A stretch of DNA of 64,000 nucleotides, from the NCBI RefSeq assembly GCF_015169395.1, contig NZ_CP063458.1, forward strand, positions 2,046,001 to 2,110,000, in the 5' to 3' direction. The translations under genes and the position numbers were made by a program. This DNA comes from Humisphaera borealis. Lineage in GTDB: Bacteria > Planctomycetota > Phycisphaerae > Tepidisphaerales > Tepidisphaeraceae. The notes under the pieces were generated by a model that saw only the letters and a program-made list of their open reading frames with translations, was not told the origin of the DNA and ran no database searches. Positions 1 through 64,000 of the stretch are shown in pieces (position 1 is the stretch's first letter; every line of letters begins with the position of its first letter).

Positions 1-1242
1 TTCGTGGAGCGCTTCGCACAAGCCGCCTTTGGCGTGACATTGCTGCCTGCCTTCGGCGGGCTCCGGGCAGCGGAACCCGCGATCGGCGGCAAAGCCAAGA
101 GTGTGATCTTCCTGTACATGCGGGGCGGCATCTCGCATATCGACACCTTCGATCCCAAGCCCGGAAAGCCGGAGATGGCCGGGGTAAACGCGATCAAGAC
201 CAGTGCCGACGGCGTGCAGATTTCGGAGTGGTTTCCGCGGATGGCTCGGCAGATGCACCACGTTTCGCTGGTGCGGTCGATGACTTCCACGCAGGGCATT
301 CATGATCGCGGGACCTATCTCGCGCACACCAGCTACTTCATGACGCCGACGATTACTCATCCGTCGCTGGGCTCGTGGGCCGTGAAGGTGCTCGGTTCGG
401 CAAACGCCGTGCTGCCGGGAAACATCCTCATCAACGGCAGTCCGCAACACCCGCGGAGCGGCTACATGCCGACGCATCTGGCCCCCCTGCCGATCACCGA
501 TCCCGGCGCCGGCCTGCAGAACGCCGCCCTGCCGTCGAAGACCACCGAGTCCGACTTTGCCCGGCGCACCGCGCTGGCCCGGGCCATAGGGGAGCGATTC
601 GTGAATCAGACGCCGCATCGGGATGCCGCCGCCTACCTGAAGGTGCAGCAGGATGCCGCCACACTGATGAAAAGCGAGGACCTGAAGGTGTTCGACATTT
701 CTCGCGAGGATAAGAAAACCCAGGCGGCCTACGGCACGCACACGTTCGGCAAAGGCTGCCTTCTGGCCCGGCGGCTGGTCGAGAGCGGCGTGCGGTTTGT
801 GGAAGTCGAAGACGAACACAACTGGGATACGCACAACGACCAGGTCAAGTCGATGGAAAACATGACGCCGACCACCGACCAGACCATGGCCGTGCTGCTT
901 GAAGACCTGCATCAGCGGGGCCTGCTCGCCAGCACGCTCGTCGTGATGGCGACCGAGTTCGGCCGTTCGCCGCAGATCAGCACCGTCACCAACGGCCGCG
1001 GGCATCATCCCGGCGTGTTCACCTGGTGGCTCGCGGGCGGCGGCGTGAAAGGCGGCTACGTCTATGGCAAGTCCGATGCAACCGGCGAACACGTCGCAGA
1101 GAAACCCGTCACCATGCAGGACTGCAATGCCACCATCGCGCAGGCGATGGGCATCGACCTGCAGCACGTCGAGCACTCCCCCTCCGGTCGTCCGTTTACC
1201 GTGGCAGACAAAGGAAAGGCAGTGACCGATCTGTTCGCATGA
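1..1242 (+). CDS. DUF1501 family exported protein (5' truncated by window edge)
   Basis: The frame is open from base 1, so the true start lies upstream; GTG at 4 is only an internal codon. The first visible residues (ERFAQAAFGVTLLPAFGG) look like the hydrophobic end of a Tat-type leader, as is usual for DUF1501. The family core follows: FLYMRGGISHIDTFDPKPG near residue 36, and GRGHHPG, WLAGGGVKGG and YGKSDATGE near residues 330-360. DUF1501 proteins are planctomycete-type exported proteins of the alkaline-phosphatase-like fold and usually pair with a DUF1549/DUF1553 cytochrome partner, which would lie upstream outside the window. The exact reaction is unknown. The gene converges on a sulfatase. 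Confidence 0.85.
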   Translation, partial: FVERFAQAAFGVTLLPAFGGLRAAEPAIGGKAKSVIFLYMRGGISHIDTFDPKPGKPEMAGVNAIKTSADGVQISEWFPRMARQMHHVSLVRSMTSTQGIHDRGTYLAHTSYFMTPTITHPSLGSWAVKVLGSANAVLPGNILINGSPQHPRSGYMPTHLAPLPITDPGAGLQNAALPSKTTESDFARRTALARAIGERFVNQTPHRDAAAYLKVQQDAATLMKSEDLKVFDISREDKKTQAAYGTHTFGKGCLLARRLVESGVRFVEVEDEHNWDTHNDQVKSMENMTPTTDQTMAVLLEDLHQRGLLASTLVVMATEFGRSPQISTVTNGRGHHPGVFTWWLAGGGVKGGYVYGKSDATGEHVAEKPVTMQDCNATIAQAMGIDLQHVEHSPSGRPFTVADKGKAVTDLFA

Positions 1243-1260
1243 TCGTGCGTCGATAAGCCC

Positions 1261-1287
1261 GCAGGCTCCAGGGGCCGGAGCTTTCTG
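1261..1287. terminator. hairpin between convergent genes
   Basis: GCAGGCTCC pairs with GGAGCtttCTGC around a short loop, between the DUF1501 stop and the convergent sulfatase stop. There is no long T run, so this is only a possible bidirectional terminator. Confidence 0.3.
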
Positions 1288-1292
1288 CGCCG

Positions 1293-2750
1293 CTATTTGC
1301 CTTCCCTGGCCCACTGCTTCATCAGCGCGATGTTCTTCGCGACTTCGGGGTCCGGCTTGCGGCTTTGGTAGGCGGCCATGTCCGAGTCGTAGCGCGATTC
1401 GGGCTCGGGCGTGCGGCCCTGATCATTGGTCCGCTCGATCCATCGGTCGAGCATGGCGCGAAGCCCTTGGAGCGTTGCGGCCTGTGCGGGGTCGGCAGCG
1501 AGGTTGTGCACTTCCCATGGATCGGCGGCCAGGTCATAGAGTTCTTCGGGCGGCCGCGCTTTGGCAAAGAGCTGGCGTTGTACCTCATCAAGCAGACCGG
1601 CGGCTTCGGCGGCCCGCAATGCAATCAGGCACGGTTTGTGATCTTTGTAGGCATTGGGCTGAAGATACGGCCGCTGGGGCAGGAAGTTGCGAATGTATTT
1701 CCATCGCTCCGTGCGAACGCTGCGGATGCGATCCACGGTCTCGTCGGCGCGGTCGCGTGCGGCGAAGGTGGCCTCGCGTGCCTGATAATCCGGCGCGAGT
1801 GCATTGCGCGCCTGCATCGCCTTTGGCAACGGGATGCCCGCCAGCGCGAGCGACATCGCCGCCATGTCGATGTGTTCGATCAGGTCCTTGCGTCGCAGGC
1901 CTCTGGGCAAGCCGGGACCGATCACAACGAAGGGGATGTGCGTGCCTTCGTCGTAGAGGAACTGCTTGCCGCGGCCGTGGCTTACGCCGTGATCGGTCAC
2001 GAAGAAGATGATGGTCTGATCCAACACGCCTTCCGTACGAAGGCGCTCCACAATCTCGCCCACGTGCTTGTCCGTGATGCGCACTGCATCGAGCGTGGCC
2101 GCCCAATCGTCGAGGATGGCTGGTGTCCGGGGATAGTAAGGCGGCAGCGGCACAGCATCCGCTGGCGTTGCACCGCCGAGCTGCTTACGCGCCTCGGCGA
2201 TTTGCTTCGCCACGTCGCGAATTTTGCCTCCCCACAGCTGGACTTGGGCGAAGAACGGCTGACCGGCTTTGCGCGTCTTCCAGTCCGTGCCGTCATAGAT
2301 GCCGGGGTCGAACTCGAAGTTGTAGTCGGTCTTGCCCCTTCCCATCGCGGGGTAGCCGCCGTTGGACGTGTAGTAGCCGGCCTGTTGAAACAGGCGGGGA
2401 ACAAGCTGTACATCGGCCGGGAGCACGATCTTCTCCGAGCCCACGCCGCTGCGATGATGGTGCGCACCGATGCTCGTCTGATACATCCCGGTAATCAGCG
2501 CGGATCGCGACGGAGAGCAAATCGGCCCGGTGGCAAAGGCACGTTCGAACAACACACCGCCCGCCGCCAGCTTGTCCACGTTGGGTGTCTGAATCGTCTT
2601 TTCTCCGTAGCAGCCGAAGTGTGGCGACATGTCCTCGGCGATGAGCCAGAGGATGTTGGGTCTGGCTGGCGGGGTGGCGTCGCCCGCGGCTTGCAGCACT
2701 GTCGGCAACACCAGCAGCAGAGTGACGATAAGGGTGAGGATGTGCTTCAT
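1293..2750 (-). CDS. secreted sulfatase (Cys-type), 485 aa
   Basis: Formylglycine-dependent sulfatase of the alkaline phosphatase superfamily, predicted to remove sulfate from glycans in the periplasm or outside. From the chosen start (MKHIL, 2750) there is a clean signal peptide ending near AAG at 22. The N-terminal metal motif RPNILWLIAEDM follows at about 30-41. The modification motif CSPSR has its Cys at 78, and TDHG with a following lysine-containing stretch supplies late metal ligands. An upstream in-frame ATG at 2783 would put 11 extra residues before the signal peptide, so it is disfavoured. It is the last gene of a minus-strand set with a beta-helix glycosidase, an acetylesterase-like protein and a hydrolase, spaced by 47-98 nt. 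Substrate not predictable. Confidence 0.93.
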   Translation of the reverse strand: MKHILTLIVTLLLVLPTVLQAAGDATPPARPNILWLIAEDMSPHFGCYGEKTIQTPNVDKLAAGGVLFERAFATGPICSPSRSALITGMYQTSIGAHHHRSGVGSEKIVLPADVQLVPRLFQQAGYYTSNGGYPAMGRGKTDYNFEFDPGIYDGTDWKTRKAGQPFFAQVQLWGGKIRDVAKQIAEARKQLGGATPADAVPLPPYYPRTPAILDDWAATLDAVRITDKHVGEIVERLRTEGVLDQTIIFFVTDHGVSHGRGKQFLYDEGTHIPFVVIGPGLPRGLRRKDLIEHIDMAAMSLALAGIPLPKAMQARNALAPDYQAREATFAARDRADETVDRIRSVRTERWKYIRNFLPQRPYLQPNAYKDHKPCLIALRAAEAAGLLDEVQRQLFAKARPPEELYDLAADPWEVHNLAADPAQAATLQGLRAMLDRWIERTNDQGRTPEPESRYDSDMAAYQSRKPDPEVAKNIALMKQWAREGK

Positions 2751-2796
2751 TGTTGGCAATCTCGGCTTCATGTATCGCCACATTCACGGCCCACAT

Positions 2797-4383
2797 TCAC
2801 GGCTTGGAAACGGCGCGCGGTGCAAAGTTGAGCCCGCCTACGAACTCGTTGGATTTGAAGAATTCCGGGGCGATCACGGGTTTACCGGCGAGCGTGAGGT
2901 TTTCGAAAGTGAGATTGCCAATCCGCGCATCAGGTTGGCCCCAGAGAATCTGAGGTTCACCCAGAACGCTGGGAGCGGCGATGGAGATGTTCTGAAAGAG
3001 AATGCCCGACAAGTCTCCGGCGGCGCGTTTCTCGCCGTTCTTCGAATATGGCTTCGGCATCGTCATGCAGATGAAGAACTGTTGAAGCGTCGGCCGGGGG
3101 TCTTCGACATTGATATTGCGGAAAACCACGCCCGCACCGGCGGCACGTCCGCCTTCGCCGCGCATATTGAAGACCCGCCCGCCGCTCCAGTGGTGCCACT
3201 TGGCCCGCGAATAGATCACATCGCAGTCCTCCACCACCAACTGGCGGTCGGTGAGTTGGGGCAGGGCGCTCAGGACGAATGATGAACCGTTGGCATCGTT
3301 CCACAGGACGGTGCGGCGAATGCCCAGTCCGTTCACGTAAAGGGAGTCATCCTGGGTGCGGATGAAGCAGTCCTCGATGAGTGTGTTGCCGAACGGATTG
3401 ATCCCATCGCCGTTGGCACGCCAGGTGAAGATCTTGGTCCAGCGGACCTCGTTGGGATGACCCGCCTTGAAGGGGCTCACCAGCATGAGCGAGTGCGTCG
3501 CCGAGTCGGCGATGGTGATGCCCTCTACGCGGGTATCGGTGGTGCCGATCAACTCGATCGGGCGATAGCGCCCGTGGTCCTTCTCCGGGACCGGCGGCTC
3601 GACGTACTCCGGGTGCTTCAGCCTCGCCCCCGACAGCGTTCCAAGGCCGAAGATGCGGATGTGATGGCCGTCGCCCCACTTGGTGTTGGAGAACGTGCCA
3701 TAGACCATCGCGTCGCCGGGGATGTAGTACTGGCGGTTGGCGCGGAGCGGGAACGCCAACCCGACGTCGTGGACGCCGGGCAGGAAGTAGAGCGTGGTCC
3801 ATGGCCCGTCAGACGGCGGAACCTCGCCGGGCTTCACGGCCAGCACGCCGGGGTCGGTTGGCTTGGGCTTGCCGGCCAGCGGCGGGTTGGCAAAGAGCGA
3901 GATCGTGTGGATCGGCGGGCCCTTGTAGCCCTTGCCGGTGTCCTGCGCATCCATCTGTCCGTCGATGTCGACCGCGACGAGGCAGGGCTGGTCAAGCAGG
4001 ACGAACGCCCTGCCGTCCCGGACCTCGCACGCCGACGCCTTGCGCTTCGGGTGTACTGCCGCCGATCGGATCGGCGCGCCGTCGGTGCGGGCGATCTCGA
4101 CCTCGACCGCGCCAGAGGTCTCGAAGTTCACGTAGGCGTGCGTCCAGCCGGCGAGCGTATCGAAATATGCGTCGGTCTTCTTGTCGACGGCCTTGCACGC
4201 GGTCTCCCACGCGAAGGCGGTCTGCCACTCGCCGCCCGGGCGAACCGGGCGGATGCGTACCTTGTAATGCCCGGACGCGGCAAGCCCCGGCACCGGGGGA
4301 TAAACGACCAGGCCGTCGTCGGCACCGGCCGGTGAATGCAGGGCGAACAGGAGAATGGCCAGGAGGGTGCGGACGCGTTTCAT
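2797..4383 (-). CDS. secreted right-handed beta-helix glycoside hydrolase (GH28/GH49-like), 528 aa
   Basis: Exported protein with a signal peptide (MKRVRTLLAILLFALHSPAGA) and an N-terminal beta-sandwich-like region (about 25-200). A parallel beta-helix follows, with repeated short turns typical of GH28 and GH49. Acidic catalytic-type motifs are visible: RANGDGINPFGN and TQDDSLYVNG. The two-domain layout resembles GH49 (dextranase/isopullulanase), while the motif spacing also resembles GH28 polygalacturonases, so I leave the family open. ATG at 4383 is preceded by GGAA; an upstream ATG at 4440 adds a non-signal extension. Its neighbours (acetylesterase-like, sulfatase) suggest action on a decorated polysaccharide. 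Confidence 0.75.
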   Translation of the reverse strand: MKRVRTLLAILLFALHSPAGADDGLVVYPPVPGLAASGHYKVRIRPVRPGGEWQTAFAWETACKAVDKKTDAYFDTLAGWTHAYVNFETSGAVEVEIARTDGAPIRSAAVHPKRKASACEVRDGRAFVLLDQPCLVAVDIDGQMDAQDTGKGYKGPPIHTISLFANPPLAGKPKPTDPGVLAVKPGEVPPSDGPWTTLYFLPGVHDVGLAFPLRANRQYYIPGDAMVYGTFSNTKWGDGHHIRIFGLGTLSGARLKHPEYVEPPVPEKDHGRYRPIELIGTTDTRVEGITIADSATHSLMLVSPFKAGHPNEVRWTKIFTWRANGDGINPFGNTLIEDCFIRTQDDSLYVNGLGIRRTVLWNDANGSSFVLSALPQLTDRQLVVEDCDVIYSRAKWHHWSGGRVFNMRGEGGRAAGAGVVFRNINVEDPRPTLQQFFICMTMPKPYSKNGEKRAAGDLSGILFQNISIAAPSVLGEPQILWGQPDARIGNLTFENLTLAGKPVIAPEFFKSNEFVGGLNFAPRAVSKP

Positions 4384-4443
4384 CGTGGGTTCCGTGACGG
4401 CAAGTTGACGCCGCATCTTTGCGAGGATGGCCTGCCGCACCGC

Positions 4444-6330
4444 TCACATTCCGTTGGCCTTCAGCAGCTCTTTGGCCTCGGCGATACATCGCTTGAGGTC
4501 GTCGGCACGCAAAGCTTTCGTGAGCGCGGCCTGCTCGCCACGGTCCAGGACGCCGGGCTTGGCCGGCTTCTTGCCTGCGTAGTTCTCGTACATGTCGGCG
4601 ATCGTCCAGGAATCGTTGCGCCAGGTGGGGAACGGCAGATCGGTCAGGTCCATCGACTTGAGATTGGCCAGCGGATTGCGGCCCCAGGCGTGCCGGAAAT
4701 ACTTCGGTTCCGGTACCAAGGGGCTGGTCAGCACGATTGCGGTCCGGTCCTGCTGCGGTTTGTTCTGCTTGTCCTTGTCAACGGTCAGCCACTCGGCTCT
4801 GGCGAGTTGGAACCGCCCGTCGGCACCGGCGATGACGAAGCCTTCGATCGGTCCATCGTTGTACGGCCCGGCGGGCGAGTCCAGCTGTAGCGTGATCCTT
4901 CCCTCTTCGATCCGCACCTCCTTGAGCATCGGCGGCATCCAGCGGATTTGCTTGGCCATGCCGTACTGCGTCGCCAGCGCCCAGCGCGCGACACGCTCGC
5001 CGACCGGGATCTTGATCTGGGGGTGATACCACGACCGTCGCTGGTCGAAGCTGCTGGCGTAGCCGACGTTCTTGTCGCCGGCCTTGAGGAAGTCGAGGAA
5101 CGTCTTGAAGTGGACCTCGCGGATGTAGATCCCTTCGTTGGCCATCTTCTCGAGGTAGTCGGCGCGATCCTGCGGGTCGCCTTCGGTCTCCTGGGAGATG
5201 ATGCCAAAAGGCATCTGCGGGTCGTTGAACGCCGCGCGCCAGGCTCCGATCATCTTCGGGAAGACCTGCGCGTAAAGCACGTGCCCATTGGGTTCGAACG
5301 CGTTGTTGTAGCCCTGATGCCAGATCGCCCCTTTGATCTGAAGGCCCACGATCGGCGCGATCATGCTCGCGTAGCAGTTGCCGGGGCGGTTCATGTCCAT
5401 CGCCGGACCGGGCAGAAGGTCGGTCGGAGGGGCGGCGTTCGCCGGGACCTCCTGGCCCTGCGCCTTGAGCCGGGCCTGACGTTCGTTAAACCGCTTGACG
5501 CGATCGTCGAGGTCCTTTTGTGGATCGAACGCCGCGACCTTCTCGCCCCATTCGGCCAGCTTGGACTTGACCTCAGGCGTGTTGATGGAGTTGAGCACCT
5601 CCGTCGGGGTCCAGGTCTCGATGCACGTACCGCCGCGCGAGGCGTCGATGACGCCGATCGGGATCTGCGTCGCCATGTGAATGCGCCGGGCGAACACGTA
5701 TCCGATCGCCGACATCTCGCGCACTGTCTGCGGCGTGCAGACGTCCCAGTAGCCCTGCCGAAAGTGCTGGCTCGACCAGTCGCTCCATTGATACATGAGC
5801 GGGAACGAGCTCTTGGGGTCCGGGCCGTTCTGGTGCGGGACCGTGAACAGGCGAATGTTCTTGAAGTTCGCCGAAACGATCTCGAGCTGGCCGCCTTCGA
5901 CCTTGGCGATCTCGAACTCCATGTTGCTCTGGCCCCCGAGCAGCCAGACGTCGCCGACGAGGACGTCTTCGAGTTCGATCTTCGTGGCTTGCCCCTGCAC
6001 GACCAACCGTCGCGGATCACCGTTGGCCGGCTCGGCGGGCAGCTCGACCCGCCAGGCGCGATCGGCCGCAGCGACGGTCGCCTGCGTCTTCTCGCCGAAG
6101 GAAACGGTGACCTTCTCCCCGGGCTCGGCCCATCCCCAGACGCGGATCGGCTTGTCGCGCTGCAGCACCATGCCGGACTGGAACAGGTTGTGCAGGCACA
6201 ACCCGCTCCCGACCGCCGGGACATCGATTCGGTCCTTTCCGCGCTCCAGCTTCACTTCGGCCGAGGCGTGCCCGGCGAAGAGGCCGGCGGCCAGGGCGAC
6301 AAAGGCGGCGATTCGGCTGAACTTCTTCAT
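4444..6330 (-). CDS. sialate O-acetylesterase-like (SASA domain) secreted esterase, 628 aa
   Basis: SGNH-type carbohydrate esterase predicted to remove O-acetyl groups from sugars. Signal peptide MKKFSRIAAFVALAAGLFAG, then an Ig-like segment with the family string SGMVLQRDKPIRVWGWAEPG at about 55-75. The catalytic-Ser block is GGQSNMEFE near residue 135, and IWHQGYNN is the counterpart of the WxQGE.N block of this family. The C-terminal part is a second beta-rich domain. ATG at 6330 is preceded by AAGGAAA; the ATG at 6369 is too far from the signal peptide. It is a middle gene of the minus-strand polysaccharide set (61 nt to the next gene). The acetylated substrate is unknown. Confidence 0.88.
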   Translation of the reverse strand: MKKFSRIAAFVALAAGLFAGHASAEVKLERGKDRIDVPAVGSGLCLHNLFQSGMVLQRDKPIRVWGWAEPGEKVTVSFGEKTQATVAAADRAWRVELPAEPANGDPRRLVVQGQATKIELEDVLVGDVWLLGGQSNMEFEIAKVEGGQLEIVSANFKNIRLFTVPHQNGPDPKSSFPLMYQWSDWSSQHFRQGYWDVCTPQTVREMSAIGYVFARRIHMATQIPIGVIDASRGGTCIETWTPTEVLNSINTPEVKSKLAEWGEKVAAFDPQKDLDDRVKRFNERQARLKAQGQEVPANAAPPTDLLPGPAMDMNRPGNCYASMIAPIVGLQIKGAIWHQGYNNAFEPNGHVLYAQVFPKMIGAWRAAFNDPQMPFGIISQETEGDPQDRADYLEKMANEGIYIREVHFKTFLDFLKAGDKNVGYASSFDQRRSWYHPQIKIPVGERVARWALATQYGMAKQIRWMPPMLKEVRIEEGRITLQLDSPAGPYNDGPIEGFVIAGADGRFQLARAEWLTVDKDKQNKPQQDRTAIVLTSPLVPEPKYFRHAWGRNPLANLKSMDLTDLPFPTWRNDSWTIADMYENYAGKKPAKPGVLDRGEQAALTKALRADDLKRCIAEAKELLKANGM

Positions 6331-6427
6331 GGTGTTCGGGATTTCCTTTCGAGACGGCGCGAAAATCATGCAGGCTTCTGCACGGCGCGATGGCGAGCGC
6401 GCGGCGGCCGCTTTGCCCGGTCGCGAC

Positions 6428-7324
6428 TCATGGCTGGCGAGGGGACGCGTTCTTCAGGACGAAGTCGATCAGCTCCTGGCATTCGAAGAACGCCGGGGAG
6501 ATTTCATGGCCCCTGCCCGGGACAATCTTCACGTTTAGCGTGCCGCCCGCCGCCTCGTAACGTTCCTTCAGCAGCCTGGTGTTGTCGTCGTAGGGAACGA
6601 GGCCGTCCTTGTCGCCGTGCACGGCGAACATGGGCACTTTTCGCTCGGCCAAACCCGCAATGTTGCTGATGGGATTGAATTCGCCGAGCCTCGCGACGAG
6701 CTCCGCCTCGGTCATGCCGAAATCGGCGAGAGTTTCCTTCTTGGATGACTTCAGCGGCCAGCTCGAAAGATTGCACACGGGATAGATGCCCGCCCACGCC
6801 TGCACCTTGTCGGGGTTTCGGAACGCCCAGGCGAGGGTCATCATCCCACCCCGACTCTGCCCGAGCAGGATCGGCTTGGTCGAGTAGCCGCGTTTGACCA
6901 TGGCGTCGTAGAAGCTCGTGAACTTCGCGGTGCTGGCGGGCGAGCCGCGCACCTCGCCGAGATCGAACCCGGCCAGAGCGATGCCGGCGTTCATGAACGC
7001 GTCGAAGTACATCCGGTGCCCGGCGATGATCACGTTGCCCTTGATCGTCGGGCCGTACCAGATCCACGGCTTGCCCTGCGCCGGCTGCGGCGCGACGTAG
7101 ACGAACGCCTTGTTCCCGTCGATCTCGAAGACTTCCGGCTTGGCACGGACGGTATTCGGTGCCGCCGGCTTGGCGGGAACTGGCTTGTCCACGGATGGGG
7201 CGGCGGGCTTCTCCGCGGGCGTAGCCGCCATCACGCCAGATATCTGGCAGACGAAAGTGATGAGCACAGCGACGAACGACCACGCGGAGTTCGGCCTACG
7301 CAACCTGGGGTTCGATTCCATCAT
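6428..7324 (-). CDS. exported alpha/beta hydrolase (prolyl-oligopeptidase/dienelactone-hydrolase type), 298 aa
   Basis: Serine hydrolase with an N-terminal membrane/signal segment (about 14-33) and a Pro/Ala-rich linker to residue 60. The catalytic core shows the nucleophile elbow GQSRGG (Ser near 162), the acid-loop HGDKDGLVP and the histidine in GRGHE. It sits first in the minus-strand set with acetylesterase, beta-helix glycosidase and sulfatase, so a glycan or ester substrate is more likely than a peptide; that is inference from context. Two adjacent ATG codons occur at the start, with no strong ribosome binding site. Length fits single-domain hydrolases of this type. Confidence 0.8.
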   Translation of the reverse strand: MMESNPRLRRPNSAWSFVAVLITFVCQISGVMAATPAEKPAAPSVDKPVPAKPAAPNTVRAKPEVFEIDGNKAFVYVAPQPAQGKPWIWYGPTIKGNVIIAGHRMYFDAFMNAGIALAGFDLGEVRGSPASTAKFTSFYDAMVKRGYSTKPILLGQSRGGMMTLAWAFRNPDKVQAWAGIYPVCNLSSWPLKSSKKETLADFGMTEAELVARLGEFNPISNIAGLAERKVPMFAVHGDKDGLVPYDDNTRLLKERYEAAGGTLNVKIVPGRGHEISPAFFECQELIDFVLKNASPRQP

Positions 7325-7713
7325 GCCAATGTTCCGATGCGAGGGTTAACGGGCGTGCGGTCGCACTTCCTTCCGAAGCCGAACAATGGTTTCCACGCCC
7401 GCTTAAGTCTTTCGATTTCCGCCATTGACCACATGGGCGTCGTCGTCTTTGCGACGCTGGATCGCCCGGGCCGGACATCAGCCGACACCGCTGCCGCTTT
7501 TGCTTTGCCGTAGTGTTATATCACGTTTGCACGGCTGAACGAGTCGGCCCCAAGGCTGGTATTCCCGCCAATCACCCCGGGATACAGTCGTGCGAGAGCC
7601 GCGAAACACCAATCCTCACCGGAATTGTCACACCTACGATTCTCACGTGTCCAAGGGGCGGTATGGCGTCTTAAAATCATGATGGCGGAAGTCACGAATC
7701 GAGGGAGTCTGCA
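7325..7713. other. intergenic region between divergent genes
   Basis: About 390 bases separating the minus-strand hydrolase set from the plus-strand sigma factor. It must hold both promoters, but I could not pick convincing boxes. The only clear site is GAGGGAG about 9 nt before the sigma-factor ATG at 7714. No repeat or small gene seen. Confidence 0.5.
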
Positions 7714-8598
7714 ATGTCGTTCAATCCTTTCGCCGAAGTCGTCGATGAATCCACAGACGCCGAACTAATCGATCAGGCGAAGAACGGCAACCGCGACGCC
7801 CTCGAACGTCTGGTGCTTCGGCATCAGGCCTGGATCTACAACATCGCGGTGCGGATGGTCTTCGTTCCGCACGACGCCGAGGAAGTCACTCAGGAGGTGC
7901 TGATTCGGGCGATCACCCACCTCGGCTCGTTCAAAGGGGACAGCCGGTTCCGCACCTGGCTCTATCGGATCACCGCGAACCACGTGCTTAACATGAAACG
8001 CCGGGGCGGCGAATCGGAGACGCAGACTTTTTCCGTCTACGCCGCGGCGATCAACGATACCCCCAACCTGGACCTGCCCGATCCCAAAGCCGTGCCGGTG
8101 GATGTGCCGCTGCTGGTCGAAGAGACGAAAGTCTCCTGCACGACCGGGATGCTGCTGTGCCTGGACCGTAAGCAGCGGCTGATCTTCACCCTCGGCGAAA
8201 TCTTTGGCGCGAGCGACACCGTCGGCAGCGAGATCCTGGAGATGACCCCGGACAACTTCCGGCAGAGCTTGTCTCGCGCCCGGCGAGACCTGTACCTGTT
8301 CATGAACAACCAGTGCGGCCTGGTCAATCCGGCCAACCCCTGCCGCTGCCCGAAGAAGACACGGGGCTTTATCGAGGCCGGCCACGTCGATCCCGGGAAC
8401 CTTCAATTCGTCCCCCTGCACCTGCGGCGGATTCGCGATGCAGCTCCCGAGACGGCCCGGCAGATGGATGATGCGGCGAGCCGTCAGCATGCGGCGATCT
8501 TCCGCGATCACCCCTTCCTGGAACCGAAAGACCAGACCCGCTGGCTGCGGCAACTGCTCGACCGGGGCGAGCTCCGCAGGACGCTGCATCTGAACTGA
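7714..8598 (+). CDS. ECF sigma factor with Cys-containing C-terminal extension, 294 aa
   Basis: Sigma-70 family regulator. Region 2 lies at about 18-90 ([20 protein letters not shown], then [15 protein letters not shown]). Region 4 lies at about 145-195 ([17 protein letters not shown], then [14 protein letters not shown]). About 95 extra residues follow, opening with [15 protein letters not shown], a Cys cluster that could bind metal or sense redox. A Cys also sits just before region 4 ([10 protein letters not shown]). No anti-sigma gene is adjacent; the next gene is an SDR 53 nt downstream, so the tail may replace a separate anti-sigma factor (inference). GAGGGAG precedes the ATG. Confidence 0.9.
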
Positions 8599-8651
8599 AG
8601 AATTTTCGCATCAGTTGTCACAGTACCCATCGCCGCGATGTCTACGGGGGC

Positions 8652-9407
8652 ATGAAGAAGCTACAAGGAAAAACAGCGTTGGTTACGGGGGCTTCCAAGG
8701 GGATCGGCGCGGGGATCGCCAGGGAACTGGCCGCGGCCGGTGCGGCGGTCGTCGTCAACTTCGCGACCGACCGTCTCGGTGCCGAGGCGGCGGTGAACGA
8801 CATCACCAGCGCCGGCGGCCGTGCGATCGCGGTGTCCGGCGATGTGTCCAAGGCGGCCGACGTGGCCCGGATGTTCGCCGACGCCAAGACCGCCTACGGC
8901 GCGCTGGACATCCTGGTGAACAACGCCGGCGTGTACACGCCGATGTCGCTGGACGCGATGACCGAGCAGGAGTTCCACCGGGAGTTCAACACCAACGTAC
9001 TGGGCCCGCTGCTGGTCATCCGGGAATCATTGCAACACTTCGGGCCTGGCGGCGGGAGCGTGATCAACATCGGCTCGGGGGCGTCCAAGATGTGCCCGCC
9101 GGGATACGCGATCTACGCGGCCACCAAGAGCGCGCTGGATGCGATCACCGTCGTGCTATCGAAAGAGCTGGCGTCGCGAAAGATTCGGGTGAACTCCGTG
9201 AACCCCGGAGCCACGCTGAGCGAAGGTACCCACGCCGCGGGGTTGTACGGAGTGGCGAGCGAGTTTGAAAAGACGCTGGTGGCCATGACGCCGCTAGGCC
9301 GAATCGGCACACCGTCGGATATCGCCAAGGTCGTCGCGTTCCTGGCGTCGGAGGATTCCGGCTGGTTGACAGGCGAGATCCTCCTCGCCTCCGGCGGACT
9401 GCGCTGA
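8652..9407 (+). CDS. short-chain dehydrogenase/reductase (classical SDR), 251 aa
   Basis: NAD(P)H-dependent oxidoreductase of the FabG-like classical SDR type. The cofactor motif [10 protein letters not shown] is at 12-21, the structural NNAG at 90-93, the catalytic Ser at 142 (NIGSG) and the YxxxK pair Y155/K159 (YAATK). NPG follows at about 184-186. Full family length with no missing key residue. It starts 53 nt after the ECF sigma gene and may be co-transcribed with it. The substrate cannot be read from the sequence, so no gene symbol is given. Confidence 0.92.
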
Positions 9408-9448
9408 AGCGAACTGCGATAAACGAGAAACTTTCAAAGGAGAATCAT

Positions 9449-9979
9449 ATGAACCGTTTCAAATCGTACGTGGCGTGCACGGCCCTGACGGCGATCGCCT
9501 GTGTAGCTGTGGCCGAGAAGCCAACGCCCCCAGCGGACACGCCGAACTCCCAGCCAGACCAGCCGAACCCGGCGACGAAGGACGCCGCGGCGGCCCAGGC
9601 GATGGAGGCATTCTCCGGCGGGTGGGACATTGCCGTAGTCCAACCGGAGGGGGCGACGAAGAACGCCAGCCGGCTGGTGTTCCACAAGGACGGCACCTAT
9701 GCCGCCCAGGATAAGGAGGGAAAGGAACTGTGGGCCGGCACGTTCGAGATCGACGCCACCGCCAAGCCGATGATCTGGGATCACCGCTCTCACGACGGCC
9801 GGAAGACCGGCCAGGACGTCCTGGGCATCTACGAGCTGACCGGCGACCGGCTGAAGGTGGCCTGTGTTGTCGGGCAATGGAAGGAGAAGGAATGGGTCGG
9901 CAAGCCGCGCCCGACGGCGATCGACCTGAAGCATGCCGACGTGGTGATCGAACTCAGCCGGGCGAAGGCGGCAAAGTGA
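9449..9979 (+). CDS. exported TIGR03067-like protein, 176 aa
   Basis: Small secreted protein with a signal peptide ([23 protein letters not shown]), a Pro-rich spacer to about 55, and one small beta-barrel-like domain. That domain has the family's typical order: [10 protein letters not shown], then a charged strand, [17 protein letters not shown], and [19 protein letters not shown]03067 proteins are frequent in planctomycetes and of unknown function. A strong AAAGGAG lies 7 nt before the ATG. It follows the SDR and converges on the DUF4256 gene, with 9 nt between stops. Confidence 0.75.
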
Positions 9980-9988
9980 GCGGAGCGG

Positions 9989-10561
9989 TCACACCCGCAG
10001 CAGTCCGCGAAACGCGCGGGCGCCGTAGTACGACTGCGCCCCGTTGTGATAGATGAACACCCGGCCGAAGCGGTAATCACCGAAGATCGCGCCGCCTTCT
10101 TCGCGGATCTCGGGCGGCGTTCTGAGCCAGCTCGACGTCTTGGTATCGAACGGCCCGAACTTCTGCAGGTCGTGGTACTGCGCTTCGGTGAGCAGCTCGA
10201 TGCCCATCGCGGTGGCCAGGTCGAGGGCGCTGTTCGCCGGGCGGTGCTCTTTGCGGGACTCGAGCCCATCGCGGTCGTAGCAGACACTTCGACGGCCGGC
10301 GGGGCTTTCGGGCGAGCAGTCGCAAAAGAGGTACTCGCCGGTCTTGCGGTCGTAGCCGATGACGTCGGGTTCGCCGCCGGTGTTCTCCATCTCCGCCAGC
10401 GACTTTAGCGTCTTGGGGCTGGCGGCAAGCTTCGCGGCTACGTCCGCCCAGTCGATTCCTTCGTGGCGATTCATGTGCTCGTCGAACCGGGCCTTTAGCG
10501 TGGCGATCAGGTCGTTTGATCGCTTGGGGGCCGCTTCCTTCTTGCTATTGGCTTTCTTCAT
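9989..10561 (-). CDS. DUF4256 family protein, 190 aa
   Basis: Cytosolic protein matching DUF4256 by its conserved blocks: GYDRKTGEYLFCDCSPESP, ANSALDLATAMGIELLTEAQ, and a C-terminal GDYRFGRVFIYHNGA segment. Function is unknown; the family is often found near ArsR/AHSA1 genes, as here. The start at 10561 (MKKANSKKEA) is chosen because the upstream extension to 10681 is unlike a protein leader and overlaps the gene before it. It is the last gene of the minus-strand ArsR-AHSA1 set. Confidence 0.8.
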   Translation of the reverse strand: MKKANSKKEAAPKRSNDLIATLKARFDEHMNRHEGIDWADVAAKLAASPKTLKSLAEMENTGGEPDVIGYDRKTGEYLFCDCSPESPAGRRSVCYDRDGLESRKEHRPANSALDLATAMGIELLTEAQYHDLQKFGPFDTKTSSWLRTPPEIREEGGAIFGDYRFGRVFIYHNGAQSYYGARAFRGLLRV

Positions 10562-10614
10562 TGGCGTAACCTTGAACTGGCTTGAACGGCGCGCAATCGG
10601 AATCGTGTGGGTTC

Positions 10615-10836
10615 TTAGCCATTCTGCCGGCCGAGGCCTTTGGAGAACAGCCTTTTGATGACGTGCCCTTTCCACAGCCAAAGCCCCGACAGGAGGATGA
10701 CGGGGACGAACCCAAACCGGAAGTTGTCACGGTATGGCAGGACTTCCTCCGGCGGGCCGTAGACGTAGCCGATGATCGTCAGGCCGAAGACGAGGTGAAT
10801 CCAGCGGACGATCGTGCGTTCGGTGGCAGGTTTCAT
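10615..10836 (-). CDS. small two-helix membrane protein, 73 aa
   Basis: Starts MKPATERTIVRWIHLVFG. Two hydrophobic helices flank a short loop (IGYVYGPPEEVLPYRDN), and it ends with a basic tail (KGHVIKRLFSKGLGRQ). Similar short proteins commonly accompany ArsR/AHSA1 pairs; the function is not known. ATG at 10836 is preferred over 10899, because the longer form would read through the flanking palindromic repeat. It lies between AHSA1 and DUF4256 on the same strand. Confidence 0.65.
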   Translation of the reverse strand: MKPATERTIVRWIHLVFGLTIIGYVYGPPEEVLPYRDNFRFGFVPVILLSGLWLWKGHVIKRLFSKGLGRQNG

Positions 10837-10884
10837 GGTGCGGTCCGGGAAGTATGGGTGTTCGTGATCGCGTTCGGATTGCAT

Positions 10885-10974
10885 GGGTGGCATGGGCAAG
10901 CGTACTCGCTTGCCTGTGGTCAGCGCCGTCAGACGTTCGACACGGGCAACGGAGTACCGTTGCCCATGCCACCC
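10885..10974. repeat. 90-bp REP-like double-hairpin palindrome, copy 1
   Basis: Perfect 15-bp terminal inverted repeats GGGTGGCATGGGCAA / TTGCCCATGCCACCC enclose two internal hairpins (GGGCAAGCG..CGCTTGCC and CGGGCAACGG..CCGTTGCCC). The same element recurs at 58907-58990 and 62798-62887; this copy is in the opposite orientation to those two. It sits between AHSA1 and the small membrane protein. Confidence 0.85.
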
Positions 10975-11001
10975 GATATCCGCAACGTCGAACGGAGCAA
11001 A

Positions 11002-11490
11002 TCACGGGTTGCCGCTTTTTGCCGGGCGCTCGACCACGACGACAAGCTGCTGCAGCATCCTCGTCCAGCCGAACTCGGCACCGGCAAACGCCTGCGGGCC
11101 GAAGGGCTGCGACAGGTCGAAGCCGGCGTGCTCGAAGAGCAGTCGGGTGCCGTCGCCGTCGGGCATCAGCCGAAAGCTGACCTGGGTGTTCTCGACCGGT
11201 CCGCCGGCCGACCAGGAGAAGACGAGCCGGCCGCCGACATCTGTGCCGGCCGCACCTTCCGCCGGCGGTTCGCATTCCAGCACCTGGCAGCGGACGGTCA
11301 GACCGTTGAAGTTCGCCTTGGGGTTCCCCGGCACACGAAACGTGAACGCATGGCCGACGCGTGGCTGAAAGTCGTTGGGGAACATCCACTCGGCCAGCAC
11401 GGCACTGTCAGTGATCGCCTGCCAGACCTGCGCCCGCGGCTGCGGGATCAAGATCTCTTTTTGAATGGTTCGGTTCATTCCCTGGCTCAT
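11002..11490 (-). CDS. AHSA1/SRPBCC domain protein, 162 aa
   Basis: START-like ligand-binding fold of the AHSA1 (activator of Hsp90 ATPase homologue) family. Visible blocks are PRAQVWQAITDSAVLAEWMF near the N-terminus and LLFEHAGFD plus W near the C-terminus. The start codon overlaps the stop of the ArsR gene by 4 nt (ATGA at 11490-11487), with GAGGG upstream, so translation is probably coupled. ArsR-AHSA1 pairs are common in bacteria; the ligand is unknown. It is probably repressed by the adjacent ArsR protein through the palindrome at 11831. Confidence 0.87.
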   Translation of the reverse strand: MSQGMNRTIQKEILIPQPRAQVWQAITDSAVLAEWMFPNDFQPRVGHAFTFRVPGNPKANFNGLTVRCQVLECEPPAEGAAGTDVGGRLVFSWSAGGPVENTQVSFRLMPDGDGTRLLFEHAGFDLSQPFGPQAFAGAEFGWTRMLQQLVVVVERPAKSGNP

Positions 11491-11819
11491 GTCTTGCCCT
11501 CTCGGGACAGCAGATTCTGCAGCCGCTGCAAGCGGTCCTCCCAGAAGCGGTCGTAGAGCGCGACCCAGTCGCGCACGGGGCCGAGCCGTTCGGGGACGAA
11601 GTGATAACGGCGTTCGCGGCCATGCCGCTGCTCGGTGACCAAGCCGCAATCGAGCAGGACGCGCAGGTGCTGCGACACTGCCGGCCGGCTCATCTCGAAG
11701 TGCCCCGCCATCGCGTTAACAGAGCGGTCGGCCTCGGCGAGCAGATCGAGGATGCGTCGCCGCGCCGGATGGCTGATCGCGGCGAAGACATCGGGCTGGC
11801 GATCGGCACGCTCGACCAT
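11487..11819 (-). CDS. ArsR family transcriptional regulator, 110 aa
   Basis: Compact winged-helix repressor. It opens VFAAISHPARRRILDLLAE, has the recognition helix MSRPAVSQHLRVLLDCGLV, and continues with the wing RHGRERRYH. No CVC metal-binding motif of the metalloregulatory ArsR proteins is present, so a metal ligand is unlikely. It belongs to the type that controls AHSA1 genes. It overlaps AHSA1 by 4 nt and is preceded by a perfect palindrome, suggesting autoregulation. Confidence 0.92.
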   Translation of the reverse strand: MVERADRQPDVFAAISHPARRRILDLLAEADRSVNAMAGHFEMSRPAVSQHLRVLLDCGLVTEQRHGRERRYHFVPERLGPVRDWVALYDRFWEDRLQRLQNLLSREGKT

Positions 11820-11830
11820 GCCGGCAATAT

Positions 11831-11850
11831 ACGTAAGCTATCGCTTACGT
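11831..11850. promoter_or_regulatory. perfect palindromic operator upstream of arsR-type gene
   Basis: ACGTAAGC-TATC-GCTTACGT, 8-bp perfect arms with a 4-base spacer, 12 bases from the ArsR start codon. Its position and TAAGC/GCTTA form fit an autorepression site of an ArsR dimer. Confidence 0.7.
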
Positions 11851-12043
11851 GTCAAGCCTCATGCCCTCCGTCTCCGCAAAGAAGTCTCCTCACCTGTCGT
11901 GCCGAAAAGTCTGTCCGGTTGCACCGCTTCGCATGATTGCAGTGAGACTACTGCCCGATGGGAGTCATGATAGTATTCCATTACAGGATCGATGGCGGCC
12001 GCGCCGCGGCTGCCACGCTCGAAGGACCCTCGGAGGAACGAAC

Positions 12044-13012
12044 ATGGACCCGCGGAACAACAGCAACATTCATGACATCATCTCGCGACGCCGCTTTCTG
12101 GGTGGTGTAGCGGCACTCGGAGCGACGGCGATGATCGGTCGGCAGGCCTGGGCCGCAGACGCCGCGCCGGCGGGCGGAAAGCCCAACTCCGTCTTCGGTG
12201 GTGTTGCCATCGGCATCAACACCTACAGCTACCGCAGTAGCGGCATCGATACCGCGGAGCAGACGCTAAAGGCGCTGATCGAAAACGGCCTCAGCGAAGT
12301 CGAACTGAAGGACGGCCCGATCCGCGCGTTCGGCGTTCTTCCGCCGGCCGTGAAGAAGGAGACCAAGGGAGACCTGCTGGCACCCAAGCCGACGCCCGAA
12401 GAACTGGCCAAGCTCCGCGCCGGCCTGCTCGCCAAGGCCGCCGAGTTGCGCAAGCTTTACAACGACGCCGGTGTGAACATCCACATCCACAAGGTGCCGT
12501 TCGGCAAGTCGGACGATGACATCAACTTCAACTTCGAGATGGCCAAGGCCCTGGGCTGCAAAGCGATCACGACCGAGCGCAGCGACACCGTCGCCAAGGC
12601 GCTCGCTCCGTTCGCCGAGAAGCACAAGATCTACGTCGCGTTCCACAACCACACGAACAACATCCCGACGGTCGATACGCTCGACCCGTTGCTCGACTAC
12701 GGCAAGTACATCGCGTTCAACTTCGACATCGGCCATTACGTCGCCGGTTCGAAGGGTAAGAGCCCGCTGGCGGTAATCGAAAAGTACCACGACCGGATCG
12801 TCAGCCTGCACCTGAAGGACCGTACGCCCGATGGCGGCAACGTCGCCTGGGGCCAGGGAAAGACGCCGATCAAGGAAGTCCTGCAACTGTTGAAGAAGGA
12901 GAAGTGGCCGATCCACGCCGACATCGAGCTGGAATACAAGATTCCCGCCGGCTCGACGTCTGTCGCCGAAGTGGGCAAGTGCGTCGCCTATTGCCGGGAA
13001 GCGCTGGCGTAG
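12044..13012 (+). CDS. Tat-exported sugar phosphate isomerase/epimerase-like TIM-barrel protein, 322 aa
   Basis: Xylose-isomerase-like (AP endonuclease 2 superfamily) TIM barrel. The N-terminus carries a twin-arginine leader, ISRRRFLGGVAALGATAMI, ending near residue 36. Barrel signatures are VAIGINTYSYR, GLSEVELKDG, VAFHNHTNN, FNFDIGHYVAG and VSLHLKDRTP, which supply His/Glu/Asp metal ligands. The start at 12044 has CGGAGGA 8 nt upstream; an in-frame ATG at 11849 would remove the Tat leader from the N-terminus. Such exported isomerase-like proteins are abundant in planctomycetes, mostly without a known substrate. Single gene, terminator-like hairpin downstream. Confidence 0.85.
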   Translation: MDPRNNSNIHDIISRRRFLGGVAALGATAMIGRQAWAADAAPAGGKPNSVFGGVAIGINTYSYRSSGIDTAEQTLKALIENGLSEVELKDGPIRAFGVLPPAVKKETKGDLLAPKPTPEELAKLRAGLLAKAAELRKLYNDAGVNIHIHKVPFGKSDDDINFNFEMAKALGCKAITTERSDTVAKALAPFAEKHKIYVAFHNHTNNIPTVDTLDPLLDYGKYIAFNFDIGHYVAGSKGKSPLAVIEKYHDRIVSLHLKDRTPDGGNVAWGQGKTPIKEVLQLLKKEKWPIHADIELEYKIPAGSTSVAEVGKCVAYCREALA

Positions 13013-13105
13013 CCCGCGCGATTCGATGGATTGGCAGAGCCGGGCCTTGGCCCGAGGCAAGCCTCGCAAGCCCTGCGGGGACCGACTCAGGCAGATACAC
13101 GCATC

Positions 13106-13131
13106 GCACCCCCGGCCACTGCCGGGGGTGC
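13106..13131 (+). terminator. strong GC hairpin after the isomerase-like gene
   Basis: GCACCCCCGGC-CACT-GCCGGGGGTGC, an 11-bp perfect stem followed by cttcgtttg. The T tract is interrupted, so termination is likely but not certain. Confidence 0.55.
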
Positions 13132-13302
13132 CTTCGTTTGCTCCTTTGGGCCGAATCGGCCTGACCCGCCGACCCGACCAGGGCACACACACGCTCGTCC
13201 CAGGCTTTCCCCAGCAACTCTTGAATCAGAATGTCCGATTTTCGGTCATGATTCCGGCTTTGCGGTTAATCATCGGCAGCCGGGCAAATACTTGGAGCTT
13301 AG

Positions 13303-13827
13303 GTGGACGAACAAACACGCCAGGCGACACGCCTCTGGACCGCTGCCCAGCCGCTGGTTTCGGCGTTCGTCACGTCCGTCGTTCGTGACTTCTCGGCACG
13401 CCAGGACGTGCTGCAGGACATTGCCGTGGCGGTCATCGAATCGTTCGACCGCTACGACCCATCCCGGCCCTTTATCGGATGGGCGTTGGGAATCGCGCAC
13501 AACCAGGTTCGGCTGTACTTCCGGCGCACGCGCCGCGATCGACTGGTATTCGACGATGACACCGTCGCGACGCTCGCCACGACCTTCGAGGAGACATCCC
13601 CGGCGCAGGTTCAGTCGCTGGATTACCTCAAGGACTGCATCGGCAAGCTCGATCGCCGCTCCCGCGACCTGTGCGATCTTCGCTACGTGCAGGATCTGAA
13701 ACCCGCGTCGATCGCCGAGCGCACCGGCGTCGCGTCCAACACCGTCGCCAAGGCGTTGCAGCGGGTTCGCGATCAGCTGCGGGAGTGCATCGAACGGAAA
13801 GTCGCGCGGGAAGGAGGTGTCGCATGA
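13303..13827 (+). CDS. ECF RNA polymerase sigma factor, 174 aa (GTG start)
   Basis: Short sigma factor with only regions 2 and 4. Region 2: FSARQDVLQDIAVAVIESFD and PFIGWALGIAHNQVRLYFR. Region 4: CIGKLDRRSRDLCDLRYVQ and PASIAERTGVASNTVAKALQ. Type common in planctomycetes and Verrucomicrobia, where it drives surface or exported gene sets. The GTG at 13303 is the only reasonable start. Its stop overlaps the next gene by 4 nt (ATGA), and that gene encodes a transmembrane anti-sigma-like protein. Likely controls the run of genes to 19.2 kb (inference). Confidence 0.88.
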   Translation: MDEQTRQATRLWTAAQPLVSAFVTSVVRDFSARQDVLQDIAVAVIESFDRYDPSRPFIGWALGIAHNQVRLYFRRTRRDRLVFDDDTVATLATTFEETSPAQVQSLDYLKDCIGKLDRRSRDLCDLRYVQDLKPASIAERTGVASNTVAKALQRVRDQLRECIERKVAREGGVA

Positions 13828-14849
13828 ACGTCGATCCACGCCAATTGATCAGCGGCTACTTTGACGACACCCTCAACGAAAATGAACACGTCAGGCTGAC
13901 GGAGTGGATCAACGCCAACCCGGCCAATGCCCGGCAGTTCGCCGATGCATCGCTGCTGCATGACCGGCTGCGTGACGAACTGGTCGTCCAGGCGACGCTA
14001 ACGCCGGAAGAAGTCTCGGGCCGTCCGAAGCTCGCGCCAACTCGGCCGTGGCGGATTGGTCGTACCGCGGCAGTGCTTTCAGGAATCGCGGCCGCGTTGG
14101 TCATCGTCGCGATGGTCTGGAGCGGGCTGGGAGAGTCGCCGGCCTCGGCCGCCGAGGTCGAATTGAACCGTGTGATCGCGGCCAGCGCCAGGGCGGTCGA
14201 TCGTACGTACCGAATTACCGTGGAGGAGGTCGCGCTATCGCGTCCGCCGCGCGAACGCGACCGCCGTCCGACCGGCGGCGGCCCCGAGGAACGCCGTCCG
14301 CCCAAACCGGCGATGGACAACGCCCTGCTGCATGTTCGCGGTGGCCACCAGTTCGTGCTGGTGCGGACAACCGCGACGGGCGAGCTATTCCTGACCGGCA
14401 GCAACGGCCGTTCGAGCTGGGCCATTCGCCCGGACGGCCCCGTCCGCGTCAGCTCTGACCGAACCTCCTTCAGCCGGGACCTGCCGGGTCACGAGCAGTC
14501 GATGGCGCTGACTGACACCGAAGAGGCCTTGCAGACGCTCCGAAAGGCTTACGACATCCAGGTGCTTCCGGTGGAGACGGCCCCTGACGACACGAGCCGG
14601 TCCGAATCGAGCCGACTGCTGGTGGCGGTTAAGAAGCCCGGCAATCGTGGCCCCAAACGAGTTGAGATCACCTACGTCGTGAACACCGGCCGAATCCTGC
14701 AAATGCGTTTCGTCGAGATGCCTTACGGCCCGGAATCGCTGACGCTCAGGCTGACGCTCACCGACGAGAGTGATCTGGGCCCGTCGTTCTTCGAACACAC
14801 TTTTCATCACGCGCCGGAACGCGCCGTTGAATACGAGGAATTGCCATGA
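13824..14849 (+). CDS. anti-sigma-factor-like single-pass membrane protein, 341 aa
   Basis: Starts MNVDPRQLISGYFDDTLNEN and continues LTEWINANPANARQFADASL, the layout of the short cytoplasmic domain in FecR-type and zinc-finger-less anti-sigma proteins. One transmembrane helix (TAAVLSGIAAALVIVAMVW) lies at about 80-98. The rest is an exported domain with a basic Arg/Pro-rich stretch near 140-165. ATGA overlaps join it to both the sigma gene before it and the secreted protein after it, so the three are probably translated together. The anti-sigma role is inferred from layout and position. Confidence 0.72.
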   Translation: MNVDPRQLISGYFDDTLNENEHVRLTEWINANPANARQFADASLLHDRLRDELVVQATLTPEEVSGRPKLAPTRPWRIGRTAAVLSGIAAALVIVAMVWSGLGESPASAAEVELNRVIAASARAVDRTYRITVEEVALSRPPRERDRRPTGGGPEERRPPKPAMDNALLHVRGGHQFVLVRTTATGELFLTGSNGRSSWAIRPDGPVRVSSDRTSFSRDLPGHEQSMALTDTEEALQTLRKAYDIQVLPVETAPDDTSRSESSRLLVAVKKPGNRGPKRVEITYVVNTGRILQMRFVEMPYGPESLTLRLTLTDESDLGPSFFEHTFHHAPERAVEYEELP

Positions 14850-15583
14850 AGAAGTTCGCCCGATTCGCTGTCGCCGTCGTCGCCCTCGTAGGCGCGGCAT
14901 GGCTGTCCCACGGACAGGCCCCGCGTGAGCGTGCCGACGCCCCACCGCCGCAGACCGCAAAGCCTCGTAAACCGCAGATGAGCGATACCATCAAGGCGAA
15001 TGTCTACGCCGACAACTGGTTCATGCTCTACATCAACGGCGAACTAGTGGCGGTGGATTCGATCAAGTTCATCCCGCACAACGTGGTGTCGGTCGATCTC
15101 CTGCCCAGCTACCCCATGACGATCGCCGTCCTCGCCAAGGACAACGCCGACCCGAAAACCGGCATGGAATATGCCAACACCAACATCGGCGACGGCGGGT
15201 TCATCCTGAAGTTCGGCGACGGCACCGTGACGAGTGCCAGTTGGAAAGCAAAGCGGTTCTCGTGGGGCCCGGTCGGTCACGATACGAAGAACCCTAAGGT
15301 CGAGAGCATCCCCCTGCCGGACAACTGGTACGCAGTCGATTTTGACGACAGCCAGTGGTCCCACGCCAAGGAGTTCACCGAAGAGCAGGTGAACCCGAAG
15401 CAGACCTATTTCGACTATGACTTTAAGGGGGCGAAGTTCATCTGGACGGACGACATCGATCTGGACAACACCGTGGTCTTCCGGACCGTCGTCAAAACCG
15501 CTCCCGATGGGAAGGTCCGGCAGGACTTCACGAACCTCAACAACACCGTCCCCGACGGCCCGCCGAAAAAGCCCAAAAAGTAA
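14846..15583 (+). CDS. secreted protein of unknown function, 245 aa
   Basis: Signal peptide (MKKFARFAVAVVALVGAAWLS) then a Pro-rich spacer. A single beta-rich domain follows with YADNWFMLYINGELVAVDS and a DFDDSQWSHAKEF strand pair, reminiscent of galactose-binding-like (jelly-roll) domains with an N/D-W-x-x-Y-INGE motif. No catalytic motif seen. The start overlaps the anti-sigma gene by 4 nt. The next gene encodes a YHYH/PEBP protein, and similar proteins may act with YHYH proteins on the surface (inference). Confidence 0.75.
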   Translation: MKKFARFAVAVVALVGAAWLSHGQAPRERADAPPPQTAKPRKPQMSDTIKANVYADNWFMLYINGELVAVDSIKFIPHNVVSVDLLPSYPMTIAVLAKDNADPKTGMEYANTNIGDGGFILKFGDGTVTSASWKAKRFSWGPVGHDTKNPKVESIPLPDNWYAVDFDDSQWSHAKEFTEEQVNPKQTYFDYDFKGAKFIWTDDIDLDNTVVFRTVVKTAPDGKVRQDFTNLNNTVPDGPPKKPKK

Positions 15584-15645
15584 GCACCTTCAGGGCAACC
15601 GAGCACGCCGCTTCAGACGATCCAAGTCGCTCACAGGAACTCATT

Positions 15646-17760
15646 ATGTCACTGTTCAGAAAGTCCTTTGCCCTTGTCGCGCTGCTAGGCACGGGCTCGG
15701 TTGCCCTGGCGCACCCGGGCCATCCGAATGATCCACCGACGTCCCGTCCGAGCGGCTCGGCCGACAGAACCTGGACCGTTTCGGGGGTTGCCCGAGAGAC
15801 CGGGTCATTTGTCATGGCCCGCGACGGGTTCGTGCAGGTTCGGCGGAGCGACGACTCACTGGTCACGATGCGCATCTCGGCGCTGACCGATGACGACCAA
15901 GTCTGGATCCGTCAGCGCATCGGCGACATCAATGCCGCCGCGAGCAAGGCAAGACCGACCGCGGGCGAAACAATGATCGACAGGGTGACCGAACTTCCGG
16001 CAGAGAACGCCCGCTCAGAAGCGTTCGGTGATGCGATCGCGCTGGCCCGGATGGCCGCGGAGTCGGCCTTGCCGGCGGCCCAAATGTTGATGGAGCAGCT
16101 CGCTGCGCGGGGAGTTGCGACAGGGGGATTTGAAGTCGCCGCCCCGGCAGAGCTGCGGCCGGAGATAGCAAAGGCATTTGATGCCTACGTGAACCTTAAG
16201 GCCGTCAAAACCCGATGGGATGATCGCTACTTCTACGTCGAGTCCAATGGCATTCCCGCTCACCAGATGATGGTCGGCATCACCGCCTGGCAGCAGCAGG
16301 TGCCGATGCCCCAGAAATACACCGGCGAAAACGCGTGGCGCATTCCGCTGCACCCAGTACCGGCGAAGGAGCCGAAGTCGGCGAAGGGAAATTTCCTTCG
16401 CGGGGCGATCGCGCTGGCTGCCAATGGCATCCCGATCTTCAACCCGTTGAACAATCGCGGCGACGATGCACTGCTGTTCGGCGAGCTCGACGATTTCGGC
16501 GGCCACTGCGGCCGGGCCGACGACTACCACTATCACATCGCCCCGGTCCATCTTCAGAAGACCGTCGGCAAGGGCCTGCCGATCGCATATGCGTTGGACG
16601 GTTATGCCATCTATGGCTACGAGGAACCCGATGGGTCGCCAGTGAAGCCGCTCGACGCCATGAATGGCCACAAGGACGAAAACGGAAGCTATCATTATCA
16701 CGCGACAAAGAAGTATCCGTATCTCAACGGGGGATTTCACGGTGAAGTTGTCGAACGGGACGGGCAGGTCGATCCGCAGCCGCGGGCCGATTCCGTCCGC
16801 CCGGCGCTCCCTCCCATGCGCGGCGCCAAGATCACCGATTTCGTTCAAACCAAGCCCGGCAGCTATCGGCTGACCTATGACGTCAGTGGGAAGAAGGGGA
16901 CCGTCAGTTACACACTCGCGGACGACGGGTCGGCGAAGTTTGAGTTTGTCGATACCGCCGGGAACACCACGACCGAGACCTACACGCCGCGCCGGCGTGG
17001 ACCGGGTGGCGGTGGTGGCGGACCAGGTAGTGGCGGTGGACCGGGTGGCGGCGGTGGAGACCGCCGTCCGCCGCCAGGTGCGGGTGATGCGCCACAGGGC
17101 GGGAATCCGCCAGGCGGTCAGGGCGGGAATCGCCCGCCGCGCGACGGCCAGCGGCCCCCACCCCGCGATGGTCAGCGACCGCCCGAAGGTGGCGACCAGC
17201 GACCGCCCCGCGATGACCCACCGCGTGACAACCCACCGCGTGATAACTCCCGCCCGCCGGAAAAGGCTGCGGCCGCCATTCCCCCTTCGGCCGGACCGAA
17301 GCTACCGGCTCTCACCCTATCAAGTGCATCGGTCAATGCGGCCGGCCAGATCTCCATCGATTGCACCTGCGACGGCGCTGCCGTCTCGCCGGCGATTGCA
17401 TGGAAGGACGTACCGGCGGGGACGAAGTCATTCGCCGTCAGCCTCTGGCATACCGCGCCTGACCAGGAGAAGTCCTATTGGGTGGTTTACAACATCCCGC
17501 CCAAAACCACGGGTCTGGCGCAGAAGTCTGCCGGGGTTGGCGTGGTCGGCCTGAATGATCGCCGTCGCAACGAATACGACCCGATGTGCTCGAAGGGGCC
17601 TGGGGTCAAGACCTATCACATCACGGTCTTCGCCTTGTCGGCCGAACCGAAACTTGCAGCGGACAAGGCAAACCGGGCCGGCCTGCTCGAAGCGATCAAG
17701 GATATCAAACTGGCCGAAGCAACGCTCGACTACCAGTACGAAAGGAAGGCTGCCAAGTGA
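15646..17760 (+). CDS. YHYH-domain protein fused to a PEBP (YbhB/YbcL-like) domain, 704 aa
   Basis: Large exported protein. Signal peptide 1-22. A small SHD1-like beta domain sits at about 42-95 (WTVSGV.., MRISALTDDDQVWI). The central YHYH domain has two YHYH motifs, at 294-297 and 349-352. A Gly/Pro/Arg low-complexity linker spans about 455-545. A C-terminal phosphatidylethanolamine-binding-protein-like domain runs from about 555 to 700 (PAIAWKDVPAGTKSFAV, YWVVYNIPP). YHYH proteins are poorly characterised; their paired Tyr/His suggest metal binding. The neighbouring sulfatase starts at a GTG overlapping its stop codon, so both are in the ECF-led operon. Confidence 0.85.
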   Translation: MSLFRKSFALVALLGTGSVALAHPGHPNDPPTSRPSGSADRTWTVSGVARETGSFVMARDGFVQVRRSDDSLVTMRISALTDDDQVWIRQRIGDINAAASKARPTAGETMIDRVTELPAENARSEAFGDAIALARMAAESALPAAQMLMEQLAARGVATGGFEVAAPAELRPEIAKAFDAYVNLKAVKTRWDDRYFYVESNGIPAHQMMVGITAWQQQVPMPQKYTGENAWRIPLHPVPAKEPKSAKGNFLRGAIALAANGIPIFNPLNNRGDDALLFGELDDFGGHCGRADDYHYHIAPVHLQKTVGKGLPIAYALDGYAIYGYEEPDGSPVKPLDAMNGHKDENGSYHYHATKKYPYLNGGFHGEVVERDGQVDPQPRADSVRPALPPMRGAKITDFVQTKPGSYRLTYDVSGKKGTVSYTLADDGSAKFEFVDTAGNTTTETYTPRRRGPGGGGGGPGSGGGPGGGGGDRRPPPGAGDAPQGGNPPGGQGGNRPPRDGQRPPPRDGQRPPEGGDQRPPRDDPPRDNPPRDNSRPPEKAAAAIPPSAGPKLPALTLSSASVNAAGQISIDCTCDGAAVSPAIAWKDVPAGTKSFAVSLWHTAPDQEKSYWVVYNIPPKTTGLAQKSAGVGVVGLNDRRRNEYDPMCSKGPGVKTYHITVFALSAEPKLAADKANRAGLLEAIKDIKLAEATLDYQYERKAAK

Positions 17761-19238
17761 AGACCGGTTTTCAGTCCGACCGTAGTGCCAGGGTCTGCCT
17801 GCTTCTGGTGGCTTTCGCGATCGCGGTGTTCATGAACTTGGGTACCGCTGCCGCCGCCAGCACCCGGCCGCCCAACGTAGTGCTGATCCTGATGGACGAC
17901 ATGGGCTGGCGCGACGTCGGCTTCGTGGGCAACAAGTTCGTCGAAACGCCGAACATCGATCGACTCGCCAAAACCGGCCTGGTGTTCAAGCAGTCGTACT
18001 CGAGCGCGCCCAACTGCGCCCCGACCCGGGCATGCCTGATGTCTGGCCAGTACACGCCTCGGCACGGCATCTACACGGTGGTGGACCCCCGCCAGCCACC
18101 AGGCTCACCCTGGCACAAGCTGCAGGCCGCCGACAGCAAGGCGGACCTGGCCACGGAGACGGTCACCGTTGCAGAGTCACTTCAGGCCGGCGGCTACGCC
18201 ACCGGGTTCTTCGGCATGTGGAACCTGGGGCGCGGGCGAACGGGCCCCGTAACGCCAGGCGGGCAGGGATTTCAGCAGGTCGTCTTCCCGGAAAACCTCG
18301 GCTTCGCAAAGGACGCCTACTTCGACAAGAACGGAAACTACCTCAGCGATCGGCTGACCGACGAGGTGGTCAAGTTCATCGAGCAGAACCGGGAACGCCC
18401 GTTCTTCGCCTACTTCCCCGATCATGCCGTCCATGCGCCCTTTGAACCCAAGCCCGACCTCCTCAAGAAGTATCAACAGAAACTCGTGCAAGGTAGCGAC
18501 CGTCGTGACGATCCGGCCTATGCGGCCACGATCGAGGCTGTCGACCACAATGTCGGACGACTTCTCAATACGCTCGAACGGCTGAAGCTTTCCGAAAACA
18601 CCGTCGTCATCTTTACTTCCGACAATGGCGGCACGCCCCAGTACACCGCACCGCTCAAAGGGAGCAAAGGCCAGTTGTATGAAGGGGGCATCCGTGTTCC
18701 GCTTGTTGTCACCTGGCCCGGGCTTGCCAAACCCGGCACGTCGAGCGATGTGCCCGTGGCAAGCATCGACATCTACCCCACGCTCCTGGACTTGGCCGGT
18801 CTGAAGCCGCCCGCCGTCCAGGTGATGGACGGCGTGAGCCTGATGCCGGTACTTAAGGGTCAATCGACGCTCGGGCGCGAGCGCCTGTACTGGCACTTCC
18901 CCTGCTACGTCGGCCGGGCGAGCCCTTCGAGCGCCGTGCGTGAGGGAGACTTCAAGCTCGTCGAATCATTCGAGGACGGCGGGCGGCGGGAGCTCTACAA
19001 CCTGCTGACCGACCCGAACGAAGAACACGACCTGTCAACCACTCAGCCCGAGAAGGCCGCCGCGATGTACCGCACCCTACAAGCCTGGCAAAAGGAAACC
19101 CACGCCGCATTGCCGACGGGCGCAAATCCCAACTACGACCCAAAGGCCGACCGGCCACGCGGCGGGCAACCCAACGCTCCGCAGAACGACAATCCCCAGA
19201 AGAAGGGCAGGGAAGGTGGTCCGGCTGGACCGAAGTGA
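17757..19238 (+). CDS. secreted sulfatase (Cys-type, CAPTR motif), 493 aa, GTG start
   Basis: Starts at GTG 17757, whose last bases overlap the stop of the YHYH gene (GTGA). Hydrophobic leader 10-34, then the metal motif PPNVVLILMDDMGWRDVG (about 38-55). The modification motif is C87-APTR, with Thr where most have Ser; C-x-P-x-R variants are accepted in the family. TSDNGGTPQ supplies late metal ligands. The C-terminus is a Pro/Gly/Lys-rich tail. It belongs to the ECF/anti-sigma/YHYH operon rather than to the sulfatase cluster that follows the cytochrome gene. Confidence 0.92.
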   Translation: MKTGFQSDRSARVCLLLVAFAIAVFMNLGTAAAASTRPPNVVLILMDDMGWRDVGFVGNKFVETPNIDRLAKTGLVFKQSYSSAPNCAPTRACLMSGQYTPRHGIYTVVDPRQPPGSPWHKLQAADSKADLATETVTVAESLQAGGYATGFFGMWNLGRGRTGPVTPGGQGFQQVVFPENLGFAKDAYFDKNGNYLSDRLTDEVVKFIEQNRERPFFAYFPDHAVHAPFEPKPDLLKKYQQKLVQGSDRRDDPAYAATIEAVDHNVGRLLNTLERLKLSENTVVIFTSDNGGTPQYTAPLKGSKGQLYEGGIRVPLVVTWPGLAKPGTSSDVPVASIDIYPTLLDLAGLKPPAVQVMDGVSLMPVLKGQSTLGRERLYWHFPCYVGRASPSSAVREGDFKLVESFEDGGRRELYNLLTDPNEEHDLSTTQPEKAAAMYRTLQAWQKETHAALPTGANPNYDPKADRPRGGQPNAPQNDNPQKKGREGGPAGPK

Positions 19239-19313
19239 ACACGCGTCTTGGCCAGCGGCTCATGTGGCGAAACGAGTGCGCTCCCGAGCAGGCTTTTCCA
19301 CCGGAACTCCCGC

Positions 19314-19319
19314 TATAAT
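19314..19319 (+). promoter_or_regulatory. TATAAT -10-like box at the start of the DUF6797 gene
   Basis: A consensus TATAAT lies 7 bases before ATG 19327. If used, the transcript would start at or next to the start codon (leaderless). No good -35 box is visible. Confidence 0.35.
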
Positions 19320-19326
19320 GCCGCGC

Positions 19327-22300
19327 ATGGTCGCAAGCTTTCGAGCAGTGGCGTCGGGCATTTCCACACTCTTACTGATCTGCGGTGTCACCGTCGGCCA
19401 AGTTGTGCTGCCGCCGGCCCGAACGGTGCAGGAAACACAGGAGCCGGTCTTCGCAGGGTTCGCTGCTCAACCGCAGGAGCAGATCCTGGAGCATCCGCGA
19501 CCGGTGGCCAACTTTCGCCTTCACCTGGAATACCGGCTACCGGGACCCACAGCTGCACTTGAAGTTCGCACCGGCCCCGCACCCGCCCTGGTCCTGCCGT
19601 CGGGTGACGCTGGCGCTTGGCGGGTGCTTGAATTGCAATTCGAACACCTTCCCGATCAGGCCGCCTCGCTACTGGCTGAGGTGGACGGAAAGATCATCTC
19701 CGACATCCCGGTCATACCCGACTCAAAGAAGCCTAGGGGAAAGGGAAAGGGCAACAGCGAAGCCCAGATTCCCGGAGGCATCGCCGGCGTTCCGGCGCGA
19801 CTTTCAATCGTTACGCGCGGCAATGCCGAGATACGCCAGGCGTGGCTGCAACCTCTGGGCGACACGCCGCACGCATCGTTGATCGCGTCTTGGAATGAAG
19901 AAAGTCTGAAGCGAGGCAAGGAAGTCTTCACCTCGCTTTGTGCGACGTGTCACGGCTCGCCGACGGTCGAAGGGTCGATGCCTACGTCGCGGAAGTTTCA
20001 CGCCGAGCCGTTCAAGAATGGCACCGACCCCTACCGGCTCTTCCAGACGATCACCAGCGGCTACGGGCAGATGGTCCCCCTGCCGGTTCCGCCGGAGGAT
20101 CGCTATGCGGCGATGCAATACCTTCGGGAGGAAGTGCTGAAGCCGCTGAATCCGACACAGCATTTCGCAGTGGACGCGGCCTACCTTGCCAGCCTGCCGC
20201 GGGCGATGCGCACCCTGCCGAAACAGGCCCCCACAGACCGGACGCCGTTTTATGCGAAGATGGACTTCGGGCCGGTACTGAACTGGACCTACCAGGTCAC
20301 GAAGGACAACATCGCGAACAAGGGGATCGCAGTTCGGGTGGACGCCGGGCCCGGAGGAATCGCCAGGGGCCGCGCCTGGATGCTTTACGATCACGACACC
20401 ATGCGAATGGCCGCCGCATGGACTGGAGAGGGTTTCATCGACTGGAAGGGGATCGCGTTCGATGGCTCGCATCAGACCCATTCGAGCATCGTGGGCAAAG
20501 TGATTGGCTCAACCCCGGAGGGCCCCGGCTGGGCCAACCCGACGACCGGAGACTGGACCGACCCGCGTCCGCCGATGCGCGACGGACGTCGATACGGCCC
20601 GCTTCCCCGCTCCTGGACGCAGCTTCGAGGTGTCTATCTTCACGGTGACCAAGCCGTCGTCAGTTACACGGTGGGCGAAGTATCGGTCCTCGACAAGCCG
20701 GGACTCGTTGACGCCCGTGGGCGTCAGGCCTTCACGCGAACATTGAACGTGGGGAGCTGCGACCGCCCCATGGCGTTGCGCATCGCGGCCGTCGAGCCGG
20801 GCCTGAACTTGGCCCTTCGCGGACAAGGCGGAAGCATCGCTGAACGCGACGGCTTCCACGTGCTCACCCTCCCGCCATCCACTTCACCGCGGTTGCTCAA
20901 GGTCTATTTCGGCAGGATGGCCAACGCGTCGATCGCCCCCCTCGCGGCGGCAGACGAGACCCCGCTGGACCTTGCCAATTTTGTCCATGGCGGACCGGCG
21001 CGGTGGGCTCTGACGCTCAACACGCAGGCGACCATCGGCACGCCCGACGGTGCTTTTGCTGTCGATACGCTCACGCTTCCGGACATCAATCCCTGGAACA
21101 GCTTTCTACGCGTTGGCGGATTCGACTTTCTTCCCGGTGGAAAGCGTGCGGCAATGTGCACCTGGAATGGCGACGTCTGGACCGTTGACGGGCTGAGCGA
21201 GAAACCATCAAACCTGAAGTGGCGGCGCATTGCCACCGGATTGTTCCAGCCGCTGGGACTGAAGGTCGTCAACGGCGACATCTATCTCTGCTGCCGCGAC
21301 CAGATCGCCATCCTCCGCGACCTTAACGGCGACGGCGAAACCGATTTCGTCCAATGCTTCAATAACGATCATCAGGTGACTCCCCATTTCCATGAGTTTG
21401 CGATGGGTCTGCAGGTCGATGACGCCGGCAACTTCTACTACGCCAAGTCCGCCCGCCACGCGCTACCCGCCGTCGTCCCGCAGCATGGAACACTGCTCCG
21501 GGTCAGCCCCGACGGTGGACGAACCGACATCATCGCGACCGGTTTCCGCGCGGCCAATGGCGTATGCCTCAACCCCGACGGGACGTTCTTTGTCACTGAC
21601 CAGGAGGGACACTGGACGCCGAAGAACCGCATCAATCATGTCGTCCCTGACGGCGGATTCTTCGGCAATATGTTCTCGGGCGCTGGGTTCACCGATCCGA
21701 GCGACAGCGCCATGCGCCAGCCCCTCTGCTGGATCACCAACGCAAAAGACCGCAGCCCGGCCGAGTTGCTCTGGGTCCCGCGCGGAACGTGGGGGCCGCT
21801 CGCCGGTTCGCTGCTGAACACCAGCTATGGCTACGGCAGGGTCTATGTCGTCCCCCACGAAACGATCAACGGGCAGATGCAGGGCGGCGTGGTCGAGCTG
21901 CCCATCGACGACTTTCCCGCCGGCATCGTCCGGGCCCGCTTCCATCCGACGGAAGGACAGCTCTACGCCTGCGGACTGACCGCCTGGGCGACCAACTGCA
22001 AAACACCGGGCGGGTTCTATCGGATGCGCTACACGGGGCAGGCAGCAAACCTTCCGGTATCGATCCGGGCCGTGGCCGAGGGGATGGCCGTAACCTTTAC
22101 GGAGCCCATCAATGACAAGTCGGCCGGCGACGCCTCGCGATTTCAGTTGAAAACCTGGCACCTCGAGCGTAGCCAGAAGTACGGTTCAGCCCACCTGGAC
22201 GAGAAGCCCTCAAAGATCGTGCGTACACGGCTTCTGGACGAGAAGACGGTTCTGATTGAGATCGACGGCTTTGCGCCCACCCAGTGCTACGAGTTGCGTT

Positions 22301-22389
22301 ATGAGCTGATCGACACGAATGGCAAGACCTTCACCGGCAGCGTTCACGGCACTATTCACGCGCTGGGTGCCAAGGCGCCGGCGCCCTAA
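19327..22389 (+). CDS. exported cytochrome c / DUF6797 / beta-propeller protein, about 1020 aa
   Basis: Signal peptide (MVASFRAVASGISTLLLICG). Then a jelly-roll-like N-terminal domain (about 45-190), a c-type haem domain with C205-ATCH and a downstream Met-rich stretch, and a DUF6797 domain (about 300-420, WMLYDHDTMRMAAAWTGEGF). A propeller follows, resembling the membrane-bound dehydrogenase/NHL type of planctomycetes (GLKVVNGDIYLCCRDQI, DGETDFVQCF, GFRAANGVCLNPDGT). The C-terminus is an Ig-like segment. Probably an extracytoplasmic redox enzyme for sugars or alcohols; the substrate is unknown. Alternative ATG at 19318. Unlinked at its 5' end to the preceding sulfatase, with four sulfatases downstream. 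Confidence 0.85.
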   Translation: MVASFRAVASGISTLLLICGVTVGQVVLPPARTVQETQEPVFAGFAAQPQEQILEHPRPVANFRLHLEYRLPGPTAALEVRTGPAPALVLPSGDAGAWRVLELQFEHLPDQAASLLAEVDGKIISDIPVIPDSKKPRGKGKGNSEAQIPGGIAGVPARLSIVTRGNAEIRQAWLQPLGDTPHASLIASWNEESLKRGKEVFTSLCATCHGSPTVEGSMPTSRKFHAEPFKNGTDPYRLFQTITSGYGQMVPLPVPPEDRYAAMQYLREEVLKPLNPTQHFAVDAAYLASLPRAMRTLPKQAPTDRTPFYAKMDFGPVLNWTYQVTKDNIANKGIAVRVDAGPGGIARGRAWMLYDHDTMRMAAAWTGEGFIDWKGIAFDGSHQTHSSIVGKVIGSTPEGPGWANPTTGDWTDPRPPMRDGRRYGPLPRSWTQLRGVYLHGDQAVVSYTVGEVSVLDKPGLVDARGRQAFTRTLNVGSCDRPMALRIAAVEPGLNLALRGQGGSIAERDGFHVLTLPPSTSPRLLKVYFGRMANASIAPLAAADETPLDLANFVHGGPARWALTLNTQATIGTPDGAFAVDTLTLPDINPWNSFLRVGGFDFLPGGKRAAMCTWNGDVWTVDGLSEKPSNLKWRRIATGLFQPLGLKVVNGDIYLCCRDQIAILRDLNGDGETDFVQCFNNDHQVTPHFHEFAMGLQVDDAGNFYYAKSARHALPAVVPQHGTLLRVSPDGGRTDIIATGFRAANGVCLNPDGTFFVTDQEGHWTPKNRINHVVPDGGFFGNMFSGAGFTDPSDSAMRQPLCWITNAKDRSPAELLWVPRGTWGPLAGSLLNTSYGYGRVYVVPHETINGQMQGGVVELPIDDFPAGIVRARFHPTEGQLYACGLTAWATNCKTPGGFYRMRYTGQAANLPVSIRAVAEGMAVTFTEPINDKSAGDASRFQLKTWHLERSQKYGSAHLDEKPSKIVRTRLLDEKTVLIEIDGFAPTQCYELRYELIDTNGKTFTGSVHGTIHALGAKAPAP

Positions 22390-22458
22390 GAATTTCTTCG
22401 GCCGGATCTCACTTTGCCCGACATCGCTTTGGATGACCGCCGATTTCAGGAGTCTCGC

Positions 22459-23985
22459 ATGATTCGCGGATTGGCAGCGGTATTTTTACTCGTTCTGACA
22501 CTCGGCCCGGCGAATGCCGTGGCCGCAACGCCGAACATTGTCTACATCCTGGCCGATGACCTTGGCTACGGCGATGTGCAGTGCCTCAATCCACAACGGG
22601 GAAGGATCAAGACGCCGCACCTGGACAGGCTTGCATCCGAGGGCATGACCTTCACCGACGCCCATAGTGGTTCGTCCGTCTGCACGCCTACCCGATACGG
22701 ATTGCTGACCGGGCGTTACGCGTGGCGAACACGGCTTCAGAACGGCGTTCTTGACGGCACCGACGACCCGCCATTGATTGCCGACAATCGCCTGACCGTG
22801 GCGACCCTGCTGAAACAACAGGGATACGCGACCGCCTGCATCGGTAAGTGGCATCTCGGTTTCACATCCGAACCCCCTTCCAAACCCGGTTCGGTCGATG
22901 CAGCCAAACCTCAGCCAGGGAGGAAGGCCGCCGGCGAGAAAGCCGGCTTTGGCGGCAAGGGACTGCCTGTCGGGTCCAGAATCGTCGGCGGACCCATCAC
23001 GCGGGGCTTCGACTACTTCTGGGGCTGTTCCAACGCCCGCACCATGTCGGGTCTGATCGAGAACGATCGGGTCATTGAAACCATCGAACCCGTCACCATG
23101 CTGCCGCGGCTCGAAGAAAGGGCAGTGGCGTACATCGACGAGCGCACACCGGACGCCAAATCAGGCAAGCCGTTCTTCCTGTACCTGCCGCTGACATCAC
23201 CGCACACGCCCATCCTGCCTTCGGCCCAATGGCAAGGGAAAAGCGGCCTTGGGGATTACGGTGATTTTGTCATGCAGACCGATGCGGTGGTCGGGAGGGT
23301 GTTGGCTCAACTCGAGCGTAACGGGCTGGCCCGCGACACGCTGGTCATCTTCACCGCCGACAACGGCTGCTCCCCACAGGCCGGAACCAAAAAGCTCGAA
23401 GAACAGGGCCATTTCGCCAGCGCCGCATACCGAGGCTACAAGGCCGACATCTGGGAAGGCGGCCATCGCGTGCCGTTCTTCGTCCGGTGGCCGGACAAGG
23501 TCAAGCCCGCCTCGCAGAGTTCCCAACTGATCTGCCATGTCGACTTTCTGGCAACCTGCGCCGAGTTGCTCGCCGTCAAGTTGCCCGCCAGCGCCGGCGA
23601 AGATAGCGTCAGCATCCTCCCGGCACTTCTTGGAACCGACCGAACCCCACTGCGTGAGGCGGTCGTCCACCACAGCATCAACGGCAGGTTCTCCATCCGA
23701 CAGGGCCCTTGGAAGCTGGAGTTCTGCGGCGGTTCCGGCGGATGGGGCAAACCCGGCGATGCCGAGGCACGAAAGCTAGGATTGCCCGATCTGCAGCTTT
23801 ACGACCTCTCGGCCGACAGTGGAGAACAGAAGAACCTGGCGGCGAGCCATCCTGAGGTCGTCGCCCGACTTTCCGAACTGATGCGGCTTTACGTGGATTC
23901 AGGACGCAGCACGCCGGGAGATAAACAATCGAACGATGTCGGCGTTAAGGTTCTCAAGGCCGCCGGACCTGCCCTGAAGGAATGA
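22459..23985 (+). CDS. secreted sulfatase (arylsulfatase A-like), 508 aa
   Basis: CAGGAG lies 7-8 nt before ATG 22459. Signal peptide MIRGLAAVFLLVLTLGPANA. Metal motif TPNIVYILADDLGYGDVQC. Modification motif C75-TPTR, followed by YGLLTGRYAWRT, typical of arylsulfatase A-like planctomycete enzymes. GKWHLGF at about 130 gives a catalytic Lys/His block, and FTADNGCSP the late ligands. A Lys/Gly-rich insertion (about 140-175) follows the KWH block. Its stop touches the next sulfatase ORF, so the pair is co-transcribed. Confidence 0.92.
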   Translation: MIRGLAAVFLLVLTLGPANAVAATPNIVYILADDLGYGDVQCLNPQRGRIKTPHLDRLASEGMTFTDAHSGSSVCTPTRYGLLTGRYAWRTRLQNGVLDGTDDPPLIADNRLTVATLLKQQGYATACIGKWHLGFTSEPPSKPGSVDAAKPQPGRKAAGEKAGFGGKGLPVGSRIVGGPITRGFDYFWGCSNARTMSGLIENDRVIETIEPVTMLPRLEERAVAYIDERTPDAKSGKPFFLYLPLTSPHTPILPSAQWQGKSGLGDYGDFVMQTDAVVGRVLAQLERNGLARDTLVIFTADNGCSPQAGTKKLEEQGHFASAAYRGYKADIWEGGHRVPFFVRWPDKVKPASQSSQLICHVDFLATCAELLAVKLPASAGEDSVSILPALLGTDRTPLREAVVHHSINGRFSIRQGPWKLEFCGGSGGWGKPGDAEARKLGLPDLQLYDLSADSGEQKNLAASHPEVVARLSELMRLYVDSGRSTPGDKQSNDVGVKVLKAAGPALKE

Positions 23986-24011
23986 GTCGGCCGCCGAAGG
24001 ATCCGCATACC

Positions 24012-25430
24012 ATGTCCAAACATCTGATCTCGCTGGCGGTTCTGGTCCTGTTCTGTATCCCGGTCCGTGGGGCAGAGCGGCCGAACGTTCTGTTCCTCTT
24101 TGCCGACGACCAGCGGGCCGACACGATCGCCGCACTCGGCAATCCGGTGATCAAGACGCCGAACCTCGACCGGCTCGTTCGAAGCGGGCTGTCGTTCAAT
24201 CATGCCTATATGCAAGGCGGACTGAGCGGCGCGACCTGTGTGCCGTCGCGGGCGATGCTGCTCTCGGGTAAGTCGCTTTTTCGCATCGACGAAAAACTGA
24301 TGCGCGACGAGACCTGGCCCGCCGCCTTCGGTCGCTCCGGCTACACCACCTTCGTTACGGGTAAATGGCATAACGGGGTCCCCTCGATCGGCAGGAGCTT
24401 TCAGTCTGCCCGGGCCATCTTCGCCGGCGGAATGACCAACCCGATGCAGGCGAAGCTGAGCGATCTGTCCGAAGGCAAGCTCACGCCGGCCGCGCTTGCC
24501 CCCAAACACGCGTGCGAAGTCTTCGCCGACGAAGCGATTCGGTTTCTAAAGAATCAGCAGTCCGGCCCGTTTTTCTGCTATGTGCCTTTCGACGCGCCTC
24601 ACGATCCACATGTCGTCCCGAGCGACTTCCCGGTGCACTACGACCCCAAGCTGATGCCGCTGCCGGCCAATTTTCGGCCCCTGCACGCCTGGGATAACGG
24701 CGAGATGACCATCCGCGATGAGCAGCTCTTGTCCTGGCCGCGCAAGGAGTCGGCCGTCCGCGAGATGAACGCCGAGTACTACCGGTACATCTCGTATCTC
24801 GATCTGCAGATCGGCCGCGTTCTGGATGCGTTGGCGGCGTCGCCACATGCGAAGAACACGATCGTTGTTTTCGCCGCCGACTCGGGCGTCGCCCGCGGCA
24901 GCCACGGGCTGATCGGCAAACAGAACGTCTACGAGCATTCGATGCGGGTACCGCTGGTGGTATCGGGGCCGGGCATCGCGGCCGGTGCACGGACCGACGC
25001 GATGTGCTACCTGTTCGATGTGCTGCCGACGCTCGGAAAACTGTCAGGTGTACCGGCACCCGCGCACAGCGAAGGCATCGATTTCAGCCCAACGCTGTCC
25101 GACCCGTCCAAGGCGGCACGGCCACAACTGATGCTCGGCTACAAGAAGGTTCAGCGTGCGGTCCGCGATTCTCAGTGGAAGCTCATTCGATATCCCCTGA
25201 TCGACCGAACGCAACTCTTCGATCTGAAAGCCGATCCCGACGAAATCACCAACCTCGCCGAGAAGCCAGAGCACGCCGCGAAAGTGACCGAGCTGATGGC
25301 GCTGCTGGCCAAAGAGCAACAGCACTTCGGCGATGAAGCGCCGCTTCGCGTCGAACGTCCAACCCCGGCCGACTGGTCGCCGCCGGCCAAGGGGGCTGGG
25401 AAGAAGTCCAAGGCGGATGCAGTCGAATGA
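24012..25430 (+). CDS. secreted sulfatase (choline-sulfatase/heparan-type group), 472 aa
   Basis: Signal peptide MSKHLISLAVLVLFCIPVRG, then RPNVLFLFADDQRADTI, the metal motif. Modification motif C76-VPSR. GKWHNG gives the Lys/His block, and FAADSGVARGSHG the late ligands, with Ser replacing the usual Asn or His. An in-frame ATG at 23982 overlaps the previous stop by 4 nt (ATGA) but has AAGGA directly abutting it. The ATG at 24012 has AAGGA 12 nt upstream and a tidier signal peptide. The DDQRADT form groups it with sulfatases unlike the preceding arylsulfatase-A type. Confidence 0.9.
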   Translation: MSKHLISLAVLVLFCIPVRGAERPNVLFLFADDQRADTIAALGNPVIKTPNLDRLVRSGLSFNHAYMQGGLSGATCVPSRAMLLSGKSLFRIDEKLMRDETWPAAFGRSGYTTFVTGKWHNGVPSIGRSFQSARAIFAGGMTNPMQAKLSDLSEGKLTPAALAPKHACEVFADEAIRFLKNQQSGPFFCYVPFDAPHDPHVVPSDFPVHYDPKLMPLPANFRPLHAWDNGEMTIRDEQLLSWPRKESAVREMNAEYYRYISYLDLQIGRVLDALAASPHAKNTIVVFAADSGVARGSHGLIGKQNVYEHSMRVPLVVSGPGIAAGARTDAMCYLFDVLPTLGKLSGVPAPAHSEGIDFSPTLSDPSKAARPQLMLGYKKVQRAVRDSQWKLIRYPLIDRTQLFDLKADPDEITNLAEKPEHAAKVTELMALLAKEQQHFGDEAPLRVERPTPADWSPPAKGAGKKSKADAVE

Positions 25431-25440
25431 ACCGGCTGAC

Positions 25441-27060
25441 CTATTCCGACGCCTTGCCGTCCGGTATTGAGGACTTCTTTGCGTTGGGTTTGGCTTTGTT
25501 GCCACTTGCGGCAACCGGTGGAAGCCGTTTCGTCAGCGCCTCGACGACGGCTTTGTTCTCCGGCTTGGCGGCAACATTGACGGTTTCGGCCGGGTCATTC
25601 TTCTCGTCGTAAAGCTCGGTCGCGACGACCTTATCGCCGCCGCGCTGCCGCCAAAGCGTTAAGCGCCACCGATCATCGCGCACGCTGTAGCCCATGACCG
25701 CCCCGCCGGCCTTGCCCGCACCACGCGGGTACTGACTGATCGCGACTTTCGTGGAAGATGCCGCCGGATTCTCGATGAACGGCTTGAGGCTCGTCCCGTC
25801 CAGTCCCGGCGGAACGCCAAGACCACAGACATCGGCGAGCGTCGGATAGACGTCCACGAACTCGACCGGCGTATTGCAGGCCTGCCCGGCCGACTTCTGG
25901 CCGGGCACGCTGATCAGCAACGGCGCGCGGGTGGCGATTTCAAAGTTCGTGTGCTTGTGCCAAAGGCCGTGGTCGCCGAGCTGCCAGCCGTGGTCACCCC
26001 AGAGGACGATGACCGTGTTGTCGGCAAGGCCTTCCTTGTCGAGCGCATCGAGCAGGCGACCGATCTGGGCATCGGTATAGCTGATGCACGCGTAGTAGCC
26101 GTGGCGCAAGGTTTTGGCGAAGTCGGCAGGAATGGGGTTCTCGGTCGGCACGCCGGGGTAGTTGTGCAGTTCGCCATTGGTGTGACCGGCGAACTCCGGG
26201 GCACCTTCCGGTAGACGGTCAGTGGCCGGGAGCGGGATCTGACCCGGGTCGTAGAGGTCCCAGTATTTCTTGGGTGCGACGAAGGGCAGGTGCGGTTTCA
26301 GAAAGCCCACCGCAAGGAAAAACGGCTTACCGGTCCCCTTCAAACTGGCGATGCGCTTGACGGCCTCGGCGGCAGTCGCGCCGTCGGGCAGCTGATCGTC
26401 TGCTTTGCTGCTGACCTCGAAAGCCGGACCGGCCTTTGCAAGCTTTCCGCCGGGCTGTTTCGACGACGTCTGTGCAGGAGCGGCGTATTCCTGGACCTTC
26501 ACGTCGTGCCGGGTTTTGATCTGTTTCGTCCAATCGACCTTGTCGGTGTCAATCGCGCCCCCATTCGGATACCAGTGAGGCTCGCTCCACGAAAGGCCGT
26601 CCTCGAAGCCGTGATGGTAAATCTTGCTCAGCGCGGCGCAGTGATAGCCGTTGGCCTTGAAGTACTGGGGAAGCGTCACGGCATCGGGCAATGCGACGCG
26701 AAAGTGGGTCTCCAGATCCCAGACGCGCGTCGCGTCAGGGCGTCGACCGGTCAGCAAAGAGCTTCGCGACGGACTACAAACGGCTTGCTGGCAATACGCC
26801 CGGTTGAAAACTGTTCCGCGAGACGCCAAACGATCGATGTTCGGCGACTTGATCAGCTTGTTGCCGTAGCAACCCAACTCGGGCCGCAGGTCATCGACAG
26901 CAATGAACAATACGTTCGGCGTTTGCGCGGCCTGGAGCGCGCTGGCCAGCAGGACCGTGACGATCACGACGAGCAATCGAACCTGTTTCAAAGCTGCCAC
27001 CTGATTTGAGTCGTTGGAAACATCGCGGGTACTCCCGGCGGGACCTGCGTGTTCCGTCAT
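25441..27060 (-). CDS. secreted iduronate-2-sulfatase-like enzyme, 539 aa
   Basis: Leader helix LLVVIVTVLLASALQAAQ, metal motif TPNVLFIAVDDLRPELGCYG, modification motif C95-SPSR and a tail TGRRPDATRVWDL typical of iduronate-2-sulfatase relatives. LSKIYHHG replaces the usual GKWH block, also as in that group, and WGDHGWQLGDHG gives the late ligands. ATG 27060 lacks a ribosome binding site. A TTG at 26991 is preceded by AGGTGG and would start right at the signal peptide, so it may be the true start. Converges with the plus-strand sulfatase (10 nt between stops). Confidence 0.9.
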   Translation of the reverse strand: MTEHAGPAGSTRDVSNDSNQVAALKQVRLLVVIVTVLLASALQAAQTPNVLFIAVDDLRPELGCYGNKLIKSPNIDRLASRGTVFNRAYCQQAVCSPSRSSLLTGRRPDATRVWDLETHFRVALPDAVTLPQYFKANGYHCAALSKIYHHGFEDGLSWSEPHWYPNGGAIDTDKVDWTKQIKTRHDVKVQEYAAPAQTSSKQPGGKLAKAGPAFEVSSKADDQLPDGATAAEAVKRIASLKGTGKPFFLAVGFLKPHLPFVAPKKYWDLYDPGQIPLPATDRLPEGAPEFAGHTNGELHNYPGVPTENPIPADFAKTLRHGYYACISYTDAQIGRLLDALDKEGLADNTVIVLWGDHGWQLGDHGLWHKHTNFEIATRAPLLISVPGQKSAGQACNTPVEFVDVYPTLADVCGLGVPPGLDGTSLKPFIENPAASSTKVAISQYPRGAGKAGGAVMGYSVRDDRWRLTLWRQRGGDKVVATELYDEKNDPAETVNVAAKPENKAVVEALTKRLPPVAASGNKAKPNAKKSSIPDGKASE

Positions 27061-27083
27061 CGGAGAATGACCGAGCGTACCAA

Positions 27084-28499
27084 TTATTGTCTGGGTGGCT
27101 GGTTCCCGCCTGTCGATCCGTTCCCAGCTGTTGAGCCGTTCCCACCCGTCGATCCGGGAGTCCGACTTCGCCCCGGAGGCCCTCCGCCGGCCCCCCGCGG
27201 ACCGCCCGGACCCCGTCGGGCCGATACATCCGGCAGGCCCTTCTTCTGCTCGATCAGTGTCGCCTGCATTCGCCGGGCGACCTGGGGCTGCCTGATGAAT
27301 TCGTCGACCTTCTCAGAGATATCGTTCTGCAGGTTGATCAACGAATACGCTCCGTCGGCCCACTCAATCAGTTTCCAGTCGCCGTCAATCAGCGCGATGT
27401 CGTACGCGGCGATCAGAAACGGCTTGCGATCGACCAGCTTCCCCGACGACAGAGCCGGCCACTGATTGCTTCCGTCGAGGTCGGCATCCGCGGGAATCGT
27501 CAGACCGGCTGCCGCCGCCAGTGTCGGGAGCCAATCCTGTCCCGAAACCGGCTGCTGCGTGACGCCTCCCGCCGGTACCTTTCCGGGCCACCGTATAACG
27601 CATGGCGTACGAATGCCTCCCTCGTAGACCGTTCCCTTTCCATAACTGAGGGGCGCGTTGCTGCTGTCCCGGCGTGTCGCCCCGTTATCGGAATAGAACA
27701 GGACGAGCGTATTGTCGCGCAAACCCTGGGCGTCAATCTCGCCGAGAATTCGTCCGATCGCGATGTCCATCCCTTCGATCACCGCCGCGTAAAGTCCGTC
27801 GCCCTTGTGCTTGACGACAAGGTCTTCCGGTGCGGCGATCGGAACATGGGGCGCGTTGAAAGCCACCTGCATGTAGAAGGGCCGATTGGCATCGCGCCCC
27901 TTGAGCTGGCGAATCGCTTCATCCGCAAAGAGATAGGTGGAATAGCCCTGCTCATCGACCGTCTTCCCGTCCCGCTGCCAGTCGATCGTGCCGCGCTGGC
28001 CGGTATGCTTGAAGTAGTCGACTTCCGGCCCCATGAAACCGTAGAAGTGATCAAACCCACAGCGCAAAGGCGGGTTGATGCCGCCGAGATGCCATTTTCC
28101 AATCAGTGACGTCTGGTACCCGGCCGAGCGGAAAAGGGAGGGTAGCGTGAGCCCACCCTTAGGTAACCCTTCCTGCTGCGGGCCTATCACGTCGGCCAGG
28201 CCGAAACGCCGGGGCATTCGACCTGATAGCAACGCCGCACGGGCCGGGCTGCAGACGGGGTACGAGTAGAACCGCTGCAGCTCCAGCCCGTCTTTGGCGA
28301 AGCGATCAAGATTTGGCGTCGTGGCAGTTCGGCTATGGAAGCCTACACCGTTCCATCCGAGATCGTCCGCCAGAAGAATCAGAACATTAGGCATCTGCGC
28401 GGCGTGACCTTCGGCCCGTGCGGTTCGGCAGGCCGATGCCACGACCACCGCTGTCATCGCCAGGGCCAGCACTCTGAACTGCCCGCGTGCCCGTGACAT
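27084..28499 (-). CDS. secreted sulfatase (CSPAR motif, arylsulfatase-B-like) with Gly/Pro tail, 471 aa
   Basis: Start at MSRARGQF (28499) with AAAGG upstream; the longer frame from 28571 adds 24 non-signal residues. Signal peptide to about 30. PNVLILLADDLGWNGVGFH is the metal motif. The modification motif C83-SPAR has Ala at the fourth position, as in the arylsulfatase B group. GKWHLGG and FYSDNGATRR give the remaining catalytic blocks. The last 40 residues are Gly/Pro/Arg/Asn repeats (GSTGGNGSTAGNGSTGG), like the tail of the neighbouring 197-aa protein. Same strand as both neighbours. Confidence 0.91.
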   Translation of the reverse strand: MSRARGQFRVLALAMTAVVVASACRTARAEGHAAQMPNVLILLADDLGWNGVGFHSRTATTPNLDRFAKDGLELQRFYSYPVCSPARAALLSGRMPRRFGLADVIGPQQEGLPKGGLTLPSLFRSAGYQTSLIGKWHLGGINPPLRCGFDHFYGFMGPEVDYFKHTGQRGTIDWQRDGKTVDEQGYSTYLFADEAIRQLKGRDANRPFYMQVAFNAPHVPIAAPEDLVVKHKGDGLYAAVIEGMDIAIGRILGEIDAQGLRDNTLVLFYSDNGATRRDSSNAPLSYGKGTVYEGGIRTPCVIRWPGKVPAGGVTQQPVSGQDWLPTLAAAAGLTIPADADLDGSNQWPALSSGKLVDRKPFLIAAYDIALIDGDWKLIEWADGAYSLINLQNDISEKVDEFIRQPQVARRMQATLIEQKKGLPDVSARRGPGGPRGAGGGPPGRSRTPGSTGGNGSTAGNGSTGGNQPPRQ

Positions 28500-28648
28500 G
28501 TCGAAACCTTTCGCAGAACGCCGGATGCTCGTCATTGCGATCGAAGACCGAAGAAGAATGCGGCACGTCATACGACCGGAAGAATCGAAGGGCCCTGTGC
28601 GTTCGCTTTTCCGGTACGGGCAAGAGCCGACAGGATGTCATCGAACGA

Positions 28649-29242
28649 CTATTCGGCTGGGCGCTGCGGGCGCTGGGGCTGCCCACCGCCGTCGGGTGCA
28701 CTGCCGCCGGGTCCACCCACACCGCCGCCGGGACCTCCGGGACCCCCGCCGCCAGGACCACGCTGTCCTCCGCCGGGTCCGCGTTGTCCACCAGGGCCGC
28801 GTTGTGCCGCACCGGGTCCGCCCTGACCGGGACCTTGGCCACCACCGGGGCCCTGTCCTCCGCCGGGACCACCCTGACCGCCCGGACGCGGAGGCCTTGC
28901 CTCCTCCAACGTCTTCATCTGCTCGGGAGTGAGAATCTTGGCGAGTTTCTCCTTCAGTTCCTTCTCAAGAGCGGCAACCTGCGTCTTTTGATCTTCCGTC
29001 AGCTTGAGTTTCTCTTCGGCGAATCGCGGGATGACATGCACACCGCCGGGTGGTGGACCGCCGCTTGGACCACCCTCGGGACCTCCGCCTCCGCCGGGGC
29101 CGCCACCCGGTCGGCCGCCGGTCGCTCCGGAACCGCCCTGCTGCGGCGGCGGCCCGGCGGGAGGGTCGGCCGCAATCAGAGGGCTCACCAACACGGAACC
29201 TGTTAACGCAAGTAGGACGGCCATTGTCGATCGTTTCTTCAC
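28649..29242 (-). CDS. secreted Gly/Pro-rich protein with a Spy/CpxP-like core, 197 aa
   Basis: Signal peptide MKKRSTMAVLLALTGSVLVS. Two Gly/Pro/Gln/Arg low-complexity arms (about 27-66 and 117-197) flank a helical core. The core carries KLTEDQKTQVAALEKELKEK and ILTPEQMKTLEE, the paired L-T-x-x-Q motifs of Spy/CpxP-type periplasmic proteins. Such planctomycete proteins are of unknown function. It lies 150 nt upstream of a sulfatase whose tail is similarly biased. Confidence 0.75.
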   Translation of the reverse strand: MKKRSTMAVLLALTGSVLVSPLIAADPPAGPPPQQGGSGATGGRPGGGPGGGGGPEGGPSGGPPPGGVHVIPRFAEEKLKLTEDQKTQVAALEKELKEKLAKILTPEQMKTLEEARPPRPGGQGGPGGGQGPGGGQGPGQGGPGAAQRGPGGQRGPGGGQRGPGGGGPGGPGGGVGGPGGSAPDGGGQPQRPQRPAE

Positions 29243-29623
29243 CAGGATCTCCTCGCCGCCGGTGGCGGAGTGAAAGGTTGGAAGTCGGGGACTGTCGCGA
29301 TTCGATCCCGTAAGCTACACGGTCGCCGCGAAAGATCGTTCGGATCCGGAACCGGCATACGGTCGCCGACCCTACTTGAAACGCGGAACAGTGTGCTCCG
29401 TCCACAGCGCTTCGGAGCCATTCCGTATTGACCAGACTGATAATGCAGTTCCGCTGAGTAGCGACCTAAGCAATCGCCCGAGGCTGGGGCAACTGCGTAA
29501 GTCGCATGGGGCAACAGCCACGAATCAGCCTGTACGATCAGGCGCACTATTCGCCGTTTGCCAATGGATCAGGTCGGAACAGCAAGACAGTGACGACCTA
29601 GATCGCTATCTTGAACACTCAAT
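29243..29623. other. intergenic region between divergent genes
   Basis: About 380 bases between the Gly/Pro-rich protein and the divergent enolase-superfamily gene. It must hold two promoters, none of which I can assign. No ribosome binding site is obvious before ATG 29624, and no repeats or small genes are seen. Confidence 0.45.
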
Positions 29624-30727
29624 ATGAAAATCACACGCATCTTCGCGCATCGGGTCGAGCTACCCCTCTTCGAGGGCACCTACAAGTGGTCGGGCGGTAA
29701 GTCCGTCACCGTGTTCGACAGCACGATCGTCGGCGTTGAGACCGACACCGGCCTGGTGGGATACGGCGAAGTCTGTCCGCTCGGACCGTTTTACCTGCCG
29801 GCATACGCGGAGGGCGTACGAGCCGGACTGCGAGAGCTCGGGCCGCACCTGATCGGTATGGACCCTCGCGAGCTCGCCAAGCTCAATCACCGCATGGACG
29901 CCGCCCTGAAGGGACACCCCTACGTCAAAAGTGGGATCGACATCGCCTGCTGGGATCTGCTCGGAAAGGCCACCGGACTTCCGGTTTGCGTCCTGATGGG
30001 TGGCCGGTTCGGCGAGAGCGTTCGGCTTTATCGCGCGATCTCCCAGGAATCACCGGACGCGATGGCGGCCAAGGTGACCGGGTACCGTGCCGAAGGCTAC
30101 ACGCGCTTTCAGCTGAAGGTGGGCGGCGATCCGGATACCGACATCGAACGTATTCGCGCCGTACGCGGAATGCTTCTTCCGACAGACCGACTCGTCGCCG
30201 ACGCAAACACCGGCTGGACGCAGCACGAAGCGATGCGCGTCGTGCGGGCCGTTCGGGATATCGACGTCTACATCGAGCAGCCTTGCCTGAGCTACGAAGA
30301 GTGTCGATCCGTCCGCGCGCACACGGATCACCCGTTTGTGCTCGACGAGAACATCGACAGCCTGGACATGCTGCTGCGGGCCAAGGCCGATCTGGCGATG
30401 GACGTGGTGAACTTGAAGATCAGCAAGTTGGGCGGCCTGAGCAAGATCAAGCAGGTACGCGACCTCTGTGTCAGCATGGGCATCGCGATGACGCTCGAGG
30501 ACAGCTGGGGCGGCGACATCACCACCGCTGCCATCGCCCACCTCGCCCACAGCACGCCCGAAGAGTTCCGCTTCACCAGCACGGACTTCAACAGCTACGT
30601 CACCGTCAGCACGGCGGCGAATGCGCCCAAGCGGATCAACGGTTTCATGGCCGCATCGCAGGCGCCGGGCCTGGGAATCGAACCGAATTGGAACGTGCTG
30701 GGACCCCGCGTCGTCAATGTAACCTAG
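29624..30727 (+). CDS. mandelate racemase/muconate lactonizing enzyme family protein, cis-3-hydroxy-L-proline dehydratase-like, 367 aa
   Basis: Enolase-superfamily enzyme, about family length (~360-370). An N-terminal capping domain (1-125) is followed by the (beta/alpha)7-beta barrel. The general-base lysine block is [16 protein letters not shown]. Metal ligands are DANTGW (Asp), [11 protein letters not shown] (Glu) and VLDENIDS (Asp/Glu), followed by the NLKISKLGG block. The IEQPC.xYEEC form resembles cis-3-hydroxy-L-proline dehydratases, so dehydration of a hydroxyproline-type acid is a reasonable guess. The substrate is otherwise unproven. Cytosolic, no leader. The next gene (DUF1080) may be separately transcribed. 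Confidence 0.8.
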
Positions 30728-30823
30728 GCGCGCCGTGCAGCGGGCGGCCTTGATAAGAACGTCATCGCCTGCCGATGGCTTTGCCTTCGTGTATAGTCCG
30801 AGTATTCCACCCAGGAGAAGAAA

Positions 30824-31843
30824 ATGTTGAAGCGCGCAATACTGGCGGCCGTGGCAATGTGTTTTCCGTTCGGCGGCACGCTCTCGAGCGTGATCGCGGC
30901 CGACGCGCCCAAGGACGTCATCCAGAAGAACACGTTCCTGGAGCCGTCGCAGGCGACGAAGGACTTCGCCGTCCAGGGCGAGTACATCGCTACGGCCACA
31001 ATCGGCGGAAAAGCGACGAAAGTAGCGGCGCAAATCGCGTCCACGGGTGGCGGAGAATTCGTTGGCGCGTTCTATCTTGGCGGTCTTCCCGGCGCGGGCT
31101 GGGACGGCGTCTCGCGGTTTGAGATCACCGGCAAAGCCGATTCGGCCGAGATGAAGCGCGTCGTGTTCGCTCCCACGGACCCCAAGGGGTTCTCCGCGGT
31201 CTGGGCGGACGGAAAGCTGTCGGCCAAAGGTACAGACGTAGCGATCGAGTCCATGGAGAAGACCGAGCGCAAGAGCACGACGCTCGGCGCAAAGGCCCCC
31301 AGCGGCGCGATCGTCCTGTTCGACGGAACGGACGCCGAAGCCTGGGAAGGCGGGCACATTGACGATCGCAAGCTGCTCGCCGCCGGCGCCAAGACCAGGA
31401 AGAAGTTCCAGAGCTTCACACTGCACGGCGAGTTCCTGCTTCCGTTCAAGCCGTACGGCCGGGATCAGGATCGCGGCAACAGCGGCTTCTACCTTCAGGA
31501 GCGGTACGAAGTGCAGGTGCTGGACACGTTCAGTCAGAAGCCGGTCTTCAACGGCACCGGCGCGCTGTACCGTCAGAGCCCGCCCGACCTGAACATGTGC
31601 CTCCCGCCGTTGCAGTGGCAGACGTACGACATCGACTTCACCGCCCCGGTGTTTGAAGGCGGCAAGAAGGTCAAGAACGCAGTCATCACAGTCAAGCTCA
31701 ACGGCGTCACGGTTCACGACAAGCGAGAAATCACCGCCAAGACTGGCGCCGGCAAGCCGGAAGGCGCCGAACCCGGCCCGATCCTGTTGCAAGGCCACGG
31801 GAACCCGGTGTTCTATCGGAACATCTGGATTGTGGAGAAGTAA
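30824..31843 (+). CDS. secreted DUF1080 (3-keto-disaccharide hydrolase) domain protein, 339 aa
   Basis: CAGGAGAAGAAA precedes ATG 30824. Signal peptide MLKRAILAAVAMCFPFGG. A beta-rich N-terminal part (about 30-155) is followed by the DUF1080 concanavalin-like domain. That domain shows IVLFDGTDAEAWEG, FTLHGEFLLPFKPY, NSGFYLQERYEVQVLDTF, ALYRQSPPDLNMC and a terminal GNPVFYRNIWIV. DUF1080 includes 3-keto-glycoside hydrolases and many planctomycete proteins of unknown use. The N-terminal domain is longer than in the minimal family form. Convergent with the pseudopilin gene. Confidence 0.85.
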   Translation: MLKRAILAAVAMCFPFGGTLSSVIAADAPKDVIQKNTFLEPSQATKDFAVQGEYIATATIGGKATKVAAQIASTGGGEFVGAFYLGGLPGAGWDGVSRFEITGKADSAEMKRVVFAPTDPKGFSAVWADGKLSAKGTDVAIESMEKTERKSTTLGAKAPSGAIVLFDGTDAEAWEGGHIDDRKLLAAGAKTRKKFQSFTLHGEFLLPFKPYGRDQDRGNSGFYLQERYEVQVLDTFSQKPVFNGTGALYRQSPPDLNMCLPPLQWQTYDIDFTAPVFEGGKKVKNAVITVKLNGVTVHDKREITAKTGAGKPEGAEPGPILLQGHGNPVFYRNIWIVEK

Positions 31844-31866
31844 CCTGAGACACGCGGCGACTGACT

Positions 31867-31892
31867 CCGTCCGCACATCGCGTCGCGGACGG
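31867..31892. terminator. GC hairpin between convergent genes
   Basis: CCGTCCGC pairs with GCGGACGG, and the outer CTGAC / GTCAG extend the stem. It lies between the DUF1080 stop and the convergent pseudopilin stop. No T tract. Confidence 0.4.
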
Positions 31893-31914
31893 CTGAAACG
31901 TCAGGCCCCTTGCG

Positions 31915-32766
31915 TTACTTGGATGTGCTCAGATAGGCCAGATTGAGGGTGTCTGGGATGACGAGCGTTTCCGCACGTCCATCAAGAAAGCAGACGTTGA
32001 CTTTCTTCTGGTGGCGATTCTGATCGAGCGAAGCGAAGGCCCTGTCAATCATAAACGCGTTGTACAGAGTAAGGTCGGGTGCCCGTTCAAAAATGGTGAG
32101 CAGTCCGTCCGATGGGCGGGGTAGCCCGTCGGCCAGAAAGAACACCTGAGAAGGACTTGTGATTCGCTTCAGATTGCCGCGAGCTCGACCATAACTGGGG
32201 GAAATGTCTTCAAAGCCGAGTGCGGCGTCGTTGAAGGCATACGAGTTGTAACCCATTGGGCCGAACCAGCCATAAGAATCCTGATTGGTTCTACCCTTTG
32301 CGGGCTGCTCGTCCGCAGGACAAATGAATATCTTTCGGATCCCTTCCAAGTCCAAATCCGCCTCGACATGCGCGTAGCTGTCGTTGCGGAATCCCGTGAC
32401 TCCCAGATAGGGTGCGAGCGCGCCCTGTATCGGCATTGGCCGAAAAATGCCTCCCTCTGCGAAATAGCGGTATCGGAGTCTCGCGACGTCTCCAATGTTT
32501 AGCGAACTCGCAATACCGGGAGACCAGATATGCCCTGCAATCGGAAGGTGCTGCTGATGTTCGTTAGCATGCATTAGCCCTGCGGCGGCAAGTTGTCGCA
32601 GATTCGACAGGCATTTTACGCTGTTCGCTTTTTTCCGAGCGGATCCTACTACGGGGACAAGTATACCGATCAAGACGGCGACAATCCCGACAACGGTAAG
32701 AAGTTCAACAAGCGTAAACGCCCGACGACTTGAATTGATTTCCCGAGATGCCATCGTTCGACTCAA
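31915..32766 (-). CDS. type II secretion-like pseudopilin, H-X9-DG-CTERM type, about 283 aa
   Basis: The N-terminus carries the prepilin cleavage/methylation motif RRAFTLVELLTVVGIVAVLI, and the C-terminus the H-x9-D-G block (RHQKKVNVCFLDGR), the pair that defines planctomycete DUF1559-like pseudopilins. TTG 32766 has GGGGAG 5-6 nt upstream and is favoured; ATG 32754 is the alternative, with the box too far away. Such solitary pseudopilins occur in many copies in planctomycetes and are thought to be exported filament or substrate proteins. The leader peptidase is not in this window. Confidence 0.86.
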   Translation of the reverse strand: MSRTMASREINSSRRAFTLVELLTVVGIVAVLIGILVPVVGSARKKANSVKCLSNLRQLAAAGLMHANEHQQHLPIAGHIWSPGIASSLNIGDVARLRYRYFAEGGIFRPMPIQGALAPYLGVTGFRNDSYAHVEADLDLEGIRKIFICPADEQPAKGRTNQDSYGWFGPMGYNSYAFNDAALGFEDISPSYGRARGNLKRITSPSQVFFLADGLPRPSDGLLTIFERAPDLTLYNAFMIDRAFASLDQNRHQKKVNVCFLDGRAETLVIPDTLNLAYLSTSK

Positions 32767-32819
32767 TCGGACTCCCCAAACAAAATCTACGGTGAGGATT
32801 TAGGCGCCTAGCGCGGCCA

Positions 32820-32851
32820 GACGAGCCCCCGGAGCAACCGAGGGGGTCGTC
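32820..32851 (-). terminator. GC hairpin downstream of spoVR-like gene
   Basis: GACGA(G)CCCCC pairs with GGGGGTCGTC, 5+5 bp with a bulged G, between the SpoVR stop and the pseudopilin start on the same strand. It lacks a T run. Confidence 0.35.
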
Positions 32852-32981
32852 TCTACACACTTCAGCGATTTCTATCACCCACGAGCGCGTGTGGCTTCTC
32901 CTTACCCTATCGATTGGCAGCTTGCAACGAATATATCCTCGGTATCGCGCAAAACATCGGTCTGCGAGCTGATAGATGGAC

Positions 32982-34523
<1,542 letters not shown>

Positions 34524-34701
34524 ACGGCTCGAACTCCGGCGCGGGTTCTCGGACAACCCATTCTACTCACACTACCTCTGTTATGGCCCAATTATTGGCC
34601 GGCCGCCGACGGGTTGCGCAACCAACGAAACCGACTGGGTTATCCCACGCGCCTCTACGGCCGAAATCATGATGGGTTCGGCTGTTTTCCGGCGTAGCAA
34701 G

Positions 34702-36747
34702 ATGCCTACATTCATCCTCGACAACAATCTGGACATCCTGACATTCGCCGTGCTGGTGTTGGCCGCCAGCGGGTCGGTGCACGTCTATCTTCGGCGCAAC
34801 GCCGGTGGCGCGGGATTGAAGATCCGCGCCTGGCTCATCCTCTGCCTGTTGGTCACTCTGGGAAGCCTCCTGGCGGTTCTTGCCGGGGAGAACGAACGCG
34901 AAAGGTTGCGCCAGCAGGTTGAGGGGTTTGCACCCACCTACGCATTGGAACTAGCGCGCGGCAATCACGCATCGATCACCACGAAAACCCCCGCCGACGA
35001 TCCGACCTATCTCGCCCTGGTCGAATGCGAGAAACGCTGGCAGGCCGTGAATCCTGCGATCAGCGACATCTACACCTTTCGGCAGACGGCCGACGGAGGC
35101 ATCGCGCTGATCGTCGACTCTGAAACCGACTATGACCGCAACGGCCGCTTCGAGGGCGATCGCGAAGGCCGCACGGATATTGGTGAGAAGGTCGACGGCG
35201 ATCTGGACAAATGGAAACAGGCGCTGAAGGGTGAGAACGTTTTCGACGGAGTCCCCTATACCGATCGCTGGGGGACCTGGGTTTCGGCTTATGTGCCGCT
35301 CCGGGATGCGCAGGGAAACATCGAGGGTGGCGTCGGTGTGGATTTCGACGCACGAAAGTGGAGTCTTTCGATCCTGACGCGGCGGCTGGGTGTGCTGGCG
35401 TTTGTTGCCGTCGCGGTCGTGATACTGGTCTGGTCCGGTAAAATCATCTCCATCGCCGGCGTCGAAATCCGTCGACGTCGTGCCGTCGAACAATCCCTGC
35501 GCGACAGCGAAGGCCGGCTGCGGACCATCCTGGATAACGAGCCCGAAGCGGTCCTTGTGACCGACGAGCAAGGCAGGATCCTGGAGATCAACCCTTCGGG
35601 CATTGCCGCCCTGGAAGTGAACGACCGGACGAGCGACACCTTTGATATCACCACCTTCGTCGCCGTCGAAAGCGCTTCTGCGGTCGCCACCTGGATCAAA
35701 GGTATTGCAACCGGAAAGCCCGGCCGGCTCATGTTCCGAATCAACGGGCTTCGAGGCTCACAGCGGTGGCTCGATGCGCACGGTGTTCCCCTGCCTGGCG
35801 ATGAGCACCGGCCGGCGACCGTTCTGCTGGTGGCCCGCGATGTCACCACCCAGCGTGCCGTGGAAGCCGAACGCGAGAAGCTTCAGCAGCAACTGGTCGA
35901 CGCCTCACGCCAGGCTGGCATGGCCGAAATCGCCAATGGCGTGATCCACAACGTTGGCAACGTTCTGAACTCGGTCAATGTCGGCACCCATGTCATCGAA
36001 GACAGGCTTCGACGTTCGCGAATCTCCAACCTGCTCAAGGCCGTCGGCATGCTGCGCGAACATCGGGAGAATCTCGCCGATTTCCTGGCGAACGATGAAC
36101 GAGGCCAGAAGCTGCCGGACTACCTGGAGAAACTTGCCGTCAGCATGTCCCACGAACAGGAACAGATGCTGGCAGAACTTCGCAACGTCTCCGACGGCGT
36201 CGAGCACATCAAGGCTATTGTCAATGCCCAGCAGAGCCACGCCGGCAAGCGAAACGTGGACGAGCTGCTTCGACCTTCGGCGGTCCTGGAAGACGCGATC
36301 AAGATGAACATCGCGTCGTGCGAAAGGCACTTGGTGGATGTACGCCGTGAGTTCGAGGATCTTCCGGCGACACTCATCGACAAGCACAAGGTCATGCAGA
36401 TTCTGATTAACCTGATCAGCAACGCGAAGAACGCCGTGAAGGAATGCGATCGGGAGGCCAAACAGTTGACGATCCGGGTCCGTCGCGGCGAAAAGGAAGG
36501 GCAACCCACAATCCGATTTGAAGTACAGGACAACGGGCACGGCATTGCCGCCGAAGTCATGCCCAAGCTCTTCTCCATGGGGTTCACCACGCGGAAAGAC
36601 GGTCACGGCTTCGGCCTGCATGCTGCGGCCAACCTTGCCGGCGAGATGGGCGGATCGCTCACCGCAGCCAGTGACGGGCCCGATCAGGGCGCGACATTTG
36701 TGCTCGAGATCCCCGCTCGGTCCGAACTGGCACGGAGGGCGGCATGA
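34702..36747 (+). CDS. PAS-containing membrane sensor histidine kinase, 681 aa
   Basis: Two or three N-terminal membrane helices (about 8-22 and 32-50, then one near 235-252) bracket an extracytoplasmic sensor region (about 55-230). That region has an EF-like DYDRNGRFEGD stretch. A PAS domain follows (about 285-400). The phospho-acceptor block is GVIHNVGNVLNSVN (His416), of the HNVGN type. The ATPase domain has LINLISNAKNAVKE (N box), DNGHGI near 610 and a GHGFGLHAAANLA G2 box. The stop overlaps the next gene (ATGA). ATG 34702 is the likely start; 34669 is possible. It pairs with the downstream receiver-GGDEF-EAL protein. Confidence 0.88.
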   Translation: MPTFILDNNLDILTFAVLVLAASGSVHVYLRRNAGGAGLKIRAWLILCLLVTLGSLLAVLAGENERERLRQQVEGFAPTYALELARGNHASITTKTPADDPTYLALVECEKRWQAVNPAISDIYTFRQTADGGIALIVDSETDYDRNGRFEGDREGRTDIGEKVDGDLDKWKQALKGENVFDGVPYTDRWGTWVSAYVPLRDAQGNIEGGVGVDFDARKWSLSILTRRLGVLAFVAVAVVILVWSGKIISIAGVEIRRRRAVEQSLRDSEGRLRTILDNEPEAVLVTDEQGRILEINPSGIAALEVNDRTSDTFDITTFVAVESASAVATWIKGIATGKPGRLMFRINGLRGSQRWLDAHGVPLPGDEHRPATVLLVARDVTTQRAVEAEREKLQQQLVDASRQAGMAEIANGVIHNVGNVLNSVNVGTHVIEDRLRRSRISNLLKAVGMLREHRENLADFLANDERGQKLPDYLEKLAVSMSHEQEQMLAELRNVSDGVEHIKAIVNAQQSHAGKRNVDELLRPSAVLEDAIKMNIASCERHLVDVRREFEDLPATLIDKHKVMQILINLISNAKNAVKECDREAKQLTIRVRRGEKEGQPTIRFEVQDNGHGIAAEVMPKLFSMGFTTRKDGHGFGLHAAANLAGEMGGSLTAASDGPDQGATFVLEIPARSELARRAA

Positions 36748-38711
36748 GCGTGACACCGGACAATCGTCGTATTCTGCTGATCGACGACAACCCACAGATT
36801 CATGAAGACTACCGGCGTTGTCTCGCCGACCCCGTCGTCGCGTCGGAACTGGACGCGATGGAGTCGGAGTTGTTCGGCACGGCGGCCAAGCCGTCGGAGC
36901 AGCGGCCGGCTTTTGAACTGCAGTCGGCAATGCAGGGCGAGGAAGCCCTCAAGCTCGTTGAAGCAAGCCTGCAGCGACAGTCGCCTTTCGCGGTAGCGTT
37001 CGTTGATATGCGAATGCCGCCGGGCTGGGACGGCTTGCAGACAATCGAGGCGATCTGGGCCGTGGACCCTCGCATACAGATCGTCATCTGCACGGCCTAC
37101 TCCGACTACTCGTGGGACGAGATCACCGCGCGGCTCGGCCGGACCGATCGACTGCTGATCTTGCGCAAGCCCTTCGATCGAGTTGAAGTCTGCCAGCTCG
37201 CCGCCGCACTGACCGAGAAGTGGTCGCTGACCGCGATCGCCAACCGTCGACGGGAAGAGCTCGAGGAGCTGGTTCGCGAGCGGACGAGCCAGCTCGAGCA
37301 GGCACTCCGGCAGGATCGGTTACGACTGGATCTGCTGGAAGCCGTGATCGAACAGCGCACCGCTGAGCTCCGACACGCCGCGACCCATGACAAGCTGACC
37401 GGCCTTTCGAATCGATCGATGCTCAGCGATCGACTGGCCCATGCGATTGTCAGGTCGCACGCCGACAGACAGCGCCGCTGGGCGCTACTGTTCCTGGACC
37501 TCGACGATTTCAAACTGGTCAACGACACGCTCGGCCACAAGGCCGGCGATTCCGTTCTGGTGGGCGTCTCGCAGCGGCTGATGGCTGCTCTGCGTTCGGG
37601 CGACGTCGTGGTGCGCGCCAGCGAGTCCATGGCGGTCCGCCTCGGCGGGGACGAGTTCGTGGTGCTCCTGGAGAACATCAGGGGCGTGGAAGACGCTGAA
37701 GTGGTCGCCCGTCGGCTGCTCGCCACGCTCAACCTGCCACACAATGTGCTGGAGCGTCCGGTGACGTGCTCGGCGAGTATCGGGATCACGACCAGCGAGC
37801 AGTTGTACGAGCAGGTTGAAGACGCCGTCCGCGACGCCGACATCGCGATGTACCGGGCAAAGACCGAGAAGAACCGGTATGTGGTGTTCGACTCGACGAT
37901 GCACGACCAGGTCGTCGAACGTGTCGCGATGGAGACGGAGCTTCGTCAGGCGATCGACCGGAACCAGATCGCGTTGCATTATCAGCCGATCGTCCGGCTG
38001 AACGACGGAGAGCTGGTCGGCTTTGAGGCGCTGATGCGCTGGACGCACCCGACTCGCGGGTCCATCCCGCCGTCACGCTTCATTCCCGTCGCCGAGCAGT
38101 GCGGCGTCATTCGCAATCTTGGGCTCTGGTCGCTCGACCAAGCCGTTCGGCAGGTGGCCGACTGGCGGCACCGATTCTCTTCCACGCCCATGACGATCAG
38201 CGTGAATCTGTCGCCCCGACAGCTTGCCGACCCGACGCTGGTGGGCGAGATCCGCCAAATCGTCGGCAAATCGACCGCGATCGCCTCCTCGCTGATCCTC
38301 GAGGTAACCGAAGGATTCCTGGCGGACGATTCCACGCGTGCCGAAGACCTTCTCCGCTCGCTGACCGAGCTGGGCTTCCATTGTTATATCGACGACTTTG
38401 GCACCGGGTACTCGTCGCTGAGCCGCCTTCCCAAGCTTCCCATCAGCGGCGTCAAGGTGGACCAGTGCTTCGTGCAGCGGGCGTCGCAGGAACGGAAATA
38501 CGCCGCGGTCGTCAATGCGGTCGTCAATCTTTCCCGCAACATGGACGCCGTCGTCGTTGCCGAAGGACTACAGACGCTTGAACACGTGGCCCTGCTGCAG
38601 GCATTGGATTGTGACCAGGGGCAGGGGTTCTACTTCGCCCCCGCACTGCCGGTCGACATGGCCGAACAGTTCATCAAGGATCGCCCCTGGCGGCATCGCA
38701 AGGCGGGGTAG
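36744..38711 (+). CDS. response regulator with GGDEF and EAL domains, 655 aa
   Basis: Receiver domain 1-145 with the phosphorylatable D88 (FVDMRMP), T/S in CTAYSD and K in LRKPFD. A coiled-coil linker (about 155-215) follows. The GGDEF domain has the intact active-site G301-GDEF305. The EAL domain has E428-A-L, NLSPRQL, EVTEGFL, IDDFGTGYSSL and the KVD block. Both catalytic motifs look complete, so the protein may be able to make and break c-di-GMP. No canonical RxxD inhibitory site checked. Starts with ATGA overlapping the kinase stop, so kinase and regulator are a cognate pair (inference). Confidence 0.92.
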   Translation: MSVTPDNRRILLIDDNPQIHEDYRRCLADPVVASELDAMESELFGTAAKPSEQRPAFELQSAMQGEEALKLVEASLQRQSPFAVAFVDMRMPPGWDGLQTIEAIWAVDPRIQIVICTAYSDYSWDEITARLGRTDRLLILRKPFDRVEVCQLAAALTEKWSLTAIANRRREELEELVRERTSQLEQALRQDRLRLDLLEAVIEQRTAELRHAATHDKLTGLSNRSMLSDRLAHAIVRSHADRQRRWALLFLDLDDFKLVNDTLGHKAGDSVLVGVSQRLMAALRSGDVVVRASESMAVRLGGDEFVVLLENIRGVEDAEVVARRLLATLNLPHNVLERPVTCSASIGITTSEQLYEQVEDAVRDADIAMYRAKTEKNRYVVFDSTMHDQVVERVAMETELRQAIDRNQIALHYQPIVRLNDGELVGFEALMRWTHPTRGSIPPSRFIPVAEQCGVIRNLGLWSLDQAVRQVADWRHRFSSTPMTISVNLSPRQLADPTLVGEIRQIVGKSTAIASSLILEVTEGFLADDSTRAEDLLRSLTELGFHCYIDDFGTGYSSLSRLPKLPISGVKVDQCFVQRASQERKYAAVVNAVVNLSRNMDAVVVAEGLQTLEHVALLQALDCDQGQGFYFAPALPVDMAEQFIKDRPWRHRKAG

Positions 38712-38760
38712 GCGGTCGGGAGCAGTTCAGCAAGAACATCGCGGGTGATCGCGCAAGCAG

Positions 38761-39861
38761 TCAATGCCCCTTCCCAAAAAACGTCCGTATCGAGTCGTAA
38801 ATGTCGTCCTTCGAGTTCACCCGGCTCGTCAGCATCTTGGGGTGGCCACGCAGGTGCTCGTGCAACACGTTGATGAAGTTGCCGCTGCCATAGGCGCTGG
38901 CGACCTGGCAGTAGCCGAACATGTTGGAGATCGGCATCAGCTGCTCTCGCAGCATCTTCACGCACTCACGGCTGTCGGCCTCTGAACTGTTGTCGCCGTC
39001 GCTGAAGTGGAACAGGTAGATGTTCCACTCGTCCGGCGAATAGTGGGCGTCCAGCAGTTGCTTGCAGACCTTGAATGCGCTGCTGATCTTCGTGCCGCCA
39101 TCTTCACGAAGGTGATAGAACGTGTGCTTATCGACCTCCTTCGCGCTGACGTCGTGAACGATGTACCGGCTCTCAATCCCCTCGTAATTCTTTCGAAGCC
39201 AGGTGTCGATCCAGAAGCTCTCCAGCCGGACGAGTTCCTTCTGCTCTTCACCCATCGACCCGCTGACGTCCATCATGAAGATGATGACCGCGTTGCTCTG
39301 CGGGCTTTTGACTTCCTTCCAGCTTCGATAGCGGATGTCCTTCTTCTGCGGAATGATGACCGGATTCTTCGGGTCATACGTGCCGGTCATGATCGTCCGC
39401 TTCAGCGCTTCCTTGAACGACCGCTTGAAGTGCCGCAGTGAATCGGGGCCGACAGTGCGGATGCCGCTGTACTTATCGCGCTGGGTGGTGATGCGGTGCT
39501 TGCCCTTGGGTTCGATGCGCGGGAGCTTGAGCTCTTCGGCCAGGATGTCGGCCAGCTCGTCGAGCGTAAGATCGACCTCCATCAGGTGCTGGCCGGGGTC
39601 GTTGCCGCCCTGCCCTTTCCCCTTCTCCTTGCCCTTGCCGACGACGTCGCCCTCATCCCCTTCGCCGGCACCGACGCCGGACGAGTTGTCGCCGTAGCGG
39701 AAGTGCGGCAGGTCGATCGACCGAACGGGGATCGAGATCAGGTGCTTCCCCTCCTTGCCGATCAGTTCGCCATTGGAGAGGAACTTACGCAAGTCGTCAC
39801 GGATGCGGCCCATGACGATCTGGCGGAAACGCTGGTGATCTTTTTCGATCTTGAGGACCAT
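38761..39861 (-). CDS. yeaH: YeaH/YhbH (DUF444) family protein, 366 aa
   Basis: VWA-like stress protein. The N-terminal block [20 protein letters not shown] is family-typical. It is followed by DRKF-type charged segments, a Gly-rich acidic stretch, and the MIDAS motif [13 protein letters not shown] (D-x-S-x-S). Next come [14 protein letters not shown] and [10 protein letters not shown], then [11 protein letters not shown] and FGYCQVAS. The family acts with the PrkA kinase and SpoVR in stress or sporulation. Stop at 38761, converging with the GGDEF-EAL gene. It belongs to the PrkA-YeaH-SpoVR set, which here has two small membrane-protein genes between PrkA and YeaH. Confidence 0.92.
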
Positions 39862-40079
39862 GGGTTAGCCACAGTGGATCATGCTTTCGACATTCACAAA
39901 CGCACGCACCAGGACATCAAGGTTGCCGTTGGCTTTGTTTTGGGGAATTCGTGTATTTCGGCGCACGCAAGCAATAAATTGACATCGCAACTATCGCCGA
40001 TCGGGCCATCACACTACCCACGCGGTCACAGTTTCCTTCGCGACATCAGCTGCTCTTTTCGACATTGAAGACCATAACG

Positions 40080-40694
40080 TCAACCGACATTTCGTAAACG
40101 GATCACCTGATACCGAGGCATCATTGCCATAGCGATCGTCATTGCCACGTACGATGCGACCCAAAGGTAATGTCCGATTGCGGGCGTGCGGTCCACCCAG
40201 GCGAAGGCACCGGCGGCTATCGCGAACAAATGAAATAAGGCTGTGCCCAACGCACCCGTGGCAAAGACTCCAAATGCGGCTACCGAGAACCCGCTAGTAC
40301 GGCCTTTGGCGGTCCCCCTAATGAGAAACGTAAGGCACGAATAGCCGGCAACAAGCCAAGGGACGTTAAAGAACCAAGCGACTATAGACTCGGACCCACT
40401 AAACAACATTTCAAAGCCAGTATCTGTGCCGCCAAAGTCATTTCCCATCGCAGACCCCGAACTGGTGACTCGGTGGTTCAGACTCACGCCAAACAAGATG
40501 ATCGCCGCCGCCAGCGGCACGAAGACAGCCGCCCGGCGACACAGATGGCTAAGCGGAGAAAGGCACCGGTACTTCGTCGGCTGCTCATCAATCCCGGAAT
40601 TGAGGCCATTTCTGATCGGGCGTCGATACAACGGGACCACCATCGCGAAAGCGCAGCGATCAAGCTTTGACTGATAGTTGAGCTCAGTCGCCAT
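40080..40694 (-). CDS. membrane protein of unknown function, about 204 aa
   Basis: Four or five predicted helices: VFVPLAAAIILFGVSL, FNVPWLVAGYSCLTFLI, FGVFATGALGTALFHLF and YLWVASYVAMTIAMAMM. A long charged N-terminal part (about 1-55) has no clear signal. The base composition looks less GC-rich than neighbours. The start could be ATG 40694 or 40700. No family recognised. It sits between PrkA and YeaH on the same strand. Confidence 0.55.
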   Translation of the reverse strand: MATELNYQSKLDRCAFAMVVPLYRRPIRNGLNSGIDEQPTKYRCLSPLSHLCRRAAVFVPLAAAIILFGVSLNHRVTSSGSAMGNDFGGTDTGFEMLFSGSESIVAWFFNVPWLVAGYSCLTFLIRGTAKGRTSGFSVAAFGVFATGALGTALFHLFAIAAGAFAWVDRTPAIGHYLWVASYVAMTIAMAMMPRYQVIRLRNVG

Positions 40695-40710
40695 ACGCAC
40701 GTTCGGCCCT

Positions 40711-40992
40711 TCATAGCTTTCGGCGGCTCATCAGGTACATCCCAATGCCCAGCACCGACAGGCTCCCGGCCAGTCCGACAAACGTCGCCACCGACGCATC
40801 GTTGGCGGCATCGATCGGATTCGCCGGCTTGCCGCGCATGGCGGCCACCCAGCTTCTTGGATCGTAGACACCATGCTTACCCGACACGTTCGGGCCGATC
40901 CGCGGATCGGTCACCCAGAAGAAAGCCGCGCCGACAAAGCCCAGCACAAGCAAGGTCAGGCCGGAACGGCGGGTTGTTCGAACCAAACTCAT
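40711..40992 (-). CDS. small two-helix membrane protein, 93 aa
   Basis: Helices at about 12-30 (LTLLVLGFVGAAFFWV) and 69-87 (VGLAGSLSVLGIGMYLM) are separated by a polar loop with YDPRSWVAAMRGKPANPIDA, and it ends SRRKL. Downstream of prkA by 69 nt on the same strand. Function unknown. The spacing suggests membership of the prkA transcript. Confidence 0.65.
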   Translation of the reverse strand: MSLVRTTRRSGLTLLVLGFVGAAFFWVTDPRIGPNVSGKHGVYDPRSWVAAMRGKPANPIDAANDASVATFVGLAGSLSVLGIGMYLMSRRKL

Positions 40993-41061
40993 CTCGATTC
41001 CTCGGTCCTCTCAGCCATCCACGCAATCCAAAGGCATCTCGACCCTGCCTCCACGAGCAGC

Positions 41062-43140
<2,079 letters not shown>

Positions 43141-43945
43141 TTTGTCAGCTCCGTAAAACGTACTTCGTCAGAACGACGCCGGGCGATCCATCCTTCAGAC
43201 TGGCGCTTCCTGACAATCACCGAATTATACCCCCGCCACCGGCATCGCCAACGTTTTCCTGATCGCACGGATTGCCAGTGCGCGATCAGCGGAAGAGCAG
43301 GCTGAAGGCCCGCACCACAATGACCGCCGAAACAATTGGCAGCGCCCGATTGCCGCTTCGCGCCTCACTTCAACTGACACACAAGCACAAAGCCCGTTGT
43401 TCCGGCAGCGACGGCGATTTCCATCTCTGGCACCTGATGACACGCAGGCGGTACCGAAAACGGTTGAGCGGAGCCACGACGAAAGCGCGAGGCTCCAAAT
43501 CGGTCGGCTGCTGTCGCATCGACCGACTTTCGCGCCATTCGCGAATCAAACAACGTGCCAACTTGTCAAAAAGAGTTTCGGTCGAGCCGCGCGATTCGCC
43601 CTGCCGATCGCCGCTACGTCCGTGCCAATCGCCGATCGCGGTCCTCTTGAGCCGACTCACGCGACACGCGGAGCCGCCATGCCCTCGTACCTCCCCGGTC
43701 TGACTGTATCTCTGTCGAGGCCCTCAATCCAATTGAATCCGGTTGACGCACAGGCGACACACCATCGTCGGGCAAATCCGCTGCCAGTAGCACGTCGAAT
43801 GGGGCACAAAGGTTCGTGATACCTTTCACGAGTCACCGCGGCGGGAGTTTCAATTCTTGCGCCAGTCCCGCCGCCGGCGTCCTTCCGCGTGATCGGTCAA
43901 GCCCCTATACTTCGCCTGCTGATTTAACAGGAGAACGCCCACACG
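43141..43945. other. 805-base gene-free region upstream of prkA and mqnD
   Basis: Short frames here look like noise: Arg/Ser-rich, no conserved start, no Shine-Dalgarno. Near the end a TATACT (43916-43921) and an AGGAG (43930s) precede mqnD, a weak promoter candidate. No hairpin or RNA motif was recognised. The region must contain the divergent promoters of prkA and mqnD. Confidence 0.4.
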
Positions 43946-44833
43946 ATGCCCGCCGCCACACTCGAGACCGCAGCCGACACCACCCTCCTCCGCCTGGGCC
44001 ATTCGCCCGATCCGGATGATGCCTTCATGTTCTACGCTCTGGCGCAGAATCCGCCGCTGATTCAGACCGGTCGGTGGCGGTTCGAACACGTGCTCCAGGA
44101 CATTCAGACGCTTAATCAGCGGGCACGAAAGGGCGAACTCGAGATCACCGCGATCTCCATCCATGCCTATCCGTATGTTGCCGACAAGTATGCCCTGACG
44201 AGCTGCGGGGCGAGCATGGGAGACGGGTACGGACCGATGGTGGTCACGCGCGAGCCGACGACCATCGAACAGCTTCGCGGCAAGACGATTGCCATCCCCG
44301 GCGAACTGACGACGGCGTTCCTGGCGCTGCAGCTTTGCCTGGGCAAGGCCCGTGACGCCTTCGAATTCCATGTAGTCCCTTTCGATCAGATTCTGCAGCA
44401 CGTCCAGGCGGGTCATGCCGATGCCGGCTTGATCATTCACGAAGGTCAGCTCACGTTTCAGAACATGGGGCTTCACCTGGTCGTCGATCTCGGCGTCTGG
44501 TGGAAGCAGAAGACAGGACTGCCGCTGCCGCTGGGTGGCAACTGCATTCGCAAGGACCTGGGGGCCGAGGCGATGCAGGAAGTGACCGACGTTCTCAAGG
44601 AGTCGATCCAGTACAGCCTCGACCACCGTGCACCGGCGGTGGAGTATTCGCTTCAGTTCGGCCGCGACCTCGACAGCCAGCTCGCCGACAAGTTCGTGGG
44701 GATGTACGTGAACCACTGGACCGTTGACTACGGCCCGAAGGGTCGTGAAGCGATCTCGCTGCTGCTGAAAGAGGGAGCCAAGGCCGGTCTGGTTCCGGAC
44801 TGTGGCGAGGTGGAATACGTAATGGCCCGATAG
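43946..44833 (+). CDS. mqnD: 1,4-dihydroxy-6-naphthoate synthase (futalosine menaquinone pathway), 295 aa
   Basis: Periplasmic-binding-protein-fold enzyme without a leader. The signature LGHSPDPDDAFMFYALAQ is at about 16-34. DIQTLNQRARKGELEITAIS, GASMGDGYGPMVV, IAIPGELTTAF, and HEGQLTFQ with the family His follow. These are the blocks of MqnD, which turns cyclic dehypoxanthine futalosine into 1,4-dihydroxy-6-naphthoate. No other mqn gene is in the window, so it is a stand-alone locus. A strong hairpin terminator follows. Confidence 0.92.
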   Translation: MPAATLETAADTTLLRLGHSPDPDDAFMFYALAQNPPLIQTGRWRFEHVLQDIQTLNQRARKGELEITAISIHAYPYVADKYALTSCGASMGDGYGPMVVTREPTTIEQLRGKTIAIPGELTTAFLALQLCLGKARDAFEFHVVPFDQILQHVQAGHADAGLIIHEGQLTFQNMGLHLVVDLGVWWKQKTGLPLPLGGNCIRKDLGAEAMQEVTDVLKESIQYSLDHRAPAVEYSLQFGRDLDSQLADKFVGMYVNHWTVDYGPKGREAISLLLKEGAKAGLVPDCGEVEYVMAR

Positions 44834-44875
44834 CGAGAGCCATCGCGGGTTTTTTGTCCAGTACAGTAAACAACC

Positions 44876-44920
44876 AGAGACGCGTGACCCGCAGGCGAAC
44901 CCTGCGTATCACGCGTCTCT
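44876..44920 (+). terminator. strong hairpin after mqnD
   Basis: AGAGACGCGTGA (44877-44888) pairs with TCACGCGTCTCT (44909-44920), with an inner CGCAGG/CCTGCG stem, followed by TGTCATTTTC. A weaker GCGA..TCGC hairpin with GGGTTTTTT lies just after the stop codon. Confidence 0.75.
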
Positions 44921-45027
44921 TGTCATTTTCGAACTGCGACGACCGGCTTAATCCGAATGATCCACCAAGGCGTTCATCATGAGGACGCCAGCCTCTCACC
45001 GAGATGACGAAGAGCTACGTCGGCGCC

Positions 45028-45215
45028 AAAAGGCCCGAAGGGCTGAGATCCCATAGCCCAGGGCAACGCCCTGGGTTGGGTCGGCCCAAATGGCGAAGGC
45101 CTGAAAGGCCGGGATATCGAACGGCGTATCGCGGCCCTTCAGGCCTTGAGCGCGTTGGGGCCAGCGTCCCAGGGCGTTGCCCTGGGCTATAGAACGACGG
45201 CCCGTTGGGCCTGCG
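45028..45215. repeat. compound palindromic repeat (CCCAGGGCAACGCCCTGGG type)
   Basis: The outer arm near 45052-45075 (TAGCCCAGGGCAACGCCCTGG) pairs with CCAGGGCGTTGCCCTGGGCTA near 45169-45189. Each arm is also a hairpin by itself. Inner stems GGCCTGAAAGGCC and GGCCCTTCAGGCC, and outermost GGCCCGAAGGGC / CGGCCCGTTGGGC, add further structure. Translating it gives SPGQRPGL and GRCPGL, which explains the false short ORF at 45004-45192. Repeats of this kind are common in planctomycete genomes (general knowledge, not searched). Confidence 0.8.
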
Positions 45216-45230
45216 CTCCCATCTTTCGGC

Positions 45231-45710
45231 TTAACGCCGCGCCGTTTCTTTCATCGCGCAGATGACGTCTTCGCTCACGCCCTTCTGTCGAAGCTCCATC
45301 TCGTCCCCGGCCGTCAGGCGGAAGACGGTATCGCTCCGCTCGATGCGATCGATGATCACGTCGTCTCGGGCACCGGCCTGAGTCCAATCCAGGACCTCAT
45401 GGGGACTCAGAGCAGGTTCGGCTGACCCGAGATAACTTCGAGTGTTGAACCGAGGCGCGGCGAGCGTGTTGCCCGCCGTCATACCGACGGTCGAACCATC
45501 AGCAACGAGATTGCCCCTGGTCGGGGATGACGCGGTCTCCGGACGCTCGACGAATCGAGCTTCAGAGACAGCCGCCGCCTGTGGACGGATCTGTTCGGCG
45601 GGCGGGATGTAAGCCGTTCCTTCACGGGAAGCGGACGCACAGCCCACCACCACAGAGCCACCAAGTCCGAGCACAACGACGCCAACAAACCTGTGTCGAA
45701 AGCTACGCAT
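45231..45710 (-). CDS. small lipoprotein of unknown function, 159 aa
   Basis: Start MRSFRHRFVGV (45710). Lipobox VVVGC, with Cys at 24, predicts a lipoprotein. A polar region (about 25-100) follows. The C-terminal segment LSPHEVLDWTQAGARDDVII, then RIERSDTVFRLTAGDEMELR, is a recurring planctomycete lipoprotein tail of unknown function. No partner gene is evident. It ends next to the palindromic repeat. Confidence 0.72.
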   Translation of the reverse strand: MRSFRHRFVGVVVLGLGGSVVVGCASASREGTAYIPPAEQIRPQAAAVSEARFVERPETASSPTRGNLVADGSTVGMTAGNTLAAPRFNTRSYLGSAEPALSPHEVLDWTQAGARDDVIIDRIERSDTVFRLTAGDEMELRQKGVSEDVICAMKETARR

Positions 45711-46016
45711 AGGGAAGTGAATCACCTCGTCCTCATTATACCTCTGACACCGTCTCCGGCCGAAAGAAGCATCGGCTCAGATCAGGCGGATGATGCAGCA
45801 GGCAGAATTACCGGACGTCGCAGCAATACGATGCCATGGCCCTGGTTGTTCATCGCGGCCAGGAAACCTGAGGTGAAGACGATCGCCTTGGATTTGAGGC
45901 GCGACCCGCGTGTTCGGATTGCTGTTACCTCCAATCCGGACGAGGGCGGTCGCCGGCCGGGTTCGGATGAACCCGATTTCAGCACCATAGCTTCGCCAGA
46001 TGCGTAAACTACCCCA
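45711..46016. other. intergenic region between divergent genes
   Basis: About 300 bases between the lipoprotein and the transglutaminase gene. No promoter, repeat or small gene can be assigned with confidence. Confidence 0.4.
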
Positions 46017-47042
46017 ATGCCCCGCCAATCCCGCCGACTTCGCATACGCCACACCACGCGCTACACCTACGATCGTCCCGTAGCCAGGAGCGTGCATCGG
46101 CTGCATATCCGTCCGCTGACGGACATGCGCCAGACGCTGATGGAACACACACTGACGATCTCGGAACCCGCGCAGGTGATCGAGTACGAGGACGTCTTCG
46201 GCAACAGGGCGGCACGGTTCGAGCTGACGTCGCCGTATACCGAGTTGACGGTCACCGCGGAATCGCTGGTCGACGTCGAAGACATCGATCCGTTCGCCTT
46301 CGCTTCGGTACCGATTCGGCCGTCCTTCCCGCTGGTCTGGATGCCCGCCGAGCGACTGATGCTCAGTCCGTACCTGCTGCCGGACGAACTCCCCGATACG
46401 CAACTGAAGGAGATCTACGACTACGCGATGACGTTCGTCGAGCGGAACAACCGCGACCTGATGGAAACTCTTTTTGCGATCAACCTGTCACTTCATCGCG
46501 ACTACAAGTATTCCCCGGGGAGTACGAGCCTGGAGACGTCGGCATTCGACGTCTTCCTGAACAAGGCCGGCGTGTGCCAGGACCTCTCCAACCTGTTCAT
46601 CATGATGGCCCGATTGCTGGGCATTCCGGCGCGGTACGTCTGCGGATACATCCACACCGGAAATGCCGGCGAAAATCGTATCGGTGCAGACGCTTCGCAC
46701 GCGTGGGTTCAGCTCTACATCCCCAACGTCGGCTGGAAAGGGTTCGACCCGACCAACGGCACCCTCCCACACCTGGACCATGTTCGGATCGCCTACGGAC
46801 GACACTACCGCGACACCGCGCCGACGGAAGGTACGCTCTACTCCCCCGCGGCCGAGGTGATGGCAGTAGACGTGGAAGTTCGGGAGGTGGCGCCGGCGGG
46901 TGCCAACGTACACCCGGCACCGGCACCGCCGATGCCGCTCCCGGCGGCGATACCGGAAGTCGCCAGTCCGGCACCCGCGCCGGTAGACGTGGCATCGGGG
47001 CCGCCGCCAGTCATCGCGCCGGTGCTGGCCGAAGTGTCGTGA
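46017..47042 (+). CDS. transglutaminase-like cysteine protease family protein, 341 aa
   Basis: N-terminal beta domain of the SMa-type transglutaminases (RLRIRHTTRYTYDRPVARS), then the papain-like core. The catalytic Cys is C187 (GVCQDLSN), His H228 (ADASHAWVQLY) and Asp D244 (GFDPTNGT), all in the expected order. The protein ends in a Pro/Ala-rich tail from about 285. No leader, so it is probably cytosolic or secreted by a non-classical route. Neighbours are unrelated. Confidence 0.87.
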   Translation: MPRQSRRLRIRHTTRYTYDRPVARSVHRLHIRPLTDMRQTLMEHTLTISEPAQVIEYEDVFGNRAARFELTSPYTELTVTAESLVDVEDIDPFAFASVPIRPSFPLVWMPAERLMLSPYLLPDELPDTQLKEIYDYAMTFVERNNRDLMETLFAINLSLHRDYKYSPGSTSLETSAFDVFLNKAGVCQDLSNLFIMMARLLGIPARYVCGYIHTGNAGENRIGADASHAWVQLYIPNVGWKGFDPTNGTLPHLDHVRIAYGRHYRDTAPTEGTLYSPAAEVMAVDVEVREVAPAGANVHPAPAPPMPLPAAIPEVASPAPAPVDVASGPPPVIAPVLAEVS

Positions 47043-47117
47043 GGCCCGGTCATCGGTCGTAAGTGGTCAAGACGCTCGTGCCGGCGTCGTCGGTTCGGCA
47101 TGCGGCTTGGGCGCCAA

Positions 47118-48926
47118 TCATGGCGTGGTCGCTTGTTTCCGCTCCCGCTTATCGCTGCCGACTTTGGCACCGGCGTTGGTCATCAGGGGCACGTTGTCGT
47201 CGGCGTCGAACGGCACCAATCCGTACCGTTCCCCTTTGACCTTCGGATCTTTCTGCCAGGCATTTCGGTCCGCCTGCTGGCTGTTCAGGCGGTGCATCCC
47301 GCCGGGGCCGGCCGGAAAGACGTTCCCGTCGATCGTGGTGAATCCGTCGAGCGACCTGGTCGTGAAGATGCCCGCGTTCGATCCGCCGGGCTTCACATTC
47401 GGCGCGACGTAGACGTTCTGCTGCACCACCAGATCGACCGGCGTGCCCTGCACGAACAGGAACATTCCCTTGGTTCCCTCATTGATGACGGTGTTGTGGG
47501 CGATGCGAATATCGGCGGCCTTGCGAACGTCGTCGTACCCGGGCTTGTCACAGGCAATGATGATCGCCCAGTCTTCGTCGCGCATGCGAATCACGTTGTT
47601 TCGAAACATCACGTGGTAGGTGCCGAGGCGGACGTTGAAGAACAGGTCGTCCAGTCGGTTGTCCTGCACCACGCCCCATTCGCACTTGATCTTCTGCCAG
47701 TCGGGGACGGTCGCCTTATCCTGCTCCTGCGGCCCGACCCGCAGCGTACCGCTGTGGAGATAGTTAGAGGCGACGTAGAACCAGTCGGCGTCCCGGAACT
47801 CGATGCTTCCCTTGGCCTGCCCCTGGCGTCGAAGATCGTTGTACGCCACCAGAACGTGCGTGACACCCGGCTCGCTGGCGCGAATCAGATGCTCCTGGCG
47901 GCTCTGGCGCATCACGTTTCCGATGTAGGCATGGCTCGCGCCATTGGCGTAGATGCAGTAGCCGCGGATCTCGTCGGAGAACGTGCACTCTTCGACCAGC
48001 ACGCCCGTGGGGCGAAGCTCGGTGTTGATTGCGTCGGTCAGGTTGCGGAAGGAGCACCATCGGAATCCGATGTTCGTCCCACCGACGGTGAACGCCCGAG
48101 CGGGCACCTTTTTCGAACCGAACTCACTCTTGAGATCCCACGCGCTGTCGAACTCGATGCCCTCGACCAGCACGTCCTGCGGGCCGCGTAGCAGGAACAT
48201 CGAGTCGTCCTTGGTTCCTCCTGGGACCTTCTTGAGCACTGGCAGCGCGTCGCGCTTGGGCGGAGCGGTCGTGGCAGCGACACCCGGCGGCGGCTTGAGG
48301 GGAACGCCGTCCTTGAACAGGTCCTCGCCACCCGCGCCACCGGAACGGGCGTAGTTGCCGAGCCGAATGCCGCTGCCATTGATGGCGATCGTCGCGCCGA
48401 TATCGAAGGTGTCGCCTTTGCGGAACAAGACCCACACGTCACCACCGCCGGCCAGTTGGAGCGCCCGGCCCGCCGTCCGAACGGCCCGCCCGGCGGATGT
48501 GCCGTCGAGACGGTCATTGCCGTCCCCCGACACGTAGATCTTCTTGCGTGCGTCGGGCGCGATGCGAACCCAAGTGGACCGCGTCAACTCCCGGCCGCCG
48601 GCCAGGCGCACCGTCAGTGTGATCGTGTAAGTGCCCGGCCGGTCGTACACATGGGCGGCGTTCCAGCCGGGAAGCTGGTTGTAACGGCTGCCAGGGTCGC
48701 CGAAATCCCATTCGAAGCGGGAATCCAGTGGCGACACGCCGACGTCGGGGAACGCACCCGCCCGCACATGGACGACCGCGGGCGCGGCAACGCCCACACA
48801 AGTGAGATCGATCGGCGGGCCATCGCCGGTGCCGCCGGCCACAGCGGCCGGTTGCGCCATCGCAATCGCCGGCGCGAGCAGGCATCCGAAACAGGTGAGC
48901 AGCAGTGTGGTGCGTATCAGGTTCAC
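47118..48926 (-). CDS. secreted right-handed beta-helix protein with PKD domain, 602 aa
   Basis: Signal peptide (about 1-25). The N-terminal PKD-like domain has the signature RFEWDFGDPGSRYNQLPGWN and HVYDRPGTYTITLTV (about 68-105). The rest is a parallel beta-helix of pectate-lyase type, with repeated turns such as VLVEGIEFD, VLVEECTF and NAGIFTTRS. Likely a polysaccharide lyase or adhesin; no catalytic residue was assigned. It is downstream of the Rieske gene with a 37-nt gap on the same strand. Confidence 0.8.
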   Translation of the reverse strand: MNLIRTTLLLTCFGCLLAPAIAMAQPAAVAGGTGDGPPIDLTCVGVAAPAVVHVRAGAFPDVGVSPLDSRFEWDFGDPGSRYNQLPGWNAAHVYDRPGTYTITLTVRLAGGRELTRSTWVRIAPDARKKIYVSGDGNDRLDGTSAGRAVRTAGRALQLAGGGDVWVLFRKGDTFDIGATIAINGSGIRLGNYARSGGAGGEDLFKDGVPLKPPPGVAATTAPPKRDALPVLKKVPGGTKDDSMFLLRGPQDVLVEGIEFDSAWDLKSEFGSKKVPARAFTVGGTNIGFRWCSFRNLTDAINTELRPTGVLVEECTFSDEIRGYCIYANGASHAYIGNVMRQSRQEHLIRASEPGVTHVLVAYNDLRRQGQAKGSIEFRDADWFYVASNYLHSGTLRVGPQEQDKATVPDWQKIKCEWGVVQDNRLDDLFFNVRLGTYHVMFRNNVIRMRDEDWAIIIACDKPGYDDVRKAADIRIAHNTVINEGTKGMFLFVQGTPVDLVVQQNVYVAPNVKPGGSNAGIFTTRSLDGFTTIDGNVFPAGPGGMHRLNSQQADRNAWQKDPKVKGERYGLVPFDADDNVPLMTNAGAKVGSDKRERKQATTP

Positions 48927-48963
48927 TGCCGGATTGTACGGACGGACCGCTTCGGCCGCAGCA

Positions 48964-49482
48964 TTAAACAGGCGTTGTCGTAAGGAAAGCGCCAGGGCGC
49001 TTCCAGCCGGCCTCGTCGAAATCGACGGAAGTATCGACGATCAGGTGGGCGCGGTCGTCGAGCCGCAGTGCGTATCGCCGCAGCGCTCGCCGGGCCGGCG
49101 CCTTCAGAACAATGCCGTCGGCGCTAAAGACGCTTCCGTGTCGCGGACAGCCCAGATCGCTTTGGCCCGCGTGCAGCACGACCGGCTGATGGGTGCACAC
49201 GGAAGACATCGCGAAGATGAGCGTTCCACGCCGCACAACGAAGAAGCCCTGCATGGCGAAGCGATCGAAGATACCGTCGCGGGTGAAGTCGGCGATCGGG
49301 CCGGCGTCCACCGGACCGGGGACAAAGTCGGCGGACACTCCGACCGCCGGTTCCTGCGTGCCGCCCGTTCGCCCGCCACACCCGGCCAGTAAGCACCCGG
49401 CGCAACCGGCAAGCGCCGAACGCAGTGCCTGTCGTCGCGATGGGTTGACGCTCGAAGGTGTCGCGGGCGTTGGATGCAACAT
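48964..49482 (-). CDS. Rieske [2Fe-2S] lipoprotein, 172 aa
   Basis: Leader with twin-Arg-like RRQAL, a hydrophobic stretch and lipobox LLAGC (Cys35), suggesting a periplasm-facing lipoprotein. The cluster ligands are C96-T-H98 and C112-PRH115 (CTHQP and GCPRHG), a standard Rieske pair. Not part of a bc1 or b6f operon here; likely an electron carrier for another oxidoreductase. It follows the outer-membrane protein by 24 nt on the same strand and may share its iron-linked regulation (inference). Confidence 0.88.
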   Translation of the reverse strand: MLHPTPATPSSVNPSRRQALRSALAGCAGCLLAGCGGRTGGTQEPAVGVSADFVPGPVDAGPIADFTRDGIFDRFAMQGFFVVRRGTLIFAMSSVCTHQPVVLHAGQSDLGCPRHGSVFSADGIVLKAPARRALRRYALRLDDRAHLIVDTSVDFDEAGWKRPGAFLTTTPV

Positions 49483-49506
49483 GGACGAACCTGGGGCAAG
49501 TGTACC

Positions 49507-50274
49507 TCAGAACACCCAGCCGGCGATCATCCGCAGACGGAAGTCGGGCTCGTCCGCTTCACTGCTGACCTGGAACAGTGCGGTGACGGTGACCCAGAAG
49601 TGATCGTGCCCCTGCCAGCTCACCACGGGCCCGGCGTAAACGGCGGTCTTCTCGTAGACCGACCAGTCGGCGTAAGCCGACTCGATGAACGCCTCGCCGC
49701 CGACCAGCAGCGACGGAGTCAGTGCGTAGGACACGCCGAACGTGTGCTTGATCTCCCCTTCGACTTCATTCTCGACCGTCGAATTGAAGACGCCGTCGAT
49801 GCTGGTCTCCAGGACGAGGTTGTAGGCAAAGACCCACTGGCCGATGTCCTTCTGAACGAGCAGCTTGCCCTCGAAGCCCAGGAACTCGTCCCCGATCTTG
49901 GCCTCGGCGTAAAGGCCGACACCTACGAAATCGGTCCTCGGGTTCGAGATGTAGTAGATGCCCTCGACGTCGATCGAGCCGAACTTCGCCCCCTGCTGGT
50001 CCTCGGAATCCTCGTAGCTCCAGCTGGGCAGGTAGACGGCGAAATCGAAATTGTCGGCAAGTCCGAACTCGAACTCGTGACGGAACTCAACCTTGTCGTA
50101 CCCCGAATCGTCCTCCTTGTGATGCCGCCAGGTCACCCACTGCTCGTACTCGAAGTTCCCCTTCCCCATGGCGTAGGTGTCGGTGGTGAAGGTAAACGGG
50201 CGGGGGTCCGCCAGAGCGATGGTAGAAGATACAACCAGAACGGCGGCAAACGCCGCGAAGGAAAGTCGGTTCAT
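49507..50274 (-). CDS. outer-membrane beta-barrel-like protein, 255 aa
   Basis: Signal peptide MNRLSFAAFAAVLVVSSTIAL. Alternating aromatic and small residues typical of beta strands follow (FEYEQWVTWRHHKED, VEFRHEFEFGLADNFDFAVY, VGVGLYAEAKIGDEFLGFEG), and the final residue is a terminal Phe (GWVF), a common outer-membrane-protein ending. No specific family recognised. A Fur-box-like palindrome lies 69 nt upstream of the start, suggesting iron control, and a Rieske protein follows it. Confidence 0.72.
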   Translation of the reverse strand: MNRLSFAAFAAVLVVSSTIALADPRPFTFTTDTYAMGKGNFEYEQWVTWRHHKEDDSGYDKVEFRHEFEFGLADNFDFAVYLPSWSYEDSEDQQGAKFGSIDVEGIYYISNPRTDFVGVGLYAEAKIGDEFLGFEGKLLVQKDIGQWVFAYNLVLETSIDGVFNSTVENEVEGEIKHTFGVSYALTPSLLVGGEAFIESAYADWSVYEKTAVYAGPVVSWQGHDHFWVTVTALFQVSSEADEPDFRLRMIAGWVF

Positions 50275-50342
50275 CGGACGCGGTGCTCCAAGGTCCAGAG
50301 ATCAACAAGACGGCGACGGCCGACGTGGCCGGTGCGATCGAT

Positions 50343-50357
50343 TGAGAACGAGTCTCA
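50343..50357 (-). promoter_or_regulatory. Fur-box-like palindrome upstream of the outer-membrane protein gene
   Basis: On the minus strand TGAGACTCGTTCTCA, 10 of 14 matches to the 7-1-7 Fur pattern TGATAATNATTATCA, preceded by ATTGATATTGA, another half-site-like block. Tentative; nobody has confirmed Fur binding. Confidence 0.4.
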
Positions 50358-50460
50358 TCAATATCAATTCAAAAGTCAATGCCCTTGAGACGCATTCGCA
50401 ACGAGATTCGCCAAGCGGCTCTCTCATGCTTCGACCCTCCCACTCGGCCCTAGTGGCGGC

Positions 50461-51864
50461 CTACTTCGGTGTCTTCGGAATCATTCGTATTGCATGAACG
50501 CTGAACGAATCCCCGTTCTCCCCACCCACCGTATCAACCCGTAACTGCGTGATCAGGCCGCGGTACGCCTCGTGCTTCAACGCAAATCGATGCGTGGCTC
50601 GTGTGCCACCGGCCTTGATGGGAAAAGTCATCTGGCGATCGGCCCCGAAGTTGGGGGCGTCAGCCGTCGCCCAGTACACCTGCAACGCCCTGATCTTGCC
50701 CCCGAACGCGGCGTCAACTTCCAGATCGGCCGAATCATCGGCCGACCAGGCGGTCGGCGGAGAGATCAGGCGCGGGTCCGGCCCGTTGAGCCGAAGGTCG
50801 AGTTTCCCCGCGATCGGCCAACCCGCATCGGACGCGTCGTGAAAGGTCCAGCCGGCGCGGTCCTTGTCAAAGGTCCAGGCCGGCGGGGTCGGGCGGGTTG
50901 GCTGCGCGTAGACCCAGGTCCGGATCGCCTTAAGGTCGCCGACCACCAGCGCGTAGCGGTACTCATGGACGGCGTTGTGATCGAGGACCTCCTGTCGCAT
51001 GGGCGCGATGTACCCTGTCGGCGCATCTTTCGGACCGCCGGTCCCCTTCTTGCCGGAAAATCCGCCGCTGAAACGTGTCGTCTCGGGGCTCCAGACGCCC
51101 AGTCCCCAATTCGAATCATCCACCAGCGCAGCCCACCGCTCGGTCGCGTGCCAATGGGCCCAGGGGCTCTGCATGGTAAACGGGTGCTCGACGAACTTCA
51201 GTTCGCCGTCGGTGAACGGCTTGTCGCCGGCGTAGGTGAACAGGCGGTGCCACTTGCCGTTGGTGTAGACGGCGGGCAGTTCCTGGTTTCGCGCCGGCCA
51301 CTGCGTTTTGTCGGCGCGGGACATGTTCACCCGGCCGCGCACCCGCACCGCCGGGCCTTCCAGTTCGATCCAGCATTCGAAGGTGCATTCGCCGGGGACG
51401 TCGTCCAGCGCCCACTGCATGGGCAGGCACTTGATGTAGAGGGTTTTGCCGTCGTTGCGATGCTCGATGATCTTCGCCGGGTTGCCGTAGCAGTCGCCGA
51501 CCTGAATCGGGTTCCAGCCGATGTGCTTCCAAGCGTCCGGCGGACCCTGGTGCCCCGCCACGGTGTAAGGCACCGGCCCGGCGTAATACGACATCTGCAC
51601 CTGCCGGCCGAGGTCGTAGCTGTTGATGAGGTTCTTCGACTCGTCGTCCGCCGGCGAAAGGTGCGTGATGGCCCCGCCCAGCGCCAGATCGACGCCGAGC
51701 TTGATGCGGTCGTTGGCGATAAACGACATCTTCGGCGGGACGACATGCCGACCGCCGGCTTTGCGGACGGGTTTGGTGGCGGGTGTATCGGCGAGAAGGC
51801 CTGATGCCATCGACACCAGGGGTACCGCGAGAATTGTTCGCCTCGTAATGCGTGGAGTCGTCAT
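50461..51864 (-). CDS. Tat-exported protein of unknown function (beta-sandwich-rich), 467 aa
   Basis: The leader TRRTILAVPLVSMASGLL has the twin-Arg form. The body has repeated beta-sheet-rich strands: INDRIKLGVD-like AFIANDRIKLGVDLALGG, NLINSYDLGRQVQMSYY, a W-rich EHPFTMQSPWAHWHATERWA, and a C-terminal jelly-roll-like segment (WTFDKDRAGWTFHDASDAGW). No catalytic motif is clear. ATG 51864 has AAAGG upstream; the longer frame from 52041 lacks any leader and overlaps the divergent deaminase gene. It could be a carbohydrate-active or surface protein. Confidence 0.7.
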   Translation of the reverse strand: MTTPRITRRTILAVPLVSMASGLLADTPATKPVRKAGGRHVVPPKMSFIANDRIKLGVDLALGGAITHLSPADDESKNLINSYDLGRQVQMSYYAGPVPYTVAGHQGPPDAWKHIGWNPIQVGDCYGNPAKIIEHRNDGKTLYIKCLPMQWALDDVPGECTFECWIELEGPAVRVRGRVNMSRADKTQWPARNQELPAVYTNGKWHRLFTYAGDKPFTDGELKFVEHPFTMQSPWAHWHATERWAALVDDSNWGLGVWSPETTRFSGGFSGKKGTGGPKDAPTGYIAPMRQEVLDHNAVHEYRYALVVGDLKAIRTWVYAQPTRPTPPAWTFDKDRAGWTFHDASDAGWPIAGKLDLRLNGPDPRLISPPTAWSADDSADLEVDAAFGGKIRALQVYWATADAPNFGADRQMTFPIKAGGTRATHRFALKHEAYRGLITQLRVDTVGGENGDSFSVHAIRMIPKTPK

Positions 51865-51960
51865 ACGCTGACCTTTCTGCCGGACTGTACCAGCGCCGAT
51901 CCGGGAGCAAGTTGTCCCGGACTCCCCGGGAGCAAGGGGGCCTCGGCCACTGCCGTTCCG

Positions 51961-51966
51961 TATAAT
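51961..51966 (+). promoter_or_regulatory. TATAAT -10-like box before the deaminase gene
   Basis: TATAAT lies 9 bases before ATG 51976, again implying a very short or absent 5' leader. No convincing -35. Confidence 0.35.
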
Positions 51967-51975
51967 CGCGTCATC

Positions 51976-52605
51976 ATGAGCGATCCCTTCTTCAACGACA
52001 AAACAACCATCGACGACTCGGTGTTGAACATCCTCGCGCACATGCCGACAGAGTTCCTCGACAAGGTCGGGTCGGCTGAGTTCTACCGGTCACTGTCGGA
52101 CCGCGACTTCATGCGGATCGGCACGCTGCTGGCCCGCAAGTCGTTCGACGAAGGCGGCTGCCCCATCGGCGGGGTGATCATCGACAGCCACAGCCGGCGG
52201 ATCATCGGCAAGGGACACAACACGCTCGGGCAAGAGAACGACTCCACCACCCACGGCGAAACCGCCGCCCTTCGGGACGCCGGCCGGGTCGCGAAACTTC
52301 GTGGACAAGGCCCGGTGGACTTCCGCCGATGCACCATGTTCACCACGCTGACGCCCTGCGCCGTCTGCTGTGCCCAGATCAACTATCGCGGCAACTTCGA
52401 AAAGGTGGTGATCGGCGACATCACCAACGCCCCGACGACCGAACCCATTCTCCGAGCCGGCGGCACACAGGACGTCCTGATCCTCGAAGACCCCGACGCG
52501 GTCGCGCTCTACGCCCGTTACGTCAAAGAGCGGCCCATGCTGCACTACATCGACTGGGCCGGCCACAAAAAGTGGGATGAAGCGCGGACGAACGGGCTCG
52601 CCTGA
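51976..52605 (+). CDS. cytosine/nucleoside deaminase-like zinc enzyme, 209 aa
   Basis: Cytidine-deaminase-fold enzyme. The catalytic zinc motifs are H93-GE95 (THGETAA) and C128-AVCC (TLTPCAVCC), in the order and spacing of yeast-type cytosine deaminase. The substrate-binding Asn-containing INYRGNF follows. The N-terminal 45 residues exceed the ~158-aa fungal enzyme. The gene diverges from the Tat-exported protein and converges on the 166-aa partner of the ParA-like gene. Pyrimidine salvage is the likely role; a defence role cannot be excluded but nothing specific supports it. Confidence 0.8.
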   Translation: MSDPFFNDKTTIDDSVLNILAHMPTEFLDKVGSAEFYRSLSDRDFMRIGTLLARKSFDEGGCPIGGVIIDSHSRRIIGKGHNTLGQENDSTTHGETAALRDAGRVAKLRGQGPVDFRRCTMFTTLTPCAVCCAQINYRGNFEKVVIGDITNAPTTEPILRAGGTQDVLILEDPDAVALYARYVKERPMLHYIDWAGHKKWDEARTNGLA

Positions 52606-52612
52606 CCGACGA

Positions 52613-53113
52613 TCAATACCCCTTGCTGCTCAACTCCACCCGTGCCGAGATCTCCGCCTGCATGTTGATCGTGTCGCGGATCTTCTTGATCGCATCGGGC
52701 TTGGTTTTAGGCCTGGGTTGAATCTCCAACTGCCGGGCCATGTTGTCCAGGTCGGCCTTGCTGAAGGCGCTCAGCCCGGCGACCGCGGCGTCGATGCGAG
52801 ACTCGGCGACGTCCTGCCTGCGGGCTTCTTCCAGAAGAGCCTTCAACTCCGCAACGACACGCGAAATCCGATCAGGGTCGGCCGCGGCCTTGGGGGTCTT
52901 TGCGGCCATCGGCTTTTTGCCGCTCGCTACGCCGGTCCGCTGATACTCCTCGCATTGGCCGAGGAACTTCACGAAATCGGCGACCGTTCGATCGGCGAAC
53001 GGGCGCATCGCCGTCGACAGCACGTCGAGTTCCTTTGCGACCGCCCCGCCGCCGGCGGATTCGATCCCCCGGCCGAAGTGGCCCAGCAGGTCAGACAAGT
53101 GCGAGACTTTCAT
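52613..53113 (-). CDS. unknown 166-aa protein linked to the ParA-like gene
   Basis: Starts MKVSHLSDLLGHFGRGIESA and is mostly helical. It has a Lys/Ala-rich centre and a C-terminal segment SAFSKADLDNMARQLEIQ then KTKPDAIKKIRDTI, similar in outline to SAP- or Rho-N-like helical modules. No known family. It starts inside the last 23 nt of the ParA-like gene (overlap 53091-53113), so translation is coupled. Likely a partner that binds the ATPase or its cargo (inference). Confidence 0.65.
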   Translation of the reverse strand: MKVSHLSDLLGHFGRGIESAGGGAVAKELDVLSTAMRPFADRTVADFVKFLGQCEEYQRTGVASGKKPMAAKTPKAAADPDRISRVVAELKALLEEARRQDVAESRIDAAVAGLSAFSKADLDNMARQLEIQPRPKTKPDAIKKIRDTINMQAEISARVELSSKGY

Positions 53114-54989
53114 GGCGTGTTACCCTCTCAATCGAATCCACCAGATCGCTGAACATGGGTCGCAGCGCCGGCTTGGCAGCGGCGATGCGCGACGCGTTCA
53201 CCTCCGCGCTGATCTGCGGCTCGGCCGCAATCATCACCCGGAACGCGTCGGCGGCCGTCAGTTGCTCGGCGTCGAGGCGCTTGCACACCTGGTCGAAAAT
53301 CCCCTGCATCTGTGCAATCGGTTTGCCGGTGTTGTTGTACCGCACCTGGTTGGCAACCATTCCGATCACGCCCCCGCCTTGCAGCACGGGCCGCAGATCC
53401 CTGATCCGCCGCAGCATGTAGAGGATCGGCGCCGCCGACTGCCAGTCGAGCATGATCGGAATGATCACCCCGTCTGATGCGGCCAGCGCATTGACCGCCG
53501 CGGTCGTCAGGCGTGGGGGACAGTCGAAGATCACGTAGTCGTAGCGGTCGCAGATCTCGGGGGTATGGAACAGCTCGCGGATCCGGAAGCGGATGTCCAT
53601 CTCCGGTTCCAGAAGCCACCGCGACAGCTCGCGAAGCTCGACATCCGCCAGGTCGTTCCAGGCGCCGATGATGTCACACTTGCCTTGCGCGTCGGCCGGA
53701 AGGCATTCCACCGGATGAATGATCCGGTCGAGCCATTCGGAAGCCGGCTCCTCATGAGGATCGAACAGGGCACGTGCGGTTTCCTGTCGCTTGACGACGG
53801 CACTGAGCGTCCGCCGCTCCAGCGCCACCTGCGTCAGCGAACCCTGGAAGTCGAGATCGACCAGTAGAACCCGATGCCCCCGGCATGCCAGCGCAATCCC
53901 CGCATTGCCGGCGACGGTCGTCTTGCCCACTCCGCCCTTCAGATTGGCGACGGAGATGAACCGCGTCTTTCGCTCGGTCACGGGCACGAACGGCGGCGGT
54001 TCGCGCAGCGGGGCGACGTCCCAGATGCGATGAATCTTGCCCAGCCGGTCCCGATGACGCGTCTTCGATTCCTCGGCGGCTTCCTCGGCGGCCTGCAGGC
54101 GGCTTGATGTCTCTTCGAGTCTACGCGCCTGATCGGCAAGCGCCGACTGCATGCGGTCGGTCTCGGCGGCGTGACGCTGGATCGTCTCCGACAGCCTGAT
54201 CGCAAACGACGACTTGGCCTGCTCGACCGCCTGGTTGGCGTCGGCGGTCGCCTTCTGCAGCTGCCGCGAGGCATCTTCCCGTACGGCTTCGACTTCCGAC
54301 CTGGCGCTGCGGCGAATCTGCTCGACTTCCCGCGTCATCGCCTCGGACATCTGCTGCTCGCGCGATTCGGCGTCCTGCTTCATCCGCTGCTGGCGCGACT
54401 CGGCTTCCTCCTTCAGTTGCTGTTCGCGGCGCTGCGACTGTTCCTGCCACTGCAGCTCCGCCTGGCGAAACTGCGCCGTCAGTTGCTGCTCGCGCAACTC
54501 GCCCTGCCGCACCAACTGCTGTTCCTTCTGCTCGGCGTGCTCGCGCATCTGTTTCTGCGTGGTCTCGGCCTGCGATCGAAGCTGCTGCGCCTCCCGCTCG
54601 GCGGACTGCCGCATCAGCTCCATCTCGCGTTCCACGCTGCGCTGAAACTGCTCGAACTGGCTCCGGCCGACTTCCCGCTCGGCCAGCACGCGCTCATCGG
54701 CGACGCGCCGTTCCTCCTGGACGTGCTTGAAACCACGATCTTCCAGGTCGGCCTTCTGCTCTTTGAGCAGCCGGTCGGTCGTCTGGCGTTGTTCGCGGAG
54801 GCTGGCCTCGTACTTCTCGATTTCCCTTTGCAGCCGGTCCCGGTCCTCCCGGATCACGCGTTCCTTCTCGCGGATGGCGCGCACCCACCCGTAGGCGAGA
54901 AACGCCGCCATGAAGACGCCGATCATGACCTTGGAAATCTCCGGCCACGACATCTTGACGAACTCGGGAATGTTCTGAAGCCAGTCCAT
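53091..54989 (-). CDS. membrane-anchored coiled-coil ParA-type ATPase, 632 aa
   Basis: Unusual fusion. One transmembrane helix lies near residues 19-36 (SKVMIGVFMAAFLAYGW). A ~280-residue Glu/Gln/Arg-rich coiled coil follows at about 40-318. A ParA/MinD-type ATPase domain starts at about 343: the deviant Walker A KGGVGKTT at 351-358 with signature Lys351, the DLDFQGS block, and DYVIFDCPPR as Walker B. ParA DNA segregation ATPases normally lack a membrane anchor and long coil. The gene overlaps a 166-aa partner and is not near parB or an origin. Possible role: positioning a membrane-linked complex. Confidence 0.82.
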   Translation of the reverse strand: MDWLQNIPEFVKMSWPEISKVMIGVFMAAFLAYGWVRAIREKERVIREDRDRLQREIEKYEASLREQRQTTDRLLKEQKADLEDRGFKHVQEERRVADERVLAEREVGRSQFEQFQRSVEREMELMRQSAEREAQQLRSQAETTQKQMREHAEQKEQQLVRQGELREQQLTAQFRQAELQWQEQSQRREQQLKEEAESRQQRMKQDAESREQQMSEAMTREVEQIRRSARSEVEAVREDASRQLQKATADANQAVEQAKSSFAIRLSETIQRHAAETDRMQSALADQARRLEETSSRLQAAEEAAEESKTRHRDRLGKIHRIWDVAPLREPPPFVPVTERKTRFISVANLKGGVGKTTVAGNAGIALACRGHRVLLVDLDFQGSLTQVALERRTLSAVVKRQETARALFDPHEEPASEWLDRIIHPVECLPADAQGKCDIIGAWNDLADVELRELSRWLLEPEMDIRFRIRELFHTPEICDRYDYVIFDCPPRLTTAAVNALAASDGVIIPIMLDWQSAAPILYMLRRIRDLRPVLQGGGVIGMVANQVRYNNTGKPIAQMQGIFDQVCKRLDAEQLTAADAFRVMIAAEPQISAEVNASRIAAAKPALRPMFSDLVDSIERVTRHESLALV

Positions 54990-55132
54990 GCCAAATCCCC
55001 TCGGCCCGGTGTCAGTTCTAGTGCCCCCTGAAACGTCCCAACCTCGCGGAACATAGCGTCAGTGCCGGCAAAGCGGAACTGAAATGTTCCAGAGCCGGGG
55101 CACGCGACGGTGCGAATGCATGTACGGCTTTG

Positions 55133-55162
55133 TTGTGGTGCGGGCTTAAGCCTGCACCACAA
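55133..55162. repeat. 30-bp near-perfect palindrome
   Basis: TTGTGGTGCGGGCTTAAGCC and its complementary half TGCACCACAA form a near-perfect palindrome in the gap between the ParA-like and the Calx-beta genes; only the central G/A pair is unmatched. Confidence 0.6.
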
Positions 55163-55216
55163 ATGCGCTAGCCTGCTGCACCGTCGTGAGAACCCCTATA
55201 GCCCGCCCGCGACGCC

Positions 55217-56740
55217 TCAGTCGTCATTCATGATCGTCAACTTCGCCGACGCGTTGCCCAGTGTCGCATTCGTCGGGCTGAACAGATTGACGAAGAACGA
55301 TTCGTTGGACTCGGCGATGGTATCGCCGATCAATTCGACCGTGATGATCTTGGATGTCTGCCCGGCCGCGAACGTCAGCGTTCCGGACTTTGCCACAAAG
55401 TCGCTGCCCTTGATCGCCCCGCCGTTGGCCGTCGTGTAGCTGACGCTCACGGCTGTGTTGGACGCTTTGCTGAGCGACACCGTAAACGACACACTCTTCG
55501 TCCCACTGTTGCCTTCGATCACCGACTGCGTCGCGGGTCCGATCGCTACCAACGGTGAGCCGCTGGTCGGCGGCGGCGGCGATGTCGGCGGAGGCGACGT
55601 GGGGGGCGGCGACGTGGGCGGCGGAACCGTCACGCTCGTCGGCTGGATGTTCGAGACGATGTAAACGTTGTCCTGGAAGTCGTTGTTCGGGCCCGTGTTC
55701 GCCACCACGTTGCTGTAGTCGCCGACCAGGAAATAGGTGTTGGCGATCAGATTCCCGAAGTGGTCACGGGCCGGATAAAAGCGCACGTGGTGCCCGCCGC
55801 CGTACTGCTGCAGCTTGTTGAGCTTGTCGTCGCTGTACTCGGTGTCGATCTTGAAGCCGAAGACTTCGCTCGTGCTGAAGCTTCCGAAAGCCGACCCCGA
55901 ACCGCCGACGGCCGGCGGCAGGAACGACTGGCTCCACTTCCCGTCCTGATTGAGAACCTGGTGCTGCGTCTTGGTCGCCTTGGAGTACCAGTAAAGCGGG
56001 ACATTGCTCCCCTGCGTGTGATACGCCGCCACCTGCCGGACGCTGACGTTCTTCGTCGCATCAACCCGCTGCCAGTAGGGGCTGACAACTTCTTCGCCGT
56101 AATACTTGGGCGTCGAACCCTGGGTGAGCAGCACCGTCTTGGGCGGCGCGATGTTCGTCTTGTAGTTCATGATCAGGTTGATCATGACCTGCAGGTTGGG
56201 CTCCTGGTTGTGCTCCGAGCGGGTCTGATACCAGCCGGCGAGTTCCTGCTTCCAGGTGGGGTTCTGCGGATCGTTGGTCTTGAAGTTGAGCGAGCCGATG
56301 TAAGTCCCGGCGCGGGTCTGCTCGTTGAAGCCGTTGGTCTGGTTGTACGTGAACGGCGGCGGCGCGGTCGCCGTGAACTGGATCGTGACGTCCGCGAACG
56401 TGCCGGGGGCAATCGACGCGGGCAGCGAGCCCACCACTTTGAACGGCCCGGAGAACGTCGCCCCGCTGATCGAGAGCACCGTGTCCCCCGTATTGAGCAG
56501 CCGAAGCTTGCCGGTGTCCTTGAACTTGTTGGGAACAGTCGTGTCGAGCTGACCGACCTTTGAGAAGATCAGCCGTTCATACCCCGGGATGATGTCCAGG
56601 TTCTGCACCTGCAATGACGCCGAGAAGAACTGGCGCGATTCGAGCGGCTCGACAACGCTCGCAAAGCTACCGCCGCTCGCCTGAGACGGGGCTCGCACGA
56701 CGGATTGGGGCAATTCGCGGTTGGTTGATCGTAACGACAA
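55217..56740 (-). CDS. LEPR-XLL-like-motif surface protein with choice-of-anchor-type and Calx-beta domains, 507 aa (TTG start)
   Basis: The N-terminus carries VEPLESRQFFSA at about 30-42, resembling the planctomycete LEPR-XLL export-associated motif. A beta-sandwich follows (about 80-180, ASH-like choice-of-anchor), then a domain around the YYGEEVVSPYW region. Next is a Pro/Thr linker (PPPTSPPPTSPP) and a C-terminal Calx-beta domain (about 400-505) with GTKSVSFTVSLSKAS and VELIGDTIAESNESFFVNL. TTG 56740 has GGGAG at 7 nt, supporting it over other candidates. Predicted extracellular, possibly calcium-binding through Calx-beta. Confidence 0.82.
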   Translation of the reverse strand: MSLRSTNRELPQSVVRAPSQASGGSFASVVEPLESRQFFSASLQVQNLDIIPGYERLIFSKVGQLDTTVPNKFKDTGKLRLLNTGDTVLSISGATFSGPFKVVGSLPASIAPGTFADVTIQFTATAPPPFTYNQTNGFNEQTRAGTYIGSLNFKTNDPQNPTWKQELAGWYQTRSEHNQEPNLQVMINLIMNYKTNIAPPKTVLLTQGSTPKYYGEEVVSPYWQRVDATKNVSVRQVAAYHTQGSNVPLYWYSKATKTQHQVLNQDGKWSQSFLPPAVGGSGSAFGSFSTSEVFGFKIDTEYSDDKLNKLQQYGGGHHVRFYPARDHFGNLIANTYFLVGDYSNVVANTGPNNDFQDNVYIVSNIQPTSVTVPPPTSPPPTSPPPTSPPPPTSGSPLVAIGPATQSVIEGNSGTKSVSFTVSLSKASNTAVSVSYTTANGGAIKGSDFVAKSGTLTFAAGQTSKIITVELIGDTIAESNESFFVNLFSPTNATLGNASAKLTIMNDD

Positions 56741-57106
56741 GAGACACTCCCAATGAAAGATCGGACGACCTGCCGAAAGTGCAGGAAATGTACGTCGAAA
56801 ATCGACCCGCGGCGGGAAGAAATCATCCGGACCGCAAGAAAATATGTTTCATGCCCACTTCAATGCCGCTGTGTGGCTCCCCTGATCCGGCGGTCGGCGG
56901 ACGTCGTCCGCTAATCGATGGTTCGATGCCATTACAGACCCCGGGCACAGTCATAACCGGCCCCAGCTTGCATTGTCCCAATCAGGCCAGTATTCAGCAG
57001 ACTCCCGTTTTCGATCGCACGGATCGGGAAGACGGTCGCGGAACTCGCCGAATGAGTGGTCCGGCGGGCCGCAGATGCCGCCAAGCCGGGTGATTGAGGA
57101 ACTTGC
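56741..57106. other. intergenic region between divergent genes
   Basis: About 366 bases upstream of both the surface-protein gene and the STAS gene. No repeats and no clear promoter boxes; no ribosome binding site is obvious before ATG 57107. Confidence 0.4.
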
Positions 57107-57508
57107 ATGCCCAAACAGCAACCGATGACAGTGACAACAGGGCCGGCTCCTGCCGGCGCCAAAGGCGAAACGCTGATCGTCACGATCGCCGGCGACCTCG
57201 GAATCAACGCGCTGGTCGGCCCCGCCGGCCAACACAGCGGCATCGGCGAGGACACCGCGCTGGACAAGGCGCTCGCCGATCGCCTGAGCAACCCGCCCGC
57301 ACTGGTCGTCGTGGACCTGACCGAAGTCGCGTACCTGGCGAGCGTCGGCATGGGGGCGTTGCTGCGGCTCAAGAAAAAGGTCGAAGACGCCGGCAGCCGG
57401 GTCCATTTCGTCGGCACCGAGGGGCTGACAAAACTGCTGAAATACAGCCACCTCGACAAGGTGATGAAGCTCCATCCGACCCTCGAATCGGCGTTGGCGG
57501 GCGCCTAA
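57107..57508 (+). CDS. STAS-domain anti-anti-sigma factor, 133 aa
   Basis: Single STAS domain: ETLIVTIAGDLGINALVG, then PALVVVDLTEVAYLASVGMG with the phosphorylatable-type Ser79 in YLASVGMGALLRLKKK. Such proteins relay partner-switch signals with a serine kinase that acts on the Ser. A Rsb-like kinase or sigma partner is not adjacent in this window. The N-terminal 20 residues are low-complexity. Stands alone next to the 57.5-kb repeats. Confidence 0.85.
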   Translation: MPKQQPMTVTTGPAPAGAKGETLIVTIAGDLGINALVGPAGQHSGIGEDTALDKALADRLSNPPALVVVDLTEVAYLASVGMGALLRLKKKVEDAGSRVHFVGTEGLTKLLKYSHLDKVMKLHPTLESALAGA

Positions 57509-57545
57509 GTAGCCGACCGCGATTCGCGCCCCGGGACCGAAGGGT

Positions 57546-57840
57546 GTCCACGAATGAACACGAATCAACACGAATGAGGACAAGCGGTCGGCGCAATTCA
57601 TTCGTGACCATTCGTGTTCATTCGTGGACGCCCCGCTTTCAACCCAGTTGCCAATGGGTTTGATTTGGGGAATTCGATGATTTGACAAGCCATTCGCAGC
57701 CTGGGACCGCCGAGCGCTTGCTCGGCACCTCGAACAGCTGTCCACGAATGAACACTCACAAGCACGAATAAGGACAAGCGACCGCTGCCTTTCATTCGTG
57801 GACAGTCGTGTTCATTCGTGGACGCCCCGCTTCAACCCGG
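57546..57840. repeat. two tandem palindromic repeats (GTCCACGAATGAACACGAAT type)
   Basis: Copy one (57546-57630) and copy two (57740-57824) each begin GTCCACGAATGAACA and end with TTCATTCGTGGAC, so each forms a long imperfect hairpin. Both are followed by GCCCCGCTT(T)CAACCC. Intervening bases 57631-57739 are unique, with no gene. Not a CRISPR: two copies only and an inverted structure. Such ACGAAT-rich repeats recur in this phylum by general knowledge. Confidence 0.75.
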
Positions 57841-58701
57841 TTCCCCTCGGCGGCTGCGCCGGTCCTCCGCTTCCTGCTCCTGCAACCGCAGCCGACGCCA
57901 CGTCGCCAGTTGTCGGCTGATCGTCGCCATCTGCCCGGTCAGCTCCCTTTCCCAGTCCCCGAGATTCCGCAGATCCTGCTGGCCGTGGATGTCATCGACC
58001 AGCACGGTCGCGATGTCGCTCTGCCGCGACGGTTCCGGCAGCATGGGCGCCGTCTGCCCCAACTTCATCGCCACCTCGACCTTTAGCTTCCACGCGGCGT
58101 GCCGCGAAGCGGCAAGCGACTGGCAAAGCCGCCCTTCCGCCCGCGCCAGCCGACGCCGTTTCCACGTCAGCGAAATGAGCTGTTCGACCAGCACCTGCTC
58201 CACCGGCGTCGCCGGCGCGTAGGCCAGGTCGAAGCACGCGCGGATGTCGTCCAGTTCCTGCGGGTCTTCATCGGGCAGCAGGACGGTCAGCGCAGTGATG
58301 CCATGCGTCAGCGCATTGAACGCGACGCGGGCCTTGCCCTCCGGCGTGCGCGGCCCGGTGCTTTTGAGCGCGTTGGCCCGGTTCGCCGCCAACCGCCGTT
58401 CGGATACCGCCCGCTCCGCGATCACCGGCACCGGCGTCACGACAGGCGTGGGCGAGGCAGGCGGCGCGGGCGTGTCGGTCGGCGTCGCAGCCGGTTCTGC
58501 CGCTGGCGGCGCATCGCACACCGCGACTGGTACCGGAACCGCGAACGCAGCAGCCGTCGCCCTCTCGCCCGATTCGCCCTCAGCCGCGGCGGCCGGCATG
58601 CCCGGCGAATCCGCAGGCCGACTTCCCTCGGGCCGACTCGCCACATCCCCACCGCTGCCGCCGCCGCCCGTCTGTTCACGCTCTCCTGTCGCGATCCCCA
58701 T
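57832..58701 (-). CDS. unknown protein with the ANRANALKSTGPRTPEGKAR-type helical domain, 289 aa
   Basis: Start at 58701 with GGGAGG about 10 nt upstream. The N-terminal half (1-100) is a Gly/Pro/Ala low-complexity region. The C-terminal half carries RRLAANRANALKSTGPRTP then FNALTHGI, LPDEDPQELDDI and LAYAPATPVEQVLVEQLI, with Arg/Lys-rich helices. Proteins with this core are widespread and multiplied in planctomycetes and Acidobacteria; the function is unknown and they may be linked to mobile regions. The 3' end lies in the palindromic repeat area. Confidence 0.6.
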   Translation of the reverse strand: MGIATGEREQTGGGGSGGDVASRPEGSRPADSPGMPAAAAEGESGERATAAAFAVPVPVAVCDAPPAAEPAATPTDTPAPPASPTPVVTPVPVIAERAVSERRLAANRANALKSTGPRTPEGKARVAFNALTHGITALTVLLPDEDPQELDDIRACFDLAYAPATPVEQVLVEQLISLTWKRRRLARAEGRLCQSLAASRHAAWKLKVEVAMKLGQTAPMLPEPSRQSDIATVLVDDIHGQQDLRNLGDWERELTGQMATISRQLATWRRLRLQEQEAEDRRSRRGEPG

Positions 58702-58713
58702 CACGCACCTCCC

Positions 58714-58741
58714 GGAAAAAGGGCCGGCGAAATGCCGGCCG
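58714..58741 (-). terminator. hairpin with T tract (minus strand) upstream of the 289-aa gene
   Basis: On the minus strand, GGCCGGC-atttc-GCCGGCC is followed by CTTTTTCC, an intrinsic-terminator layout that would stop transcripts arriving from the intI remnant direction. Confidence 0.5.
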
Positions 58742-58810
58742 AACATCGTTGCGGCCGCTGGATCGAATCGCGCCAGACCAAGTCGTGCCGATTCGCCAGA
58801 CCATCGCCGT

Positions 58811-58857
58811 GTTCGTATTTTATTCGGGGCACGGAGGGATGCAAACAAAATACGAAC
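58811..58857. repeat. 11-bp perfect inverted repeat GTTCGTATTTT / AAAATACGAAC
   Basis: Arms 58811-58821 and 58847-58857 with a 25-base spacer. Each half resembles a GTTC/GAAC site, but the spacing does not fit a single dimeric operator. Confidence 0.6.
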
Positions 58858-58906
58858 AACTTGCCCGGCGTTGTCGCGTGTGCTTCTGTCGAGATGTCTG
58901 GCTCTG

Positions 58907-58990
58907 GGGTGGCATGGGCAACAGTACTCGGTTGCCCGTGTCGAACGTCGGACCGCGATTACCACTGGCAAGCGGGTACGCTTGCCAGTG
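58907..58990. repeat. REP-like double-hairpin palindrome, copy 2
   Basis: Starts GGGTGGCATGGGCAACAGTACT like copy 3. The first hairpin is kept, and the second, CACTGGCAAGCG-ggta-CGCTTGCCAGTG, has changed bases on both sides so pairing is preserved. The right terminus TTGCCCATGCCACCC is lost. The intI remnant's coding frame ends right beside it (58991). Confidence 0.8.
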
Positions 58991-59155
58991 CTAGGCGCCC
59001 AGTTCTGGCCCGCGCAGTTCGCGCGGGTGCCGCCACTGCCCGTTGACGCGGTGGAAGCGAAGAAAGTCTTCGATCCAATCGCGGTAACAGGTGATCGTGT
59101 TGGCGGCGAGATGCCGGAGTTTGGCTGTCCGATGAAAGGATTCCATGACCCGCAT
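58991..59155 (-). pseudogene. integron integrase (intI) remnant, N-terminal 52-55 codons only
   Basis: Read on the minus strand from ATG 59146 (or ATG 59155): LRHLAANTITCYRDWIEDFL and RFHRVNGQWRHPRELRGP. This is the SAM-like core-binding start of integron-type tyrosine recombinases (compare the IntI pattern R..H.S..TE..Y..WI..F..FH...HP.E.G). A stop at 58991-58993 ends it after 52 codons against about 320 in full IntI, and the remaining catalytic domain (R, H-x-x-R, Y) is missing. The break abuts the REP copy at 58907-58990. Confidence 0.75.
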
Positions 59156-59293
59156 AAAACCCTAACTACCGATCAGCTTTCGCGGCGTCAATAGAAATGT
59201 CGGAATATTGACAGATGGAGGGACGAACGTAGGTTATGATTCGGCGGGTCGGGGGCGCTCCCTGATCCGCGGATCAGGGAATTCTAGTTATGC
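59156..59293 (+). other. candidate attI region of the integron
   Basis: The stretch between the intI start and the first cassette. It ends in GTTATGC (59287-59293), the consensus GTTRRRY core where a first cassette joins attI, 10 bases before the start codon of the first cassette gene. It contains a short perfect palindrome, CCCTGATCCGCGGATCAGGG. The attI function is inferred from position only. Confidence 0.45.
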
Positions 59294-59303
59294 AGCGGGG
59301 GCA

Positions 59304-60167
59304 ATGGTGACTCGCACATCGTCTCTCATTGTCGGACTCGTCACCGCCGTCGTCGGCTGCGGAGACCGGTCGTCTAGCCCACGAAGTCCAGTAGCGACAG
59401 CGCCGTCATCAGTCGAAGCCCAGTCCACGTCAGCGCCGGCGACGCAGTCTGCCTCGGCTATTCGCTGGCAGTCGCTCCCGTCGCCGACGCCCGAAGAATA
59501 CGCGCGGATCGTCGAAGCGTGCATGGACTACGCCCCGGCTCCCGACATGATCGTTCTTACTCAAGACGGTTATGAGGGCGATCGCTTAAGGTTGAAGCCG
59601 CCGAACCCGAGCTACCGCATTCCCGACGGCGGCGGGACGACTGCCTTCGCGCCACCGGAATGGGAGGCGTTGAACCCAACGCCGCCGATGAGCGGCATCC
59701 ATCGTGCCGGTTCGTACGGTTCCCTCATCTTCATGCATGCCCGCAAGACGCCCGAAAAGCGCGAGCTGCTTGCGGTGGTCACTTGGCCACACTACAGCGG
59801 CTCGTACGGCCTCCGCGTGACCCTCGTCGAGTTGGACCGAAACGATCCTGGCAAGCGGCGCGAGGTAACAACCTTCGCCGTTCCTCGCGGGGTGTTGCTT
59901 GCCGCAGCCGATCCGCAGCCGGGCCTTGGCGTGGTTCAGCAGTTGCAGTTCTTCGCCGGGCAGCCTGACTCGAAAGACGAATCGGCATGGACCATCGGCT
60001 ACACCGTCGCCGCTGATCGAAATGCAAAGCCGCTGCCCGGGTTGATCCAAATGAAACTTACGGGAGAGCCGGAGTTGGCAAAGCACGATTGGCCCATGCG
60101 GCACCAAGGGAAGGTGCCGATGCAGATCTCGGTGCAGCGTCCGAACGGCACAGTGTGGACGAACTGA
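59304..60167 (+). CDS. cassette 1: predicted lipoprotein of unknown function, 287 aa
   Basis: Start MVTRTSSLIVGLVTAVVGCG with a VVGC lipobox (Cys19); GGGGG lies just before ATG 59304. An Ala/Ser/Pro stretch follows, then a folded domain with SPTPEEYARIVEACMDYAPA, LKPPNPSYRIPDGGGTTA and HRAGSYGSLIFMHARKTPEK, a mostly beta-strand outline. No known family. As the first cassette gene behind the candidate attI, it would use an upstream promoter, as cassette genes usually do. Confidence 0.65.
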   Translation: MVTRTSSLIVGLVTAVVGCGDRSSSPRSPVATAPSSVEAQSTSAPATQSASAIRWQSLPSPTPEEYARIVEACMDYAPAPDMIVLTQDGYEGDRLRLKPPNPSYRIPDGGGTTAFAPPEWEALNPTPPMSGIHRAGSYGSLIFMHARKTPEKRELLAVVTWPHYSGSYGLRVTLVELDRNDPGKRREVTTFAVPRGVLLAAADPQPGLGVVQQLQFFAGQPDSKDESAWTIGYTVAADRNAKPLPGLIQMKLTGEPELAKHDWPMRHQGKVPMQISVQRPNGTVWTN

Positions 60168-60183
60168 CGGCGGCACGGCCGCT

Positions 60184-60284
60184 GCATAACCCGGCAATGC
60201 AACGGACCGTGCCGGCGGTATAGTTTCTGGTGATCGTGAGCCGTGCGTGCGCCGGCTAGGCCGTTGATCGCCACTACGTTAGGC
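60184..60284 (+). other. attC recombination site 1
   Basis: 101 bases. R'' GCATAAC (60184-60190) and R' GTTAGGC (60278-60284, matches GTTRRRY). L'' GGCAATGCAACGG pairs with L' CCGTTGATCGCC except for one unpaired G (GCAAT-G-CAACGG), the extrahelical base expected in attC bottom strands. Inner arms GCCGGCG / CGCCGGC extend the stem. Confidence 0.72.
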
Positions 60285-60307
60285 GGCAAAGAGCTATCCG
60301 AGAACCG

Positions 60308-60880
60308 ATGGCAATGGAAGCCGCAAAGCCACTCGCATTTCCGGTCCCGTTCCCCGACGGGCCCATGTGGCTCTTGACGTGTGATGCCTCGCCCGAGGCA
60401 GCGGCCGAGAAGCTCGGTCCGCCGATGCTCACCGACTGGGTCGATGGCCTTGGTAACGCTGATTTTTGGGCCTTCGAGTTTCCATGTGGGTTGCAGGTCG
60501 CGTTTGAGTTTTTGCAGACCTCCAAGTCTGGGCGAGTGGTTGCGGATTCGCCTGAAATAGATCACGTCCTTCGACACATTCCATTTTCCGCTTCTGAGTG
60601 TGTAAGGATTGATGAGACTGCCCTGCACTCGGAACTGGAGCGGCTACTCGTAGCGTGCCCGGAGCGAAAGTCCAAGATCGAGTCGCTCCATTCGTTCCAA
60701 GTCTGGCGCCAGGGTGATGACGGCAACGCATTCCGAGTCGGCGACGCAACCAGTGAACGAGATGCGAAGTGCTGGGTTCGGCATCTCGAGTCGCTCGGTC
60801 ATAAGCAACTGTATTGGTACTCGCCTGTTGGTCGTGTGCCGCCGATCACAGCCGGTGCAACTGAAGACACTGCCGGATAA
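60308..60880 (+). CDS. cassette 2: protein of unknown function, 190 aa
   Basis: ATG 60308 is 24 bases after the attC core. No leader or membrane helix. Distinct strings are PLAFPVPFPDGPMWLLTCDA, GLGNADFWAFEFPCGLQV and FQVWRQGDDGNAFRVGDA, then CWVRHLESLGHKQLYWY. No family recognised. Its stop codon TAA lies within the R'' box of the second attC (60875-60881), the tight packing typical of integron cassettes. Confidence 0.62.
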   Translation: MAMEAAKPLAFPVPFPDGPMWLLTCDASPEAAAEKLGPPMLTDWVDGLGNADFWAFEFPCGLQVAFEFLQTSKSGRVVADSPEIDHVLRHIPFSASECVRIDETALHSELERLLVACPERKSKIESLHSFQVWRQGDDGNAFRVGDATSERDAKCWVRHLESLGHKQLYWYSPVGRVPPITAGATEDTAG

Positions 60881-60974
60881 CCCGCCGATGCACCGGACCG
60901 GGCCGGCGGTATAGTTCCTGTCGGGCGAGCGCGGCTCGGTGCGGGCCCGGCCGGTGATCGGCACTACTTTATGT
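60875..60974 (+). other. attC recombination site 2
   Basis: 100 bases, closely related to site 1. R'' GGATAAC; L'' GCCGATGCACCGG pairs with L' CCGGTGATCGGC except for one unpaired G. The far core reads TTTATGT where GTTATGT would be expected, so the recombination core may have mutated. CCGGCGGTATAGTTCCTG is shared almost word for word with site 1. Confidence 0.62.
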
Positions 60975-60991
60975 GGGCGGAGCAAGTCGGC

Positions 60992-61531
60992 ATGCGACGA
61001 GTCATTCCACTGATCGCAGTAGTCGCCGTGGCCGCCGTCGTTTGGTTCGCAACGGGGAACAAAATGTCATCCGATGATTCGATTGAGTACCAAGGCCAGG
61101 CCGTAAAGTTAAGCAAGCCTTACGGTGACTACGACGACTACAAGAACGACCCGAACAACCTCGCCCCGGGCGAAGCTGGGAAAGTGCAGCAACTCGTCCA
61201 GTCGGCACCGATCGCCAAGCAGTTCTCAAGCCGTGAACTGATGATTCATGCGGTCTTCGCTTTGAAGTTCCCCGGCTATGGCTTGGGTTCCTACGGGGAG
61301 AAGCCACAGCCGGACAACTCGGTGCTAGCGTTGTTTGGAGTCGAGATCCCCAAGTCCGGCAACTCCCGCTACCTGCTCTTCCGCGGAACCGGCGGTTTGT
61401 ACACGCTCATTGACGACTTCGTGTATGCCGACTCTGCGGCGATCGGCGGCGTCTCCGAGAATGGCGACAAGTTCGTGTACTCCACGATGCAAGGCGCGAA
61501 AGTGCTGGAGCGTTCGCCCTCGGTAAAGTGA
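60992..61531 (+). CDS. third array gene: membrane-anchored protein of unknown function, 179 aa
   Basis: Start MRRVIPLIAVVAVAAVVWF, a single N-terminal helix or signal anchor; GGAG lies about 9 nt upstream of ATG 60992. Then a polar exported domain with KLSKPYGDYDDYKNDPNNLA, SRELMIHAVFALKFPGYG and LFGVEIPKSGNSRYLLF. No family recognised. It follows attC2 by 18 nt as a cassette gene would, but no attC is seen after it, so the cassette is truncated or the array ended here. Confidence 0.6.
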   Translation: MRRVIPLIAVVAVAAVVWFATGNKMSSDDSIEYQGQAVKLSKPYGDYDDYKNDPNNLAPGEAGKVQQLVQSAPIAKQFSSRELMIHAVFALKFPGYGLGSYGEKPQPDNSVLALFGVEIPKSGNSRYLLFRGTGGLYTLIDDFVYADSAAIGGVSENGDKFVYSTMQGAKVLERSPSVK

Positions 61532-61668
61532 CGGGCAGAGAAAGCGGGACAGCAGCGTAAGCCGGACAAGCAGGGTAAGCCGGATAGATCCAGTTCTTCC
61601 GACAATGCAATTTGACCCGTCCCGTCCTCTGCGGCCCGGATTGAGGTCATGTCAGGCGAGGCGACGCC

Positions 61669-62013
61669 ATGCCAACAATCGAAGCCAAGCGTAAAGCGGT
61701 CAATGAACGCATCGGTTCGCTGGAGCGTGCGATTCGTATTGCAAGGGAGTATCTGGAGAGCGGCATGCATGCGGCGTGGCTGGGGTTCCGCCCGCTGTTC
61801 GGCCGCGGTGCGAACCTGCCGCCTCACAAGGACTGGGTGAAGAACGTCTTCTTACGCCGGAGGGAGAAGGCGCTGGCGGAGGCGGAGAAACTCCTCCAGA
61901 GACTCGACGACCAGGAACGCGATCGCGTGCGCGGGAACCATGCGCGGTCGTCTTCCTCCGGCGGGTGGCATGCCCGCGGTGTTTCGGGTGCCATGTCCAC
62001 GCCGCGAGATTAA
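61669..62013 (+). CDS. small unknown protein whose 3' end reads into repeat A, 114 aa
   Basis: GGCGAGG lies about 8 nt before ATG 61669. A helical, Lys/Arg/Glu-rich protein: RKAVNERIGSLERAIRIARE, LGFRPLFGRGANLPPHKDW and RREKALAEAEKLLQRLDD. The last ~18 codons (SGGWHARGVSGAMSTPRD) come from the 181-bp repeat beginning at 61960, so the natural C-terminus may have been near 61960 before the repeat arrived. No family recognised. Confidence 0.5.
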   Translation: MPTIEAKRKAVNERIGSLERAIRIAREYLESGMHAAWLGFRPLFGRGANLPPHKDWVKNVFLRRREKALAEAEKLLQRLDDQERDRVRGNHARSSSSGGWHARGVSGAMSTPRD

Positions 62014-62140
62014 TGTTGGACGTCGTGGACGTCTCCCGCGTGGGCATGGTGTTCGGTGACCGATGACATCCGCCCCATGCCCACGCGGGATACGTGCTGC
62101 CAGCCGAACGCAACGCGGCGGCGTGGGCATGGCACACGGC
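61960..62140. repeat. 181-bp palindromic repeat, copy A
   Basis: Contains nested stems: inner CCCGCGTGGGCATGG / CCATGCCCACGCGGG (perfect, 62035-62049 with 62075-62089) and outer GTGCCATGtCCACGCCGC pairing with GGCGGCGTGGGCATGGCAC. A second copy (B) of the same 181 bp, about 91% identical by eye and without gaps, lies at 62602-62782. Confidence 0.8.
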
Positions 62141-62146
62141 AGGAGC

Positions 62147-62596
62147 ATGCAGTTGAGTGATGACTTTTCCATCTGGATGTCGTACTTCGGCGACAACCGC
62201 CCGACGGACGAAGTCGTCGAAAGCCTGGCTCAACTCACGGCAGAGTTCAGGTACTGCATTGTTTATGGCGGAACGCGGCGATTACTTCAGGACCGCGGAA
62301 TCGATCCAATGTGTTGTGTTCTTCTCGGCGTCCATCCCGGGGACGATGTAGCACTGGAGTTGATGCTTCCGGATGGAAGCGTGGTCGAATTCGAGTCGCG
62401 GGATGATCCTTTGACTCGCGAGCACATCGAGCTCGTCGGATGGACGTCCGCAGTTGGCGATAAGCGGAACGTCAGAATCGCACGCGCGCATTGCACGGGC
62501 GAACGGGAGAGCGAGTTCTCAAAAGTTGTATACGCGCGCTACGTCCAGTATTGGGAGGACGGCGACGCGCCGCTGCGACCGAAACCTGCACGGTAG
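62147..62596 (+). CDS. unknown protein between the two 181-bp repeats, 149 aa
   Basis: AGGAG at 62141-62145 is almost against ATG 62147; TTG 62153 has a better 7-nt spacing, giving 147 aa. Blocks: LSDDFSIWMSYFGDNRPTDE, AEFRYCIVYGGTRRLLQD and PMCCVLLGVHPGDDVALELM. A globular protein of no recognised family. Its stop is 5 nt before repeat B, and both repeats are in direct orientation around it, so the unit looks like a mobile cassette (inference). Confidence 0.55.
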   Translation: MQLSDDFSIWMSYFGDNRPTDEVVESLAQLTAEFRYCIVYGGTRRLLQDRGIDPMCCVLLGVHPGDDVALELMLPDGSVVEFESRDDPLTREHIELVGWTSAVGDKRNVRIARAHCTGERESEFSKVVYARYVQYWEDGDAPLRPKPAR

Positions 62597-62601
62597 GTTT
62601 C

Positions 62602-62782
62602 GGCGGGTGGCATGTCCGCGGTATCTCGGGTGCCATGCCCACGCCGCGAGATTAATGTTGGACTTCGTGGACAACTCCCGCGTGGGCATGGTTCTCGATG
62701 ACCGATGCCGTCCGCCCCATGCCCACGCGGGAATCGTTCTGCCAGCCGAATGCAACGCGGCAGCGTGGGCATGGCACACGGC
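62602..62782. repeat. 181-bp palindromic repeat, copy B
   Basis: Same length as copy A with about 17 substitutions and no indels by eye. Direct orientation. The inner stem CCCGCGTGGGCATGG / CCATGCCCACGCGGG is unchanged. Confidence 0.8.
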
Positions 62783-62797
62783 GAGATGTCTGAGTTC

Positions 62798-62887
62798 GGG
62801 TGGCATGGGCAACAGTACTCTGTTGCCCGTGTCGAACGTCGGACCGCGATCGCCACGGGCGAGCGGGTACGCTTACCCATGCCACCG
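62798..62887. repeat. 90-bp REP-like double-hairpin palindrome, copy 3
   Basis: GGGTGGCATGGGCAA at the left and TTACCCATGCCACC at the right, with the ACAGTACTCTGTTGCCC inner hairpin kept. It shares GAGATGTCTG immediately upstream with copy 2, so the two copies have extended homology. Confidence 0.82.
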
Positions 62888-62918
62888 GGACGTCGTGGCA
62901 TCGGCTTGGCCTACCCCA

Positions 62919-62970
62919 CAAAAACGGCCGTGCGGACTGCCGAATCTGGCAATCCACACGGCCGGTTTTT
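62919..62970. terminator. bidirectional terminator downstream of the alpha-2-macroglobulin gene
   Basis: AAAACGGCCGTG pairs with CACACGGCCGGTTTTT around a long loop, with A and T runs on both sides, so it can terminate minus-strand transcripts from the macroglobulin gene. A further palindrome GGTGGGATGAATCCCACC lies at 62982-62999 beside its stop codon. Confidence 0.65.
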
Positions 62971-62999
62971 CTACGCGATTCGGTGGGATGAATCCCACC

Positions 63000-64000
63000 C
63001 TACCGGGGGGCTTCGACCGCCTTAGGGGCGTCGACGATGCTCAGCTTCCCTTCGTCGCTGTTGGCTTTCAGTTCCGGGGCGTACATGGCGCTGGCTTTGG
63101 TCGGCAGCGCGCTGAACTTGCCTGGGATTTCGGCCCGCAGCTTGTAGCTGACGCTGTGCTTGCCTCGGGCCAGCGTGCGGGCGAAGAACGCGACGCGCTC
63201 GTCGCGGAACTCTACGTAGGCGTTGAGGTCGTTGCCGTTGTAGCCGCTGCGGACCTCGACGGGCTCGAAACCGGCCGCCTTCATGTCTTCAAAGATCAGG
63301 TACTCGTAGTCGTTCTTGGAGTCGATCTCCATTTCGACTTCGACCAGATCGCCGCTGACCAGGACGTCGCCGTCTTTGAGTTCCTGGCGTTCGAACTTCT
63401 CGACGCGCTGGTCGAGCGCCTGGCCGCGGCCGCCTTCGACCTTGATCGTCTTCTTCACGGACACCAGCTTGTAGAACTTGCGCTGGACCTTCACTTCAAG
63501 CCCCGCCTTGGTGATCGGGTCTTCCAGGGTGAAGTTGGTGACGTAGGCGTTGTAGTAGATCGGGCCGGTGCCGGTCTTGCGGATCTCGACCTTGTGCTCG
63601 CCGTCTTTCACTTCGGGCCCGCCGAGGACGACCTTGTTGTCGAAGCTGAAGAGGTTGGTCTTGTCGATCTTCACTTCCTTGGTTTTTACGCCGTCGACGA
63701 GGACGGTGACGGTGAGGTTCGGCGAATCTTCGCCGCTGGCCTTGATGAACTCGGCGAGCGCTTCGATCGCCGTGCCGGTTTCGCGGGTGCTGCCCCAGTA
63801 GCTGGCGTGCTTGCGGTTGTTGATGATGTACTTGGCCAGCTGCGAAGGCAGATCGGCCTTGGCATCGGTGCGGCTCAGGAGCTTGAGGTACCAGGAGTGG
63901 GCCTCAATGTCGTTGCCGTACCAGCACCACCAGTAGTTGCCTTCCGGCGGCATCCGCAGGAACGCCGACTGGTTCTCGCCGTCCTTCACGACGTACTGGC
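63000..64000 (-). CDS. alpha-2-macroglobulin family protein (C-terminal part, 5' end outside the window)
   Basis: Minus-strand gene still open at the window edge; the GTG at 63989 is only an internal codon. The visible ~330 residues begin in the helical thioester-type toroid ([40 protein letters not shown]). They then run through the C-terminal macroglobulin domains ([36 protein letters not shown], ending PKAVEAPR). Bacterial alpha-2-macroglobulins are large periplasmic protease traps. The thioester Cys-Glu-Gln would be upstream. A terminator follows its stop. Confidence 0.85.

Follow-up and report, generated by a model that had tools for sequence, protein, structure and literature searches.

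The window analysed here, a stretch of 64,000 nucleotides from Humisphaera borealis (genome positions 2046001-2110000; the genome is 7,189,892 bases in one contig), carries the beginning of an integron integrase gene on the minus strand and, running away from it on the plus strand, an attI region and three genes separated by two attC sites. The integrase remnant (58994..59155, minus strand; open frame 58991-59155) encodes 54 aa, which correspond to residues 1-54 of a full-length integron integrase (about 333 aa). This N-terminal sixth is the SAM-like N-terminal domain of a tyrosine recombinase, and it scores above the Pfam gathering threshold for Phage_int_SAM_4 (31.1 bits, E 3e-7). Its best NCBIfam family is TIGR02249, the integron integrase (21.2 bits versus 12.4 for XerA), and only IntI homologues have an N-terminus like it. 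Over 53 residues it shares 75% identity with a complete IntI encoded 3.9 Mb away in the same genome. The initial annotation had called this frame a minus-strand fragment of an integrase N-terminus and had allowed that a non-IntI recombinase might match it better; the stub proves closer to IntI than to any Xer, and the identification holds. The IntI catalytic residues and the IntI-specific insertion (alpha-I2) are deleted. None of the remaining ~280 residues of the truncated gene was found in the genome, which counts against our account of the locus in that it leaves no means of reconstructing the deletion.

At the DNA level the two intI genes cease to be homologous at window position 58999, a few bases from a palindromic repeat of about 90 bp with two hairpins (58907..58986), recognized by repeat finding and from the junction sequence. 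This repeat adjoins the cut end of intI, in agreement with the earlier description of the locus as lying among palindromic repeats. Repeat finding located a second copy in the window at 62797-62890, and the genome holds at least 76 matches (both strands of the same places counted) at no fewer than about 40 places, a lower bound with 40 of 144 candidates scored. It is the position of the repeat that suggests it took part in the intI deletion. A second kind of palindromic repeat is present in two 182-bp copies that are 91% identical (61959-62140 and 62601-62782), on either side of a gene at 62063-62596; its relatives adjoin cassette remnants elsewhere (L161, L162).

Next to the stub lies the attI region (59156..59293, plus strand), delimited by alignment with the intact integron, with its crossover core GTTATGC at 59287-59293. 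The 14 bases TAGTTATGCAGCGG are identical in the two integrons, lie at an equivalent distance from the integrase start codon in both, and mark where the first cassette begins, so that what had been proposed as a candidate attI core can be accepted as one. A perfect 22-bp palindrome (59259-59280) directly precedes the core in the window and is absent from the attI of the intact integron. In a relative (G010), a sigma-70 promoter points toward the cassettes (TTGACA-N18-GATAAT), whereas a search of the window for such a promoter found none; we therefore do not claim that the stub has been retained for its promoter.

attC sites and cassette genes

The two attC sites were scored with a covariance model, R2, for which we used 12 attC sites, all of them from other genomes. 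It replaced an earlier model, R1, which was built from five attC sites of the same genome and used to find sites in family members; R1 included the window sites and was thus circular. The first site, attC1 (60184..60284, plus strand; R'' GCATAAC, R' GTTAGGC), scores 89.3 bits with R2 (E 9.5e-24), and the second, attC2 (60875..60974, plus strand; R'' GGATAAC, R' core TTTATGT), scores 84.0 bits (E 3.5e-22), compared with 18.8 bits for the next-best match in the whole 64-kb window. The model has a covariation score of 0.386 versus 0.148 +/- 0.019 when shuffled and at most 0.076 when slid, and 13 of its pairs show changes on both sides. Both sites had been suggested from the sequence as attC-like, with the proviso that covariance scores might turn out no better than those of shuffled sequence; they stand far above background.

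We also used a structural scan that requires R-box complementarity and two extrahelical bases and uses no family model. Beside intI genes of many phyla it made 47 matches versus 2 in reversed controls (209 kb), and in the window its sole match is attC1, which has complementary R'' and R' boxes, a GTT core, L boxes and extrahelical bases on one arm, everything asked of an attC. attC2 escaped the scan because its crossover core reads TTT instead of GTT (60968-60970), the conserved G having been lost. attC2 is 93% identical to the attC of the intact integron, and we infer that with this mutated core it recombines no longer. Folding, which the initial annotation had recommended, agrees with attC1, but as a single sequence attC1 is not separated in energy from shuffled DNA (z -0.8), which counts against our account. 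Rfam at gathering scores detects nothing in the window, and the pattern RYNTAAC-N-GTTRGGY was dropped as an attC detector after it gave 9 matches versus 63 in the control.

Cassette 1 runs from crossover to crossover at 59288..60278 (plus strand), as delimited by homology to another genus of the family (G004): window 59280-60281 aligns over 1003 nt at 89.2%, from the attI core to the end of attC1, and the flanks are unrelated. The 12 bases at its start match exactly, as reverse complement, the last 12 up to R'', and the single cassette of the intact integron has 12-base reverse-complement ends likewise. The cassette 1 gene (59304..60167, plus strand) encodes 287 aa of no known family with a lipoprotein-like signal sequence (lipobox by eye). 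It occurs in 4 of the 397 class genomes sampled, all within the family, and the homologues in three other genera are 88%, 88% and 74% identical. One of these copies (G003) begins at the 3' half of another attC, and another (G025) sits in a group of three attC sites. Since G025 and H. borealis have IntI proteins of only 63% identity, cassette 1 has probably moved between lineages. A dN/dS of 0.19-0.21 between the window gene and the other copies shows that the gene is under purifying selection and has been useful.

Cassette 2 (60279..60968, plus strand) has ends that match over 4 bases only, and it is therefore mutated or a fusion. Its gene (60308..60880, plus strand) encodes 190 aa of no known family. 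A 3'-truncated copy in another cassette cluster (genome 4678700-4678984) is 82% identical over 96 aa, with dN/dS 0.09 and dS ~0.9 for the pair. Beyond attC2 lies the remnant of a third cassette (60969..61531, plus strand) with a gene of 186 aa. Like the first cassette of G010, it starts with TTATGTGGGCGG, and its start codon lies inside the core. Its own attC has been lost: R2 finds none downstream of the gene in the window, and an end like the CCGCCCACATAAC of the G010 cassette is missing from 61400-63900 at up to 3 mismatches. The initial annotation had spoken of plus-strand genes of unknown function, which remains apt, as none of the three cassette proteins, that of cassette 1 included, has a match in Pfam above cut-off, PADLOC or PHROGs. 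For those cassette genes that were searched against plasmids and viruses, no relatives turned up, and the predicted structures for cassettes 1 and 2 (mean pLDDT 44 and 43) were left unused. In two cassettes (window 60971; L031:10406) the reading frame opens at the ATG within the recombination core TTATG, and the sequences suggest that the crossover site may supply their start codon.

Integrons elsewhere in the genome and in relatives

Searching the whole genome for another intI and for further attC copies, as the initial annotation had advised, turned up a complete intI accompanied by an attI and one cassette of its own, and about 18 attC-like sites in addition to those of the window. The complete IntI (genome 6021273-6022271, minus strand) is 333 aa long and free of stops, scores 347.5 bits against TIGR02249 (cut-off 265) and aligns with residues 14-325 of the VchIntIA structure 2A3V. 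In that alignment it keeps the catalytic R, K, HxxR, H and Y as well as the IntI-specific insertion (alpha-I2). R1 and R2 agree on a total of ~20 attC-like sites at ~12 genome places. Both models find clusters of four sites at 5.095-5.097 Mb, three at 0.574-0.576 Mb, two at 4.160-4.163 Mb, and two, one of them partial, at 3.811-3.813 Mb; the other places are the intact integron, the window locus and single sites. At 162 kb there is a perfect single cassette that begins with GTTATGCCTCTTC and ends with GAAGAGGCATAAC, and many of the other sites are degenerate or interrupted by insertions. The organism is thus not integrase-free: beside one complete integron it has many loose ends. The earlier statement that the window genes are stranded without an integrase is accordingly right for the locus and wrong for the genome.

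Two kinds of rearrangement accompany these sites. The intact integron is flanked on both sides by a 150-bp direct duplication (88% identical; L031:8736-8885 and 11267-11415) that takes in the rsmH (mraW) 5' end; the integron looks as if it had come by the duplication or had caused it. An IS110-family element of about 1.6 kb, in copies 94% identical, interrupts attC sites at one and the same position, between R'' and L'' (genome 4160566-4160665, 4162666-4162764 and 7164238-7164336; L034, L165); three right and two left junctions were seen, and its transposase (L034:10023-11243) matches Pfam Transposase_20 with 80 bits. The element is reminiscent of the IS1111-attC group, in this case in a host that is not a proteobacterium.

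Relatives show the same arrangement. The R1 search of family members placed attC sites beside IntI in several of them, and G010 has a complete integron of the same type with seven attC sites directly downstream of intI. Two of the three nearest named intI carriers are metagenome genomes of Phycisphaerae or Phycisphaerales, which points to a planctomycete in or near that class. In G004 we find intI residues 1-73 only, cut beside tandem TTCGCGCACACC repeats (L059:10360-10578, contig 5 end), with no other IntI match at E 1e-20; contig 59 of that genome holds an attI-like site, the window's cassette 1 and three attC sites, and no intI. A contig filed under Methylococcaceae (L081, CADDYU010000222.1) encodes an IntI 58% identical together with four attC sites of the same family, an occurrence that reflects either horizontal transfer or mis-binning.

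Readings of the locus

We consider it nearly certain that the locus represents what remains of a chromosomal integron, consisting of an IntI stub, attI and an array once of at least three cassettes, much as the initial annotation's phrase "decayed integron" had it. This reading builds on the IntI remnant, the attI core, the attC structure, the intact second integron, the cassette homology limited by core sites, and the purifying selection on cassette genes. The full-length TIGR02249-type integrase of a complete integron is present in the second integron at 6.02 Mb and reduced to residues 1-54 at the window locus, which does have attI beside intI, intI oriented opposite to the cassettes, and cassettes bounded by attC sites. 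With two attC sites, a truncated intI and no functional integrase nearby, it falls under CALIN or integron remnant (at least two attC sites). In the history that we propose, the integrase that loaded the array would have made a hairpin of each attC bottom strand and joined it at attI. At some later point intI would have been cut after codon 54 at the palindromic repeat, leaving behind the N-terminal stub, the attI site and an array then of three or more cassettes, and local capture would have stopped for lack of an integrase. Cassette 1 is complete, with intact core sites at both ends, cassette 2 ends at an attC with a mutated R' crossover core, and gene 3 is without attC. Cassette 1 could still be movable in trans by the intact IntI at 6.02 Mb, which we infer to recognize the sites of the window locus. 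It counts against this history that among relatives no empty or intact version of the exact site was found; the flanking gene occurs in only two other family genomes.

It is also possible, if on balance improbable, that the array is still alive, with the intact IntI at 6.02 Mb excising and inserting cassettes here in trans and one integrase serving a dozen scattered sites. One might expect as much from a stop-free 333-aa enzyme with its aligned catalytic residues kept, from an attI core identical in both integrons and from the likeness of attC2 to the attC beside the intact IntI. The two versions of cassette 2 in different clusters and the perfect-ended single cassette at 162 kb also speak for exchange within the genome. 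However, the core G is gone from attC2, many other sites are degenerate or insertion-bearing, and the dS of ~0.9 between the cassette 2 copies means that their exchange is old. The broader notion of a dispersed integron, in which one working integrase acts in trans on ~20 attC sites at about a dozen places, extrahelical cytosine is the rule, and cassettes are sown through the chromosome instead of being stored in one array, strikes us as a little less probable still.

Far less credible is that the cassettes inserted at non-attI (attG) sites next to an integrase fragment unrelated to them, as described in other work (PMC12444791, PMC12901181), so that the stub is there by coincidence. Elsewhere in this genome there are indeed lone cassettes and clusters that lack intI, but the spacing and orientation of the stub relative to the 14-base attI core are equivalent to those in the intact integron, and its N-terminus is confined to IntI homologues. 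That the attC sites are ordinary palindromic intergenic repeats with ordinary genes between them, in a genome full of such repeats, can be dismissed almost entirely: the sites have cores, complementary R boxes and, on one arm, two extrahelical bases six apart, their pairing is supported by covariation, cassette 1 travels as one piece from core site to core site, attC sites flank IntI in several relatives, and the R2 scores and the core-to-core homology of cassette 1 already contradict it.

Known systems and the extrahelical cytosine

The locus belongs to known kinds, the integron pseudogene and the CALIN. The initial annotation had regarded a truncated integron as a rarely seen end stage, which does not agree with the literature: an early survey found nearly a third of intI genes to be pseudogenes and more than one intI in a fifth of integron-bearing genomes (PMC2426708), CALINs were by 2022 about as numerous as complete integrons (PMC9024848), and several Xanthomonas species as a rule combine an inactivated intI with conserved arrays and distant CALINs (PMC12444791). 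Like sedentary chromosomal integrons with an inactivated intI, such as the Xanthomonas ilvD locus (PMC12444791) and other intI pseudogenes (PMC2426708), the window locus combines a truncated intI with a retained attI and short array and cassette genes of unknown function. It differs from the ilvD type in its planctomycete lineage, in a cut point at a palindromic repeat and in the intact paralogous integron elsewhere in the genome. With CALINs it shares two attC sites that have no functional integrase beside them, in a genome with other clusters of one to four sites. Unlike a CALIN, it still has the intI stub and attI, and many of the genome's clusters are single sites, below the default reporting threshold. 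What is out of the ordinary is the complete decay series in one chromosome and the cassette exchange shown among genera. One closed genome outside the usual Proteobacteria combines an integron that is intact, another that is truncated and still has complete cassettes, cassettes standing alone and attC sites half destroyed, and the same cassette occurs at unrelated places in four genera of one family.

In model systems the extrahelical pair is T and G. The initial annotation had reported an extrahelical G in both window hairpins; this is correct for the top strand, but the recombining bottom strand has cytosine as its second extrahelical base. All 12 of the relatives' sites and both window sites read T-N6-C on the bottom strand. 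R and L boxes, an unpaired central spacer and two bottom-strand extrahelical bases six apart are otherwise as in the attC sites of the VchIntIA, IntI1 and IntI3 studies (PMC2727003, PMC3053210), from which the C distinguishes the present ones. Larouche and Roy found that C raises excision by several integrases, being tolerated or favoured, and in 2011 one natural example was known (PMC3053210). Naturally fixed T-N6-C hairpins allow this laboratory observation to be tested on a native integrase with the sites that belong to it. In other environmental integrons the structural scan finds C at least as frequent as G (24 versus 8 clear cases). We rejected the idea that extrahelical C is peculiar to this lineage, as it is found beside intI loci of Beta- and Deltaproteobacteria too. 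Within the lineage, T-N6-C is the rule and not an oddity of the window locus.
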